A DNA stretch of 47,229 bases from Gammaproteobacteria bacterium (GTDB lineage Bacteria; Pseudomonadota; Gammaproteobacteria; Natronospirales; JAJUFS01). Positions 1 to 47,229 of the stretch are shown one piece after another. The notes under the pieces are model-generated. The model did not search any database. It saw nothing but the letters and a program-made list of their open reading frames with translations, and was not told the origin of the DNA. The translations under genes and the position numbers were made by a program. Within the stretch, counting starts at the first letter, position 1, and every line of letters begins with the position of its first letter. The stretch covers positions 1-47,229 of the forward strand of contig JAJUFS010000006.1 in the NCBI GenBank assembly GCA_029263725.1. Reading direction: 5' to 3'.

Positions 1-40
1 CGATCCAGAAGAGCGGGCGCTCCTTTCCGTAAATGTTCAC
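1..40 (-). CDS. Start of an unidentified leftward gene (partial)
   Basis: The first 13 codons of a leftward frame are visible (MNIYGKERPLFWI) before the window ends. The start is a GTG at 38-40, preceded on the minus strand by a GAGGGGGA ribosome binding site about seven bases upstream. That spacing is the only reason for calling it a gene. Too little is present to assign a family. Confidence 0.4.
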   Translation of the reverse strand, partial: MNIYGKERPLFWI

Positions 41-151
41 GTTGAATCCCCCTCAGGAAAGTTGTCGTGATCTTGTGATGCGGCACTATACCAAGCGCGG
101 CCTGACGTGAGATGACGGCAGAGGCGGGAAGATACCGTCAGCCTTGTGGTT

Positions 152-178
152 CCCGGATTTCGCTGCGCTCAACCGGGG
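152..178. repeat. REP-like palindrome, copy 1
   Basis: A short imperfect palindrome with CCCGG and CCGGGG arms flanks a centre reading TTTCGCTGCGCTCAA. A sister copy lies at 353-378 in the same orientation. GC-rich palindromes with this type of centre are common extragenic repeats in proteobacteria. The family assignment is by general appearance only. Confidence 0.5.
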
Positions 179-290
179 CTTCGCGCCGAGACGACGACTG
201 TTGCGGAAGCCTGCTTCCTCTCCCCTTGTGTGAGAGCGGCTGCGCTACGCGTGGCATGGCACGGCGAGAGTGAGACGAAAGAAGGGGAGA

Positions 291-342
291 AGGAAGAAGG
301 TATCGGAAGTCCGTCGCCCTGCGATTCTTTTACCTTCTTCTT
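291..342. repeat. GA-rich inverted repeat between two REP-like units
   Basis: AGGAAGAAGGTA (291-302) and TACCTTCTTCTT (331-342) pair at 11 of 12 positions around a 28-base loop. The purine-rich arm resembles the arms of hairpins at 26582-26677 and 43770-43812. No gene is seen in 41-404; this repeat and the REP-like palindromes are its only recognisable content. Confidence 0.45.
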
Positions 343-352
343 CTACCCGTTT

Positions 353-378
353 CCCGGGTTTCGCTTCGATCAACCCGG
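353..378. repeat. REP-like palindrome, copy 2
   Basis: CCCGGGTT and AACCCGG arms enclose TCGCTTCGATC. It lies about 27 bases beyond the stop codon of the leftward E1 gene, so its transcript would form a stable hairpin there and could act as a 3' end or processing signal. It is similar to the copy at 152-178. Confidence 0.5.
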
Positions 379-404
379 ACTACGCCTTCTTGCCGTCTCG
401 CATC

Positions 405-2678
405 TCACCCCTTCAGCAGTCGTACCGCCGCCTCGGCGATTTCGGGTTCCTGCACCAGCACGAGGTTGGCGGCATCGGCGAGCGGAATGTAGCTGTCCTC
501 GCCGGCCACCCGCGCAAGCTTCACCTTCTCGCCGCAACGCTCGACGATATGCGTGAAGATTTCCTCGGCGATGCCGCCGGTGCGACGGCCTTCATCGACC
601 ACCAGCACGCGGCCGCATTCGGCGGCGTGCTGCGCGATCAGTTCCACGTTGAGCGGCTTCAGCCAGCGCAGGTCAAGGATGCGGACCTTCTTCTTCGTCT
701 CCGCCTCGATCTTGCGCGCCGCGCGCAGCGACATAGGTACGCCGTTGCCGAAGGTGATGATCAGCAGGTCCTTCGCGCCTTCGTTGTAGACGCGGCCCTC
801 GCCGAGCGGAATGGCCTTGTCCGGCGCGGGGTAGGCGAAGTTCCACAGACCGTCCTTGTCCTCGTACAGGTCCTTGGTCATGTAGAGCGCGATCGGCTCC
901 AGGAAGGCGCACACCCGGCCATCGACCCTGGCCAGCGCTGCCAGGGTGCGCAGCATCATCGCAGCGTCATCGCCACGCGACGGACAGGCGATGACGAGAC
1001 CGGGGATGTCGCGCAGCGCGGCGAAGGAATTGTCGTTGTGGAAATGCCCGCCGAAACCCTTCTGGTAGGCCAGCGAGGCGATGCGCATCACCAGGCCATT
1101 GGAATACTGCGCGTTGGAGAAGAACTGCAGCGAGGCCGCCTCGCCGCGAATCTGGTCGCAGGCATTGTGGAAGTAGGCGAGGTACTGGATTTCCGGGAAG
1201 GGCAGCAGGCCCATCATCGCCTGGCCCTGCGCCATGCCGAGAATCGTGGTCTCGTCGAGCAGCGTGTTGAAGACGCGCTGGCCCTTGAAGGTCGCGAACA
1301 GGCCGGAGGTGACGGTGTACACGCCGCCCTTCTGCGCCACGTCCTCGCCGAACAGCGTCATTTCCGGGTACTTCGCCATCAGGTCGTGCAGCGCACGGTT
1401 GATGAGGATGGCCATGTGGCGCGCCGGCTGGTTCTCGGGGAAGCCCTTCTCCGAGCCGAACGCCTTGATGCGCGCTTCGGCGGACGGAGCGCGTGCCGCT
1501 TCGGCGTTGACGAGCTCGGGATGATAGGGCGCGAGCGGCGCGATCACTTCCTCGCGCGTCATGAGCTTCTTCGTCTTCGCCGCCTTCTTCGCCGCTTCCT
1601 GCACGCGGGCGCGAGTCGCTTCATACAGGTCACGGATTTCCTGCGCCGTCATCGCGCCGGAATCCAGCGCGGTCTCGGCGCTGATCAGCAGCGGGTCGCA
1701 GGCCTCGATGGCTTCGAGTTCTTCCGGCGTGCGGTACTCGGTTTCCATGTCGGTGCCGGCATGGCCGAGCAGGCGCTTCAGCTTGAGGTGCAGGAATACC
1801 GGCTTGCGATGGGTGCGGCAATACTCGATGGCTTCCTTCGCCACTTCATGCGTATCGACCAGGTCCAGGCCGTCGCACTTGAAGTACTTGATGCCGACGC
1901 GACTGGCGAACTGCGCCTCGATCCAGCCCGCGGGCGTGCGCGTGGAAATGCCGATGTCGTTGTCCTCGCACACGAACAGCACCGGGCAGGGCAGGTTCTG
2001 GTGCGCGGTCCAGCCGGCAGTGTTGAACGCCGCCTGCGCGGTGGCGTGGTTGGCGGAGGCATCGCCGAAGCTGCAATAGATGATGGAATCTGCGGGCACC
2101 GGTGCTTCGACGCCGAGCAGCCGCGCCTGGCCCAGCGCCACCGCCGCGCCCACCGCCTTGGGCAAATGCGAAGCGATGGTCGAAGTCTGCGGCGGCACCC
2201 AGGCCTTCACCGAGCCCCAGACCTTGTGACGGCCGCCGGAAATCGGATCCTCGGCCGAAGCGCTCAATGAAAGCGCGGTGTCGTACACCGGGTCCTGGCC
2301 GACCTTCCTGAGCCGTTCCATCATGAAGCCGCCGGAACGGTAATGCAGGAAGGCGGGATCGGTGTGCCGCAGCAGGCGGCCGAGCACGGCGTTGCACTCG
2401 TGGCCACTGGAGCCGATGGTGTAGAAGCCTTCGTTGCGCAGGCGCATGGCGCGCGCCTCGAGGTCGAGATGCCGCGAGCACATCTGCGATTCGAACAGCG
2501 CCTTGAATTCCGCCACGGAAAGATCGCTGTCGCCTTCACGCACCGGGTCGGAATCCGCAAGCCGCACGCCCGGCTGGTAATCCCATTCCTGCAGGAAGCG
2601 CAGGAAATTCTGGTCAACGACTTCGGCGCGGTTGACGTTGCGCGTCGCCTGGCGGGCGAGGGCGGGATTCTTGCTCAT
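405..2678 (-). CDS. Fused alpha/beta thiamine-dependent 2-oxoacid dehydrogenase E1
   Basis: A 757-residue protein that joins both E1 subunits of a branched-chain-type 2-oxoacid dehydrogenase. Such E1 enzymes decarboxylate a 2-oxoacid on thiamine diphosphate and pass the acyl group to an E2 lipoyl protein. The alpha half (about 60-370) carries the diphosphate motif GDASAN at 205-210, with its partner Asn at 240 (CEDND). The beta pyrimidine-binding half starts near 420 (LFGEDVAQKGGVY) and a transketolase C-terminal domain fills about 625-757. The ATG has a GAGAAG ribosome site. It ends a leftward cluster with a HAD hydrolase, a cupin and a glutaryl-CoA-type dehydrogenase. No E2 or E3 gene lies in the window, so the substrate is open; a branched-chain or other 2-oxoacid is the inference. 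Confidence 0.85.
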   Translation of the reverse strand: MSKNPALARQATRNVNRAEVVDQNFLRFLQEWDYQPGVRLADSDPVREGDSDLSVAEFKALFESQMCSRHLDLEARAMRLRNEGFYTIGSSGHECNAVLGRLLRHTDPAFLHYRSGGFMMERLRKVGQDPVYDTALSLSASAEDPISGGRHKVWGSVKAWVPPQTSTIASHLPKAVGAAVALGQARLLGVEAPVPADSIIYCSFGDASANHATAQAAFNTAGWTAHQNLPCPVLFVCEDNDIGISTRTPAGWIEAQFASRVGIKYFKCDGLDLVDTHEVAKEAIEYCRTHRKPVFLHLKLKRLLGHAGTDMETEYRTPEELEAIEACDPLLISAETALDSGAMTAQEIRDLYEATRARVQEAAKKAAKTKKLMTREEVIAPLAPYHPELVNAEAARAPSAEARIKAFGSEKGFPENQPARHMAILINRALHDLMAKYPEMTLFGEDVAQKGGVYTVTSGLFATFKGQRVFNTLLDETTILGMAQGQAMMGLLPFPEIQYLAYFHNACDQIRGEAASLQFFSNAQYSNGLVMRIASLAYQKGFGGHFHNDNSFAALRDIPGLVIACPSRGDDAAMMLRTLAALARVDGRVCAFLEPIALYMTKDLYEDKDGLWNFAYPAPDKAIPLGEGRVYNEGAKDLLIITFGNGVPMSLRAARKIEAETKKKVRILDLRWLKPLNVELIAQHAAECGRVLVVDEGRRTGGIAEEIFTHIVERCGEKVKLARVAGEDSYIPLADAANLVLVQEPEIAEAAVRLLKG

Positions 2679-2708
2679 GTCTTCTCTGTGACCTCTCGGG
2701 CCGGATGC

Positions 2709-3434
2709 CTATGCAGGTGTAAGTTCGCGCCGGTGCGCGTCCGCGAATTCCGCCAGGCTGCGGAAATGGAAATCGTAGCGCGCCGCTTCCGTGGGCGGAT
2801 GCGTCGCGCCATAACCCTCGTCGTCATGCCGGCGCTGTATCCAGCAGGTCGCAAGGCCAAGCTTCTGCGCCGGGATGTGATCATGGAACAGGCTCTCGGC
2901 CACGTGCAGGATCTGCTGCGGCTGCACGCCCTCTTCCTCGAGCCTGGTCAGCATGTAGCGGAAGTTGGCGAGATCCGGCTTGTAGCTGCCGATCTCCTCG
3001 GCGGTGAACACCTGGTCGAAGGTTACGCCGAGCTTGGCGTTGGAATGCTCGAAGGACTGGCAATCGACGTTAGAGAGCACCACCAGCCGGAAATGACGCT
3101 GCAGGTATGCCAGCGCGTCACGCGAATCGGGGAAGGCGGGCCATTCGCGCACGGAATGACCGTGCCTGAGCGCGTCTTCCTCCGTCACCTGCGCGGCGAA
3201 CTCGGCACCGAGGCGCTTCATCACTTCCGCGAGGATTCCCGAATAGCGCATGCGCGGCATCTCCGCCTGCAGCGCCGCCTCGTGGCGGCCGTGGGCGGCC
3301 AGCATTTCGTTGGCCGTGACCGCGATCTTCTCGCGCTCAAGCCACGGTCTCAGCGCCGCGGAAATGCCCTTGTTCCAGTCGATGAGGGTGCCGTAGCAAT
3401 CGAAGGTGAGAACCTTGAAATCGGAGAGCTTCAT
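2709..3434 (-). CDS. HAD-superfamily hydrolase, haloacid dehalogenase type II-like
   Basis: A 241-residue soluble HAD hydrolase. The nucleophile motif is FDCYGTLIDW near residue 10, where Asp forms the acyl- or phospho-enzyme. Motif II is VLSNVD (Ser), the conserved Lys lies in SYKPD, and the C-terminal motif is SLFHDHIPA. This set fits the L-2-haloacid dehalogenase-like branch, whose members often act on phosphate esters instead of halides, so dehalogenation is not established. It lies 30 bases upstream of the E1 gene and 52 bases downstream of the cupin on the same strand, which suggests cotranscription. Confidence 0.75.
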   Translation of the reverse strand: MKLSDFKVLTFDCYGTLIDWNKGISAALRPWLEREKIAVTANEMLAAHGRHEAALQAEMPRMRYSGILAEVMKRLGAEFAAQVTEEDALRHGHSVREWPAFPDSRDALAYLQRHFRLVVLSNVDCQSFEHSNAKLGVTFDQVFTAEEIGSYKPDLANFRYMLTRLEEEGVQPQQILHVAESLFHDHIPAQKLGLATCWIQRRHDDEGYGATHPPTEAARYDFHFRSLAEFADAHRRELTPA

Positions 3435-3486
3435 GTCGAGCGGAAGTCGTCTGCGTTGTAGGTGGCGAGGCTTGCTGCCCCGGCGT

Positions 3487-3852
3487 TCAGATCCAGTGCT
3501 GGTCTTCCTTCGCGACGGTGATCGCGGATTGCGTCCTGCCCGTGTGTTCCGTCGAGGCCGGCTCGATCAGCAGTATCCAGGTTTCCTCGTCCGCCATCGG
3601 CTTGTGTTCCACGCCCTTCGGCACGATGCACATCTCGCCGGGCCCGAGTTCCACGCGATGCTCGCGGAACTCGATTACCAGCCGGCCCTTGATGACGAGG
3701 AACAGCTCGTCCTCGTTGTCGTGCGAATGCCAGACGAACTCGCCCCTGGCCTTGGCGATCTTGACGAGCTGGCCGTTGGTTTCGCCGATGATTCGTGGCG
3801 ACCACGTTTCATCGAAGCTGGCGTACTTTTCCGCGAGATTGATCTTGTTCAT
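3487..3852 (-). CDS. Small single-domain cupin
   Basis: A 121-residue cupin. The first motif, HSHDNEDELFLVIKG, supplies two His and a Glu for metal binding; the second, GPGEMCIVPKGVEHKP, supplies the fourth ligand. The fold is a small metal-binding beta-barrel. Functions in this family range from dioxygenases and isomerases to simple ligand sensors and cannot be told from the motifs. The frame stays open to a TTG at 3864, but the ATG at 3852 has a GAGG site six bases upstream and is preferred. It sits between the acyl-CoA dehydrogenase and the HAD gene in a leftward set. Confidence 0.75.
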   Translation of the reverse strand: MNKINLAEKYASFDETWSPRIIGETNGQLVKIAKARGEFVWHSHDNEDELFLVIKGRLVIEFREHRVELGPGEMCIVPKGVEHKPMADEETWILLIEPASTEHTGRTQSAITVAKEDQHWI

Positions 3853-3944
3853 GCCCGACCTCAAAGGAGAGAAACACGGCGTTGATTCCTGTGATCGACG
3901 CCGGGGTTCTCACCGCTCTCCGGAAGCTTCGCCAGGCCGGAGGT

Positions 3945-5105
3945 CTAGAACGCGTTCTTGCCGGTCAGTTCCTTGCCCACCACCAGCTGGTGCACGGTCT
4001 CGGTGCCCTCGTAGGTGATTACCGATTCCAGGTTGAGCGCGTGACGGATGGCGCTGTGCTCCAGCGTGATGCCGGCGCCGCCCAGCAGGTCGCGCGCGTC
4101 GCGCGCGATGTCGATGGCCATGCGGATGTTGTTCCACTTCGCCATGGAGACCTGCGCCGGCTGCATCTTGCCGGCATCCTTCAGGCGGCCGAGCTGCAGG
4201 CTGAGCAGCTGCGCCTGGGTGATGCGGCGGGACATGTCGGCGAGGCGGATCTGCACCGTCTGGGTGTGGTCGATGGAGCGGCCGAACAGCACGCGCTCCG
4301 AGGTGTATTCCAGCGCTTCCTTGAGGCAGGCCTGCGCCGCGCCGATGCCGCCCCAGGTGATTCCGTAGCGGGCCTGAGTGAGGCAGGACAGCGGACCGCG
4401 CAGCCCCTTGACGTTGGGCAGGCGGTTTTCTTCCGGCACGACGACGTTGTCGAAGTACAGCGCGGAGGTGACCGAGGCGCGCAGCGACATCTTGTGGTGC
4501 ACTTCCGGCGCGTCGAAGCCCTTCATGCCCTTCTCGACGATGAAGCCCTGCACGCCTTCCTCGGTCTGCGCCCAGACGATGGCGATGTCGGCGATGGAAC
4601 CATTCGTGATCCACATCTTGGCGCCGTTCAGCACCCAGTCCGAGCCCTTCTTCTTCGCGTTGGTCTTCATGTTGGCCGGGTCGGAACCGCCGTGCGGCTC
4701 GGTCAGGCCGAAGCAGCCGATCACCTCGCCGCGGGCCATGCGCGGCAGCCATTTCTGCTTCTGCTCCTCGGAGCCGAAGGCGTAGATGGGATACATGCAC
4801 AGCGAGGACTGCACGGAGACGAAGGAACGGATGCCGGAGTCGCCGCGCTCCAGCTCCTGGCAGATCAGGCCGTAGGAGACGGAGTTCAGGCCGGCGCAGT
4901 CATAGCCTTCCAGGGAGGAGCCGAGCAGGCCCAGTTCCGCGAACTCGGGGATGAGTTCCTTGGGGAAGCGGCCGTGCTCGAAGCATTCGCCGATGATCGG
5001 CAGGATCTTCTCGTCCACGAAGCGTCCCACCGTGTCCTGCACCATCTGCTCGTCTTCGGTGAGCAGGGAACGAACGTCGTAAAAATCCATCGGATCGATT
5101 GCCAC
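3945..5105 (-). CDS. gcdH: Glutaryl-CoA dehydrogenase-like acyl-CoA dehydrogenase
   Basis: A 386-residue FAD enzyme of the acyl-CoA dehydrogenase family. Glutaryl-CoA dehydrogenases oxidise and decarboxylate glutaryl-CoA to crotonyl-CoA in lysine and tryptophan breakdown. The segment FVSVQSSLCMYPIYAFGSEE and the following GCFGLTEPHGGSDP closely follow that subfamily. The catalytic base is Glu366 in TYEGTE, near the C-terminus. The start is a GTG with a GGAG site seven bases upstream; a later in-frame ATG (residue 6) is possible. It is the first gene of the leftward cluster with the cupin, HAD and fused E1 genes. The subfamily call rests on motif memory, so another short-chain substrate is possible. 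Confidence 0.85.
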   Translation of the reverse strand: MAIDPMDFYDVRSLLTEDEQMVQDTVGRFVDEKILPIIGECFEHGRFPKELIPEFAELGLLGSSLEGYDCAGLNSVSYGLICQELERGDSGIRSFVSVQSSLCMYPIYAFGSEEQKQKWLPRMARGEVIGCFGLTEPHGGSDPANMKTNAKKKGSDWVLNGAKMWITNGSIADIAIVWAQTEEGVQGFIVEKGMKGFDAPEVHHKMSLRASVTSALYFDNVVVPEENRLPNVKGLRGPLSCLTQARYGITWGGIGAAQACLKEALEYTSERVLFGRSIDHTQTVQIRLADMSRRITQAQLLSLQLGRLKDAGKMQPAQVSMAKWNNIRMAIDIARDARDLLGGAGITLEHSAIRHALNLESVITYEGTETVHQLVVGKELTGKNAF

Positions 5106-5206
5106 GGTAGTCTCCAGCCTTCAAATTCGGTGAGCTTGCAAGCAGAATGGGTTCGCCGGTCGCATCCGCGGCAAAGGGCCGCGATTCCCGGTTCATGAAG
5201 CGGCCA

Positions 5207-5212
5207 ATCATA
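5207..5212 (-). promoter_or_regulatory. Possible -10 element for the leftward gcdH cluster
   Basis: On the minus strand this reads TATGAT, a five-of-six match to the sigma-70 -10 hexamer, about 100 bases upstream of the gcdH GTG. No good -35 is found at 17 bases, so this is weak. Confidence 0.3.
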
Positions 5213-5260
5213 CCCTACCGCCGCCGCCGAAGCAGCGGGCGGCACACACCTGGGAGGCGC

Positions 5261-5884
5261 ATGGCTTACTCACTTCTGGTCTTCCTGCTGGCCCTGGCGG
5301 GCGGCTTCTCCATCATGTCCATAGAAATGCTCGGCGGCCGCATCATGGCGCCGTTCTTCGGCTCGTCCATCTATGTCTGGGGCTCGATCATCACGGTATT
5401 CATGGTGGCGCTGTCCATCGGCTACCTGCTCGGCGGCCAGCTCAGCCTGAAGAACCCCTCGCTCCGGAAGTTCGGCGCGCTGTTCCTGTTCTGCGGCGTC
5501 GCCGTGCTGCCGATGATCTGGGTGGACCAGCCGCTGATGAACTGGGTGTTCATGGCGGTCGAGGACGTGCGCTACGGCTCGCTGATCGCCGCGACGGGGC
5601 TGTTCTTCCTGCCCACGGTGGCCATGGGCATCATTTCGCCCTACGCGGTGCGGCTGCTTGTGCACAGCACCCATCGCTCGGGCTCGGTGGCAGGCAAGCT
5701 GTATTTCGTCTCCACCGCGGGCTCGGCCGCCGGCGTGCTGATGACTTCCTTCTATTTCGTGCTGTGGTTCGAGATGGACACCATCCTGCTGTTGCTCGCC
5801 GGCGTGCTTGGCGCCTGCGGCGTGATCGCGCTCATCGGCGCGAGCATCATCGGCGAGCAGGCTGCGCCCCCGGAGGCCCGATGA
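5261..5884 (+). CDS. Membrane half of a split spermidine-synthase-like system
   Basis: A 207-residue integral membrane protein with about six hydrophobic segments. The N-terminal stretch with SIEMLGGRIMAPFFG and the following hydrophobic run ending in IGYLLGGQLS matches the membrane part of fused MFS/spermidine synthase proteins. In those proteins it precedes a methyltransferase-fold domain in one chain. Here the two parts are separate genes sharing an ATGA overlap with 5881-6783. The ATG at 5261 was chosen for its GGGAGG site. A longer frame from 5147 lacks such a signal and would add a non-hydrophobic leader. Its function is unknown; the pairing suggests a membrane-associated aminopropyl- or methyl-transferase-like complex. 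Confidence 0.75.
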   Translation: MAYSLLVFLLALAGGFSIMSIEMLGGRIMAPFFGSSIYVWGSIITVFMVALSIGYLLGGQLSLKNPSLRKFGALFLFCGVAVLPMIWVDQPLMNWVFMAVEDVRYGSLIAATGLFFLPTVAMGIISPYAVRLLVHSTHRSGSVAGKLYFVSTAGSAAGVLMTSFYFVLWFEMDTILLLLAGVLGACGVIALIGASIIGEQAAPPEAR

Positions 5885-6783
5885 AACGAACGCTCACTCT
5901 TCTTATATGTGCCGCGCTGCTCGCGGGCCCGGCCCAGGCAGCGCGGATCATCTACCAGAAGCCCTCGCTGTACCAGAACGTCACGGTGACCGACGACGGC
6001 AGCCGCATCTGCATGCAGTTCGCCAGCCGCGGCCGCTTCTATTCGCAGCAGAGCTGCCAGTTCAAGGACGATCCCGACCGGCTGGTGTTCGAATACGCGC
6101 GGCTCGCGTTTGCCGGGCTGATGATCAATCCCGAACCGTCGCGCGTGCTGGTGGTGGGTCTCGGCGGCGGCTCCATCCCGCGCACCTTCCGCGAGCTGTT
6201 CCCGGAGGCGAAGATCGACACCGTGGAAATCGACCCGGCGGTGGTCGAGGTGGCCGAGCGCTACTTCGATTTCGAGGACGACGAGAACCTCGACATCATC
6301 GTCAAGGATGCGCGCGTGTTCGTGAAGCAGGCGGGCATCATGAAGCGCAAGTACGACTACATCGTGCTGGACGCCTTCAACGGCGATTACATTCCCGAGC
6401 ACCTGATGACGAAGGAATGGCTGGAAGAGGTCAAGGCGGTGCTCGCCGACGGCGGCGTGCTCATCGCCAACACCTTCTCCATCAGCGATCTCTACGACAA
6501 CGAATCCGCGACCTACGAAAGCGCCTTCGGCTGGATACGCAACGTCAAGCTCGATACCGGCAACCGTCTCATCCTCACCGGCAATTTCGAGCCGGTCTCA
6601 AAGGAGGACATGCTGGCGCGCGCCGAGCGCCTCGACAGCGAGCGCTTCGAACCCTACGGCTTCACCCTGCGCTGGATCGCGGAGAACGTCCACGACGAGG
6701 CGGACTGGGATCGCAGCGCGCGCGTGCTCACCGACCAGTACGCGCCGGCGAACCTCCTGCAAGGACGCAAGAGCGGCGATTGA
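5881..6783 (+). CDS. Spermidine-synthase-like protein with a signal peptide
   Basis: A 300-residue protein of the spermidine synthase fold. It begins MKRTLTLLICAALLAGPAQA, a typical signal peptide with a probable AQA|A cleavage site. The nucleoside-binding motif VVGLGGGSIPRTF and the acidic strand end TVEIDP are intact, followed by KDARVF and VLDAFNGDYIP. The last replaces the DSTDP gate seen in true SpeE; the first Asp is kept and the second is Asn. Its ATG overlaps the stop of the membrane gene (ATGA) and has a GGAGG site, so the two are coupled. A genuine spermidine synthase is encoded at 25691-26560, so this paralogue probably does something else. Export to the periplasm is inferred from the leader only. 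Confidence 0.75.
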   Translation: MKRTLTLLICAALLAGPAQAARIIYQKPSLYQNVTVTDDGSRICMQFASRGRFYSQQSCQFKDDPDRLVFEYARLAFAGLMINPEPSRVLVVGLGGGSIPRTFRELFPEAKIDTVEIDPAVVEVAERYFDFEDDENLDIIVKDARVFVKQAGIMKRKYDYIVLDAFNGDYIPEHLMTKEWLEEVKAVLADGGVLIANTFSISDLYDNESATYESAFGWIRNVKLDTGNRLILTGNFEPVSKEDMLARAERLDSERFEPYGFTLRWIAENVHDEADWDRSARVLTDQYAPANLLQGRKSGD

Positions 6784-6785
6784 AC

Positions 6786-7391
6786 ATGAGCTACCCGCCG
6801 CGCTACCACCTGGAGCTCGACGAGAACATCCTGTTCGACGCCATCGAAGCGTTGCGACATGCCACGCTTGTGGTAATGGCCGATAATCGCAACCTGGTTT
6901 CATTCACGCCGTTCCTGCTCGATCGCGAACGGCGCGTGCTTCGCGGTCACATCGCCCGCCGCAACCCGCAGGCGGACTGCCTGGACGGCAGGCGCGTGGA
7001 TGCCATCTTCCATGGACCGCATGCCTATATCTCGCCGCGGCTCAACGGCAACGATGACGTGCCGACATGGAACTACGTCAACGTGCACGTCGCCGGACGC
7101 GCGCAGGCGATCACGGATGAGGCGCGGTCATGGCAGCTGTTGCGCGACATGATCGAAACCTTCGAAGGCGCGAACACGGACGCCTACCTTGCCGGCTACG
7201 GCGACAGGCTGCGGCGGCTGCTACCGGGCATCCAGGCGTTCGAGATTGCCATCGACGAAACGAACGGCCGTTTCAAACTCGGCCGCAACGATCCGCCCGA
7301 CCTGCAGCAACGCACCTTCGAAGCCTTGCGCGCGGAAACGCCGCCTTCATTGCGCGCGTGGCTGGAAACGCTGGCACCGTCGTCTTCCTGA
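6786..7391 (+). CDS. PaiB-like FMN-binding domain protein
   Basis: A 201-residue protein of the PaiB/FMN-binding split-barrel family. The signature regions are HGPHAYISPR, PTWNYVNVHVAG and, at the start of the barrel, TLVVMADNRNLVSFTPFLLD. Family members are annotated as negative transcriptional regulators after Bacillus PaiB, but the fold is that of flavin reductases and pyridoxamine-oxidase-like proteins and DNA binding is uncertain. It begins two bases after the stop of the spermidine-synthase-like gene. That is notable because PaiB in Bacillus is paired with a polyamine acetyltransferase; any polyamine link here is inference. Confidence 0.75.
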   Translation: MSYPPRYHLELDENILFDAIEALRHATLVVMADNRNLVSFTPFLLDRERRVLRGHIARRNPQADCLDGRRVDAIFHGPHAYISPRLNGNDDVPTWNYVNVHVAGRAQAITDEARSWQLLRDMIETFEGANTDAYLAGYGDRLRRLLPGIQAFEIAIDETNGRFKLGRNDPPDLQQRTFEALRAETPPSLRAWLETLAPSSS

Positions 7392-7476
7392 AACGCGTGC
7401 TGCTACCTTGCCGGATGCACGGGCAGGGCCCAAACTTGCTGACCCGTCGAACATCGCACTGCTGGATTATTGAAGA

Positions 7477-8826
7477 ATGAAGATCCCCGAGATTCTGCTG
7501 GTCGAATCGCAACACAAGCCGGGCTCGCTGGCGAAGATCCTCCAGGTCATCAGCGAATTCGGCCTGCTGGTCGAGAATCTTGATGCCGTCCGCCGCGACC
7601 AGGACAAGACGGTCTGGGAAATCACGCTGGAGATGGATGAAGACGCCTACGTCAACGTGGGCGAGAAGATTTCCGCGCTCCCCAACGCGCGCCTGCTGGG
7701 CCGCTCCGACCGCGTCTTCACGCGCCATCAGGGCGGCAAGATCAAGACCGTATCGAAGCTGCCCATCGACAACCTGCAGATGCTGCGCGACATCTACACG
7801 CCGGGCGTGGCGCGCGTCTGCCTTGCGATCAAGGACAACCCCGAGCTTGCCAACCAGTACACCGCGCGCCAGCAGACGGTGGCCATCGTCACCAACGGCA
7901 CGGCGGTGCTGGGCCTCGGCGACATCGGTCCGGTCGCCGGCCTGCCGGTCATGGAAGGCAAGGCGGCATTGCTGGCGCGGCTCGCGGACCTTTCCGGCGT
8001 GCCCATCCTGCTGAACGAGAAGGACCCCGAGAAGATCATCGAAGCGGTAGCGGCGATCGCGCCGAGCTTCGGCGCCATCCAGCTGGAGGACATCCGCGCG
8101 CCGGAATGCTTCCGCATCGAGGCCGCGCTGCGCGAACGTCTCGACATTCCCGTGTTGCATGACGACCAGCATGGCACCGCGGTGGTGTCGCTGGCGGCAT
8201 TGCTGTCCGCCACGCGGCGCGTCGGCCGGCGGCTGCGCGATTCCGTGGTGGGCCAGATCGGTCTTGGCGCCGCCGGCATCGGCATTTCGCGGTTGCTGAT
8301 GGCCTATGGCGTGCGCGACGTGATCGGCGCCGACCTCAATCCCAATGCCCGCGCCATGCTCGAATCCATGGGCGGCCGCACCGCCGAACTGCCGGACCTC
8401 ATGAAGCAGGCGGACATTGTCGTCGCCACCACCGGCGTGAAGGGGCTGATCAAGCCCGAGATGGTGCGCGAGGGCCAGCTCATCCTCGCGCTCTCCAACC
8501 CCGATCCCGAAATCGAGCCGACGACCGCGCTCGCGCATGGCGCGGCCTTCGCCGCCGATGGCAAGAGCATCAACAACGTGCTGGGTTTCCCGGGCCTGTT
8601 CAAGGGCGCGCTCGATGCCGGCGCCACCGAGATCAACGACGCCATGCTGTTCGCTGCGGCGGAGACGCTGGCGCTGATCGCTCCGGAAAGCGAGCTCGTT
8701 CCCGACGCGCTCAACCTGGAAGTCCACAAGGCGGTTGCCGAAGCCGTTGCCTTCGCCGCACGCCATGGCAGCGCGCAGTTCGACGACGAACCGCCCGAAG
8801 ACGATACCGACGCCGGCGAAGAATGA
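7477..8826 (+). CDS. Malic enzyme with N-terminal ACT domain
   Basis: A 449-residue malate dehydrogenase (decarboxylating) that converts malate to pyruvate, CO2 and NAD(P)H. An ACT regulatory domain fills about 5-78 (SQHKPGSLAKILQVISEFGL), so an amino acid or similar ligand may control it. The malic enzyme core follows with the catalytic Tyr in YTPGVA (107-112), a Lys near 162, metal ligands in QLEDI (202-206) and HDDQHGTA (228-235), and the Rossmann motif GLGAAGIG at 262-269. The acidic tail after 435 is low complexity. Spacing from the upstream gene is 85 bases and a strong terminator follows directly, so it may be a separate unit. NAD or NADP preference cannot be read. Confidence 0.9.
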   Translation: MKIPEILLVESQHKPGSLAKILQVISEFGLLVENLDAVRRDQDKTVWEITLEMDEDAYVNVGEKISALPNARLLGRSDRVFTRHQGGKIKTVSKLPIDNLQMLRDIYTPGVARVCLAIKDNPELANQYTARQQTVAIVTNGTAVLGLGDIGPVAGLPVMEGKAALLARLADLSGVPILLNEKDPEKIIEAVAAIAPSFGAIQLEDIRAPECFRIEAALRERLDIPVLHDDQHGTAVVSLAALLSATRRVGRRLRDSVVGQIGLGAAGIGISRLLMAYGVRDVIGADLNPNARAMLESMGGRTAELPDLMKQADIVVATTGVKGLIKPEMVREGQLILALSNPDPEIEPTTALAHGAAFAADGKSINNVLGFPGLFKGALDAGATEINDAMLFAAAETLALIAPESELVPDALNLEVHKAVAEAVAFAARHGSAQFDDEPPEDDTDAGEE

Positions 8827-8828
8827 AG

Positions 8829-8849
8829 AAAACCCGCGCGGCGGGTTTT
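8829..8849. terminator. Bidirectional terminator between malic enzyme and Mpo1-like gene
   Basis: The arms AAAACCCGC and GCGGGTTTT pair perfectly around a GCG loop, giving T-runs on both strands. It sits directly after the malic enzyme stop and just beyond the end of the convergent gene. Confidence 0.85.
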
Positions 8850-8855
8850 CCCTCG

Positions 8856-9323
8856 TCAGTAGCGGATGCCGAGCCGGCGATAGATGAAGCCGAGCAGCCA
8901 GACCGGTCCGATCAGCAGGAACTGGATGTCCTTGAAGAAGGACGGCTTCCTGCCTTCGATCCTGTGCCCGATGAACTGCCCGATCCAGGCGACGACGAAG
9001 ATCGCGAGCGCGATCTGCCACAACGGCGTCTCGAGCTGCGCCAGCGCATGGTTGCCCCACAGCACCAGCGCGCTCACCACGATCATGCCCAAGGCGAGCT
9101 GCCAGGAAAGCACGAGGTAGTAGAGCATGGCGGCGAGCACGAACAGCGAGCCCCAGTTCAGCCAGGGCGAGATCTCCGCGAATGCCTTCGGTACCGGGAT
9201 GGCCCACAGCAGCCCGATAAGGCTGAACACGATGGCCGGAACGCAGATCCAGTGGATTGTCTTGTTGGCCGGGTGACGATGGCTCTCGCCGTATTCCTCG
9301 AACCAGCTGTCGGCGTTTCTCAT
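8856..9323 (-). CDS. Mpo1-like (DUF962) membrane protein
   Basis: A 155-residue protein with about four membrane segments. The signature near the N-terminus is HRHPANKTIHWICVP, and a second conserved block is GQFIGHRIEGRKPS. Yeast Mpo1 is an Fe(II)-dependent dioxygenase that alpha-oxidises 2-hydroxy fatty acids, using His residues of this type; activity in bacteria is mostly untested. The ATG at 9323 has a GGGAGG site. The frame extends upstream to 9365 but has no initiation signal there. It is divergent from the thioesterase at 9410. Confidence 0.8.
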   Translation of the reverse strand: MRNADSWFEEYGESHRHPANKTIHWICVPAIVFSLIGLLWAIPVPKAFAEISPWLNWGSLFVLAAMLYYLVLSWQLALGMIVVSALVLWGNHALAQLETPLWQIALAIFVVAWIGQFIGHRIEGRKPSFFKDIQFLLIGPVWLLGFIYRRLGIRY

Positions 9324-9380
9324 GGCTGTTTCCTCCCTCTGCAATGGTGCGTCGTCTGCGACCATGGGACAAGTCTCCCC

Positions 9381-9386
9381 TATAAT
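9381..9386 (+). promoter_or_regulatory. -10 element upstream of the hotdog thioesterase gene
   Basis: A perfect TATAAT lies 23 bases upstream of the ATG at 9410. No clear -35 is visible at 17 bases, so an activator or an extended element may be needed. This is in the 86-base divergent gap with the Mpo1-like gene. Confidence 0.5.
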
Positions 9387-9409
9387 CGCCGGCGACCCTG
9401 GGAGGATGC

Positions 9410-9919
9410 ATGAATCGACTGATGCGCTGGATGTGGCGAATCAACGCCGTGTCCGACAAACGCAAGCTCGAGCTTTACCCGCCGTTCTTCCTGATGCGGG
9501 TGAAGGTTCTGGAAATTCGCGACGACTGGCGCTACCTGCGCATTCGCCTGCCGCTCAACACCTTCTCGCGCAACCCGGGCGGCGTGATGTTCGGCGGTTA
9601 CCAGGCGGCGCTCGCCGATCCCATCGCCGCCATCGCCTGCGCCCGCGTGTTCCCCGGCTACTCGGTGTGGACGCGCGCCATGACCATCGACTTCCAGCTC
9701 GGCGGCTCCACCGATCTCGATCTCGTCTTCGAGTTCCCCGCGGACCTCGAAAGGCGCATCGCCGAGGAACTGGCGGCGCGCGGCCGCGCCACGCCGGAAT
9801 TCGAGTACGGTTTCCATCTCGCCGACGGTCGCCGCTGCACGCTGATTCGCAACACCGTGGCAATCCGCCCCAAGGGTTACGTCAAGGCCACCACGCCGGG
9901 CGCGGACTCCGGCCTCTAG
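9410..9919 (+). CDS. Hotdog-fold thioesterase-like protein (DUF4442 type)
   Basis: A 169-residue protein with the hotdog fold expected of acyl-CoA thioesterases. The segment NPGGVMFGGYQAALADPIAAIA is the equivalent of the catalytic helix region of PaaI/YiiD-type enzymes, with Asp in the usual acidic position. MTIDFQLGG and RNTVAIRPKGYVK are the expected central and final strands. A GGGAGG site lies just upstream of the ATG. The substrate is unknown. It may be cotranscribed with the DUF3775 gene 77 bases downstream. Confidence 0.65.
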   Translation: MNRLMRWMWRINAVSDKRKLELYPPFFLMRVKVLEIRDDWRYLRIRLPLNTFSRNPGGVMFGGYQAALADPIAAIACARVFPGYSVWTRAMTIDFQLGGSTDLDLVFEFPADLERRIAEELAARGRATPEFEYGFHLADGRRCTLIRNTVAIRPKGYVKATTPGADSGL

Positions 9920-9996
9920 CGGCTTGCTACCGGCTGCCGGCTTGTTTATACGTGGACGCGCGAGGAACTCACCAAAAAACAAGAGGGGGCAAGACA

Positions 9997-10290
9997 ATGA
10001 AGGCACTTGATCGCAGTACCGTGGAAGCCTTGATCGCGTATTCCGAGCAGGCCGAGCTCGACAATCTCACCGGCGAGCTCGTGCGCCTTTCCCCGGAAGC
10101 CATGGCGGAACTCAAGGCGCTGGTCTGGCTGGGCCGGGACGAGGAATCCGCGCGGCACTGGGACGCGCTGGTGATCGAGGCCCGCTTCCAGCTGGATGAC
10201 CAGACACTGCGCGTCATCGCCGGCACGCCCGGCCTTGGCACCTTCCTGCGCGAGGGCCTGACGCGGCTCGAAGCCGCGGGGCGCATCTGA
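9997..10290 (+). CDS. DUF3775 family protein
   Basis: A 97-residue, mostly helical, cytoplasmic protein. The segment ELKALVWLGRDEE and the C-terminal GLGTFLREGLTRLE match my recollection of the DUF3775 family, for which no function is known. The ATG has an AGAGGGGG site upstream with slightly long spacing. The stop lies one base before the GTG of the TetR-type gene, so the two are likely coupled and expressed together. Confidence 0.6.
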   Translation: MKALDRSTVEALIAYSEQAELDNLTGELVRLSPEAMAELKALVWLGRDEESARHWDALVIEARFQLDDQTLRVIAGTPGLGTFLREGLTRLEAAGRI

Positions 10291-10291
10291 G

Positions 10292-10849
10292 GTGGACGGG
10301 GCGCGGCAGCAGTTGCTGGATGCCGCGCTCCTTCTGGCGCGCGATCGTCACTGGGAGGAAGTGCAGCTCGCGGACGTGGCCGAAGCCGCCGGCATGTCGT
10401 TGCGCGAACTGCGCGCGCATTTCCCCGACAAGGAAGCCTTCGTCGATGCGCTGTGGGATCGTGCCGACGACGCCCTGCTCGCGGCCGCAAACCACGAGAT
10501 CCCGATGGCAACGGGCGAGCGCATCGAGCGGCTGGTGTTCGCCTGGCTGCAGCCGCTGGCGGCACATCGCAGGACCGCGCGGCAGATGCTGCTGGTTCGC
10601 CTCGAGCCTGGACACCTGCACATCCAGCTTCCCACGCTGATCCGCATCTCGCGAACGGTGCAATGGCTGCGCGAAGCCGCGCGTCTCGAGCAGGGCTTCC
10701 TGATGCGCGCGCTGGACGAGACCGCGCTCACGGCATTGTTCGCTGCCACCGTGGCATTGTGGCTGCGTGACGACAACGACGCGGCCGCGCGCGATCTCCT
10801 GCGCCGCGGCCTCGCGCTTCGCAAGCGCCTGGTTCGCTTCCCGAGGTAA
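10292..10849 (+). CDS. TetR-family regulator-like protein
   Basis: A 185-residue all-helical protein with a TetR-type N-terminus. Helices near residues 5-50 include ARDRHWEEVQLADVAEAAG, then MSLRELRAHFPDKEAFVDAL, the usual recognition helix and following FxxKxxL pattern. The C-terminal ligand domain is not diagnostic. The start is GTG, one base after the stop of the DUF3775 gene, with no strong ribosome site, suggesting coupled translation. COQ9-related proteins share this fold, and that possibility is open. Likely targets are the neighbouring genes, but no operator was identified. Confidence 0.65.
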   Translation: MDGARQQLLDAALLLARDRHWEEVQLADVAEAAGMSLRELRAHFPDKEAFVDALWDRADDALLAAANHEIPMATGERIERLVFAWLQPLAAHRRTARQMLLVRLEPGHLHIQLPTLIRISRTVQWLREAARLEQGFLMRALDETALTALFAATVALWLRDDNDAAARDLLRRGLALRKRLVRFPR

Positions 10850-10856
10850 CCGCTTC

Positions 10857-11873
10857 ATGGACACGATCACCCACGCCATCAGCGGCGCGGTCATCGGCAT
10901 CGCCACCACGCGCCGCCCGGAGGAAATGCGCCGCCGCGCCTTCTGGGGCGCGATGTTCGCCGCCTTCCCGGATGCCGACGCGCTGATGATCCCGTTCGTC
11001 GATCACTTCACCTATCTCAACGAACACCGCGGCCTGACGCATTCGGTCGTGATGCTGCCGCTGTGGAGCGCGCTGCTCGGCTGGCTGGCGGCGCGCGCAG
11101 GAAAACTGCCTGTCCGCGAGATGGCGGCGCTGGCGGCCGCCGCGCTCGCCGCGCACATCCTCGGCGATCTCATCACTTCCTATGGAACGCGCATCTTCAC
11201 GCCGATCTACGATGCGCCGTTTGCCTTCCCGATCGTGTTCATCATCGATCCGCTGTTCACCCTGCTGCTGGCGGGCGGGCTGGCGCTCGCGCTGCTGAAG
11301 GGCAGGGTGCAGCCGGCCGCCTGGGGCGGCGCGCTGCTCGCCATCTACCTCGTGATGCAGACCGTCCTGCACCTGCATGTCGCCGGCATTGGCCGCGCGC
11401 AGGCGGAGGCCATCGGCATGCCCGATGCGCCGGTCGTCGTGCTGCCGCAGCCCCTGTCGCCGTTCAACTGGAGCGTCACCGTCGTCACGCCGGAAGGCTA
11501 TCGGCGCGCGCACCTGAACCTGCTGGCTTCAGGCGTGCAGGAAGCGCCTGAAGGCGCCAGCCTCCTTGCCCGCCTGCGCACACACTATCGCCCGAGCGAT
11601 GCGCTGGAGTGGCGCCGGCTGCCGCGCTGGCCTTCGGATGCCGCCGCCCGCGCGGTGGCGGAAGAGGCGTGGATGCAGCCCGGCTTCGCAGGCTTTCGCC
11701 GCTTCGCGCTGCTGCCCTATGTAACCGCGATGCGCGGCAGCGACAACGGCGTGTGCGTGTGGTTCGCGGATTACCGTTTCACCCTGCCTGACTGGCGCGA
11801 GCCGTTCGAATATGCCATCTGCGGCGTGCCGGGCGGGGAATGGCAGCTCGAGCTCGGTCGCGAGCGCGCCTGA
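10857..11873 (+). CDS. YdjM-like membrane-bound metal-dependent hydrolase
   Basis: A 338-residue protein of the YdjM/DUF457 type. It starts MDTITHAISGAVIG and continues with FPDADAL, EHRGLTHSVV and HILGDLITSYGT, in which His and Asp residues are arranged like a zinc or iron site. Four to five membrane segments span about 40-180. A soluble C-terminal region of about 150 residues follows, as in longer members of the family. The reaction is unknown. In E. coli ydjM is part of the SOS response, but no LexA site is visible here. It begins seven bases after the TetR-type gene. Confidence 0.8.
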   Translation: MDTITHAISGAVIGIATTRRPEEMRRRAFWGAMFAAFPDADALMIPFVDHFTYLNEHRGLTHSVVMLPLWSALLGWLAARAGKLPVREMAALAAAALAAHILGDLITSYGTRIFTPIYDAPFAFPIVFIIDPLFTLLLAGGLALALLKGRVQPAAWGGALLAIYLVMQTVLHLHVAGIGRAQAEAIGMPDAPVVVLPQPLSPFNWSVTVVTPEGYRRAHLNLLASGVQEAPEGASLLARLRTHYRPSDALEWRRLPRWPSDAAARAVAEEAWMQPGFAGFRRFALLPYVTAMRGSDNGVCVWFADYRFTLPDWREPFEYAICGVPGGEWQLELGRERA

Positions 11874-11958
11874 TCCCGTAAAGGTCATGGACGCGGTGCC
11901 GCGGCGGGGGCGTCATTTGTTACCATAGCGCTCCTTTCCCGCAGTCCAGGCTTCCGTA

Positions 11959-12882
11959 ATGAAGGCACTTTCGATTCGCGGCCTGCGCAAGGTCTACCCG
12001 GGCGGGCTCGAAGCCGTGCGCGGCATCGATCTCGATGTCGAGGAAGGCGATTTCTTCGCGCTGCTCGGACCGAACGGCGCAGGCAAGACCACCACCATCG
12101 GCATCATCACTTCCCTGGTCAACAAGACCGAGGGCAAGGTGACCGTTTTCGGTCACGACATCGACACCGACTTCCCGGCGGCCAAGGCCAGCATCGGTCT
12201 CGTGCCGCAGGAAATCAACTTCAATCACTTCGAAAAGGTCATCGACATCGTCGTCAACCAGGCGGGCTTCTACGGCCTGCCGCGCGGCATTGCCCTGCAG
12301 CGCGCGGAGAAGTACCTGCGCGAGCTGCAGCTGTGGGACAAGCGCAACGAGATGTCGCGCAATCTCTCCGGCGGCATGAAGCGGCGGCTGATGATCGCGC
12401 GCGCGCTGATGCACGAACCGAAGCTGCTGATCCTCGACGAGCCGACCGCGGGCGTGGACATCGAGATCCGCCGCTCGATGTGGAGCTTCCTGCGCAAGAT
12501 CAACCGCGAGGGCACCACGATCATCCTGACCACGCATTACCTCGAGGAAGCCGAGGCGCTGTGCCGGAACATCGCGATCATCAACCATGGCCGCATCGCC
12601 GAACGCGCCGGCATGAAGGACCTGCTGGAAAAGCTGCACACCGAAACCTTCGTGCTTGATCTCGCCGCGCGCGTCGATGCGCTGCCGACCTTCCCGGGCT
12701 ATGCGGTCACGCAGACCGACCCGACCACGCTGGAAGTGGAAATCCGCCGCGAGCAGAGCATGAACGAGCTGTTCGGCCTGCTGACGGAGAAGGGCATCCG
12801 CGTGATTTCCATGCGCAACAAGGTCAATCGCCTCGAGGAGCTGTTCGTGCGGCTGGTCGAGAACAGTGAACGGCGGGCCTGA
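11959..12882 (+). CDS. yadG: ABC exporter ATPase, YadG family
   Basis: A 307-residue ABC ATPase of the ABC-2 export class. The Walker A GPNGAGKT is at 37-44, the Q-loop at VPQE near 83, the signature LSGGM at 136-140, Walker B LLILDEP at 156-162 and the switch His in TTHYLEEAE. The C-terminal region after 215 is the usual regulatory extension. The membrane partner begins six bases downstream, so the pair forms an exporter of unknown cargo. An 85-base gap upstream could hold its promoter. Confidence 0.9.
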   Translation: MKALSIRGLRKVYPGGLEAVRGIDLDVEEGDFFALLGPNGAGKTTTIGIITSLVNKTEGKVTVFGHDIDTDFPAAKASIGLVPQEINFNHFEKVIDIVVNQAGFYGLPRGIALQRAEKYLRELQLWDKRNEMSRNLSGGMKRRLMIARALMHEPKLLILDEPTAGVDIEIRRSMWSFLRKINREGTTIILTTHYLEEAEALCRNIAIINHGRIAERAGMKDLLEKLHTETFVLDLAARVDALPTFPGYAVTQTDPTTLEVEIRREQSMNELFGLLTEKGIRVISMRNKVNRLEELFVRLVENSERRA

Positions 12883-12888
12883 ACGGAG

Positions 12889-13671
12889 ATGGCAATGTCA
12901 CGCTTGAAGGAAAACCTGGTCGGCATGCGCACCATCATCCGGCGCGAGTTCACGCGCGTGCTGCGCATCTGGGTGCAGACCATCGTGCCGCCGGCCATCA
13001 CCATGACGCTGTACTTCATCATCTTCGGCAGCCTGATCGGGCGGCGCATTGGCGAGATGGGCGGGCATGACTACATGTCCTACATCGCGCCCGGCCTGAT
13101 CATGATGTCCATCATCACCAACAGCTACTCGAACGTGGCGTCGAGCTTCTTCGGCGCGAAGTTCGGCAGGCATATCGAGGAACTGCTGGTCTCGCCGCTG
13201 CCGAACCAGTACATCCTCATCGGCTACGTGATGGGCGGCGTGCTGCGCGGCCTGCTGGTCGGCGCGGTGGTCACCGGCGTGGCGCTGTTCTTCACCGATC
13301 TCGACGTGAAGCATCCGCTGATCACGCTGAGCACGGTATTGCTCACCGCCATCGTGTTCTCGCTGGGCGGCTTCATCAACGCGGTGTTCTCGCGCAAGTT
13401 CGACGACATCTCCATCGTGCCGACCTTCATCCTGACGCCGCTCACCTACCTCGGCGGGGTGTTCTACTCGATCGAGCTGCTGCCGGAATTCTGGGAATCG
13501 CTGTCGCGCGCGAACCCGATTCTCTACATGGTGAATGCCTTCCGCTTCGGCATCCTCGGCAGTTCCGACATCGGCATCGGTACGGCCTACGCGATCATCA
13601 TCGGCTTTGTGGTGGCGCTCTATTCCTTCAGCCTGTACCTGATGAACCGGGGCGTGGGAATGCGGACGTGA
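12889..13671 (+). CDS. yadH: ABC-2 type permease, YadH family
   Basis: A 260-residue integral membrane protein with six expected segments, the partner of the YadG-type ATPase. ABC-2 permease features include YMSYIAPGLIMMSIITNSYSN, SFFGAKFGRHIEELLVSPLP and LTYLGGVFYSIELLPEFW. The cytoplasmic N-terminal helix before residue 30 probably contacts the ATPase. The substrate is unknown. The gene converges on the XRE regulator, with a hairpin between them. Confidence 0.9.
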   Translation: MAMSRLKENLVGMRTIIRREFTRVLRIWVQTIVPPAITMTLYFIIFGSLIGRRIGEMGGHDYMSYIAPGLIMMSIITNSYSNVASSFFGAKFGRHIEELLVSPLPNQYILIGYVMGGVLRGLLVGAVVTGVALFFTDLDVKHPLITLSTVLLTAIVFSLGGFINAVFSRKFDDISIVPTFILTPLTYLGGVFYSIELLPEFWESLSRANPILYMVNAFRFGILGSSDIGIGTAYAIIIGFVVALYSFSLYLMNRGVGMRT

Positions 13672-13675
13672 TCGC

Positions 13676-13693
13676 GGCGGTCCTGCGACCGCC
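13676..13693. terminator. Hairpin between yadH and the XRE regulator
   Basis: GGCGGTC and GACCGCC pair perfectly around CTGC in a 27-base gap between convergent genes. There is no T-run, so efficient intrinsic termination is uncertain. Confidence 0.45.
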
Positions 13694-13698
13694 CCTGG

Positions 13699-13941
13699 TC
13701 ATTGCAGCGAATCCTCGAAGCGCCTGAGCAAGGTCTCGAAGGACACGTCCAGGACTTGCGCGATCTGGCGAAGCTCGGGCAGGTCGATGCGGCGCTCGCC
13801 GCTCTCGTACTTCGAGACGAAGGATTGCGGTGCGTTGAGGCGCTGCGCCACTTCTCGCTGCAGCAGGCCCTGTTCCTCCCGGATGGTTTTCAGCAGTTGA
13901 CCCAATGCCGCCCGTTGGGCGCTGAGTGCGCGATTCTTCAT
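13699..13941 (-). CDS. Small XRE-family helix-turn-helix regulator
   Basis: An 80-residue protein that is almost only a Cro/CI-type DNA-binding domain. LGQLLKTIREEQGLLQREVAQRL and SFVSKYESGERRIDLPELRQIAQVL give the five helices, with the recognition helix at QSFVSKYESGER. Such short regulators often repress their own promoter or serve as antitoxin-like partners. The ATG at 13941 is inferred from the domain boundary; the frame is open to a GTG at 14013. A nearly perfect palindrome at 14062-14076 upstream is a candidate operator. It is divergent from the SymE-like gene. Confidence 0.8.
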   Translation of the reverse strand: MKNRALSAQRAALGQLLKTIREEQGLLQREVAQRLNAPQSFVSKYESGERRIDLPELRQIAQVLDVSFETLLRRFEDSLQ

Positions 13942-14061
13942 CTCCCTATGATTCCTGTCAGGTGCTGCCGGCAGTCCGATCACCGTTGCTGTTCTTCCCT
14001 GCGTGCCCTGCACGTACCCGGCAGCGAGTTATGTAAAAACCTTAACCTGTTTGCGACGTAC

Positions 14062-14076
14062 ATCCCGAATCGGGAT
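14062..14076. promoter_or_regulatory. Palindromic candidate operator of the XRE regulator
   Basis: ATCCCGAATCGGGAT is a perfect 7-base inverted repeat around one central base. It lies about 120 bases upstream of the XRE start and 185 bases before the SymE-like start. No gene is seen in the gap 13942-14260. Short XRE proteins commonly bind such sites as dimers; binding here is inferred. Confidence 0.5.
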
Positions 14077-14260
14077 ACATTTGCAATGGGTAGGGAGGAG
14101 CGGATTGCCAACCGGTGATTCGCACCAATCCGAACCGATGGATCCGCGGCGGGCGCTGATCCGGGAAGGTTTTTCGCATGGGAGGGTTACGGAAGCATGG
14201 GCTTCCCCGGCGCTCAGCCGCCGATGGACTGCTTATACATCAATGCACAGGAGGTGCCGC

Positions 14261-14467
14261 ATGTCGGAAACAAGGGACAGGATGAAGCAGCGCAACACGA
14301 GGGCGCTCCGTTCGCAATTCGTCACGCTGATCGTGGAACGGGGCGCGGACGGCCACCCGCGGCTGGTACTGGAAGGCGCGTCCATGGCGGCGTCGGGCTT
14401 CGAGCCCGGTGACACGGTGGAGGCCATAATCCAGCCGGATCTCGTTTCCATCCTCCGTCTCGACTGA
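14261..14467 (+). CDS. SymE-like small protein
   Basis: A 68-residue protein whose C-terminal half (PRLVLEGASMAASGFEPGDTV and what follows) resembles the SymE/AbrB-like swapped-hairpin fold. SymE-type proteins usually read LxLxGxWLxxAGFxxGxxVxV. In E. coli SymE is an SOS-induced RNA-acting toxin controlled by an antisense RNA. The family match here is moderate, since the usual Trp-Leu is Ser-Met. The ATG has a strong GGAGG site and a TATACA box lies at 14234-14239. It is divergent from the small XRE regulator, which may control it. An AbrB-like DNA-binding role is the main alternative. Confidence 0.5.
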   Translation: MSETRDRMKQRNTRALRSQFVTLIVERGADGHPRLVLEGASMAASGFEPGDTVEAIIQPDLVSILRLD

Positions 14468-14535
14468 CATCCCTTTCCGGTTCCCCTTGAAGATTGCCGT
14501 CGCGGGAATCACCCTTCTGTTCGCGGAGGTGACTC

Positions 14536-14901
14536 ATGCGGGAACCGGAAATTCTGCTGAAACGTGCCCAGGAACCCGCCGCGCCCGGCGACGGCTACCG
14601 CGTGCTGGTGGACCGGCTGTGGCCGCGAGGCAAGTCGAAGGTCTCCCTGGCGATCGACGAATGGCGGCGCGATCTCGCGCCCAGCGATGAACTGCGCCGC
14701 TGGTTCGGGCATGATCCGGCGCGCTGGTCCGAGTTCCAGCGCCGCTACCGCGCGGAATTGCGCGACAAGACCGAGGAACTCGACGAACTGCTGGCGAAAC
14801 CGCGGCTGACCCTCGTGTTCGGCGCGCGCGACGAGCAGCACAACCAGGCGGTGGTGCTCCGAAAGCGCCTGCTGGAACGTTTCCGCCGCACCCACCGTTG
14901 A
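14536..14901 (+). CDS. DUF488 (YeaO-like) protein
   Basis: A 121-residue soluble protein of the DUF488/YeaO family. YRVLVDRLWPRGKSK, LAPSDELRRWFGHDPARW and the final TLVFGARDEQHNQAVVL are the family blocks. The function is unknown. The ATG has a GGAGGTGA site. It lies 68 bases beyond the SymE-like gene and 13 bases before the DUF423 gene, with which it is probably cotranscribed. Confidence 0.8.
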   Translation: MREPEILLKRAQEPAAPGDGYRVLVDRLWPRGKSKVSLAIDEWRRDLAPSDELRRWFGHDPARWSEFQRRYRAELRDKTEELDELLAKPRLTLVFGARDEQHNQAVVLRKRLLERFRRTHR

Positions 14902-14914
14902 TCCGGGAGAAATC

Positions 14915-15307
14915 ATGCGAAGGATGATCGTGGCCGCCGCGATGCTGCTCGCGCTCGGCGTCGGCCTTGGCGCGTTCGGCGCGCATGCGCTCAGGATGCG
15001 GCTTGATCCGGCCATGCTGGCGGTGTGGCAGACCGGCGTGCAGTACCACCTGGTGCATGCCATGGGTGCGCTGGTTGTCGCCATGCTTGCGCTGACACAG
15101 CCCGAAATGCGCCTGCTGCGCGCGGCCTGTGCGCTGCTGCTGCTCGGCGTGCTGCTGTTCTCCGGCAGCCTCTACGCGCTCGCGCTGAGCGGCGCGCGCT
15201 GGCTGGGCGTTATCACGCCGCTCGGCGGCGTGGCGTTCATCGCCGGCTGGCTGACGCTTGCCATCGCCGCGCTGCGCCTGCCGGCTCAGCCGGCGGGCGG
15301 CTCGTGA
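14915..15307 (+). CDS. DUF423 membrane protein (YgdD-like)
   Basis: A 130-residue protein with four membrane helices. The N-terminal LGVGLGAFGAHALRMRL and GVQYHLVHAMGALVVAML are hallmarks of DUF423, together with FSGSLYALALSG and ITPLGGVAFIAGWL. The function is unknown. A GGGAGA site precedes the ATG. Its last 22 bases overlap the end of the convergent gene at 15286-15702. Confidence 0.85.
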   Translation: MRRMIVAAAMLLALGVGLGAFGAHALRMRLDPAMLAVWQTGVQYHLVHAMGALVVAMLALTQPEMRLLRAACALLLLGVLLFSGSLYALALSGARWLGVITPLGGVAFIAGWLTLAIAALRLPAQPAGGS

Positions 15308-15702
15308 AACGGCAGCGGCAGGCGATCGGGCGGCACGAACTCTCGCCGTGCGCGTTCCTCGGCAAGGCAGGCGTCGCTGTAATGGCGCGCGACCAGGCCC
15401 TTCGCATCGGCAAGCAGCTCGGGGCAGGCGGCCAGGAAGCTTTCCCAGTCCGGTTGCGGATGCGCCTCGCGCAGCGCCGCGATGATGTGCATGAAGGCGA
15501 GCGTCAGCGTCAGGTGAAACTTTCCCGGCGCGCCGGCCGCGGTGGCGTAACGCTGGATCGCCGTCGCGCAGCGCCTTGCCGCTTCCGGCAACGGATATCG
15601 ATCCAGGTACAACCAGGCCGCGCGCAGGTGATTGCGGTGGCTGAACTCCGCCGGGGGCAGGGTCGTATCCTCGAGGGCGCGGAGAAATTGCTGGTCGTTC
15701 AT
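15286..15702 (-). CDS. Conserved hypothetical protein
   Basis: A 138-residue soluble, mainly helical protein that I do not recognise by name. Visible features are a possible metal-binding string FSHRNHLRAAW near residues 20-30, ALREAHPQPDWESFL and the end of the chain REFVPPDRLPLPFHEP. Codon composition and length look like a real gene, and its end overlaps the DUF423 gene by 22 bases in convergent orientation. Nothing in the context indicates a role. Confidence 0.6.
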   Translation of the reverse strand: MNDQQFLRALEDTTLPPAEFSHRNHLRAAWLYLDRYPLPEAARRCATAIQRYATAAGAPGKFHLTLTLAFMHIIAALREAHPQPDWESFLAACPELLADAKGLVARHYSDACLAEERARREFVPPDRLPLPFHEPPAG

Positions 15703-15799
15703 GCTGCTTGTTCGCCTGTTTCCTGTCCCGGCACGCGCGGCCGCGGTTCAATTCCGGGCCGGTTTGAGAGACAATACATGACTAATTTACTCAGGAAAT

Positions 15800-15814
15800 C
15801 GGGATCGCATCCCG
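15800..15814. promoter_or_regulatory. Hairpin in the leader of the 2Fe-2S reductase gene
   Basis: CGGGAT and ATCCCG pair around CGC, ending 15 bases before the ATG at 15830, where no ribosome binding site is visible. The arms resemble the palindrome at 14062-14076 but in the reverse order. It could be a leader hairpin or an operator half; function is a guess. Confidence 0.3.
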
Positions 15815-15829
15815 CTTGATTCCACCTTC

Positions 15830-16888
15830 ATGGCCGCCAAAGTCCGCCTTCAGCCCGCCGGTCGCGAATTCGCCGTCGAACCGGACGAAACCATCATCGA
15901 TGCCGCCATCCGCCAGGGCGTGGCCCTGCCATACGGCTGCCGCTCCGGCAGTTGCGGGACCTGCGCCTGCCGCCTGATCAGCGGCGAGATCGACTACCCC
16001 GAAGGCCCGCCGCTGGGCCTGATGGATGACGAAATCGCCAACGGCCACATCCTGCCCTGCCGCGCGCATCCGCGGAGCGATCTCGTCATCGAGGGCGAGG
16101 AGCTCGCCGGGCTGGCGGACATCGTCATCAAGACCCTGCCGGCGCGCGTGGTGAAGATGACCAAGCTGAATCACGACACCATGCAGGTGTGGCTGAAGCT
16201 GCCGGCGGTGGAGCGCCTGCAGTTCCTCGCCGGCCAGTACATCGACATCCTGCTGCGCAACGGTGCGCGGCGCAGCTTCTCGCTCGCCAACGCGCCGCAC
16301 GACGACGAGCTGCTGGAACTGCACATCCGCCACGTGCCCGGCGGCGAGTTCACCACACAGGTTTTCAACGAGATGCACGAGAAGGCGCTGGTGCGCCTGC
16401 AGGGTCCGCTGGGCAGCTTCTACCTGCGCGAGGATTCCGCACGTCCGGTGATCCTGGTCGCGGGCGGTACCGGCTTCGCGCCGATGAAATCCATCATGGA
16501 GCATGTATTCCACGCCGGCCTCGAACGGCCCATTCATCTTTACTGGGGCGCGCGCAGCGAGCAGGACCTGTACATGCCGGACCTCGCCGCCGGCTGGGCG
16601 GACGCGCACGCCAACGTCGAGTTCACGGCGGTGCTGTCCGAGCCTTCCGCCGACTGGGGCGGCCGGCGCGGCTGGGTACACGAGGCGGTGCTGGAGGATT
16701 ACAGCGATCTGTCCGGCTTCGACGTCTACATGGCCGGGCCACCGGCCATGATCAACGCCGCCAAGGGCGAGTTCCTCGCCAGCGGCGTGCCCTACGAGCG
16801 GCTGTTCTACGATTCCTTCGATTTCGCGCCGGAAGTGCGCGCGCGTCTCGATGCGCTGGCCGAGGAGGCCAGCGGCGATATCTACTGA
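15830..16888 (+). CDS. 2Fe-2S/FAD/NAD(P)H oxidoreductase, AscD/CDP-glucoseen reductase-like
   Basis: A 352-residue electron-transfer flavoprotein. A plant-type ferredoxin domain fills 1-90 with cluster cysteines 37, 42, 45 and 77. A ferredoxin-reductase module follows: the FAD motif RSFSLANAP, then the NAD(P)H motif VAGGTGFAPMKS, and FDVYMAGPPAMI near the end. Proteins of this layout are usually named CDP-6-deoxy-delta-3,4-glucoseen reductase, but in genomes without deoxysugar genes they more likely serve as general NAD(P)H-dependent reductases for oxygenases or flavins. No deoxysugar gene is near. Its end overlaps hemY by seven bases in convergent orientation. Confidence 0.8.
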   Translation: MAAKVRLQPAGREFAVEPDETIIDAAIRQGVALPYGCRSGSCGTCACRLISGEIDYPEGPPLGLMDDEIANGHILPCRAHPRSDLVIEGEELAGLADIVIKTLPARVVKMTKLNHDTMQVWLKLPAVERLQFLAGQYIDILLRNGARRSFSLANAPHDDELLELHIRHVPGGEFTTQVFNEMHEKALVRLQGPLGSFYLREDSARPVILVAGGTGFAPMKSIMEHVFHAGLERPIHLYWGARSEQDLYMPDLAAGWADAHANVEFTAVLSEPSADWGGRRGWVHEAVLEDYSDLSGFDVYMAGPPAMINAAKGEFLASGVPYERLFYDSFDFAPEVRARLDALAEEASGDIY

Positions 16889-18072
16889 CCGCCCTGCAGC
16901 CTGAGATCCAGGCCCTTGCGATACGCCTGCATGGCCGCTTCCGGCTGGCCGAGGTCCTGCAGCAGCTGGCCGAGGCGGCGGTAGGTGGCCGGGTTGGGGC
17001 TGAGCCGCGCGCTGGTCTCCAGATAACTGCGCGCCTTGCCCCACAGCTTGTTGACGGCGCACAGCTCGCCGGCGGCGTACAGGAGCTCGGCGCTGTCGCC
17101 ATGTTCCTTCAGCCAGGCTTCCACGCGCGCCAGCTGCTTTTCGGGATGCGCACTGCGCACCTCGCCATACAGCAGCACCAGGCGGTCATCCCATTCCGAC
17201 TTCAGTGCGTTGCGCAGCACCGCCTCGGCGGTGTCGTCGGCGCCGGCGCGCAGCAGGGCACGCGTGTAGGCGAGCAGCACGCGCCGCTTGCGGCGCATGC
17301 GGCGCGGCGTATTACGCCAGACGTTGTCCAGCGCCGCCGGGCCGTCGAGAGCCGACTGCGCGAAGGCTTCCTCCAGCGTGCGGATCTCGATGCGCTCGAG
17401 ATCCTCCGGCTTCATCACGCCGGACTTGCGCAGGCGGGGAATGAGCTCCTCCAGCTGGCGCCATTCGCCCAGCGCCTCGTGCACGCGCGCCAGCAGCTTG
17501 AGGCCGAAGGCGTGGCCCGGGCTGCGCTCCTGCAGCTGGCGCAGGGTGGCGAGTGCGTGCTCGGTCTGGCCGTGGGCGATCTGCAGCTCCGCCTGGGTCA
17601 GCAGTACGGCGACGGTGGCCTGCGGCGTGCTCTCGTAGGCCGCCTTGAGGTGCGCGTCGCGGCGCTCGTCGGCGGACAACAGCTGCGCGGCCCGCGCCGC
17701 CATCAGGTAGTTGATCAGCGGCACTTCGCTGTCGCGGGCGTTGCGCACCAGGCGGCGCTCGCCCTCCTTCCAGCGGCCCTCGGAAATTTCGATCAGCCCG
17801 CGCGTCAGTGCGCGGCGCGCGCGCACCTGGCGGCGGCGGGCGAGGCGGGCGCGCAGCCTGGCCGGCAGGTTCCACAGCCAGGCCAGCACCGTGACCACCA
17901 GCCACAACGCCAGCAGCGCACCGGCGCACAGCAGTGCGAACACCGCCAGCGTCATTTCCATGGCGGTGTTGCCGTAATAGATGCGCACCAGTCCCGGATC
18001 GCTTTCCAGCATCACGCCAAGCGCGACGGCTGCCGCGAGGGTCAGGAACAGGAACAGGATCCAGCGGATCAT
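16882..18072 (-). CDS. hemY: HemY-type TPR membrane protein of the heme cluster
   Basis: A 396-residue protein with two N-terminal membrane helices (residues 3-22 and about 40-65), a basic segment rich in Arg, and a C-terminal array of TPR helices. This is the proteobacterial HemY, not the protoporphyrinogen oxidase of Bacillus. It occurs with hemX downstream of hemCD; the precise role in heme synthesis is unclear. Its ATG overlaps the hemX stop (ATGA), so it is translated as the last gene of the hemC-hemD-hemX-hemY unit. Confidence 0.85.
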   Translation of the reverse strand: MIRWILFLFLTLAAAVALGVMLESDPGLVRIYYGNTAMEMTLAVFALLCAGALLALWLVVTVLAWLWNLPARLRARLARRRQVRARRALTRGLIEISEGRWKEGERRLVRNARDSEVPLINYLMAARAAQLLSADERRDAHLKAAYESTPQATVAVLLTQAELQIAHGQTEHALATLRQLQERSPGHAFGLKLLARVHEALGEWRQLEELIPRLRKSGVMKPEDLERIEIRTLEEAFAQSALDGPAALDNVWRNTPRRMRRKRRVLLAYTRALLRAGADDTAEAVLRNALKSEWDDRLVLLYGEVRSAHPEKQLARVEAWLKEHGDSAELLYAAGELCAVNKLWGKARSYLETSARLSPNPATYRRLGQLLQDLGQPEAAMQAYRKGLDLRLQGGQ

Positions 18073-19181
18073 TCGGCGAAGGCTCCCGTGCGGCGGCTGT
18101 CGCCGACGATGCGGCGGAACTCGTCGAGGGCCGGATGGATGTCCGGCAGGGCCGGCTGCAGCGGCATCTCCAGCAGACCGCCGATGTCGGCGATGGCATT
18201 GGCGACCGCCATGTCACGGGTGTCGAAATAGCGCGTCAGCCATTCGCGCGCCAGCTCCAGGCTCTGCCGGTAGACCTCGGCCTCGCCGGCCATCAGCGCG
18301 GCGCGCGCGGTGGACAGCTGCAGCTCGACGTTGCGGTAGAGCATGAAGTGCTGCTCGGGCGTGAGCAGCGGTGGTGGCGGTTCGGCGCGCTGGACCACCA
18401 CCAGCTTGCGGAAGACGCGGTCGAGACCGGCCTTGAAGCGCGCCCAGGTGCTCTCCGACTGGTCTTGCGCCTCCCTCGTCCCTGCCGCGCGCGCATGCTG
18501 GGTCTGCTTCAGCGGCAGGCTGGCAACCTGGCGCATCATGCTGCCGAGCTTGAGCGTCATGCCGTCGATGTCGGCGGTGGAAACCGCGGCGAGCGCCTGC
18601 AGGTGATCGCTGATGCGCTCGCGCACCGGGCGGAAGCGCGGCTCGGCCAGCTGCCGCAGGCGGTCGTCCGCCGACTGCAGGGCGTAGATCGCCGTGTCCG
18701 TGTCGCCGCTGAGATAAAGCGTGTCGGCGGCGACGCGCAGCAGGTACTCGACCTCGGCAAGCACCAGGTCGCGGCGGCCGCCGCGCGCGGTCTCGCGGAT
18801 GCCTTCCAGTTCCGAGAACACCCGCGCCAGCTCCTGCTGCAGGCTCTCGCGCGTGCCTGCCAGTTCATCCTGCAGCTCGCCCAGCGCGTCACGCGACGCG
18901 CGAGAACGCTCCAGGCGGCGCAGGCTTTCCTCCAGGGCGGCGATCCTGGCCTGTTGCGCCTGGGCGGCACTCGCTTCCATGACGCGCTGCTGCTGCAGCC
19001 ATTGCCAGCCGTACCAGCCGCCTGCGGCGAGTCCCGCCAGCACCAGCAGGAGGAGCAGCGTGACGAAGAAGCGCCAGGCGCGACGGCGCGGCTTGCGGGC
19101 AGGCGTTTCGGGAGCGTGTTCTTGCCCGGGCGTGGCGGAAGGCACGACCGGAACGTTGTCGTCTTTATTCTCGGTAGTCAT
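18069..19181 (-). CDS. hemX: HemX protein (uroporphyrinogen-III C-methyltransferase-like annotation)
   Basis: A 370-residue protein with a short cytoplasmic N-terminus, one membrane helix at about 40-62 (FFVTLLLLLVLAGLAAGGW), a coiled coil rich in Ala, Gln and Arg (about 70-150), and a helical periplasmic domain. This matches HemX of gammaproteobacteria. It is often mislabelled as a methyltransferase although it lacks such a fold. The start was set at 19181, where ATGA overlaps the hemD stop; the frame runs nine codons further upstream without a signal. Confidence 0.85.
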   Translation of the reverse strand: MTTENKDDNVPVVPSATPGQEHAPETPARKPRRRAWRFFVTLLLLLVLAGLAAGGWYGWQWLQQQRVMEASAAQAQQARIAALEESLRRLERSRASRDALGELQDELAGTRESLQQELARVFSELEGIRETARGGRRDLVLAEVEYLLRVAADTLYLSGDTDTAIYALQSADDRLRQLAEPRFRPVRERISDHLQALAAVSTADIDGMTLKLGSMMRQVASLPLKQTQHARAAGTREAQDQSESTWARFKAGLDRVFRKLVVVQRAEPPPPLLTPEQHFMLYRNVELQLSTARAALMAGEAEVYRQSLELAREWLTRYFDTRDMAVANAIADIGGLLEMPLQPALPDIHPALDEFRRIVGDSRRTGAFAE

Positions 19182-19936
19182 CGGGAACCCTGCCGCCGGG
19201 AATGCCACCAGCCGGCAAGGGCGTCCAGCAATGCATCGTCTGAAGCAGTTGCGGCAACGACCGGCGGGGGACGGATGTCGAATTCGTGCGCCAATTTAAG
19301 CATACGTGCCGTAGGCACCACCAGTTGACTGTTCCGCAGAAAGCGGCGTCCTTCCTCGTCCAGCATCTCGTACAGGTTGGCAAGACCCGCCGCGCTGCCG
19401 GTGACGATGGCATCCACCCGGCCGGCGCGCCACCAATCCATGAGCGGTGTCACCGATGCTTCCGGAACCTGTCTTTCATAGACCTCGATGAATTGCACCT
19501 CGGCGCCGCGCTTGCGCAAGGTGTCGGCGAGCAGTTCGCGGCCGCCGCGACCGCGAACGATCCACACCCGCCTGCCTCGCATCTCACGGAAGGCGGGAGC
19601 GTCCAGCAGGCCCTCGGATTCCTGGCGGTCCGGAACGATCTCCACGGCAAGACCGGCGGAACGCAACGCCCGCGCGGTGCCTTCCCCGACGGTGGCGAGT
19701 CGCGCATTCGCCGCGATCTCGCGCAGCGCGCGCGGGGCATGTTCGATGGCGGCGGCGCTTACGAACACCATCCAGTCCGGTGCGGACGCGGGCAACCCGG
19801 GTGGCGGCAGCGGCGCGATGTGGATGGTGGGGAAGAACAGCGCTTCGCCGCCGAGCGCGCGGATGCGTTCGCAAAGCGCTTCGCCGCGGCCCTCGGGGCG
19901 GGTGACGATGACCCCGGCGCCGTCGAGCCGCTTCAT
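19178..19936 (-). CDS. hemD: Uroporphyrinogen-III synthase
   Basis: A 252-residue HemD, which closes and flips ring D of hydroxymethylbilane to uroporphyrinogen III. Poorly conserved as usual for the family, but the N-terminal [42 protein letters not shown] and [15 protein letters not shown] are recognisable blocks of its two lobes. Its ATG overlaps the hemC stop, and its stop overlaps the hemX start, both as ATGA. Position directly after hemC supports the call. Confidence 0.9.
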
Positions 19937-20871
19937 CCGCCGTTGTTGCTGCGAAGGGATGCGAGCAGGTCGGCCGCGCCCCGCGACAGCAGCTCGGTGG
20001 CGAGCGCCTCGCCGAGCGCTTCGGGATCATTGGCCGGACCGATCATCTCGCCCTGGATGAGCGCGGAACCGTCGGGTGCGCCGACCAGGCCGCGCAGGCG
20101 AATGGAAACACCGTTGTGCAGCTCGGCGTAGCCCGCGATGGGCACGTCGCAACCGCCCTGCAGGCGCGCGTTGAAGGCGCGCTCGGCGCGGGTGCGCAGC
20201 GCGGTTTCGGCGTGCTCCAGCGGCCGCAGGTAGCGGATCAGGGTCTGGTCGTCGGCGCGGCATTCGATGCCGATGGTGCCCTGGCCGATGGCCGGCAGGC
20301 TTTCCTCGGTGCTGAGCAGGCTGCGGATGCGCTCCACCTGGCCAAGCCGCCTGAGGCCCGCGGCGGCGAGAATGATGGCATCGAACTCGCCGGCATCGAG
20401 CTTCGCCAGCCGCGTGCCGACGTTGCCGCGCAGGGGAATGATCTCGAGATCGGGCCGGCGCGTGGCCAGCTGGCACTGGCGGCGCAGGCTGGAGGTGCCG
20501 ACGCGTGCGCCCGCGGGCAGCTCGCTCAGCGCCTCGTACTTGTTGGAGACGAAGGCATCGCGCGGGTCGTCGCGCTCGAGGATGGCGGCGAGCACGAAGC
20601 CGGACGGCATTTCCGCCGTCACATCCTTCATGGAATGCACGGCGATGTCGGCGCGGCCTTCACGCATGGCGATTTCCAGTTCCTTGATGAACAGGCCCTT
20701 GCCGCCGATCCTGGAGAGCGCCCGGTCAAGCACCTCGTCGCCGCGGGTGGTCATGGGCACGAGCTCGACCTCGATGCCGGGATGGGCCGCGCGCAACTGG
20801 CCTGCGACATGCTCTGCCTGCCATAGCGCCAGCGGCGACTTCCGGGTTGCAATACGGATTTTTTCTGACAT
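19933..20871 (-). CDS. hemC: Hydroxymethylbilane synthase (porphobilinogen deaminase)
   Basis: A 312-residue HemC, which joins four porphobilinogens into hydroxymethylbilane. The dipyrromethane cofactor Cys is residue 241 in [12 protein letters not shown], and the catalytic Asp is 83 in [20 protein letters not shown] at the N-terminus and [12 protein letters not shown] are also typical. The ATG at 20871 has an AGGGAA site; the frame is open for 17 more codons without support. It leads the heme unit and has its own candidate promoter. Confidence 0.97.
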
Positions 20872-20922
20872 GTGCTTCCCTGTTGGAACCCGCGACGGCG
20901 CCGGTGTGTGTCGGGGAGGCAC

Positions 20923-20951
20923 AGTTTAGCCGCCGGCGGCGCGGTTTTCGA
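20923..20951 (-). promoter_or_regulatory. Candidate promoter of the hemCDXY unit
   Basis: On the minus strand, TCGAAA (20946-20951) and TAAACT (20923-20928) are separated by 17 bases; each matches four of six consensus positions. The start point would be near 20916, giving a leader of about 45 bases before hemC. It lies in the 97-base gap after algR. Confidence 0.45.
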
Positions 20952-20968
20952 GCGAGGAAAAAGGAGTA

Positions 20969-21700
20969 TCAGGAAGCGCGGATGAGCTTTCTCACTTCAG
21001 GTACGAGACGGCGGCTCACTTCCAGCAGTTCGTCGATTTCCCGGATGCGCACGTGGAAATGCCCGTTCGCGTCCTTCTCCAGCGCGCCGATGCGCCCCGT
21101 GGCCACCAGCGCGTTGCGATGAATGCGCGTGAACAGGCCGCCGAACTCCTCTTCCAGCGACTTCAGCGAATCCTCGATCAGCACCTCGCCGCCGGTATGC
21201 CGGACGGTGACGTATTTCTGGTCGGCGCGGAAATAGTAGATGTTGTCGACATCGATGAGGCGCAGCGAGTCGCGCACGCGCGCGCAGATCTGCCGGCGCC
21301 GCTGGCCGTCGCTCTTCGACAGCGCCGCCTTCTGCGCGGCGTTCGGCCGGCGGGCGCGCTCCAGCGCCGCTTCCAGCCGTTCCTTGCGCACCGGCTTCAC
21401 CAGGTAATCGGTGGCCTGCGCCTCGAAGGCGTCGATGGCGAAGCGGTCATAGGCGGTGGTGAAGATGACCGCGGGCGGCGTGGCGAGGCTCGCAAGATGG
21501 CGCGCGCACTCCAGCCCGTCCATGCCCGGCATGCGAATGTCCAGCAGCACCACGTCGGGGTTGTGCTCGACGACCTGGCGAAGCGCTTCTTCGCCGTTGC
21601 TCGCTTCGCCAACCACTTCCGCGCCTCCGATCGCCTGCAGCACGCTACGCAGGCGGAGTCTCGCCGGCGCCTCATCATCCACGATCAATATGCGCATCAT
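20969..21700 (-). CDS. algR: LytTR-type response regulator AlgR
   Basis: A 243-residue regulator with a receiver domain (1-120; phosphoacceptor Asp54 in VLLDIRMPG; Lys in YLVKPVRKE) and a C-terminal LytTR DNA-binding domain (about 140-240; IYYFRADQKYVTVRH, FTRIHRNALV). In Pseudomonas AlgR controls alginate, twitching and biofilm genes with the sensor AlgZ/FimS. Two adjacent ATGs are possible; the first overlaps the algZ stop as ATGA. The location between algZ and hemC is the same order as in Pseudomonas, which supports orthology. Confidence 0.92.
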   Translation of the reverse strand: MMRILIVDDEAPARLRLRSVLQAIGGAEVVGEASNGEEALRQVVEHNPDVVLLDIRMPGMDGLECARHLASLATPPAVIFTTAYDRFAIDAFEAQATDYLVKPVRKERLEAALERARRPNAAQKAALSKSDGQRRRQICARVRDSLRLIDVDNIYYFRADQKYVTVRHTGGEVLIEDSLKSLEEEFGGLFTRIHRNALVATGRIGALEKDANGHFHVRIREIDELLEVSRRLVPEVRKLIRAS

Positions 21701-22740
21701 GTTTCGCTCGGCGGCAGTCTGATCTCCGCTTCAAAATAGCCCGCCGAGCGCCGCGTGGCCAGCGTCGCCCGGTGACCCAGCGTCAGCGCCAGGCGCTGGC
21801 GCGTGTTGTCGAGCGCGATGCGAAAGCCGCGGCTTTCACCGGCGCCGGCCGCGAGCGGATTGCGTATCACCAGCCGGTAGGCATCGTCGATGCGTTCGCC
21901 GGTCACCGTGACGGTGCCGCCTTCGGCAAGTTTCTCGATGCCGTGATGAATGGCGTTTTCCAGCAGCGGCTGCAGCGTCAGCCGCGGCAGCTGCTGTCCA
22001 TCCGCGGCACTGATGTGCCAGTCGACCCGCAGGCGATTTCCAAGACGCTTTTCCTCGAGGCGCTGGTACAGCCGCGCCAGTGCGATTTCCTCGTCCAGGC
22101 TCACCAGCGTATTGGCATCGCCCAGGCTGGCGCGGAACAGGTCGGCGAGGTCCTCCACCGCCTGCTCGGCGGATTCCGGCGCGGCTTCGATCAGCGCGGC
22201 GATGGTGTTGAGGCTGTTGAAGAGAAAATGCGGGCGGATGCGCGCCTGCAACGCCTCGATGCGCAGGTTGGTCTCGCGCTGGACCTGGTGGCGCCACTGG
22301 TACTGGACATGGAAGTAACGCAATACCACGGCGCTGACGATGGCGCTGATGCACAGGTTGCGGCCAGTGAACGCGAGTCCCTGCTCCGCGCCGATCAGGC
22401 CGAGCTGCAGCACCTCGTCGACGATCACCGAGGCCACGCTCACCGCGAGTGTCGCCAGCAACAGCAGCAGGTAGCAGACGAGATACGACTGGCGCGCATC
22501 GAGATGGCCGAGCCGGCGCGAGACGAGGCACAGCGCCGCGGTGGCAGTGAGCGCCAGCCACAGCATGAACAGCGAGTTGGCGAGAAAGTCGCGCAACACG
22601 TCGGCGTTCACGGACAGGCCGCCCGCCATGGTGAGCACCATGGCAACCAGTTCCGCGATCACCAGGATTTCCGCGACGGCGCGCGCGGAACAGAAGTCCG
22701 GAAGGAACAGGGAGCGGGAAGGTCTTTCAGCGTTCGCCAT
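21697..22740 (-). CDS. algZ: Sensor kinase of the AlgZ/FimS (LytS-like) family
   Basis: A 347-residue membrane sensor with four hydrophobic segments in the first 145 residues and a histidine kinase domain of the LytS type. His171 in RPHFLFNSLNTI is the expected phosphorylation site, and LLENAIHHGIE is the N-box. The G-rich ATP lid is short, as in AlgZ, which has an unusual kinase domain. It phosphorylates or controls AlgR, encoded directly after it with an ATGA overlap. Confidence 0.88.
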   Translation of the reverse strand: MANAERPSRSLFLPDFCSARAVAEILVIAELVAMVLTMAGGLSVNADVLRDFLANSLFMLWLALTATAALCLVSRRLGHLDARQSYLVCYLLLLLATLAVSVASVIVDEVLQLGLIGAEQGLAFTGRNLCISAIVSAVVLRYFHVQYQWRHQVQRETNLRIEALQARIRPHFLFNSLNTIAALIEAAPESAEQAVEDLADLFRASLGDANTLVSLDEEIALARLYQRLEEKRLGNRLRVDWHISAADGQQLPRLTLQPLLENAIHHGIEKLAEGGTVTVTGERIDDAYRLVIRNPLAAGAGESRGFRIALDNTRQRLALTLGHRATLATRRSAGYFEAEIRLPPSET

Positions 22741-22787
22741 GCGAAAAGTGTCGTTCGCGGCGACGCGGAAGACAAGCGCGGCGCGTT

Positions 22788-23663
22788 TCAGCCTTTCGGG
22801 TTGTCGAACATCGCGCGCTTGAGACGGTACAGCGAGGAAATGTCCTCGTCGCTGTGGCCCTGCTCGATGAGGCGCCGGTAATGCAGCAGTGTCATTTCCA
22901 CGATCGGCAACTGCACGCCAAGCGATGCCGCCATCTCGCGGCAGATCTTCAGGTCCTTCTCGTGCAGGCTCACCTTGAAGCCGAGCGGAAACTCCATCTT
23001 CGCCATGTTCGGCCCGCGGTTGGTCAGGTGCCAGCTCGCCGCCGCGCCGCCGCCGACGACTTCGATCACCTTGTCGAGATCAAGTCCATGCGCACGCGCG
23101 AAGGCGAGCGCCTCGGCAACCGCCTGGTTCACGCCCGCGACCGCGATCTGGTTGACCGCCTTGGTGGCCTGGCCGGAACCTGCCGCACCCATCAGCACGA
23201 TGCGCTTGCCCATGGCCTGCAGCACCGGCTGCGCGCGCTCGAAATCCTGCGCGCTGGCGCCGCACATGATGGCAAGCGTCGCATTCTTCGCGCCCTCGGT
23301 GCCGCCGGAGACCGGGCAGTCGAGGAAGCCGATGCCGCGTTCCGCGAGGCGCGCCGCCGCGGTCTTCGCTGTTTCCGCGCTGACCGTCGAACAATCGATC
23401 ACCAGCGCGCCTTCACCGAGCGAATGGCCAAGCGCATCGGCGACGGCAAGCACGTCCTCATCGGCGCTCACGCACATCACCACGCAATCGCAATCGCGGG
23501 CGAGTTCCGCGATGCTCGCCGCCGCGCTCACGCCGGTCTCGGCCTGGAAGGCCTGGGCCTTCTCCGGCGAGCGGTTCCAGACCGCGGCGAGCAGGCCCGC
23601 CTTGTGCAGGTTGCGCGCCATGGAATAACCCATCGCGCCGAGACCGATGAACCCGGTTTTCAT
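22788..23663 (-). CDS. Beta-hydroxyacid dehydrogenase (GarR/MmsB-like)
   Basis: A 291-residue NAD(P)-dependent dehydrogenase. The Rossmann motif is GFIGLGAMG at 4-12, the substrate motif DCPVSGGTEGA is at about 115-125, and the catalytic Lys168 lies in ATKAVNQI. The family covers 3-hydroxyisobutyrate, tartronate semialdehyde, 4-hydroxybutyrate/glyoxylate and related reductases; the substrate cannot be told from sequence alone. The ATG has a GAAGGA site. It lies 20 bases beyond speA and 47 bases before algZ on the same strand, so it may be read from the speA promoter. Confidence 0.85.
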   Translation of the reverse strand: MKTGFIGLGAMGYSMARNLHKAGLLAAVWNRSPEKAQAFQAETGVSAAASIAELARDCDCVVMCVSADEDVLAVADALGHSLGEGALVIDCSTVSAETAKTAAARLAERGIGFLDCPVSGGTEGAKNATLAIMCGASAQDFERAQPVLQAMGKRIVLMGAAGSGQATKAVNQIAVAGVNQAVAEALAFARAHGLDLDKVIEVVGGGAAASWHLTNRGPNMAKMEFPLGFKVSLHEKDLKICREMAASLGVQLPIVEMTLLHYRRLIEQGHSDEDISSLYRLKRAMFDNPKG

Positions 23664-23683
23664 GTCGCTTCCTTCGCGGTCCG

Positions 23684-25567
23684 TCATTTTTCGAGATAGG
23701 TGTAGCCGGTGAGGCCTTCCTGCAGCGCCTCCATGTAGCGCGTGCGCGTCTTCTTGTCGAGACCGGCCTTGAGCAGCTTCTCGCGGTAGCAGGCAAGCAG
23801 TTCCTCGGCGTAGAGATGCACGTAGGCCAGCACTTCGTCGGCGCGGTCGCCCTTCTCCGGGCGCACCATCACGAAGCTGCCGTTTTCGTCGCGCTCGACG
23901 TTCACCGAGTCGGTGTCGCCGAACAGGTTGTGCAGGTCGCCGAGAATTTCCTGGTAGGCGCCGACCAGGAAGAAGCCGAGCAGGTAATCCTGGTCCTTCT
24001 GCAGCGGATGCACGGCGAGCGTGGCCTCCAGGCCGTCGCGATCGACGTACTGCTCGATGCGGCCGTCGGAGTCGCAGGTCATGTCCTGGATCACCGCGCG
24101 GCGCGTCGGCACTTCGTTGAGGCGGTGCACGGGCATGATCGGGAAGATCTGGTCGATCGCCCACACGTCCGGCAGCGACTGGAACACCGACATGTTGCAG
24201 AAGTACTTGTCGGCAAGCTTCTCGTTGAGCTCGTCCACCATCTCGCGCTGGCCGCGCGCGGCCGGCTTCAGCGCGGCGCGCACGCGCCGGCAGATGGCGT
24301 AGTAGAGCTGCTCGGCGCGGGCGCGCTGTTCCAGCGAGATCACGCCGTGGATGTACATGGCCTGCGCTTCCTGCAGCCAGTAGATCGCATCCTGGTAGAT
24401 TTCCAGCTGGGCGCGGCCGTCGGTGTTCTCGTAGCCCTCCCACAGGTCATGCAGGATCATCGGGTCTTCCGGCGACGGCGCCTCCGGTTCCATTTCCATG
24501 ACGCTTTCCGCGTCCACCACGTTGGTGACCAGCACGGCGTGGTGCGCGGTCATGGCGCGGCCCGACTCGGTGATGATGTCCGGGTGCGGCAGCGAGTATT
24601 CCTCGCAGACTTCCCAGAGCGTGCGCACGATGGTGTTCGCATACTGCGACATCGAGTAGTTGGTGGAGTAGTCGCGCCGCGAGCGCGTGCCCTCGTAGTC
24701 GATGCCGAGCCCGCCGCCGACGTCCATGGTGGTGATCGGCACGCCGAGCGCGTGCATTTCCGCGTAGGCGCGCGCCGACTCGCGCATGCCGCGAGCGATG
24801 TCGCGGATGTTGGCGAGCTGCGAGCCGAGATGGAAATGCAGCAGCTGCAGGCAGTCCTTCATGCCGGCTTCCTCGAGGCGGCTGACAGCCTCGAGCAGCT
24901 GCGAGGCGAGCAGGCCGAACTTGGACTTCTCGCCGCCGGTGTCCGCCCAGCGGCCACCGCCGGCGTTGGCGATGCGTACGCGCACGCCCAGCGTCGGCCG
25001 CACGTTCATGCGGTGGGTAAGCTCGATGATGTGATCGATCTCGTTGAGCTTCTCGACCACGATGTAGACCTTGTGGCCGAGCTGCTGCCCGATCAGGGCA
25101 AGCTCCAGGTACTCGCGGTCCTTGTAGCCGTTGCAGACGATGGTGGAGCGCTCCGGCGCCAGCGCCAGCACTGCCATCAGCTCCGGCTTGGAGCCCGCTT
25201 CCATGCCGACCTTGTCGGCGCCGAACTGCAGGATGTCCTCCAGCACCGAGCGCTGCTGGTTCACCTTGATCGGGTAGACCGCGGTGTAGCGCGCCTGGTA
25301 GCCGTAACTCTCCATCGCGCCCGCGAAGGCGTTCGTCAGGCTCTCGATGCGGTGCCGGATGATGTCGCCGAAGCGGAACAGCACCGGCAGCGACAGCCCG
25401 GCCTCGTCCACGCGGCTGGCAAGATCGTAGAGGTCGACCGCGCCATCCTCGCGATTGCCGGTCGGGTAGACCAGCGTGTGGCCTTCCGGGCTTATGTCGA
25501 AATAGCCTTCGCCCCAGCGGGCGACGTTGTAGATGTCACGGCATTCCTTGATGGAATCGTCAGTCAT
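23684..25567 (-). CDS. speA: Biosynthetic arginine decarboxylase
   Basis: A 627-residue PLP enzyme that converts arginine to agmatine, the first step of the agmatine route to putrescine. The PLP Lys is 101 in YPIKVNQQ; FHLGSQ, DVGGGLGIDYEG and ESGRAMTAHHAVL are the expected fold type III motifs, and the C-terminal QDMTCDSDGRI holds the catalytic Cys. Length is close to the E. coli enzyme. The ATG has no clear ribosome site; a GTG four codons upstream is an alternative. No agmatinase or putrescine step is in the window. It is divergent from speE, with a shared promoter region. Confidence 0.95.
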   Translation of the reverse strand: MTDDSIKECRDIYNVARWGEGYFDISPEGHTLVYPTGNREDGAVDLYDLASRVDEAGLSLPVLFRFGDIIRHRIESLTNAFAGAMESYGYQARYTAVYPIKVNQQRSVLEDILQFGADKVGMEAGSKPELMAVLALAPERSTIVCNGYKDREYLELALIGQQLGHKVYIVVEKLNEIDHIIELTHRMNVRPTLGVRVRIANAGGGRWADTGGEKSKFGLLASQLLEAVSRLEEAGMKDCLQLLHFHLGSQLANIRDIARGMRESARAYAEMHALGVPITTMDVGGGLGIDYEGTRSRRDYSTNYSMSQYANTIVRTLWEVCEEYSLPHPDIITESGRAMTAHHAVLVTNVVDAESVMEMEPEAPSPEDPMILHDLWEGYENTDGRAQLEIYQDAIYWLQEAQAMYIHGVISLEQRARAEQLYYAICRRVRAALKPAARGQREMVDELNEKLADKYFCNMSVFQSLPDVWAIDQIFPIMPVHRLNEVPTRRAVIQDMTCDSDGRIEQYVDRDGLEATLAVHPLQKDQDYLLGFFLVGAYQEILGDLHNLFGDTDSVNVERDENGSFVMVRPEKGDRADEVLAYVHLYAEELLACYREKLLKAGLDKKTRTRYMEALQEGLTGYTYLEK

Positions 25568-25618
25568 GTCGGGGAGCACCGGAAGGTTGAAGTGGAGGGG
25601 GGCCGGGAAAGTGACGCG

Positions 25619-25624
25619 ATTATA
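25619..25624 (-). promoter_or_regulatory. -10 element of speA
   Basis: The minus strand reads TATAAT, 51 bases before the speA ATG. The -35 position at 17 bases is TTCGCC, a weak match. The 123-base divergent region therefore holds back-to-back promoters for the two polyamine genes. Confidence 0.55.
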
Positions 25625-25656
25625 GGGGATGCGGACGGCGCGGCGAATACAGGAGG

Positions 25657-25662
25657 TATACT
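25657..25662 (+). promoter_or_regulatory. -10 element of speE
   Basis: TATACT lies 28 bases before the speE ATG, matching five of six positions. No clear -35 is seen. A GGAG site precedes the ATG by about seven bases. Confidence 0.5.
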
Positions 25663-25690
25663 TTGCCGCCCCCTTTGACCGGAGAATGCC

Positions 25691-26560
25691 ATGACCGAGA
25701 CGCGCTTTGCCGATGCCCAGTGGTTCACCGAGGTTGCCACCGAGTGCGGTTCCGCCTTCTCGCTGGAGATCCGTGCCAAGGTGCATGAGCAGCAGACGCC
25801 CTTCCAGAAGATCGAAGTCTGGGAGACGAAGCGCTGGGGCTACCTCATGGTGATCGACGGCTTCGTCATGCTGTCCTCGCGCGACAACTTCCTCTACCAC
25901 GAGATGATGGCGCACGTGCCGCTGTTCACCCACCTCGATCCACGCCATGTGCTGATCATCGGCGGCGGCGACTGCGGCACGCTGCGCGAAGTGCTGCGCC
26001 ACCCGCAGGTCGAGACCGCCTGGCAGGTGGACATCGACGAGGGCGTGACGCGCGCCTCCGAGAAGTTCTTCCCCGAGCTGTGCGAATCCAACAACGACCC
26101 GCGCGCGCGCCTGCACTTCGAGGACGGCATCAAGTGGGTGAAGGAAGGCGAGGCGGAAAGCGTGGACGTCATCATCGTCGACTCCACCGATCCCATCGGC
26201 CCGGCCGAAGGCCTGTTCACCGAGGCCTTCTACCGCGACTGTCTGAAGATGCTGCGCCCGGGCGGCCTGCTGGTTCAGCAGAGCGAATCACCGCTGCTGC
26301 ACATGCAGATTCTCAAGGAAATGCACCATGCCATGCGCGGCGCCGGTTACGCCGACGTGCGCACCTACCAGTTCCCGCAGCCGGTCTATCCCTCCGGCTG
26401 GTGGTCGGCGACCATGGCGCGCAAGGGCCGTGTCATCGACAGCTTCCGCGAAGCCGAAGCGCTGGCCGCGCCGGAGAAGTTCGGCACGAAGTACTACACC
26501 GCCGACATCCACCGTGCCGCCTTCGCCATGCCGGCGTTCTTCAGGCGCGAGATTGGCTGA
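25691..26560 (+). CDS. speE: Spermidine synthase
   Basis: A 289-residue aminopropyltransferase that makes spermidine from putrescine and decarboxylated SAM. The cofactor motif GGGDCGTLRE is at 91-100, and the catalytic loop DSTDPIGPA begins at Asp164 with the second Asp at 167, as in E. coli SpeE. QQTPFQKIEVWET and YHEMMAHVPL line the active site. It is divergent from speA, which feeds the same pathway. A second, signal-peptide-bearing paralogue is at 5881-6783. Confidence 0.97.
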   Translation: MTETRFADAQWFTEVATECGSAFSLEIRAKVHEQQTPFQKIEVWETKRWGYLMVIDGFVMLSSRDNFLYHEMMAHVPLFTHLDPRHVLIIGGGDCGTLREVLRHPQVETAWQVDIDEGVTRASEKFFPELCESNNDPRARLHFEDGIKWVKEGEAESVDVIIVDSTDPIGPAEGLFTEAFYRDCLKMLRPGGLLVQQSESPLLHMQILKEMHHAMRGAGYADVRTYQFPQPVYPSGWWSATMARKGRVIDSFREAEALAAPEKFGTKYYTADIHRAAFAMPAFFRREIG

Positions 26561-26581
26561 GCAGCAAGAAGGTAGAAGAAA

Positions 26582-26610
26582 GAAGGCAGAAGACTTGTTC
26601 TTCTGCCTTC
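26582..26610. repeat. GA-rich hairpin after speE, first unit
   Basis: GAAGGCAGAAGA (26582-26593) and TCTTCTGCCTTC (26599-26610) form a perfect 12-base stem with a CTTGT loop. It may serve as a terminator between the convergent speE and DUF4124 genes, and belongs to the same kind of element as those at 26649, 43770 and 291. Confidence 0.6.
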
Positions 26611-26648
26611 CTCATCGCGAGGCGACTCAGGAGCATTCCGCGAAAAGA

Positions 26649-26677
26649 AGAAGGGAGAAGAGCGGCTTCTCCCTTCT
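26649..26677. repeat. GA-rich hairpin after speE, second unit
   Basis: AGAAGGGAGAAG (26649-26660) and CTTCTCCCTTCT (26666-26677) form a perfect 12-base stem with an AGCGG loop, seven bases from the end of the leftward DUF4124 gene. Arms are all-purine or all-pyrimidine. The 123-base gap holds only these two hairpins. Confidence 0.6.
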
Positions 26678-26683
26678 CCCTTC

Positions 26684-27133
26684 CTACCTGCCGCAATACT
26701 CGTTCACCTGGTCCTGAGCATCCTGGCGGCGCTGGATGATCTCTTCCGATTCGAGGTAACGCTGCTCGCCGTTCTCGTCCACCGTCACGCGCCGGGCGCG
26801 CATCAGGCGTTCCAGCCGGTCGCGCGCCGCCTGGCAGAGACGTTGGCGTTCCTGCTCGCGCTCCCTGCGCCTCGCCTCGGATTCGGCGTTCACTTCCGCC
26901 TGCCTGTCCAGCGCCTCCAGTCGTGCGCGCCGCTGTTCGGCAGACTCGCGAATGGCCTCGGGATCAGTGGGACGGTTCTCGATGTCGAGCTTCTCTGACT
27001 TGCCGTCAGGGCAGGGCCGGTCGGCGTAACGCACTGCGCCGCTTTCGGTCACGCAGCGATACACGCCGCCCTTGGCGTCCGCCATGCCCGGCAGGGCGAG
27101 CAGCAAGGCGGCGAGCAGCAGTCCCGCTTTCAT
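26684..27133 (-). CDS. Exported DUF4124-type protein, second of a tandem pair
   Basis: A 149-residue secreted protein. A signal peptide (MKAGLLLAALLLALPGMADA) precedes a short DUF4124-like domain, GGVYRCVTESGAVRYADRPCPDG, with two Cys likely to form a disulfide. A long charged helix rich in Arg and Glu fills about 55-110 and suggests a coiled coil; two more Cys lie near 95 and the C-terminus. The function is unknown. The ATG at 27133 overlaps the stop of the upstream gene (TGATG), so the pair is translationally coupled. Confidence 0.75.
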   Translation of the reverse strand: MKAGLLLAALLLALPGMADAKGGVYRCVTESGAVRYADRPCPDGKSEKLDIENRPTDPEAIRESAEQRRARLEALDRQAEVNAESEARRREREQERQRLCQAARDRLERLMRARRVTVDENGEQRYLESEEIIQRRQDAQDQVNEYCGR

Positions 27134-27552
27134 CAGCAACGCTCCGCGATCTGCTGGCGCAGCCGCTGCATTTCCGCGGCGGCTTCCTCGTCGCTCAGGC
27201 GGCGCTCGCTGCCATCGTCATTGCGCTGGATGAGGTAGGGCGCGTTCTCGTAGCGCTCGAGCTGGGTGCGCGCCAGTTCGCAACGCTGCTTCTCGATCTC
27301 GAGCTGGGCCTTGACGACCGGGTCCGTCGCCTCGGCGATGCGCTCGTCCAGGGACTTGCGCGGCGCCTGCGATTCGGCGCGCGGCGGCGCCTTGGGCACG
27401 TCAAGGCGCTTTTCCTCGGCGCCGGCCGGGCAGGGCGTGCCGGTGTAGTAGGTCTTGCCGTCGGCGCCGGTGCACTTGTACACGTCCGCCGCCGCGGCGG
27501 GCCCGGCGAGACCGAGCATGGCCAGGATCATCAGGGCTGCCAGTCTGGGCAT
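27133..27552 (-). CDS. Exported DUF4124-type protein, first of a tandem pair
   Basis: A 139-residue secreted protein with a signal peptide ending near GPAAAA and the DUF4124-like block ADVYKCTGADGKTYYTGTPCP. The rest is charged and helical, with a Cys in EKQRCELAR and one at the C-terminus. The ATG at 27552 has a textbook AGGAGG site. It resembles the next gene in layout, which suggests an old duplication. Upstream (27589-27600) is unusually AT-rich (ATATAAATAATG region) and may contain the promoter. Role unknown. Confidence 0.75.
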   Translation of the reverse strand: MPRLAALMILAMLGLAGPAAAADVYKCTGADGKTYYTGTPCPAGAEEKRLDVPKAPPRAESQAPRKSLDERIAEATDPVVKAQLEIEKQRCELARTQLERYENAPYLIQRNDDGSERRLSDEEAAAEMQRLRQQIAERC

Positions 27553-27629
27553 GTCAGCCTCCTGTCGCGAAAGGGGAAATGCATGGACATATAAATAATG
27601 TGTCGGCGGTCCGGTGACCTTGTCGCGTG

Positions 27630-28004
<375 letters not shown>

Positions 28005-28038
28005 CTAGCGCATTCCCGGGCAGCGCCGTTGCGTTGCA

Positions 28039-28067
28039 TTGCGCCTGTCCCGCCCTGCCGGTAGGCT
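28039..28067 (+). promoter_or_regulatory. Candidate ubiK promoter
   Basis: TTGCGC (28039-28044) and TAGGCT (28062-28067) are spaced by 17 bases. The start point would be about 23 bases before the ATG at 28097. Confidence 0.45.
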
Positions 28068-28096
28068 TTCGCCCGGCTTTCATCACGGGGACCATC

Positions 28097-28363
28097 ATGA
28101 AGCTCGATCCCAGCATTCTCGACGACCTGGCTCGCCGCCTTTACGAAGCGCTGCCCAGCGGCCTGCGCGAGGCGCAGCGCGACCTGGAAGCGAATTTCCG
28201 CAGCGTGCTGCAGAGCGTGCTCGGTCGGCTCGACCTGGTCACGCGCGAGGAGTTCGACGTGCAGACCGAGGTGCTGAAGCGCACCCGCGAGAAGCTGGAG
28301 AGCATCAATCGCCGGCTGCTGGAGCTGGAGGAGTCCATCAAGCCGCCGCCGCCGAAGAAGTGA
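28097..28363 (+). CDS. ubiK: Ubiquinone biosynthesis accessory factor UbiK (YqiC/BMFP)
   Basis: An 88-residue protein with an N-terminal amphipathic helix and a C-terminal coiled coil. LDDLARRLYEALPSGLREAQ and ANFRSVLQSVLGRLDLVTREEFDVQ are diagnostic for the family, which trimerises and helps the UbiJ-containing lipid-binding complex in aerobic ubiquinone synthesis. The C-terminus ends in a Pro/Lys tail. Start chosen at the ATG before KLDPSILDD. It is divergent from glnK. Confidence 0.9.
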   Translation: MKLDPSILDDLARRLYEALPSGLREAQRDLEANFRSVLQSVLGRLDLVTREEFDVQTEVLKRTREKLESINRRLLELEESIKPPPPKK

Positions 28364-28371
28364 TCCCGCCG

Positions 28372-28393
28372 GCGGCCGGCCACGAGCGGCCGC
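28372..28393. terminator. Hairpin between ubiK and the PLP decarboxylase
   Basis: GCGGCCG and CGGCCGC pair around an eight-base loop in the 35-base gap between convergent genes. No T-run follows on either strand, so termination is uncertain. Confidence 0.4.
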
Positions 28394-28398
28394 AACAC

Positions 28399-30336
28399 TC
28401 AACGCCCCTGCCGTTCCGCCACCTCGCGAATCGTTCTCGCCAGGAACTCGCCGTAGCGCTCGATGTAGTTCACGTCGCCGGTGTTGTCGAGCAGCCACGG
28501 ATTCATCAGCGTGTGGCGCAGGATGAAGATGCCGTCGGCATCGACCTCGCTGATGCCCAGCGTTTCCAGCACCCGCAGGAATTCCTCCTCGCCCATGCCG
28601 CGACGTGACAGCGTGGTGTAGGAGCCGAAGAACTCCCTGGTCTGTACCGGCACCGCCGGATCGACGCGCATGGCGCGGAACACTTCGCGCGCGAAGCGGT
28701 TGGCCGCGCGCAGCGAGCGGTTGCCGGCGGGATTGATGGCAACGCAGACCAGGTTGCTGTCCGGCTCCACCGGTACCGACAGTCTTGCGCAACCTTCGAG
28801 CTCGCGGGCGATGACCGGCATGTGATCGAAGAAGTGCTCGGCGGCGCGAATGGTTTCGCGAATGATGCGCCCGAGTCCTTCACGGTGCGGCGGCACCACG
28901 CGTTGCGCGACGTACACGCCCGCGGCCGCCGCGCCCGACTTCGAGCCTTCGAGGATGTAGCGGCCGAGCTGGCGGAACTTGGCGCGGTAATCCGGCGCAT
29001 CGCGTTCCGGGTCGAACACGTAGTCGGCGTCCTGCGCGACCAGGTCCAGCATGCGCTGGTCTCGGAACACGATGGCGCCGGCGCCGAAGGGCACGAAGCC
29101 GAGCTTGTGCGGATCGACGGTGATGGAATCCGCGTGCCGCACGGCCTCCAGGGAGGCATGCACGCGTTTGCTTGGAAAATGCCGGAATTCGCGGCGCACG
29201 CTGTCATGGTCCGCGAAGCTGCCGTCGCTTTCGCGGAACAGCGCGGCGAGATAACCGCCCCAGGCGGCATCGATGTGCACCGGCGCATGCAGGCCGCGCT
29301 GCTGCCAGCGCTCGCGGCAGGCGATGATCTCGTGGATGGGATCGATAGTGCCGAACTCGGTGGTGCCGAGCACCGCGACAATGGCAAGCACCGGCTGCCG
29401 TTCCGCGGCGAGTTCCGACAGCAACGCATCCAGCGCCGCGCTGTCCATGCGCATGCCGCGTTCCGGCACCTTGCGGAACTGCGCGGTGCCAAGCCCGGTG
29501 AGTTTCATCGCCTTCTGCCAGGAATAGTGCGCGGTGGCGGGCAGCAGCACCACAGGCTCGCGCCACTCGGGATGGCGGCGCGCGAACTCCACCAGGCCGA
29601 GATGCTCGACGCGCTCCGACTCGACCGCATCCAGCCAGGCGCGTCCCTCGCGTTCCGGCATTTTCGATGCGGCCTCCAGCACGGCGGCATGCAGTGCGAT
29701 GGTCTCGGCGTTGGAGAAATTGAGCAGCGTCCACGCATCGAGCGCGCGAACGTCGCCCTGGCGGCTGCGGATCCCGACGTCGCGGTTCCGCGCCGCGGCG
29801 GCCACCGCCAGCGGGTAATGGCGCAGCGCGCGCTGCACGTTCAGCGCTTCGTAGTTGGCGACCGTGCCGCCGGAGGTGAGATGGCCGAAGGCGCAGTCCG
29901 GCCGGGATTCGTCGGTCGCATAGCCCAGCATCCTGGCAAGCTGCAGGCCGACGGAAATCTCCATGTCCAGCGTCACCGGCGCCGCCTCGTCGACGACATT
30001 GTTGGGGTTGTAGGGCAGCGTCATGATCTGCGCGACTAGTGCCGGCAGCAGCAGGTCGGAAGTCATGTGGCCGATGTAGCGCGGGCTGGAGAACGGCACC
30101 GAACGCTTCAGCGCCGCGCTCAGCGCATGCAGCTCGCGGCTCATGTGCGCGACGAAGTCGCGGTAGCCGGGCGAGTTCATCGCCAGCAGCGGGATGGCCG
30201 GCGGGTCCTCGGGATGGAAGTTGCGCCGCCAGTAAACGTGGTCCCGGAGGAATTCCAGCAGGAGTTTCTCGAACAGGTCGTTGTTCTCGCCGTAGGGACC
30301 GAGAAACAGCGGGTGGAGATGGCTTCTGTCGTTCAT
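28399..30336 (-). CDS. Group II PLP-dependent decarboxylase, tyrosine-decarboxylase-like
   Basis: A 645-residue PLP enzyme of the glutamate/tyrosine/aromatic amino acid decarboxylase class. GHLTSGGTVANYEAL (151-165), HIDAAWGG (355-362) and the PLP Lys411 in DPHKLGFVPFGAG are clear. Its length of about 650 residues is close to tyrosine decarboxylases such as those of enterococci, but the substrate cannot be read. The ATG at 30336 lies at the edge of a strong hairpin. An in-frame ATG at 30399 would add 21 residues and has a weaker ribosome site. An FNR/DNR-type box at 30389-30402 lies upstream, so anaerobic or NO control is inferred. It is divergent from the second PLP enzyme. Confidence 0.8.
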   Translation of the reverse strand: MNDRSHLHPLFLGPYGENNDLFEKLLLEFLRDHVYWRRNFHPEDPPAIPLLAMNSPGYRDFVAHMSRELHALSAALKRSVPFSSPRYIGHMTSDLLLPALVAQIMTLPYNPNNVVDEAAPVTLDMEISVGLQLARMLGYATDESRPDCAFGHLTSGGTVANYEALNVQRALRHYPLAVAAAARNRDVGIRSRQGDVRALDAWTLLNFSNAETIALHAAVLEAASKMPEREGRAWLDAVESERVEHLGLVEFARRHPEWREPVVLLPATAHYSWQKAMKLTGLGTAQFRKVPERGMRMDSAALDALLSELAAERQPVLAIVAVLGTTEFGTIDPIHEIIACRERWQQRGLHAPVHIDAAWGGYLAALFRESDGSFADHDSVRREFRHFPSKRVHASLEAVRHADSITVDPHKLGFVPFGAGAIVFRDQRMLDLVAQDADYVFDPERDAPDYRAKFRQLGRYILEGSKSGAAAAGVYVAQRVVPPHREGLGRIIRETIRAAEHFFDHMPVIARELEGCARLSVPVEPDSNLVCVAINPAGNRSLRAANRFAREVFRAMRVDPAVPVQTREFFGSYTTLSRRGMGEEEFLRVLETLGISEVDADGIFILRHTLMNPWLLDNTGDVNYIERYGEFLARTIREVAERQGR

Positions 30337-30360
30337 GCGCGCCTCGCTTCGAGGCGCGCA
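30336..30360. promoter_or_regulatory. Strong hairpin overlapping the decarboxylase start
   Basis: TGCGCGCCTCG (30336-30346) and CGAGGCGCGCA (30350-30360) form a perfect 11-base stem with a three-base loop. Read on the minus strand, it contains the only GAGG ribosome site and ends with the A of the ATG, so the initiation region may be hidden when the full leader is transcribed. Confidence 0.55.
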
Positions 30361-30388
30361 ATTGTGTGCAGCCGGGAACGCACTCGCA

Positions 30389-30402
30389 TTGACCTGCATC
30401 AA
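30389..30402. promoter_or_regulatory. FNR/DNR-type box between divergent PLP-enzyme genes
   Basis: TTGACCTGCATCAA differs at one position from the FNR-family consensus TTGAT-N4-ATCAA. For the leftward gene a class II arrangement (centre at -41.5) would put the start at 30354 and the -10 at CACAAT (30361-30366, four of six). For the rightward gene the same spacing puts the start at the ATG itself. A second box of the same type is at 31614-31627. Confidence 0.65.
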
Positions 30403-30436
30403 TGCCGTTCCCTGGCGTTACCGGCACGATCGATGC

Positions 30437-31528
30437 ATGCAAGAAGCCTGGCGGGAAAATGCCATCGATCGCCTGCTGGCGGAACGCGCGGCGGCGCCGT
30501 TCACGCCGGTGCGGGCGCTGTCGCTGCGCTGCGGGCGGCAGCTCCTGTTCAAGGACGAATCCGTTCACCCCAGCGGCAGCCTCAAGCATCGCCTCGCGCG
30601 CGCCCTGTACCTGCACCACCTTCGTGAAGGCCGTCTTGCGCCGGGCATGGCGGTATTCGACGCCTCTTCCGGCAGCACCGCGGTTTCCGAAGCCTGGTTC
30701 GCCGAGCGGCTCGGGTTGCGTCACTTCGCGGTCATTCCCGAGCACACTTCGCCCGCCAAGCAGGCACTGATCCGTTCCTTCGGCGGCGAATGCATCACCG
30801 TGAACCCGCAACGCTGCTGCAAGCAGGAGGCGGCGCGGCTGGCGCAGGAGCACGGCGGCGTGTTCCTGGACCAGTTCGGCAATGCCGCCCGCGTGGTGGA
30901 GTGGCATGCACACAATGTCGCCGTCGAATTGTTCACGCAGCTCGCCGAGCGCGGCATGCCGCTGCCGGACGCGTTCATCTGCGGCGCCGGCACCGGCGGG
31001 ACGGCGGCCAGCACTGGAAGGTTCCTGCGCCGTACCGGCAGGGCGACGCGCCTGCTGGTCGTCGATCCGGAGGAGTCCGCGTTCTACGCGCATTTCACGG
31101 GCAGGGAAGCCGGTTGCCTCTGTGCGTCACGCGTCGAGGGCATAGGCCGGCCTGCGGTCGAGCCCGCCTTCGATCCCGCGCTGATCGATGCCATGCTGCG
31201 CGTCCCGGACGCGGCCTCGTTCGCCGCGGCGCGCTGGCTCAAGTCCCGGCTTGGCTGGTCGGTGGGCGTGTCCACCGGCACCAACTTCATCGGTGCGATC
31301 CATGCATTGGCTGCCGGCGGGCAGTGCGTGGCTACCTTGATATGCGATGGCGGCGAACGCTACGCCGGCACGCTGGACAACGAGGACTGGCTGGCCGCGC
31401 AGGGCTTCCATGTCGCTGCCTGGAAAGAGGCCATCGACCGGTGGTATGCCGGCGGCGACTGGCTGCCGCCCCAGGCGATCTCGGCAAGCGAGCCTTGCCG
31501 CAGGTCGACCGGCCGCGCCGCGGAGTAG
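30437..31528 (+). CDS. Cysteine-synthase-like PLP-dependent enzyme
   Basis: A 363-residue fold type II PLP enzyme. Lys50 in SGSLKHRLA is the Schiff-base residue, as in cysteine synthases (SGSVKDR). DASSGSTAVSEAWFAE is the substrate loop, and GAGTGGTAAS is the phosphate loop. It is related to O-acetylserine sulfhydrylase and cystathionine synthase, but extra length and departures such as Leu-Lys-His set it apart and the substrate is unknown. Several Cys pairs (QRCCKQE, GCLCAS) are notable. The ATG at 30437 follows an FNR/DNR-type box with no ribosome site, possibly leaderless. Quinol NO reductase follows 160 bases downstream on the same strand. Confidence 0.75.
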   Translation: MQEAWRENAIDRLLAERAAAPFTPVRALSLRCGRQLLFKDESVHPSGSLKHRLARALYLHHLREGRLAPGMAVFDASSGSTAVSEAWFAERLGLRHFAVIPEHTSPAKQALIRSFGGECITVNPQRCCKQEAARLAQEHGGVFLDQFGNAARVVEWHAHNVAVELFTQLAERGMPLPDAFICGAGTGGTAASTGRFLRRTGRATRLLVVDPEESAFYAHFTGREAGCLCASRVEGIGRPAVEPAFDPALIDAMLRVPDAASFAAARWLKSRLGWSVGVSTGTNFIGAIHALAAGGQCVATLICDGGERYAGTLDNEDWLAAQGFHVAAWKEAIDRWYAGGDWLPPQAISASEPCRRSTGRAAE

Positions 31529-31613
31529 CCCTGGACCGGCGGCAACTCCTTTTCTTCCTTCCTTCATTACGCACCTCCTTCGAACCTGCCGCCTTGATGG
31601 CCACCAGGCGCCC

Positions 31614-31627
31614 TTGACCGCCATCAA
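31614..31627. promoter_or_regulatory. FNR/DNR-type box upstream of the NO reductase gene
   Basis: TTGACCGCCATCAA matches the FNR-family consensus at all but one position and shares TTGAC-N4-ATCAA with the box at 30389-30402. Class II spacing predicts a start at 31662, with GAAGAT (31650-31655) as a weak -10 and a 27-base leader to the ATG at 31689. DNR, NNR and ANR regulators use such sites to induce NO reductases. Confidence 0.7.
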
Positions 31628-31688
31628 GGCAAGGCATGGCAAGGCCGCGGAAGATGCGCCTGCCGCACGTGCGGAGGAGGAGCAGGTC

Positions 31689-33971
31689 ATGAACGAGACG
31701 AAACGGCTGTGGTGGACGCTGGCAGCCATTCTTGCAGTGTCCTTCGGCGTCATGCTGTGGCTGGGTGGCGAGATCTACCGCACCATGCCGCCGGTGCCGG
31801 CTGCGTATGTGAGCGCGGATGGCGAGGTGATCTACAGCCGCGCCGATGTCGAAACCGGGCGCATGGTCTGGCAGAGCACCGGCGGGCACCAGCAGGGCTC
31901 GATCTGGGGGCACGGCGCGTATCTTGCGCCGGACTGGACCGCAGACTGGCTGCATCGCGAAGCGATGGCGCTGCTCGACATCTGGAGCCGGCGCGAGTTC
32001 GGCAAGGCGTACGCGCAACTCGAGGCAGACCACCAGGCCATGCTGCAAAGCCGCCTGCAGCGCGAGATGCGCGCCAACACCTATGCCGCCGACGTCGACC
32101 GCGTGGAGATTTCCGCGGATCGCGCCGCCGCCATCCGCGAAGTCGCGCAGCATTACGCGAAGCTGTTCAGCGACGATCCCGAACTCGAGGCGTTGCGCGA
32201 GGATTACGCCATCCGCAACAACCCCATCGAGGATCCGGCGCGGCGCGAGGCGCTCGGGGCGTTCATCTTCTGGAGCGCCTGGGCCGCGACCACGAACCGT
32301 CCCGGGGACGACATCACCTTCACCGCCAACTGGCCGTCCGAACCGCTGGTCGGCAACAGGCCCACCAGTGCGGCATTCATGTGGACGTTCATTTCCATCC
32401 TGCTGCTGCTCGCGGGCATCGGCGCGCTGGTATGGCATCACGCGCGCATGTCCGGGCGCGAGCAGCCGCCGGCGCCGCCGTCCATCGATCCGTTGCACAA
32501 CCTGAAGCCGACGCCGTCGATGAAGGCGACCATCAAGTACTTCTTCGTGGTCGCGGCGCTGTTCGGATTGCAGGTGCTGCTTGGAGCGATCACCGCGCAT
32601 TACGCCGTCGAAGGGCATCACTTCTACGGACTGAATCTCGCCGACATCCTTCCCTACGCGGTGACGCGCACCTGGCACACGCAGCTCGCCGTGTTCTGGA
32701 TCGCGACCGCGTGGCTCGCGACCGGGCTCTACATCGCGCCGGCGATCTCCGGGCATGAACCGAGATTCCAGCGCGCCGGCGTCAACTTCCTGTTCGTCTG
32801 CCTGCTGGTCATCGTCGCCGGTTCCATGGCCGGGCAATGGCTGGGCGTGATGCAGAAGATGGGGCTGGACATCAATTTCTGGTTCGGACACCAGGGTTAC
32901 GAGTACGTCGATCTCGGCCGCTTCTGGCAGATCTTCCTGTTCGTCGGCCTGCTGCTATGGCTGCTGCTGATGGGCCGCGCCCTGTGGCCGGCGCTGCGGA
33001 AGAAGGATGAAGGCCGGCCGCTGGTGATCATCCTGTTCCTGTCGGTGATCGCGATCGGACTGTTCTACGGCGCCGGGCTGATGTGGGGCAAGCACACGCA
33101 TCTCGCCCTGGTCGAGTACTGGCGCTGGTGGGTGGTGCACCTGTGGGTGGAAGGCTTCTTCGAGGTGTTCGCGACGGCCGTCATTGCCTTCCTGTTCACC
33201 CGGCTGGGTCTCGTGCGCACGAAGAACGCGGTCACCGCGATCCTGTTCGCGACCATCGTGTTCCTCACCGGCGGCGTGCTCGGCACCTTCCATCATCTCT
33301 ACTTCACCGGCACGCCGACCTCGGTCATCGCCATCGGCGCGAGCTTCTCGGCGCTGGAGGTGGTGCCGCTGGTCTTGCTCGGCTTCGAGGCCTGGGAGAA
33401 CTACAGGCTGTCGCGCGCGGCGCCCTGGGTGGCGACCTACAAGTGGCCGATCATGTTCTTCATCAGCGTCGCCTTCTGGAACCTGGTCGGCGCGGGCCTG
33501 TTCGGCTTCCTGATCAACCCGCCGCTGTCGCTCTATTACATCCAGGGCCTGAACACCACGGCGCTGCACGGACACACCGCGCTGTTCGGCGTCTACGGGA
33601 TGCTCGGCATCGGCCTGATGCTGTTCTGCCTGCGCGGCCTCACGTATCGCCGCGAGTGGAGCGAAGCGCCGCTCAGGCTCGCGTTCTGGACGCTGAACAT
33701 CGGCCTCGCCGCCATGGCGCTGTTCAGCCTGCTGCCCATGGGCCTGCTGCAGATGCATGCCAGCGTCACCGAAGGCTTCTGGTATGCGCGCAGCGCGGAG
33801 TTCATGCAGCAGCCGCTCATGCATCTGCTGGTGTGGATGCGCGTGCCGGGCGACGTGATCTTCAGCGTCGGCGTGCTCAGCGTGGCCTGGTTCGTGCTGC
33901 GGCTGTTCATCGGCCCGTCGCGCGAGCGAAGCGGCGCCGCGCTCAGCCCGCTCGCCGAAAGCGCGGACTGA
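31689..33971 (+). CDS. norZ: Quinol-dependent nitric oxide reductase (qNor)
   Basis: A 760-residue single-subunit NO reductase that reduces 2 NO to N2O with quinol. An N-terminal extension (about 10-220) with one membrane helix and a periplasmic domain replaces the cytochrome c subunit; GGHQQGSIWGHGAYLAPDW is typical of qNor. The NorB core has His330 and His629 for the low-spin heme, His627 for heme b3, and His484, His535, His536 plus Glu488 for the non-heme iron; Glu557 is also kept. All ligands are present, so it is likely active. The ATG at 31689 has a GGAGG-type site. An FNR/DNR-type box is upstream and a strong terminator follows. Confidence 0.95.
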   Translation: MNETKRLWWTLAAILAVSFGVMLWLGGEIYRTMPPVPAAYVSADGEVIYSRADVETGRMVWQSTGGHQQGSIWGHGAYLAPDWTADWLHREAMALLDIWSRREFGKAYAQLEADHQAMLQSRLQREMRANTYAADVDRVEISADRAAAIREVAQHYAKLFSDDPELEALREDYAIRNNPIEDPARREALGAFIFWSAWAATTNRPGDDITFTANWPSEPLVGNRPTSAAFMWTFISILLLLAGIGALVWHHARMSGREQPPAPPSIDPLHNLKPTPSMKATIKYFFVVAALFGLQVLLGAITAHYAVEGHHFYGLNLADILPYAVTRTWHTQLAVFWIATAWLATGLYIAPAISGHEPRFQRAGVNFLFVCLLVIVAGSMAGQWLGVMQKMGLDINFWFGHQGYEYVDLGRFWQIFLFVGLLLWLLLMGRALWPALRKKDEGRPLVIILFLSVIAIGLFYGAGLMWGKHTHLALVEYWRWWVVHLWVEGFFEVFATAVIAFLFTRLGLVRTKNAVTAILFATIVFLTGGVLGTFHHLYFTGTPTSVIAIGASFSALEVVPLVLLGFEAWENYRLSRAAPWVATYKWPIMFFISVAFWNLVGAGLFGFLINPPLSLYYIQGLNTTALHGHTALFGVYGMLGIGLMLFCLRGLTYRREWSEAPLRLAFWTLNIGLAAMALFSLLPMGLLQMHASVTEGFWYARSAEFMQQPLMHLLVWMRVPGDVIFSVGVLSVAWFVLRLFIGPSRERSGAALSPLAESAD

Positions 33972-33986
33972 TTCCTCCCCGGTGCA

Positions 33987-34016
33987 GGCGCGGCAGGGAG
34001 GCCGCGCCTTTCTTTT
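33987..34016 (+). terminator. Intrinsic terminator of the NO reductase gene
   Basis: GGCGCGGC (33987-33994) and GCCGCGCC (34001-34008) pair perfectly around AGGGAG, followed by TTTCTTTT. It ends the transcription unit cleanly before comM. Confidence 0.88.
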
Positions 34017-34071
34017 CCGCCGGATTGCGTTTTGGCTAGACTCGCCGCTTTCACGAACAGGGAGTGTTCGC

Positions 34072-35565
34072 ATGAGCCTGGCAAGGATCTTCAGCCGCGC
34101 GCGGCTCGGCGTGGCGGCGCCGCCGGTGGAAGTGGAAGTGCATCTTTCCGGCGGCCTGCCGGCCTTCAACATCGTCGGCCTGCCCGAGGCCGCGGTGAAG
34201 GAATCGCGCGACCGGGTGCGTTCCGCCATCCTCAACAGTCACTTCGACTTTCCCGCCAGCCGCATCACCGTCAATCTCGCGCCCGCCGACCTTCCAAAGG
34301 AAGGCGGCCGTTTCGACCTGCCCATCGCGCTCGGCGTGCTGGCTGCCGGCGGCCAGGTGCCGGCGGCGGCGCTGCAGGACATCGAATGCCTGGGCGAGCT
34401 TGCGCTGGACGGCACCCTGCGCCCGGTGCGCGGCGTGTTGCCTGCGGCCATCGCCGCGGCGCGGGAAGGCCGCGCGCTGATCGTGCCCACGGGCAACGGC
34501 GAGGAGGCGGCGATCGCCTCCGGCGTTGCCGTGTTCGAGGCCTCCAGTCTGCTGGCGGTGGCTGCCCACCTGCATGGCCGTACGCCCCTGCCGCGCATCG
34601 AGCGCGCGCCGCCGCGCGTGGATGCCACCGAGTGCGCCGATCTTGCCGACGTGCGCGGGCAGTTCCGCGCCCGCCGCGCGCTGGAGATTGCCGCGGCCGG
34701 CGGTCACAGCCTGCTGTTCGTCGGCCCGCCGGGCACCGGCAAGAGCATGCTGGCCGCGCGCCTGCCGGGAATTCTTCCTGCCATGAGCGACGAGGAAGCG
34801 CTGGAAGTGGCGGCGGTCGCTTCCATCAGCGCCGGCGGCTTCGATGCCGCGCAGTTCGGGCGGCGGCCGTTCCGCGCGCCTCATCACACCGCCTCGGGCG
34901 TGGCGCTGGTGGGCGGCGGTTCGCAGCCGCGCCCCGGGGAAATCTCGCTTGCCCATCACGGTGTGCTGTTCCTCGACGAGCTGCCCGAGTTCGATCGCCG
35001 CGTGCTGGAAGTGCTGCGCGAGCCGCTGGAAAGCGGCCGCATCGTGATCTCGCGCGCTGCCCGCCAGGCGGAATTCCCGGCCTGCTTTCAGCTGGTCGCG
35101 GCCATGAATCCCTGTCCCTGCGGTTACCACGGCGATCCTTCCGGGCGTTGCCGCTGCACCGAGGAGCAGGTGGCGCGTTACCGGGGCCGCATTTCCGGCC
35201 CGCTGCTGGATCGCATCGACATGCAGGTGGAAGTGCCGCGGTTGCCGGCGCAGGAGCTGGCGCGCCTGCCCGCGGGTGAAGCATCCAAAGCCGTGCGCGC
35301 CCGCGTGGAGGCGGCGCGCGAGCGGCAGCGGGCGCGCGGCATGCCGAATGCGCGGCTGGAAGGCGAAAGCCTGCGCGAACATGCCGCCTTGCCGGCGGCC
35401 GGCGTGCAGTTGCTGGAGCAGGCGGCGGCACGGCTGGGGCTGTCGGCCCGCGCTCACGACCGCATCCGGCGGGTCGCGCGGACCATCGCGGACCTCGCCG
35501 GGCAGGCGAACATCGGCGTCGAGCACCTGGCCGAGGCCATCGGTTTCCGCAGTCCGGAGCGCTGA
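34072..35565 (+). CDS. comM: YifB/ComM-type AAA+ ATPase (Mg-chelatase-like)
   Basis: A 497-residue AAA+ protein. The N-terminal Lon-protease-like region (VEVHLSGGLPAFNIVGLPEAAVKE) is followed by Walker A GPPGTGKS at 218-225, HHTASGVALVGGG, Walker B VLFLDELPEF and a zinc-like Cys cluster (NPCPCGYHGDPSGRCRCTEEQ). ComM is a hexameric helicase that promotes branch migration during natural transformation, and the gene exists widely in non-competent species too. The ATG has a GGGAG site; a TAGACT box at 34037-34042 may be the -10. Confidence 0.93.
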   Translation: MSLARIFSRARLGVAAPPVEVEVHLSGGLPAFNIVGLPEAAVKESRDRVRSAILNSHFDFPASRITVNLAPADLPKEGGRFDLPIALGVLAAGGQVPAAALQDIECLGELALDGTLRPVRGVLPAAIAAAREGRALIVPTGNGEEAAIASGVAVFEASSLLAVAAHLHGRTPLPRIERAPPRVDATECADLADVRGQFRARRALEIAAAGGHSLLFVGPPGTGKSMLAARLPGILPAMSDEEALEVAAVASISAGGFDAAQFGRRPFRAPHHTASGVALVGGGSQPRPGEISLAHHGVLFLDELPEFDRRVLEVLREPLESGRIVISRAARQAEFPACFQLVAAMNPCPCGYHGDPSGRCRCTEEQVARYRGRISGPLLDRIDMQVEVPRLPAQELARLPAGEASKAVRARVEAARERQRARGMPNARLEGESLREHAALPAAGVQLLEQAAARLGLSARAHDRIRRVARTIADLAGQANIGVEHLAEAIGFRSPER

Positions 35566-35580
35566 ACCGGTTACCGGTTC
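35564..35580. terminator. Hairpin at the comM stop codon
   Basis: GAACCGG and CCGGTTC pair around TTA, beginning inside the comM stop codon. There is no T-run. It might be a weak terminator or processing site before the GGDEF gene. Confidence 0.35.
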
Positions 35581-35661
35581 GGTGGGTCCCCGGGGCGCAA
35601 AGATGCTTTCCTGGCAGATTTGGTTATATTCTCCCGTTGCTGGCGGCGGGGAGGGGGAGCC

Positions 35662-37719
35662 ATGCCGGGGGAGCAGCAAGCACCGCACTTTCGCACCATC
35701 GAGCAGCGACTGCTGCACGTCGTGCTCCGGAACAATCCTTTCGCGCAGATGGTTGGCGTGCTGTTCGGCGGCTTCGGCGTGATCGGACTGCACGATTACA
35801 CCTCGCCGCTGCGGCTGTACGGCTGGTTCAGCGTGCTGGTGCTCGTCATGCTGCACCGGCTGTGGGCGATCCGCCGCTATGCGCGCACCGGCAACTACGA
35901 CACGCCCGATGTCGAGGCCATGCGGCGGCGCTTCACGGTCGGCGCCTTCGCCTCGGGCACGCTGTGGGCATCGCTGCCATGGATCGTGCAGGCGGAGACC
36001 ACCGAGGCGGTGTTCTTCATCGCCATGCTCATGGTCGGCATGCTGGCCGGCGCGACCGCCGCGTTCGGTTTCGTGCGCCGCTTCTTCCTTGCCTTCACCC
36101 TGCCGCTGTTCGCATCGCTGACCGTCTACATGCTGCTCAACCCGGTGCCCATCGGCCGGCTGTCGGCGTTCGCGCTGCTGGTGTTCTACCTGCTCATCAT
36201 CAAGGGCTCGGGCATGGTGGCGCACGAACTTCGCAACCACCTGCGCGCGCACTTCGATGCCGACCTGCATCGCAAGGGCGTGGAACGCCAGGCGGCGGAG
36301 CTCGCCAGCGCCAACGCCGCCAACCTCCGGCGGCGCGAGATGCTGGAAGGCATGCTGCGCATCGCGACGCTGCCGGAGACAGACACCATGCGCAAGCTCG
36401 AGCAGCTGCTCGAGTTCGGCTGCCGCGCGCTTGGCCTGCGCGTTGGCGTGATCGCCGAAACCCGCGACGGCGAGCGGCGGCTCTTCGCGAAACACGATCC
36501 CCACGGACAGACGGACCTCGCCGCGCTGCCGCTGCATGTCACGCTGTGCTCGCAGGTCATCGAGCGCGACGAGGCGTTCAGCTTCGCGAATCATGAAGAA
36601 GCCGCAGCAAGGCTGCCCGCCGATTACCAGGGCAAGCGCGTCGGCGCCTTCATCGGCGCGCGCGTGCACATCTCGGAAGGACTGTTCGGCACGGTCTGCT
36701 TCCACGACGTCGCCGAGCGCCATGTGCCGTTCACGGACACCGAGGAGAACTTCGTGCGGCTGCTGGCCAGCTGGATGGGCGCGGAGCTGTCGGAGTACTT
36801 CATGCAGCGGCGGCTGCGCGCCAAGGAACGGCAGCTGTCCACGCTGGCGGATGCCATGCCCTGCGGCATGGCGGCGCTGGATGCGGGCGGCCGGCTGCTG
36901 TACGCCAATCGCCTGTTCGCCGCCACCTTCAACGTCGAGGACATGCCGCTCATCGGCCGGCATGTCAGCGAGCTTTTCCACGGTTCGCCAGAATTCTCCG
37001 CGCTGGTCACCGAGCAGGTGACCAGCCGGCAGCCCGCGGAATTCGAATACCGCCGGCCCGGCGGGGACGAGGAGCGCATCTATCGCATCAGTCTCGTGCC
37101 CAACACCGACGAGGACGGCACGCAAGGCGGCTGCTTCGTGCTGACGCTGGACATCACCCAGGACAAGGCGCTGCAGTCCGAGCTGGAGCTGAAGGCCTCG
37201 CTGGATCCGCTGACGCGCATCTACAACCGCAAGTACCTGGAGGAAACGCTCGACCAGGTGCTCTCCGACCGGCGCCGCCGCAAGCCGGTGTACGTGGCGT
37301 TGCTCGACCTGGACGGCTTCAAGCAGATCAACGACAGCGCCGGCCACGATGCAGGCGACGCGATCCTGCGCGAGGTGGCCGTCACGTTGCGCGACGCCCT
37401 GCGCAAGCAGGACCTGCTGGCGCGTTATGGCGGCGATGAATTCGTCGCGCTGCTGCATTGCCTGGACGACGAGGACCTTGCCGATACCTGCGAGAAGCTG
37501 CTGCAGGCGATCAGCGGCCGCAGCTTCCATTACGGCGGCAACGACTATCATGTCGGCGTGAGCATTGGCGCGACGCGCATTCGCCGCGGCGAGCCCATGC
37601 ACCATCTGCTGGTGCGCGCCGACAGCGCCATGTATCTCGCCAAGCGGCGCGGCCGCAATCGCGTCGAGATCGTTCCCGCCGACGAATCCGCGGTGCGCAT
37701 CCGCAATCGCACCGCCTGA
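35662..37719 (+). CDS. Membrane GAF-PAS-GGDEF diguanylate cyclase
   Basis: A 685-residue protein. About five hydrophobic segments occupy residues 25-190. A GAF domain follows (about 230-380), then PAS (about 390-510; LADAMPCGMAALDAGGRLLYAN), then GGDEF (520-685; SLDPLTRIYNRKYLEE). The active motif GGDEF is intact at 590-594, and an RxxD inhibitory site (RKQD, 581-584) lies five residues before it, so it should make cyclic-di-GMP and be product-inhibited. The ATG has a GGAGGGGG site, and TATATT at 35625-35630 may be the -10. The sensed signal is unknown. Confidence 0.92.
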   Translation: MPGEQQAPHFRTIEQRLLHVVLRNNPFAQMVGVLFGGFGVIGLHDYTSPLRLYGWFSVLVLVMLHRLWAIRRYARTGNYDTPDVEAMRRRFTVGAFASGTLWASLPWIVQAETTEAVFFIAMLMVGMLAGATAAFGFVRRFFLAFTLPLFASLTVYMLLNPVPIGRLSAFALLVFYLLIIKGSGMVAHELRNHLRAHFDADLHRKGVERQAAELASANAANLRRREMLEGMLRIATLPETDTMRKLEQLLEFGCRALGLRVGVIAETRDGERRLFAKHDPHGQTDLAALPLHVTLCSQVIERDEAFSFANHEEAAARLPADYQGKRVGAFIGARVHISEGLFGTVCFHDVAERHVPFTDTEENFVRLLASWMGAELSEYFMQRRLRAKERQLSTLADAMPCGMAALDAGGRLLYANRLFAATFNVEDMPLIGRHVSELFHGSPEFSALVTEQVTSRQPAEFEYRRPGGDEERIYRISLVPNTDEDGTQGGCFVLTLDITQDKALQSELELKASLDPLTRIYNRKYLEETLDQVLSDRRRRKPVYVALLDLDGFKQINDSAGHDAGDAILREVAVTLRDALRKQDLLARYGGDEFVALLHCLDDEDLADTCEKLLQAISGRSFHYGGNDYHVGVSIGATRIRRGEPMHHLLVRADSAMYLAKRRGRNRVEIVPADESAVRIRNRTA

Positions 37720-37768
37720 TACTTCGCAGTTCGAGAATTTCAAGACTGGCGGGACGGACGCGCGCCGG

Positions 37769-37774
37769 TAGAAT
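37769..37774 (+). promoter_or_regulatory. -10 element of rep
   Basis: TAGAAT lies nine bases before the rep ATG, which would put the start point within about three bases of the ATG. There is no ribosome site, so the message may be nearly leaderless. No clear -35 is seen. Confidence 0.4.
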
Positions 37775-37783
37775 AGCGCGCCT

Positions 37784-39808
37784 ATGTCTGCCGTCCGCTC
37801 ACCCTCGCTCAATCCCCGCCAGCGCGAAGCCGTGCGTCACATCGACGGCCCCTTGCTGGTGCTCGCCGGCGCGGGCAGCGGCAAGACGCGCGTGATCACC
37901 GAGAAGATCGCCTATCTCATTCGCGATTGCGGCCATCGCCCCGAGCAGATCGCTGCAGTGACCTTCACCAACAAGGCGGCGCGTGAAATGAAGGCGCGCA
38001 CCCGCGCGCTGCTCGGCGAGGACGCTTCCAGGGGCCTGGCGGTTTCCACGTTCCACACGCTCGGCCTGCGCATGCTGCAGCAGGAACACAAGGCGCTCGG
38101 CTACCGGCGCAACTTCACCATCTTCGATGCCGAGGATGCGCGCGCGCTGGTCACCGAGATCCTCAAGAGCGAGCGGCTGGATACCAGCGATCTCATCGAT
38201 CGCATGCTCTGGCAGATCTCCGGCTGGAAGAGCGACTCGGTGGCGCCCGAGCTTGCGATGCAGCAGGCGGTGGATGCGAAGGACATGCAGGCGGCGCGCG
38301 TCTATGCCGCCTATGATCGCGCGCTGCGCGCCTACAACGCCTTCGACTTCGACGATCTCATCGCCAAGCCCGTGCAGTTGCTGGAAGGCGACAGCGAGGT
38401 GCGCGAGCGCTGGCAGAACCGCTTCCGCTACCTGCTGGTCGACGAATACCAGGACACCAATGACGCGCAGTACCGCATGCTGAAGCTGCTCGCCGGCGTG
38501 CGCGCGGCATTCACTGTGGTGGGCGACGATGACCAGTCCATCTACGCCTGGCGCGGCGCGCGGCCGGAAAACCTGGCGCGCCTTGCCGAGGACTTTCCCG
38601 CGCTCACCGTCATCAAGCTGGAACAGAACTATCGTTCCACCTCGCGCATCCTGCGCGTCGCGAACACGCTGATCGCCAACAACCCGCACGTCTTCGAGAA
38701 GCGCCTGTGGTCGGAGATGGGCGAGGGCGACGAGGTGCGCGTGTTCGCCTGCAAGGACGCGCAGCATGAGGTCGAGCGCGTGGTCACCGATCTCGTGCAC
38801 ACGAAACTGCAGAAGGGCCTGTCGTTCCGCGACTTCGCCATTCTCTATCGCAGCAATCACCAGTCGCGCTTCTTCGAGAAGGCGCTGCGCGAGCATCACG
38901 TGCCGTATCACCTTTCCGGCGGCATGTCGTTCTTCGATCGCGGCGAGGTGCGCGATGTGATCGCCTACCTGCGCCTGCTGGTGAATCCGGACGATGACAG
39001 CGCCTTCCTGCGCATCGTCAACGTGCCGCGGCGAGAGATCGGCACCGCCACCCTGGAAAAGCTTTCCGAGTACGCAAGCCGCAGGAAGGTGAGCCTCGTC
39101 TCCGCCTGCTTCGAGATGGGTCTTGCCGAGTTCCTGCAGGAGCGCATCGTCGCGAGGGTGCGCGAGTTCGCGCACTGGGTCAGCTACTGGTCGGAGCGCA
39201 TGGAGAGCGAGATCAGCGTCGGCCTCATCGAGGAACTGCTCGCCGACATCGGCTACCGCGACTGGCTGGAGGAGAGCGCGCGCGATCCGGACAAGGCCAG
39301 GCGGCGCTGGGAGAACGTCGAGGAGCTGCTGTCGTGGATGGGCAACATTCTCAAGAGCAACGACGGCGAGATGTCGCTGGGCGACGTGCTGGCGCGCATG
39401 AGCCTGATCGACCGGCTGGATCGCAACGGCGACGATGACCCGGGCGACGTGGTGCAGCTCATGACCCTGCACGCCGCCAAGGGACTGGAGTTTCCGTACG
39501 TGTACCTCGTCGGCGTCGAGGAGGAGATCCTGCCGCACCGGAACAGCATCGAGGCGGACACCATCGAGGAAGAGCGCCGCCTGATGTACGTCGGCATCAC
39601 CCGCGCGCAGCGCCAGCTGACCATCAGCTACGCCGAGCAGCGCCGCCGCTACGGCGAGGACTTCGATTGCGAGCCGTCGCGTTTCCTCAAGGAGCTGCCC
39701 GAGAACGACCTGTACTGGGAAGGCGGCGGCAAGGAACGCTCCCGCGAGGAGAAGGTCGCCACCGGCCGCGCCACGCTCGCCGGCCTGAAGAGCCTGCTGG
39801 AAGGCTAG
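37784..39808 (+). CDS. rep: ATP-dependent DNA helicase Rep
   Basis: A 674-residue superfamily 1A helicase, equal in length to E. coli Rep, which moves 3'-5' on single-stranded DNA and clears proteins ahead of forks. Walker A GAGSGKT is at 29-35; LLVDEYQDTN (motif II), DDDQSIYAWRGA (III), LEQNYRST (IV), TLHAAKGLEFPYVYLVGVEE (V) and RRLMYVGITRA (VI) are all intact. The C-terminal tail is short, as in Rep and unlike UvrD. A bidirectional terminator follows. Confidence 0.96.
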   Translation: MSAVRSPSLNPRQREAVRHIDGPLLVLAGAGSGKTRVITEKIAYLIRDCGHRPEQIAAVTFTNKAAREMKARTRALLGEDASRGLAVSTFHTLGLRMLQQEHKALGYRRNFTIFDAEDARALVTEILKSERLDTSDLIDRMLWQISGWKSDSVAPELAMQQAVDAKDMQAARVYAAYDRALRAYNAFDFDDLIAKPVQLLEGDSEVRERWQNRFRYLLVDEYQDTNDAQYRMLKLLAGVRAAFTVVGDDDQSIYAWRGARPENLARLAEDFPALTVIKLEQNYRSTSRILRVANTLIANNPHVFEKRLWSEMGEGDEVRVFACKDAQHEVERVVTDLVHTKLQKGLSFRDFAILYRSNHQSRFFEKALREHHVPYHLSGGMSFFDRGEVRDVIAYLRLLVNPDDDSAFLRIVNVPRREIGTATLEKLSEYASRRKVSLVSACFEMGLAEFLQERIVARVREFAHWVSYWSERMESEISVGLIEELLADIGYRDWLEESARDPDKARRRWENVEELLSWMGNILKSNDGEMSLGDVLARMSLIDRLDRNGDDDPGDVVQLMTLHAAKGLEFPYVYLVGVEEEILPHRNSIEADTIEEERRLMYVGITRAQRQLTISYAEQRRRYGEDFDCEPSRFLKELPENDLYWEGGGKERSREEKVATGRATLAGLKSLLEG

Positions 39809-39840
39809 CCGGTCGCCGTGATCGAGACATGCAGGCAACG

Positions 39841-39867
39841 AAAAAGCCGCCTCGAAGGCGGCTTTTT
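39841..39867. terminator. Bidirectional terminator between rep and cytochrome c5 gene
   Basis: AAAAAGCCGCCT (39841-39852) and AGGCGGCTTTTT (39856-39867) form a perfect stem with a CGA loop and T-runs on both strands, between convergent genes. Confidence 0.92.
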
Positions 39868-39884
39868 CGTGGAAGACGCGAGGC

Positions 39885-40400
39885 TCAGCGGGACTGCTCG
39901 ACCATGTAATCCACTGCGGCCTTGACCTGCTCATCGGAGAGGTCCATGCGGCCACCCTTGGGCGGCATGATGCCGGTGTTGCCGGTGAAGCCTTCAAGGG
40001 AGTGCTGGTAGAGCACCTCCATGCCCTTGGCGATGCGCGGCTCCCACTGCGCCTTGTCGCCCGGACGCGGCGCGCCGGCAGCGCCGGTGCCGTGGCAGGC
40101 AAAGCAGGCCTGGGTGAATACCGCCTCGCCGCTGACCTCGGCGTCCGCTTCCCTGGCCTGCTCGGCGCCGGAGGGCGCGGTGGTGACCGGGGCGGGACGC
40201 GGGTTGTCGGTGGTGGCCACTTCGCCGATGGGACGGATGCGGTCGGTAACCGCCTGCTGGGCCAGCGGATTCTCCAGGTTGTCCGGATCCAGGTGCGCTT
40301 TCTCGACGCCGGTCGCAATGAAGAAGATCACAATAGTCATCGCCACAAGGGCGCCGATCACGATAAGAAAGGTGTCGAGAAACTTGCGGTCCTGATCCAT
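39885..40400 (-). CDS. Membrane-anchored cytochrome c5-type monoheme protein
   Basis: A 171-residue c-type cytochrome. An uncleaved N-terminal helix at 11-30 anchors it, a Pro/Ala-rich linker follows, and the heme site is CFACH at 99-103 with Met145 in IMPPKGG as probable axial ligand. The fold and end (SDEQVKAAVDYMVEQS) match cytochrome c5, an electron carrier in the periplasm. The start at ATG 40400 was chosen because the hydrophobic segment follows at a normal distance; the frame runs 32 codons further upstream. It might feed a terminal oxidase or peroxidase not seen here. Confidence 0.85.
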   Translation of the reverse strand: MDQDRKFLDTFLIVIGALVAMTIVIFFIATGVEKAHLDPDNLENPLAQQAVTDRIRPIGEVATTDNPRPAPVTTAPSGAEQAREADAEVSGEAVFTQACFACHGTGAAGAPRPGDKAQWEPRIAKGMEVLYQHSLEGFTGNTGIMPPKGGRMDLSDEQVKAAVDYMVEQSR

Positions 40401-40538
40401 CGTCTTGTCCGTCGGTTGCTTGGGGAGTGGCCGCGCGGGCCCGGGTCGGGGCGCAAGTATACTGGGTCCCGCCCTGAGGCGAAACACTGGCCACATCCGC
40501 CCTGAAGGCGCAAAACATTGACATCAAAGGAGTTAACC

Positions 40539-41015
40539 ATGCGGCAGCTGTTGCTCGGATTGCTCGTTGCCCTGTTCGCGCTGCCGGTGCTTGCCGAGGA
40601 GCCGGTGATCTACGTGGTGCGCCATGCCGAGAAGCTGGCGGGCGATGATCCCGAGCTCAGCGAGCAGGGCAGATGGCGGGCGGCGCGGCTCGCGGACCGG
40701 CTTGCCGATGCCGGCATCGAGCGCATCTTCAGCACCGACACGAAGCGCACGCGCGCGACCGCCGCGCCGCTGGCGGAGAAGCTCGGGCTGGAAATCGAGC
40801 TATACGATCACCGCAGGCAGCACGAGCTGGCCGCGAGACTGCGCGCGGGCAGCGAAACCGTGCTGGTGGTCGGCCACAGCAACACCATCGACACGTTCGT
40901 GAAGGCGCTGGGCGCCGATCCCGGCCCGCCGGTGGGCGATGACGAATACGACCGGCTCTACGCCGTCCGTCTCGCGCCGCTCGCCGCGGAGCTCGAACGC
41001 TACGCGGTGGAATGA
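40539..41015 (+). CDS. Exported histidine phosphatase
   Basis: A 158-residue protein of the histidine phosphatase (phosphoglycerate mutase) superfamily. A signal peptide of about 19 residues (MRQLLLGLLVALFALPVLA) precedes the catalytic RHAE with His29; the second His is 113 in VVGHSNT. SEQGRWRAARLADRL and IFSTDTKRTRATAAPL match the family. A periplasmic phosphatase is expected; the substrate is unknown. The ATG has a strong AAAGGAG site. Its last 16 bases overlap the end of the leftward recombinase-like gene. Confidence 0.85.
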   Translation: MRQLLLGLLVALFALPVLAEEPVIYVVRHAEKLAGDDPELSEQGRWRAARLADRLADAGIERIFSTDTKRTRATAAPLAEKLGLEIELYDHRRQHELAARLRAGSETVLVVGHSNTIDTFVKALGADPGPPVGDDEYDRLYAVRLAPLAAELERYAVE

Positions 41016-41653
41016 CCGGGCAGGAAGTCCGCGAACACCTGGCGGGGCTCGGGAATGAGGTGACGGATCTTGCGGCTGATGGTCTCCGCCTTGCGGATGC
41101 CGGTGAGCTGCATGATTTCGTGGCGGCTGAGGCCGCGCTGCCACAGCCGCACGATGTAGGTATCGCGCAGCACGTGCGGGCTGTGATGCTGCAGGCCGGC
41201 GCGGTCCAGCAGCTCGCGCAGCTGGCGGTTCATGCCGGAGGGCAGGAGGTCGGCGGAACCCGGGCTGCGCGGCGTCATCGCGAACGGCCGGCCGTGGTTG
41301 TTCACGAACAGCGGCGCCTTGGCCTCGAAGCCGCGGAAGCGGTTCGCCTCCGTGCGGTCCCAGCCGAGCTCCGCGCGCCAGTGCAGCCATGTCTCCAGCG
41401 ATGCCACGAAGGCCGGGTCGCGCAGCCAGGCGGTGCGGGCCAGCCCATTGAAGGCGAACGCGGCGGGAAGCACGAAGCGTTCCCGCCACTCGCCATCCAC
41501 CGTCAGCACATGCTGGACCTCGAGCAGCGAGAGCTCGGTGGCCGTGAATCCCCAGTACAACGCCGCGCGCACCAGCGCCGCGTCGCGCGCCGCGAACTCC
41601 GTGGCGTCCGCGGCGCGATACAGGGCTTCGAGCTCGGCGTCGCTCAGCGTCAT
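41000..41653 (-). CDS. Degenerate tyrosine-recombinase-like protein
   Basis: A 217-residue protein resembling only the catalytic domain of phage integrases. HVLRDTYIVRLWQRG (HxxR at 160-163) and LSRHEIMQLTGIRKAETI follow the family pattern, but the first Arg is Thr38 in GFTATEL, the box III His of LGH is Ile, and the nucleophile Tyr is absent (about Arg194). The N-terminal core-binding domain is missing too. It is therefore probably not an active recombinase. Its ATG overlaps the stop of the stomatin gene (ATGA), so it is translated with the nfeD-stomatin unit. A DNA-binding or other structural role is possible. Confidence 0.65.
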   Translation of the reverse strand: MTLSDAELEALYRAADATEFAARDAALVRAALYWGFTATELSLLEVQHVLTVDGEWRERFVLPAAFAFNGLARTAWLRDPAFVASLETWLHWRAELGWDRTEANRFRGFEAKAPLFVNNHGRPFAMTPRSPGSADLLPSGMNRQLRELLDRAGLQHHSPHVLRDTYIVRLWQRGLSRHEIMQLTGIRKAETISRKIRHLIPEPRQVFADFLPGHSTA

Positions 41654-42612
41654 GCGCTCTTCGTCACCGGCAGCTTGCCGAGCAGGTCGCTCATCGAGCC
41701 GACCGAGGCCATCAGGCTGCTGGCCTCGTAGGGCAGGAACACGCGCTCGCCGTCCTTCGCGATGTTCGGCAGCGTCTCCATGTATTCCAGCGCAATGAGA
41801 TAGGCGACCACGTCGCGCGGCTGCAGGCGATCACTGCCGGCCTTGAGGATGAGGTCGATGGCTTCCTGCTGGCCGCTGGCGCGCAGCACCGCGGACTCGC
41901 GCTCGCCCTCGGCGCGCAGGATGGCCGCTTCCTTGTCGCCCTCGGCTTCGCGGATGGCGGCCTCGCGGTGACCCTCGGCGCGCAGGATCTGCGCGCGCTT
42001 CTCGCGCTCGGCGATCATCTGCTGGCGCATGGCGTCCTCGACCTCGCGCGGGAAGGCGATATCCTGGATTTCCACGCGCGTCACCTTCACGCCCCACTTG
42101 TTGCCGGCCGCGTCCAGCACCACTTCCAGCGCCGAATTGATCTGGTCGCGCGATTCGAACAGCGTGTCGAGATCCATCTTGCCGATCTCGTTCCTCAGCG
42201 AGGTCTTGGCCAGCACCTCGATGGCCTGCACCAGGTTGTCGACCGCGTACACCGCCTGGCGCGGATCGATGATCTGGTAGTAGAGCGCGCCGTTGACGGT
42301 CACGGTGACGTTGTCCTTCGTGACCGCGGACTGCGCCGGGAAGTCCAGCAGCGCCTCGCGCATGTCGATCAGCGTGGTGTGCTCGATGATGGTCATCTGT
42401 TCGCCGAGCACCCGCTTGCGGGTGATGGCGCGCGGCTGGTCGATGAACGGCACGATGAAGTTGATGCCGGGCGAGAGCGTGCGGTGATACTCGCCGAGGC
42501 GCTCGATCACCATGCTTTCCGACTGCTGCACGATCTTCAGGCCGCGGATGACGACGATCACCGCCAGCACGGCCAGCGCGACGATGATGAGAGTGCCCAT
42601 GGTTATCTGCAT
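41650..42612 (-). CDS. qmcA: Stomatin/prohibitin (SPFH) protein QmcA-like
   Basis: A 320-residue membrane protein with one N-terminal helix (residues 5-24) and an SPFH domain (IERLGEYHRTLSPGINFIVPF; TKDNVTVTVNGALYYQIIDP). A long Ala/Glu-rich coiled coil (EKRAQILRAEGHREAAIREAEGDKEAAILRAEGERES) follows at about 215-260. SPFH proteins form large membrane rings and partner with NfeD-type proteins in membrane quality control. The first ATG is preferred, with a GGGGA site; another ATG four codons later is possible. It lies 23 bases downstream of the nfeD-like gene. Confidence 0.93.
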   Translation of the reverse strand: MQITMGTLIIVALAVLAVIVVIRGLKIVQQSESMVIERLGEYHRTLSPGINFIVPFIDQPRAITRKRVLGEQMTIIEHTTLIDMREALLDFPAQSAVTKDNVTVTVNGALYYQIIDPRQAVYAVDNLVQAIEVLAKTSLRNEIGKMDLDTLFESRDQINSALEVVLDAAGNKWGVKVTRVEIQDIAFPREVEDAMRQQMIAEREKRAQILRAEGHREAAIREAEGDKEAAILRAEGERESAVLRASGQQEAIDLILKAGSDRLQPRDVVAYLIALEYMETLPNIAKDGERVFLPYEASSLMASVGSMSDLLGKLPVTKSA

Positions 42613-42635
42613 GTTTCTATCCCCAGGTGTGTGTC

Positions 42636-43079
42636 TCAGATTCGTTCGACGATGGCGGTAAGGCCGCGCATCTCCAGCACCCGTACCAGCTCGCCGGCGC
42701 GCAGCGGGTCGCCCTCGGTGCTTGCGGCCGGGAAGAAATCGCCATCGATGCGGATGCCGTGGCGGCTGCCGTACTCCACGACGGTGTACTCGGCGTCGCG
42801 CCAGACGCCGTCGCCGACCAGCGCGCGCGTGCCGGTGGCCTTGAAGCGGCGGCGGTAGAAGGTCATGAACACCGGCACGAACAGCGCCGCGGCGATGCCG
42901 TAGACCAGCAGTTGCATGTTGAGGCCCAGGTCTGCGGTGGCGGCGACGAGTCCCGTGGCCAGTGCTGCCGCGCCCAGCGCCAGCAGCACGAACTCCGTGC
43001 CAATGACTTCTGCGATGATCAGCAGCAGCCCCAGCGCCAGCCAGACGTGCCAGGCGGCGATGTCGAAGGATACGGCCAT
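42636..43079 (-). CDS. NfeD-like membrane protein
   Basis: A 147-residue protein with two to three membrane helices (about 12-80) and a C-terminal OB-fold domain (ALVGDGVWRDAEYTVVEYGSRHGIRIDG; GELVRVLEMRGLTAIVERI). Such short NfeD proteins pair with stomatins; the pair is a common operon. The ATG at 43079 has an AGAGGGA site. It heads the leftward nfeD-qmcA-recombinase-like unit with a promoter and hairpin just upstream. Confidence 0.9.
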   Translation of the reverse strand: MAVSFDIAAWHVWLALGLLLIIAEVIGTEFVLLALGAAALATGLVAATADLGLNMQLLVYGIAAALFVPVFMTFYRRRFKATGTRALVGDGVWRDAEYTVVEYGSRHGIRIDGDFFPAASTEGDPLRAGELVRVLEMRGLTAIVERI

Positions 43080-43097
43080 TCTTGGTCCCTCTTTCAA

Positions 43098-43119
43098 AAA
43101 TCGGCGAAAACGCCGATTT
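43098..43119. terminator. Terminator-like hairpin in front of nfeD
   Basis: AAATCGGCG and CGCCGATTT pair perfectly around four bases. On the minus strand five T follow the stem, like an intrinsic terminator, about 19 bases before the nfeD ATG. It may stop read-through or be an attenuator. Confidence 0.5.
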
Positions 43120-43120
43120 G

Positions 43121-43149
43121 TTTATATGCGGCGCTGCCAAAAAACGCAA
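43121..43149 (-). promoter_or_regulatory. Candidate promoter of the nfeD-qmcA unit
   Basis: On the minus strand TTGCGT (43144-43149) and TATAAA (43121-43126) are spaced by 17 bases. The start point would be near 43114, inside the hairpin arm, so the hairpin would be incomplete in that transcript. Confidence 0.5.
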
Positions 43150-43155
43150 GCGAGA

Positions 43156-43184
43156 TTCAGGTCCCGGGCAAATTCGCCTAAGAT
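43156..43184 (+). promoter_or_regulatory. Candidate promoter of the barrel protein gene
   Basis: TTCAGG (43156-43161) and TAAGAT (43179-43184) are spaced by 17 bases, 33 bases before the ATG at 43218. Both are moderate matches. Confidence 0.4.
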
Positions 43185-43217
43185 GCGCGCCTTTTGATCA
43201 CCTCGGGGGAGGAGAAA

Positions 43218-43760
43218 ATGCGCAACTGCCTGTTCGTCCTGATGTTCGCCGCCCTGCCTGTGCAGGCGGACACCCGTTTCCTTGCCGGTCTCGGCTTCGC
43301 CCATGGCGGCGACAAGCTCACCACCGTGGAGTTCACCGACGGCAGCAGCGAGACACTGCGCGCCGGCAGCGGCATCGCTTTCAACGCGGGCGTGGTGCAT
43401 CACTTCATCGATGCACCGTTTTCCATCCAGGCGAGCTTCGGCTACCTCCTCGAAGACACCGCGGCGAGCAATTCCAATATCCGCTTCTCGCGCTATCCGC
43501 TGGAAGTGCTCGGCTTCTGGCGCAACGGCGACCATCGCTTCGGCGGCGGCCTGGTGCACCACTTCTCGCCGACCTTCGACATGGACAACCTCGGCCCGGG
43601 GAAGGTGGAATTCGACGACGCGACGGGCTTTGCGCTGGAGTACGGCTGGCGCTTCATCAGCGTGCGCTACACCGGCATCGAATACTCGTTCGATACCCCC
43701 TTCGGCAGCGCGAAGGTCGACGGCAACGGGCTTGGCGTGTACCTGACGTACGGGTTCTGA
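43218..43760 (+). CDS. Small outer-membrane beta-barrel protein
   Basis: A 180-residue exported protein. A signal peptide (MRNCLFVLMFAALPVQA) precedes alternating amphipathic strands and ends in YLTYGF; a C-terminal Phe is the usual outer-membrane assembly signal. Eight strands are likely from the length. No catalytic motif is seen. It may be a structural or porin-like small barrel; the family is not identified. The ATG has a GGGGGAGG site. A divergent nfeD unit lies upstream. Confidence 0.7.
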   Translation: MRNCLFVLMFAALPVQADTRFLAGLGFAHGGDKLTTVEFTDGSSETLRAGSGIAFNAGVVHHFIDAPFSIQASFGYLLEDTAASNSNIRFSRYPLEVLGFWRNGDHRFGGGLVHHFSPTFDMDNLGPGKVEFDDATGFALEYGWRFISVRYTGIEYSFDTPFGSAKVDGNGLGVYLTYGF

Positions 43761-43769
43761 GGAAGGGAG

Positions 43770-43812
43770 AAGGGAGAAGAGTCGTGAGACCATACGTTCT
43801 TGCTTCTCCCTT
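43770..43812. repeat. GA-rich hairpin after the barrel protein gene
   Basis: AAGGGAGAAG (43770-43779) and CTTCTCCCTT (43803-43812) form a perfect 10-base stem with a 23-base loop, followed by further T (43813-43816). It could terminate the barrel gene, and it resembles the hairpins at 26582-26677. Confidence 0.55.
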
Positions 43813-43830
43813 TTTTCTCCGCAACGGCTC

Positions 43831-43872
43831 GGCTCGAACCGGTCTCTTTTTTCCGTCAGAGGTTCGAATCCT
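43831..43872. repeat. T-arm-like inverted repeat next to tRNA-Arg
   Basis: GTCAGAGGTTCGAATCCT (43855-43872) is an exact 18-base copy of the tRNA-Arg 3' region, but on the opposite strand. GGCTCGAACC at 43831-43840 is a further T-arm-like piece that could pair with it. The rest of 43813-43916 shows nothing recognisable. Confidence 0.6.
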
Positions 43873-43916
43873 TGCGGATCCGGGAAGGGTGCGAAGCGTC
43901 AACGATGCGGATTCAA

Positions 43917-43993
<77 letters not shown>

Positions 43994-44017
43994 AGAACGG
44001 GGTGGTGAAGGGCGCAA

Positions 44018-44046
44018 AGCATAACTGCTCGCGGCCGTTGCGTCCA
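44018..44046 (-). promoter_or_regulatory. Candidate tRNA-Arg promoter
   Basis: On the minus strand TGGACG (44041-44046) and TATGCT (44018-44023) are spaced by 17 bases, about 25 bases before the tRNA 5' end. It lies just past the BaiN-like gene. Confidence 0.5.
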
Positions 44047-44051
44047 TGCGG

Positions 44052-45242
44052 CTAGACGGCCTGGCCGGCGGCGAAACCCGAGGCCCAGGCCCACTGGAAG
44101 TTGTAGCCGCCCAGCCAGCCGGTCACGTCCAGCACCTCGCCAATGAAGTACAGGCCGGGCACGTTGCGCGCCTCCATGGTCTGCGACGAGACCGCGCGCG
44201 TGTCGATGCCACCAATCGTGACTTCCGCGGTGCGGTAACCCTCGGTGCCGGCCGGAACCACTTCCCAGCCGTTCAATTTCCTGCCCAGCGCCTCGAGCGC
44301 CGCGTCCCGGCATTCCGCCATCACCCGGTTCTCGAACCATTGTCCTTCGATGGCATCCACGAACCGGTCGGGCAGCCGCTCGGCCAGCACCGTGCGCACC
44401 CGGGCGCGTGCGCGCGTGCGTTTGGCCTCGCGCAGCCACGCAGCGGCATCGAGTTCCGGCAGCAGGTCGAAGCTAACCGTACCGCCTTCCTGCCAGTAGG
44501 ATGAAATCTGCAGCACCGCCGGCCCGCTCAGGCCGCGATGCGTGAACAGCAGGTTCTCGCGGAACGCGGCCTTGCCGATGCGCGCCACGCAATCCATGGC
44601 AATGCCGGCCAGTCCCGCGCAGAAGCCGAGCATCTCGCCCTCGAACACGAACGGCACCAGCGCCGCACGCGCCGGCAGCACCGGAAGACCGAACTGTTGC
44701 GCGATGCGATAGCCGAAATCGGAAGCGCCCATGGTAGGGAACGACAACCCGCCGCTCGCGATCACCAGCGAATCGCAGGCGAGCCTGCCGCGCGTGGTCT
44801 CAAGCGCGAAACCCGGTTCCAGCGCCTGCACCGAATCCGTGTCACAGCGCGTGATGATCTGCACGCCGGCGCCGCGGCATTCGTCCGCCAGCATCTGCAC
44901 GATCTGCTTCGCCGAGTCGTCGCAGAACAGCTGGCCGAGCTTCTTCTCGTGGTAACGGATGCCGTGTCTTTCCACCAGCGCGATGAAATCGGCGGGCCGA
45001 TAGCGCGCCAGCGCCGATTTCACGAAATGCGGGTTGGAAGAAAGATAGTTCGTGGGACCGGCGTTGATGTTGGTGAAATTGCAGCGGCCGCCGCCCGAGA
45101 GCAGGATCTTCTTGCCGATGCGATTGGCGTGCTCGATCACCAGCACGCGCCGCCCGCGCTGCCCGGCCGTCATCGCGCACATCAGCCCGGCCGCGCCGCC
45201 GCCGATCACGATGACATCGTAGTGTGGAAGCTGTTCAGCCAA
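44052..45242 (-). CDS. BaiN/RdsA-family FAD-dependent oxidoreductase (HI0933-like)
   Basis: A 396-residue flavoprotein. The FAD motif VIVIGGGAAGLMCAM is near residue 10, GKKILLSGGGRCNFTN is the hallmark of the HI0933/YhiN family, and YFIGEVLDVTGWLGGYNFQWAW with GFAAG closes the FAD site. The physiological substrate is unknown; one relative, BaiN, reduces bile acid enones. The start is uncertain. A TTG at 45242, overlapping the end of epmC, gives the usual N-terminus; an ATG 15 codons upstream is possible. It follows epmC on the same strand with an eight-base overlap. Confidence 0.85.
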   Translation of the reverse strand: MAEQLPHYDVIVIGGGAAGLMCAMTAGQRGRRVLVIEHANRIGKKILLSGGGRCNFTNINAGPTNYLSSNPHFVKSALARYRPADFIALVERHGIRYHEKKLGQLFCDDSAKQIVQMLADECRGAGVQIITRCDTDSVQALEPGFALETTRGRLACDSLVIASGGLSFPTMGASDFGYRIAQQFGLPVLPARAALVPFVFEGEMLGFCAGLAGIAMDCVARIGKAAFRENLLFTHRGLSGPAVLQISSYWQEGGTVSFDLLPELDAAAWLREAKRTRARARVRTVLAERLPDRFVDAIEGQWFENRVMAECRDAALEALGRKLNGWEVVPAGTEGYRTAEVTIGGIDTRAVSSQTMEARNVPGLYFIGEVLDVTGWLGGYNFQWAWASGFAAGQAV

Positions 45243-45813
45243 GGGCCGGCACCACGAAGCGATGGCCGTAGTGGTTGGAGAGCGCATCCATGAAGCGCTG
45301 CGCCCGCGGCGGAAAGCCTTCACACGAGCAGCGCACGAGTTCTGCATGCACCTTGCGTGTGAATGACTCGCGGTCCACGGCAATGCCGGAGAGATTGTCG
45401 ACGCTCACCCGGAACGGAAAGCCGCAGGCGATGGCGAAGGCCCATTCGATGGCCTGCGGCTTTGTTTCCACCCGCTCGAACTCCGCCTGCTGGCCGGCAT
45501 CGCGTCCATCCGGCGCATACCAGTAACCGTAATCCACGAGCCTGCGCCGTCGCTCACCCGCGATGCACCAGTGCGCGACCTCGTGCAGGGCGCTGGCGAA
45601 GAAGCCGTGCGCGAACACGATGCGGTTGAAGGGGCAGTCTTCATCCGCCGGCAGGTATACGGGCTCGGTCGCAAAGCCGCCACGGAAATCCCGCCGCCAG
45701 GCGTCGGGATGCGGCAGCAGGCGGGTGTCGAGTTCCGGGAAGCTGAGATCGAACAGCGCAACGAGCGTATCGATATCGCGGTTCGGTTCGACGGGAGCGT
45801 GGACGGCAAGCAT
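45235..45813 (-). CDS. epmC: Elongation factor P hydroxylase EpmC
   Basis: A 192-residue homologue of YfcM/EpmC, which hydroxylates the lysylated Lys of elongation factor P after EpmA and EpmB act. The metal site HEVAH is at 77-81, in the block NRIVFAHGFFASALHEVAHW; RRRLVDYGYWYAPDGRDAGQQ is also diagnostic. The ATG at 45813 was chosen from the usual protein length; the frame extends far upstream over the next gene without signals. No epmA, epmB or efp is in the window. The BaiN-like gene follows with an overlap. Confidence 0.9.
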   Translation of the reverse strand: MLAVHAPVEPNRDIDTLVALFDLSFPELDTRLLPHPDAWRRDFRGGFATEPVYLPADEDCPFNRIVFAHGFFASALHEVAHWCIAGERRRRLVDYGYWYAPDGRDAGQQAEFERVETKPQAIEWAFAIACGFPFRVSVDNLSGIAVDRESFTRKVHAELVRCSCEGFPPRAQRFMDALSNHYGHRFVVPALG

Positions 45814-45875
45814 GAAATGAAGGCGTGACGAAAGGCCGGCAATTGAACCGCAAGGGCGGACGGCCTGTCCAGAAG

Positions 45876-47229
45876 TTAACGGTCCTGCGGCGCCTCCAGG
45901 CCGTCGAGCCTGCCGAGCGCTGTCCGCTTCAGTTCCTCGATTGGAATGCCGGCGCGAATGGCGCTGCGTGCGGAAATCAATGCCTGTTCCGCATCGCTGC
46001 GCGCGAGCTCGATGAGCGCGATTTCCAGCCACGCCTTGCCAATTAGCCAGTGTCTATCTCCCCCGAGCGTGCCGAGTTCGGCCACCGCCTCGCGCAACAG
46101 CGGTTCCGCCTCACGATCGTTGCCGTGGAGCCGAAGCAGGTGTGCGTAGCCGACCTTGGTTTCGACCCGGCTGAAGTCGCTGACGTCAGGATTGGTTTCC
46201 TGGTCCAGGTAGGCAGCCCGCATCAGGCCGAGCGCCTCCTCAAGCTCGCCTTTCTCACGAAGGACCTCTGCGAGTGCTCGCATCGACAAATAAACGTTGG
46301 CATGTGATGGACCAAGAATACGCGTCTGGTCTGCAAGCACCTCGCGATGCAGTGCCTCGGCCTGATCCAGTTCTCTCAATCCCATGAGTGCGTTGGCGAC
46401 GTTGAAACGTGTGCCAATGGCATTGGGGTGATCCCGGCCCTGGAGTTTTTCGACCTCCTTTGCCGCTTCGCGCAGCACCGGCAGTGCTTCCTCAAACCGA
46501 TTTGCGGTTTCAAGAGCGCTGCCGAAGCTGGCGAGTGCGGTCGCCGTGGAAATGCTCTCCGTGCCGAGAGCGCGGCGCATGATCGGTAACAGCTCGGAAA
46601 AGATGGCGACGGCTTCTTCGGCCCGGCCCAGCTGCTCGAGCATTGTTCCCGTCGCGGCGCGGGCCCGCAGCGTCAGTTCGTGTTCCGGTCCGAGCCTTTC
46701 AGCGGCGATCGCTGCAACACTTTCAAACTGCTGTAACGCATCGGAAAGACGTCCCCGGGCAAGAAGCATCCGGCCGACGTTGTACATGTCGAACAGGCTT
46801 TCCCTGTGCCCCGGACCATACACTTCATTGGAGTCGCGCAGGGCCTGCTGTAGTAGCTGCTCGGCTTCGGTGTAACGTCCGAGATTGAGGTAGGCATTGC
46901 CGACTGCACGGTAAAGCGCCACCCGTGTTGCGTTTGGCTGCGGAAAGCGTTCCTCGAGCTGGCGCACGCCGCGGTCCAGGACTTCCCGTGCAGTCAGTTC
47001 ACGGCCTTGCTGCGAAGTCGGGTCCGCGCCCCTCAGCACATCGACCAGGAAACTGCTCACGTTGCGTGCGATATCGGCTTCCTGGTTGGCGCGGTCGCGC
47101 TCCCTCGCGATCTGGCTCGCCTGCCAGGCCATCACGGCGCCGAAGATCAGCACGAGCATGAACACGGTGGTTGCGGTTGCCGCGGCGAGCGCGTGCTGGC
47201 GCAACAGCTTGCCGGTCCGATAGAGGAAG
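45876..47229 (-). CDS. TPR C-terminal part of a probable Ser/Thr protein kinase (partial)
   Basis: The visible 450 residues are the C-terminal part of a larger protein whose beginning lies beyond the window; the frame is open to the last base. A membrane helix (ATTVFMLVLIFGAVMAW) is followed by ARERDRANQEADIARNVSSFLVDVLRGADP and then about eight TPR-type repeats. This exact order after a kinase domain is common in Ser/Thr kinases of Xanthomonadales-like bacteria. The kinase domain itself is not visible, so that identity is inferred. The repeat part would be on the far side of the membrane and might bind peptides. Confidence 0.75.
   Translation of the reverse strand, partial: FLYRTGKLLRQHALAAATATTVFMLVLIFGAVMAWQASQIARERDRANQEADIARNVSSFLVDVLRGADPTSQQGRELTAREVLDRGVRQLEERFPQPNATRVALYRAVGNAYLNLGRYTEAEQLLQQALRDSNEVYGPGHRESLFDMYNVGRMLLARGRLSDALQQFESVAAIAAERLGPEHELTLRARAATGTMLEQLGRAEEAVAIFSELLPIMRRALGTESISTATALASFGSALETANRFEEALPVLREAAKEVEKLQGRDHPNAIGTRFNVANALMGLRELDQAEALHREVLADQTRILGPSHANVYLSMRALAEVLREKGELEEALGLMRAAYLDQETNPDVSDFSRVETKVGYAHLLRLHGNDREAEPLLREAVAELGTLGGDRHWLIGKAWLEIALIELARSDAEQALISARSAIRAGIPIEELKRTALGRLDGLEAPQDR

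Follow-up and report, generated by a model that had tools for sequence, protein, structure and literature searches.

Here we describe two FNR/DNR-type boxes in a 47,229-nt stretch of gammaproteobacterial DNA (the window, on contig C127 of a draft, 83%-complete assembly of 2.15 Mb). Together with the enzyme assignments given below, they probably represent class II activator sites, for FNR and/or DNR, of three genes: qNor, encoding a nitric oxide reductase; DEC, encoding a tyrosine-decarboxylase-family protein; and CDS1, encoding a Cds1-like enzyme of the PALP fold. From their promoters and from gene clusters in relatives, DEC and CDS1 look like new members of the low-oxygen/NO response. The regulon type is known; the literature searched contained no account of the decarboxylase and the Cds1-like enzyme as recurrent members. 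The regulatory reading is strong. Sites, promoter geometry, conservation, recognition helices and catalytic residues can be read from the sequence, and from there we infer binding and induction, the substrates and the physiological role of the two enzymes.

The two boxes and their regulon

Box 1, TTGACCTGCATCAA (positions 30389-30402), lies between the divergent starts of DEC (30336, minus strand) and CDS1 (30437, plus strand), and box 2, TTGACCGCCATCAA (31614-31627), about 62 bp ahead of the qNor ATG at 31689; neither is assigned to a strand. Both match the TTGAYN4RTCAA pattern of FNR/DNR class II promoters, and box 1 has a counterpart in a sister genome. The half-sites are common to the two boxes, and each box is itself a near-palindrome, TTGAC against TTGAT. 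An earlier examination of this DNA (the sequence-only reading) had reported both 14-mers at exactly these positions, with half-sites identical between the boxes and placed upstream of the divergent PLP pair and of qNor; start coordinates and sequence bear this out, each box being only nearly palindromic. The distance from box centre to start codon is 59.5 bp for DEC, 41.5 bp for CDS1 and 68.5 bp for qNor.

Exact matches to TTGACN4ATCAA number two in the window, versus a mean of 0.05 in dinucleotide shuffles, none of 100 of which reached two. The 2.15-Mb assembly holds seven, and the reversed control pattern none. The relaxed pattern TTGAYN4RTCAA occurs at eight places (control pattern, one), two of which, at the contig ends C76:121-134 and C195:4348-4361, share the same box and flanking DNA and are therefore one locus, split by an assembly break or repeated, so that the count of distinct sites is seven.

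Across the whole assembly these seven sites lie at ccoN, hemN, nnrS, nirK, a DUF2249 operon, qNor and DEC/CDS1. Contig C191 carries two of them, at ccoN of the cbb3 oxidase and at hemN; on C164, nnrS is boxed and so is a nirK-like gene with a fused cytochrome c domain; and C195 carries a boxed DUF2249 gene and a second NnrS-like gene. All sites other than that of the PLP pair belong to textbook low-O2/NO targets. DUF2249 is the same family as COG4309. Rodionov et al. connected it with NO reductase (PMC1274295).

Cognate CRP/FNR regulators are encoded in the same genome. On C195, an FNR-type regulator combines a CxxCxxxxxC cluster and a later Cys with the recognition helix ETVSR; a DNR-type regulator lacks the cluster and has ETFSR as its helix. 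Both carry the E-T-x-S-R form of the expected E-x-x-S-R helix. The FNR-type and DNR-type genes lie beside hemN and the DUF2249 operon. The FNR/DNR-type regulation proposed in the sequence-only reading thus finds its regulators in the genome, with a small set of sites almost all at textbook targets. That reading had also envisaged a small regulon joining two uncharacterised PLP enzymes to qNor. The shared site stands; a private three-gene circuit is excluded by the seven sites, which define a general low-O2/denitrification regulon (ccoN, hemN, nirK, nnrS, qNor).

Some neighbours of these sites are of separate interest. The protein encoded at L096:1637-3178 (C164), which resembles copper nitrite reductases and ends in a cytochrome c domain, has TTGATGATTATCAA ahead of its gene, with TAGCCT in register; SUMF1-like, SCO-like and azurin-like genes come next. 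Behind an FNR-type box in the DUF2249 operon on C195 lies a gene for a 422-aa multi-spanning membrane protein (L094:2791-4059), for which no match was found in Pfam or NCBIfam. Additionally, pdxH, encoding the O2-dependent pyridoxamine-phosphate oxidase, adjoins the DNR gene (L094:2127-2732) and, in the sister genome, the FNR gene (L099:2556-3161); a link to PLP supply for PLP enzymes is possible.

Promoter geometry and conservation

When a class II box is centred at -41.5, the -10 hexamer starts 22 bp past the box. At exactly this register, the A-11 and T-7 of a -10 hexamer are present wherever one of the seven sites faces a gene, in eight directions altogether (CACAAT, CACGAT, GAAGAT, TATCGT, GAGAAT, CACCAT, GAGAAT and TAGCCT) and in none of the six opposite directions. 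Shifted by 1 to 9 bp either way, the pair appears in 0/8 gene-facing directions, and at shifts of 10 to 14 bp in at most 2/8. The chance expectation is 0.029 per direction (A and T at 17% each), a nominal probability that is descriptive since the test was framed after the first hexamers had been seen; fair controls are provided by the opposite directions and by the remaining offsets.

For DEC, the hexamer CACAAT (30361-30366, minus strand) stands in exact class II register, with a predicted transcription start at 30354 and a leader of 18 nt; for qNor, GAAGAT (31650-31655, plus strand) does likewise, with a predicted start at 31662 and a leader of 27 nt. CDS1 has CACGAT (30425-30430, plus strand), whose A-11 and T-7 fall exactly in register, and its predicted transcription start, 30437, is the A of the ATG, which would give a leaderless mRNA (leader, 0 nt). 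With an in-register -10 on both sides, box 1 is predicted to drive both DEC and CDS1. No sigma-70-like promoter of normal -35/-10 spacing was found in the region around the boxes. By this geometry the boxes appear to be functional class II promoters. Both would be bound by FNR, an oxygen-sensing iron-sulphur regulator, and/or by DNR, which senses nitric oxide; when O2 is low and NO present, the bound dimer, its centre at -41.5, would recruit RNA polymerase at qNor and, from the single two-way site of box 1, at DEC and CDS1.

The sequence-only reading had, beforehand, made its case depend on conservation of the boxes in relatives, and upstream of DEC orthologues the box proved to be conserved. 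Within 190 bp upstream, a strict box was found for 9 of 35 orthologues and one with at most one mismatch for 18 of 35 (0.02 and 0.34, respectively, in shuffles), and a control stretch downstream gave 0/34; these counts, like the neighbourhood and co-occurrence statistics below, ignore shared ancestry. Among the 18 boxed orthologues, 13 have A-11/T-7 in exact register, versus 0 to 2 at other offsets. Many of the DEC genes without a box of their own lie inside longer operons.

The one genome of the same family, the sister genome, has TTGACCTGCGTCAA upstream of DEC (L074), and the hexamer in its -10 register, TCTAAT, keeps T-7 and not A-11. Its DEC cluster includes a DNR-type regulator, nnrS, qNor, chorismate mutase, ubiT/ubiV/ubiU, DUF2249 and fabA-fabB, with four more strict boxes. 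At a locus from the same order (L076), a box is followed by hemN and then DEC, and an fnr-like gene adjoins. DEC is also present in 29 of 150 genomes of another gammaproteobacterial order. DEC would thus be a tyrosine-decarboxylase-family enzyme with stable membership of the regulon in several gammaproteobacterial families.

The products of the three genes

The 760-aa product of qNor (31689-33971, plus strand) is, by its sequence, an ordinary NorZ, a quinol-dependent nitric oxide reductase (PF22085 and PF00115; PDB 8bgw/6qq5, E about 1e-272). A NorC-like domain is fused to the NorB core in a single chain without a c-type haem motif, and the translation of the N-terminal domain contains no cysteine. 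Like the NorZ structures 8bgw and 6qq5, it combines the NorB cytochrome c-like and COX1 domains in one chain, and it aligns with solved qNors across nearly its full length with no notable difference.

DEC (28399-30336, minus strand; 645 aa) is a group II PLP decarboxylase of the tyrosine-decarboxylase family (PF00282, PF21391, TIGR03811). Its score against TIGR03811, 340.8 bits with a cut-off of 905.3, marks it as a relative within the family that lies outside the equivalog. The best structure matches are the tyrosine decarboxylases (TyrDC) of Lactobacillus brevis (PDB 5hsi, E 7e-92) and Enterococcus faecalis (7cwx, E 3e-88). Catalysis in the L. brevis enzyme (TDC) requires K392, H241 and Y420 (PMC4904194), and the corresponding group II features, the PLP Lys, the stacking active-site His and the Tyr of the catalytic loop, are invariant in 36/36 DEC orthologues. 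DEC further resembles these enzymes in length and in the His and Ser of the 98-103 loop. It differs in its pocket: K240 is replaced by Ala and the DAAYGG tyrosine by Trp in all 36 orthologues, the S586-aligned position is Thr in 35 of 36, and Y398 is Phe in 13 and otherwise Tyr. It differs, too, in having no antiporter neighbour seen and in its setting, a denitrification regulon. DEC, whose catalytic core is intact, is likely to be an active decarboxylase of an aromatic or similar amino acid.

Another PLP decarboxylase lies about 2 kb from DEC: speA (arginine decarboxylase), divergent from speE (spermidine synthase), at window positions 23684-26560. No FNR-type box was found at this pair.

CDS1 (30437-31528, plus strand; 363 aa) is a PALP-fold protein (PF00291) whose best NCBIfam model by far is NF052478, the L-cysteine desulfhydrase Cds1, at 334.6 bits with an equivalog cut-off of 600. 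As with DEC, a score below the curated cut-off makes the substrate name provisional; with families assigned, the two PLP enzymes are not entirely uncharacterised, as the sequence-only reading had described them. By sequence, solved structures cover the folds of all three products, those of tyrosine decarboxylases, cysteine synthases and qNors. CDS1, with the motif GSLKHR, shares with Mycobacterium tuberculosis Cds1 the PLP lysine, in GSLKH, and the substrate loop SSGSTA, which stands in place of the TSGNTG of cysteine synthases; the positions checked in these motifs are common to 26/26 Cds1-like proteins, one of them mycobacterial. The M. tuberculosis enzyme converts cysteine to H2S and pyruvate and stimulates respiration (PMC8389258), and CDS1 would most likely split cysteine to H2S, pyruvate and ammonia. 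CDS1 is unlike the mycobacterial enzyme in its score (335 bits versus 600), its FNR/DNR-type promoter and its very long branch in the tree; none of the relatives found is more than about 50% identical to it.

The same-family genome gave no match to a Cds1-like protein at E 1e-40. The pairing of CDS1 with DEC in the window may be recent, or the function of CDS1 may have altered, and what links the two here is the site they share, the -10 hexamer and the analogous operons elsewhere. Of the Cds1 proteins linked to DEC, 13 of 14 fall on one side of a branch (support 94/90), a grouping that is suggestive only. This branch is not decisive and the window CDS1 is a long one, and the tree does not establish an ancient, constant pairing of CDS1 with DEC. 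At one locus (L078, genome G030) the proximity of the two genes is probably incidental, because the closest kin of that CDS1 (L086, L092) have no DEC nearby. A scan of named genome contigs for CDS1 yielded only one Mycobacterium and one Sphaerimonospora locus, and plasmid searches yielded distant relatives only.

Gene neighbourhoods and the possible use of the enzymes

NO, denitrification or anaerobic-biosynthesis genes lie near DEC at 24 of 36 loci; at ten loci partner genes were absent from the stretch read, some of these stretches being ended by contig ends. Among ten comparison loci with a Cds1-like gene and without DEC, none has a comparable cluster, one having fabA/fabB and a multicopper-oxidase-type match. 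The DEC neighbours form two groups. The first serves NO handling, with qNor and NnrS at 10 loci each, and NirK. The second serves oxygen-independent biosynthesis: UbiD (11 loci), UbiU/UbiV (9), UbiT, FabB (7), HemN (6), FabA (4), prephenate dehydrogenase (4) and chorismate mutase (2). A recurrent order, hemN-fnr-qNor-nnrS-sirB-DEC-CDS1-ubiD with ubiU-ubiV nearby, is seen at L133, L135 and L136, with variants at L145-L150 and L156; the frames of sirB, DEC, CDS1 and ubiD overlap by 4 bp at L133. At the genome level, DEC and qNor occur together in 20 genomes versus 6.4 expected (odds ratio 18), and DEC and UbiV in 18 versus 7.7 (odds ratio 7), kinship being ignored in both; of the 29 genomes with DEC, four had neither qNor nor UbiV above the cut-offs applied.

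The DEC clusters also contain less familiar genes. A 176-aa His-rich, probably exported protein family (L147:3554-4084) is encoded at 12/36 loci and a 98-aa family with the motif CIGCGxIEAPQxCIGVC (L147:4116-4412) at 8/36; neither has a match in Pfam or NCBIfam. A SirB2-family membrane protein (PF04247) is encoded at 11/36 loci and, at L133:8140-8541, directly upstream of DEC with overlapping frames. Genes for chorismate mutase or a prephenate-dehydrogenase-like protein occur at L074:8108-8452, L080:12546-12908 and L148:4212-5018, in some cases near UbiU/UbiV or UbiD.

We tentatively propose that the regulon keeps metabolism and the respiratory chain going without O2 and with NO, DEC and CDS1 having supply roles: DEC would provide an aromatic amine or take away an aromatic amino acid, and CDS1 would provide sulphide. 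This proposal is at its weakest in the role of DEC. The sequence-only reading had suggested acid-consuming decarboxylation or sulfur/thiol chemistry with NO, roles that are conjectural; in relatives, the genes around DEC point to oxygen-independent biosynthesis no less than to NO detoxification. It is possible, if short of probable, that DEC serves such biosynthesis (anaerobic ubiquinone, aromatic metabolism) and is unrelated to NO chemistry, the switch being shared as both are needed without O2. The biosynthetic neighbours and the aromatic-type family of DEC argue for this alternative; the neighbours are the more notable since the hydroxyl groups added in anaerobic ubiquinone synthesis are reported to come from prephenate (PMC11574389) and E. 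coli ubiUV is activated by FNR (PMC10470549). Against it stand the equal frequency of qNor and NnrS as neighbours and the tighter tie of DEC to qNor than to UbiV. Moreover, ubiquinone synthesis has no step known to require a PLP decarboxylase. That DEC performs an unrecognised step of oxygen-independent aromatic/quinone metabolism, such as handling the amino-acid product after prephenate donates its hydroxyl, is distinctly unlikely; the notion derives from the translationally coupled DEC-CDS1-UbiD operons of relatives, by UbiU/UbiV, and from the DEC loci near chorismate mutase or prephenate dehydrogenase. If true, DEC would add a new part to the equipment with which denitrifying gammaproteobacteria respire anaerobically.

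A different question is whether box 1 truly targets both of its flanking genes. It is unlikely that DEC is its sole target and CDS1 a chance neighbour with a promoter of its own that escaped recognition. The conserved box is that of DEC, the sister genome is without CDS1, and the ATG of CDS1, merely 41.5 bp from the box centre, implies a leaderless mRNA, all of which favour a DEC-only target; the CACGAT hexamer at exact register, of a kind that no non-gene-facing direction has, and the lack of another sigma-70-like promoter in the region weigh against it, as do L133, L147 and L148, where CDS1 lies directly 3' of DEC, ends overlapping or nearly touching, so that the two would be co-expressed from one operon. 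We thus favour the reading in which box 1 activates both genes.

Membership of DEC in the family of the lactobacillal and enterococcal TyrDC might also suggest amino-acid-dependent pH homeostasis, in which decarboxylation consumes protons as in lactic acid bacteria. This is very unlikely: neither the window nor the loci that were read gene by gene showed an amino acid/amine antiporter next to DEC, and nitrite and NO reduction already consume protons. Finally, that the boxes are chance matches or, given the likeness of TTGAC to a -35 hexamer, ordinary -35 elements is scarcely credible, being strongly disfavoured by the shuffles, the reversed-pattern controls, the conservation and the -10 register, all far from chance, and by the lack of a normally spaced -35/-10 pair.

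The regulon that includes the two boxes resembles the FNR/ANR and DNR regulons described in gammaproteobacteria (PMC1274295, PMC6588701) in its TTGAYN4RTCAA sites, in regulators beside hemN and in its targets ccoN, hemN, nirK, nnrS, DUF2249 (COG4309) and nor genes, and differs from them in that a PLP decarboxylase and a Cds1-like enzyme recur among its members. The word "decarboxylase" is absent from the main text of both papers, and our literature search found no paper placing this decarboxylase in an FNR/ANR/DNR regulon. The rule of a box, 22 bp and a -10 hexamer with A-11/T-7 provides a sharp finder of more regulon members in GC-rich genomes. If our reading is right, many denitrifying gammaproteobacteria have in their low-oxygen/NO programme a conserved tyrosine-decarboxylase-family part that has been overlooked, its recurrent partner being a Cds1-like enzyme, and this would offer a testable lead on what cells living on nitrogen oxides need beyond reductases and haem enzymes.
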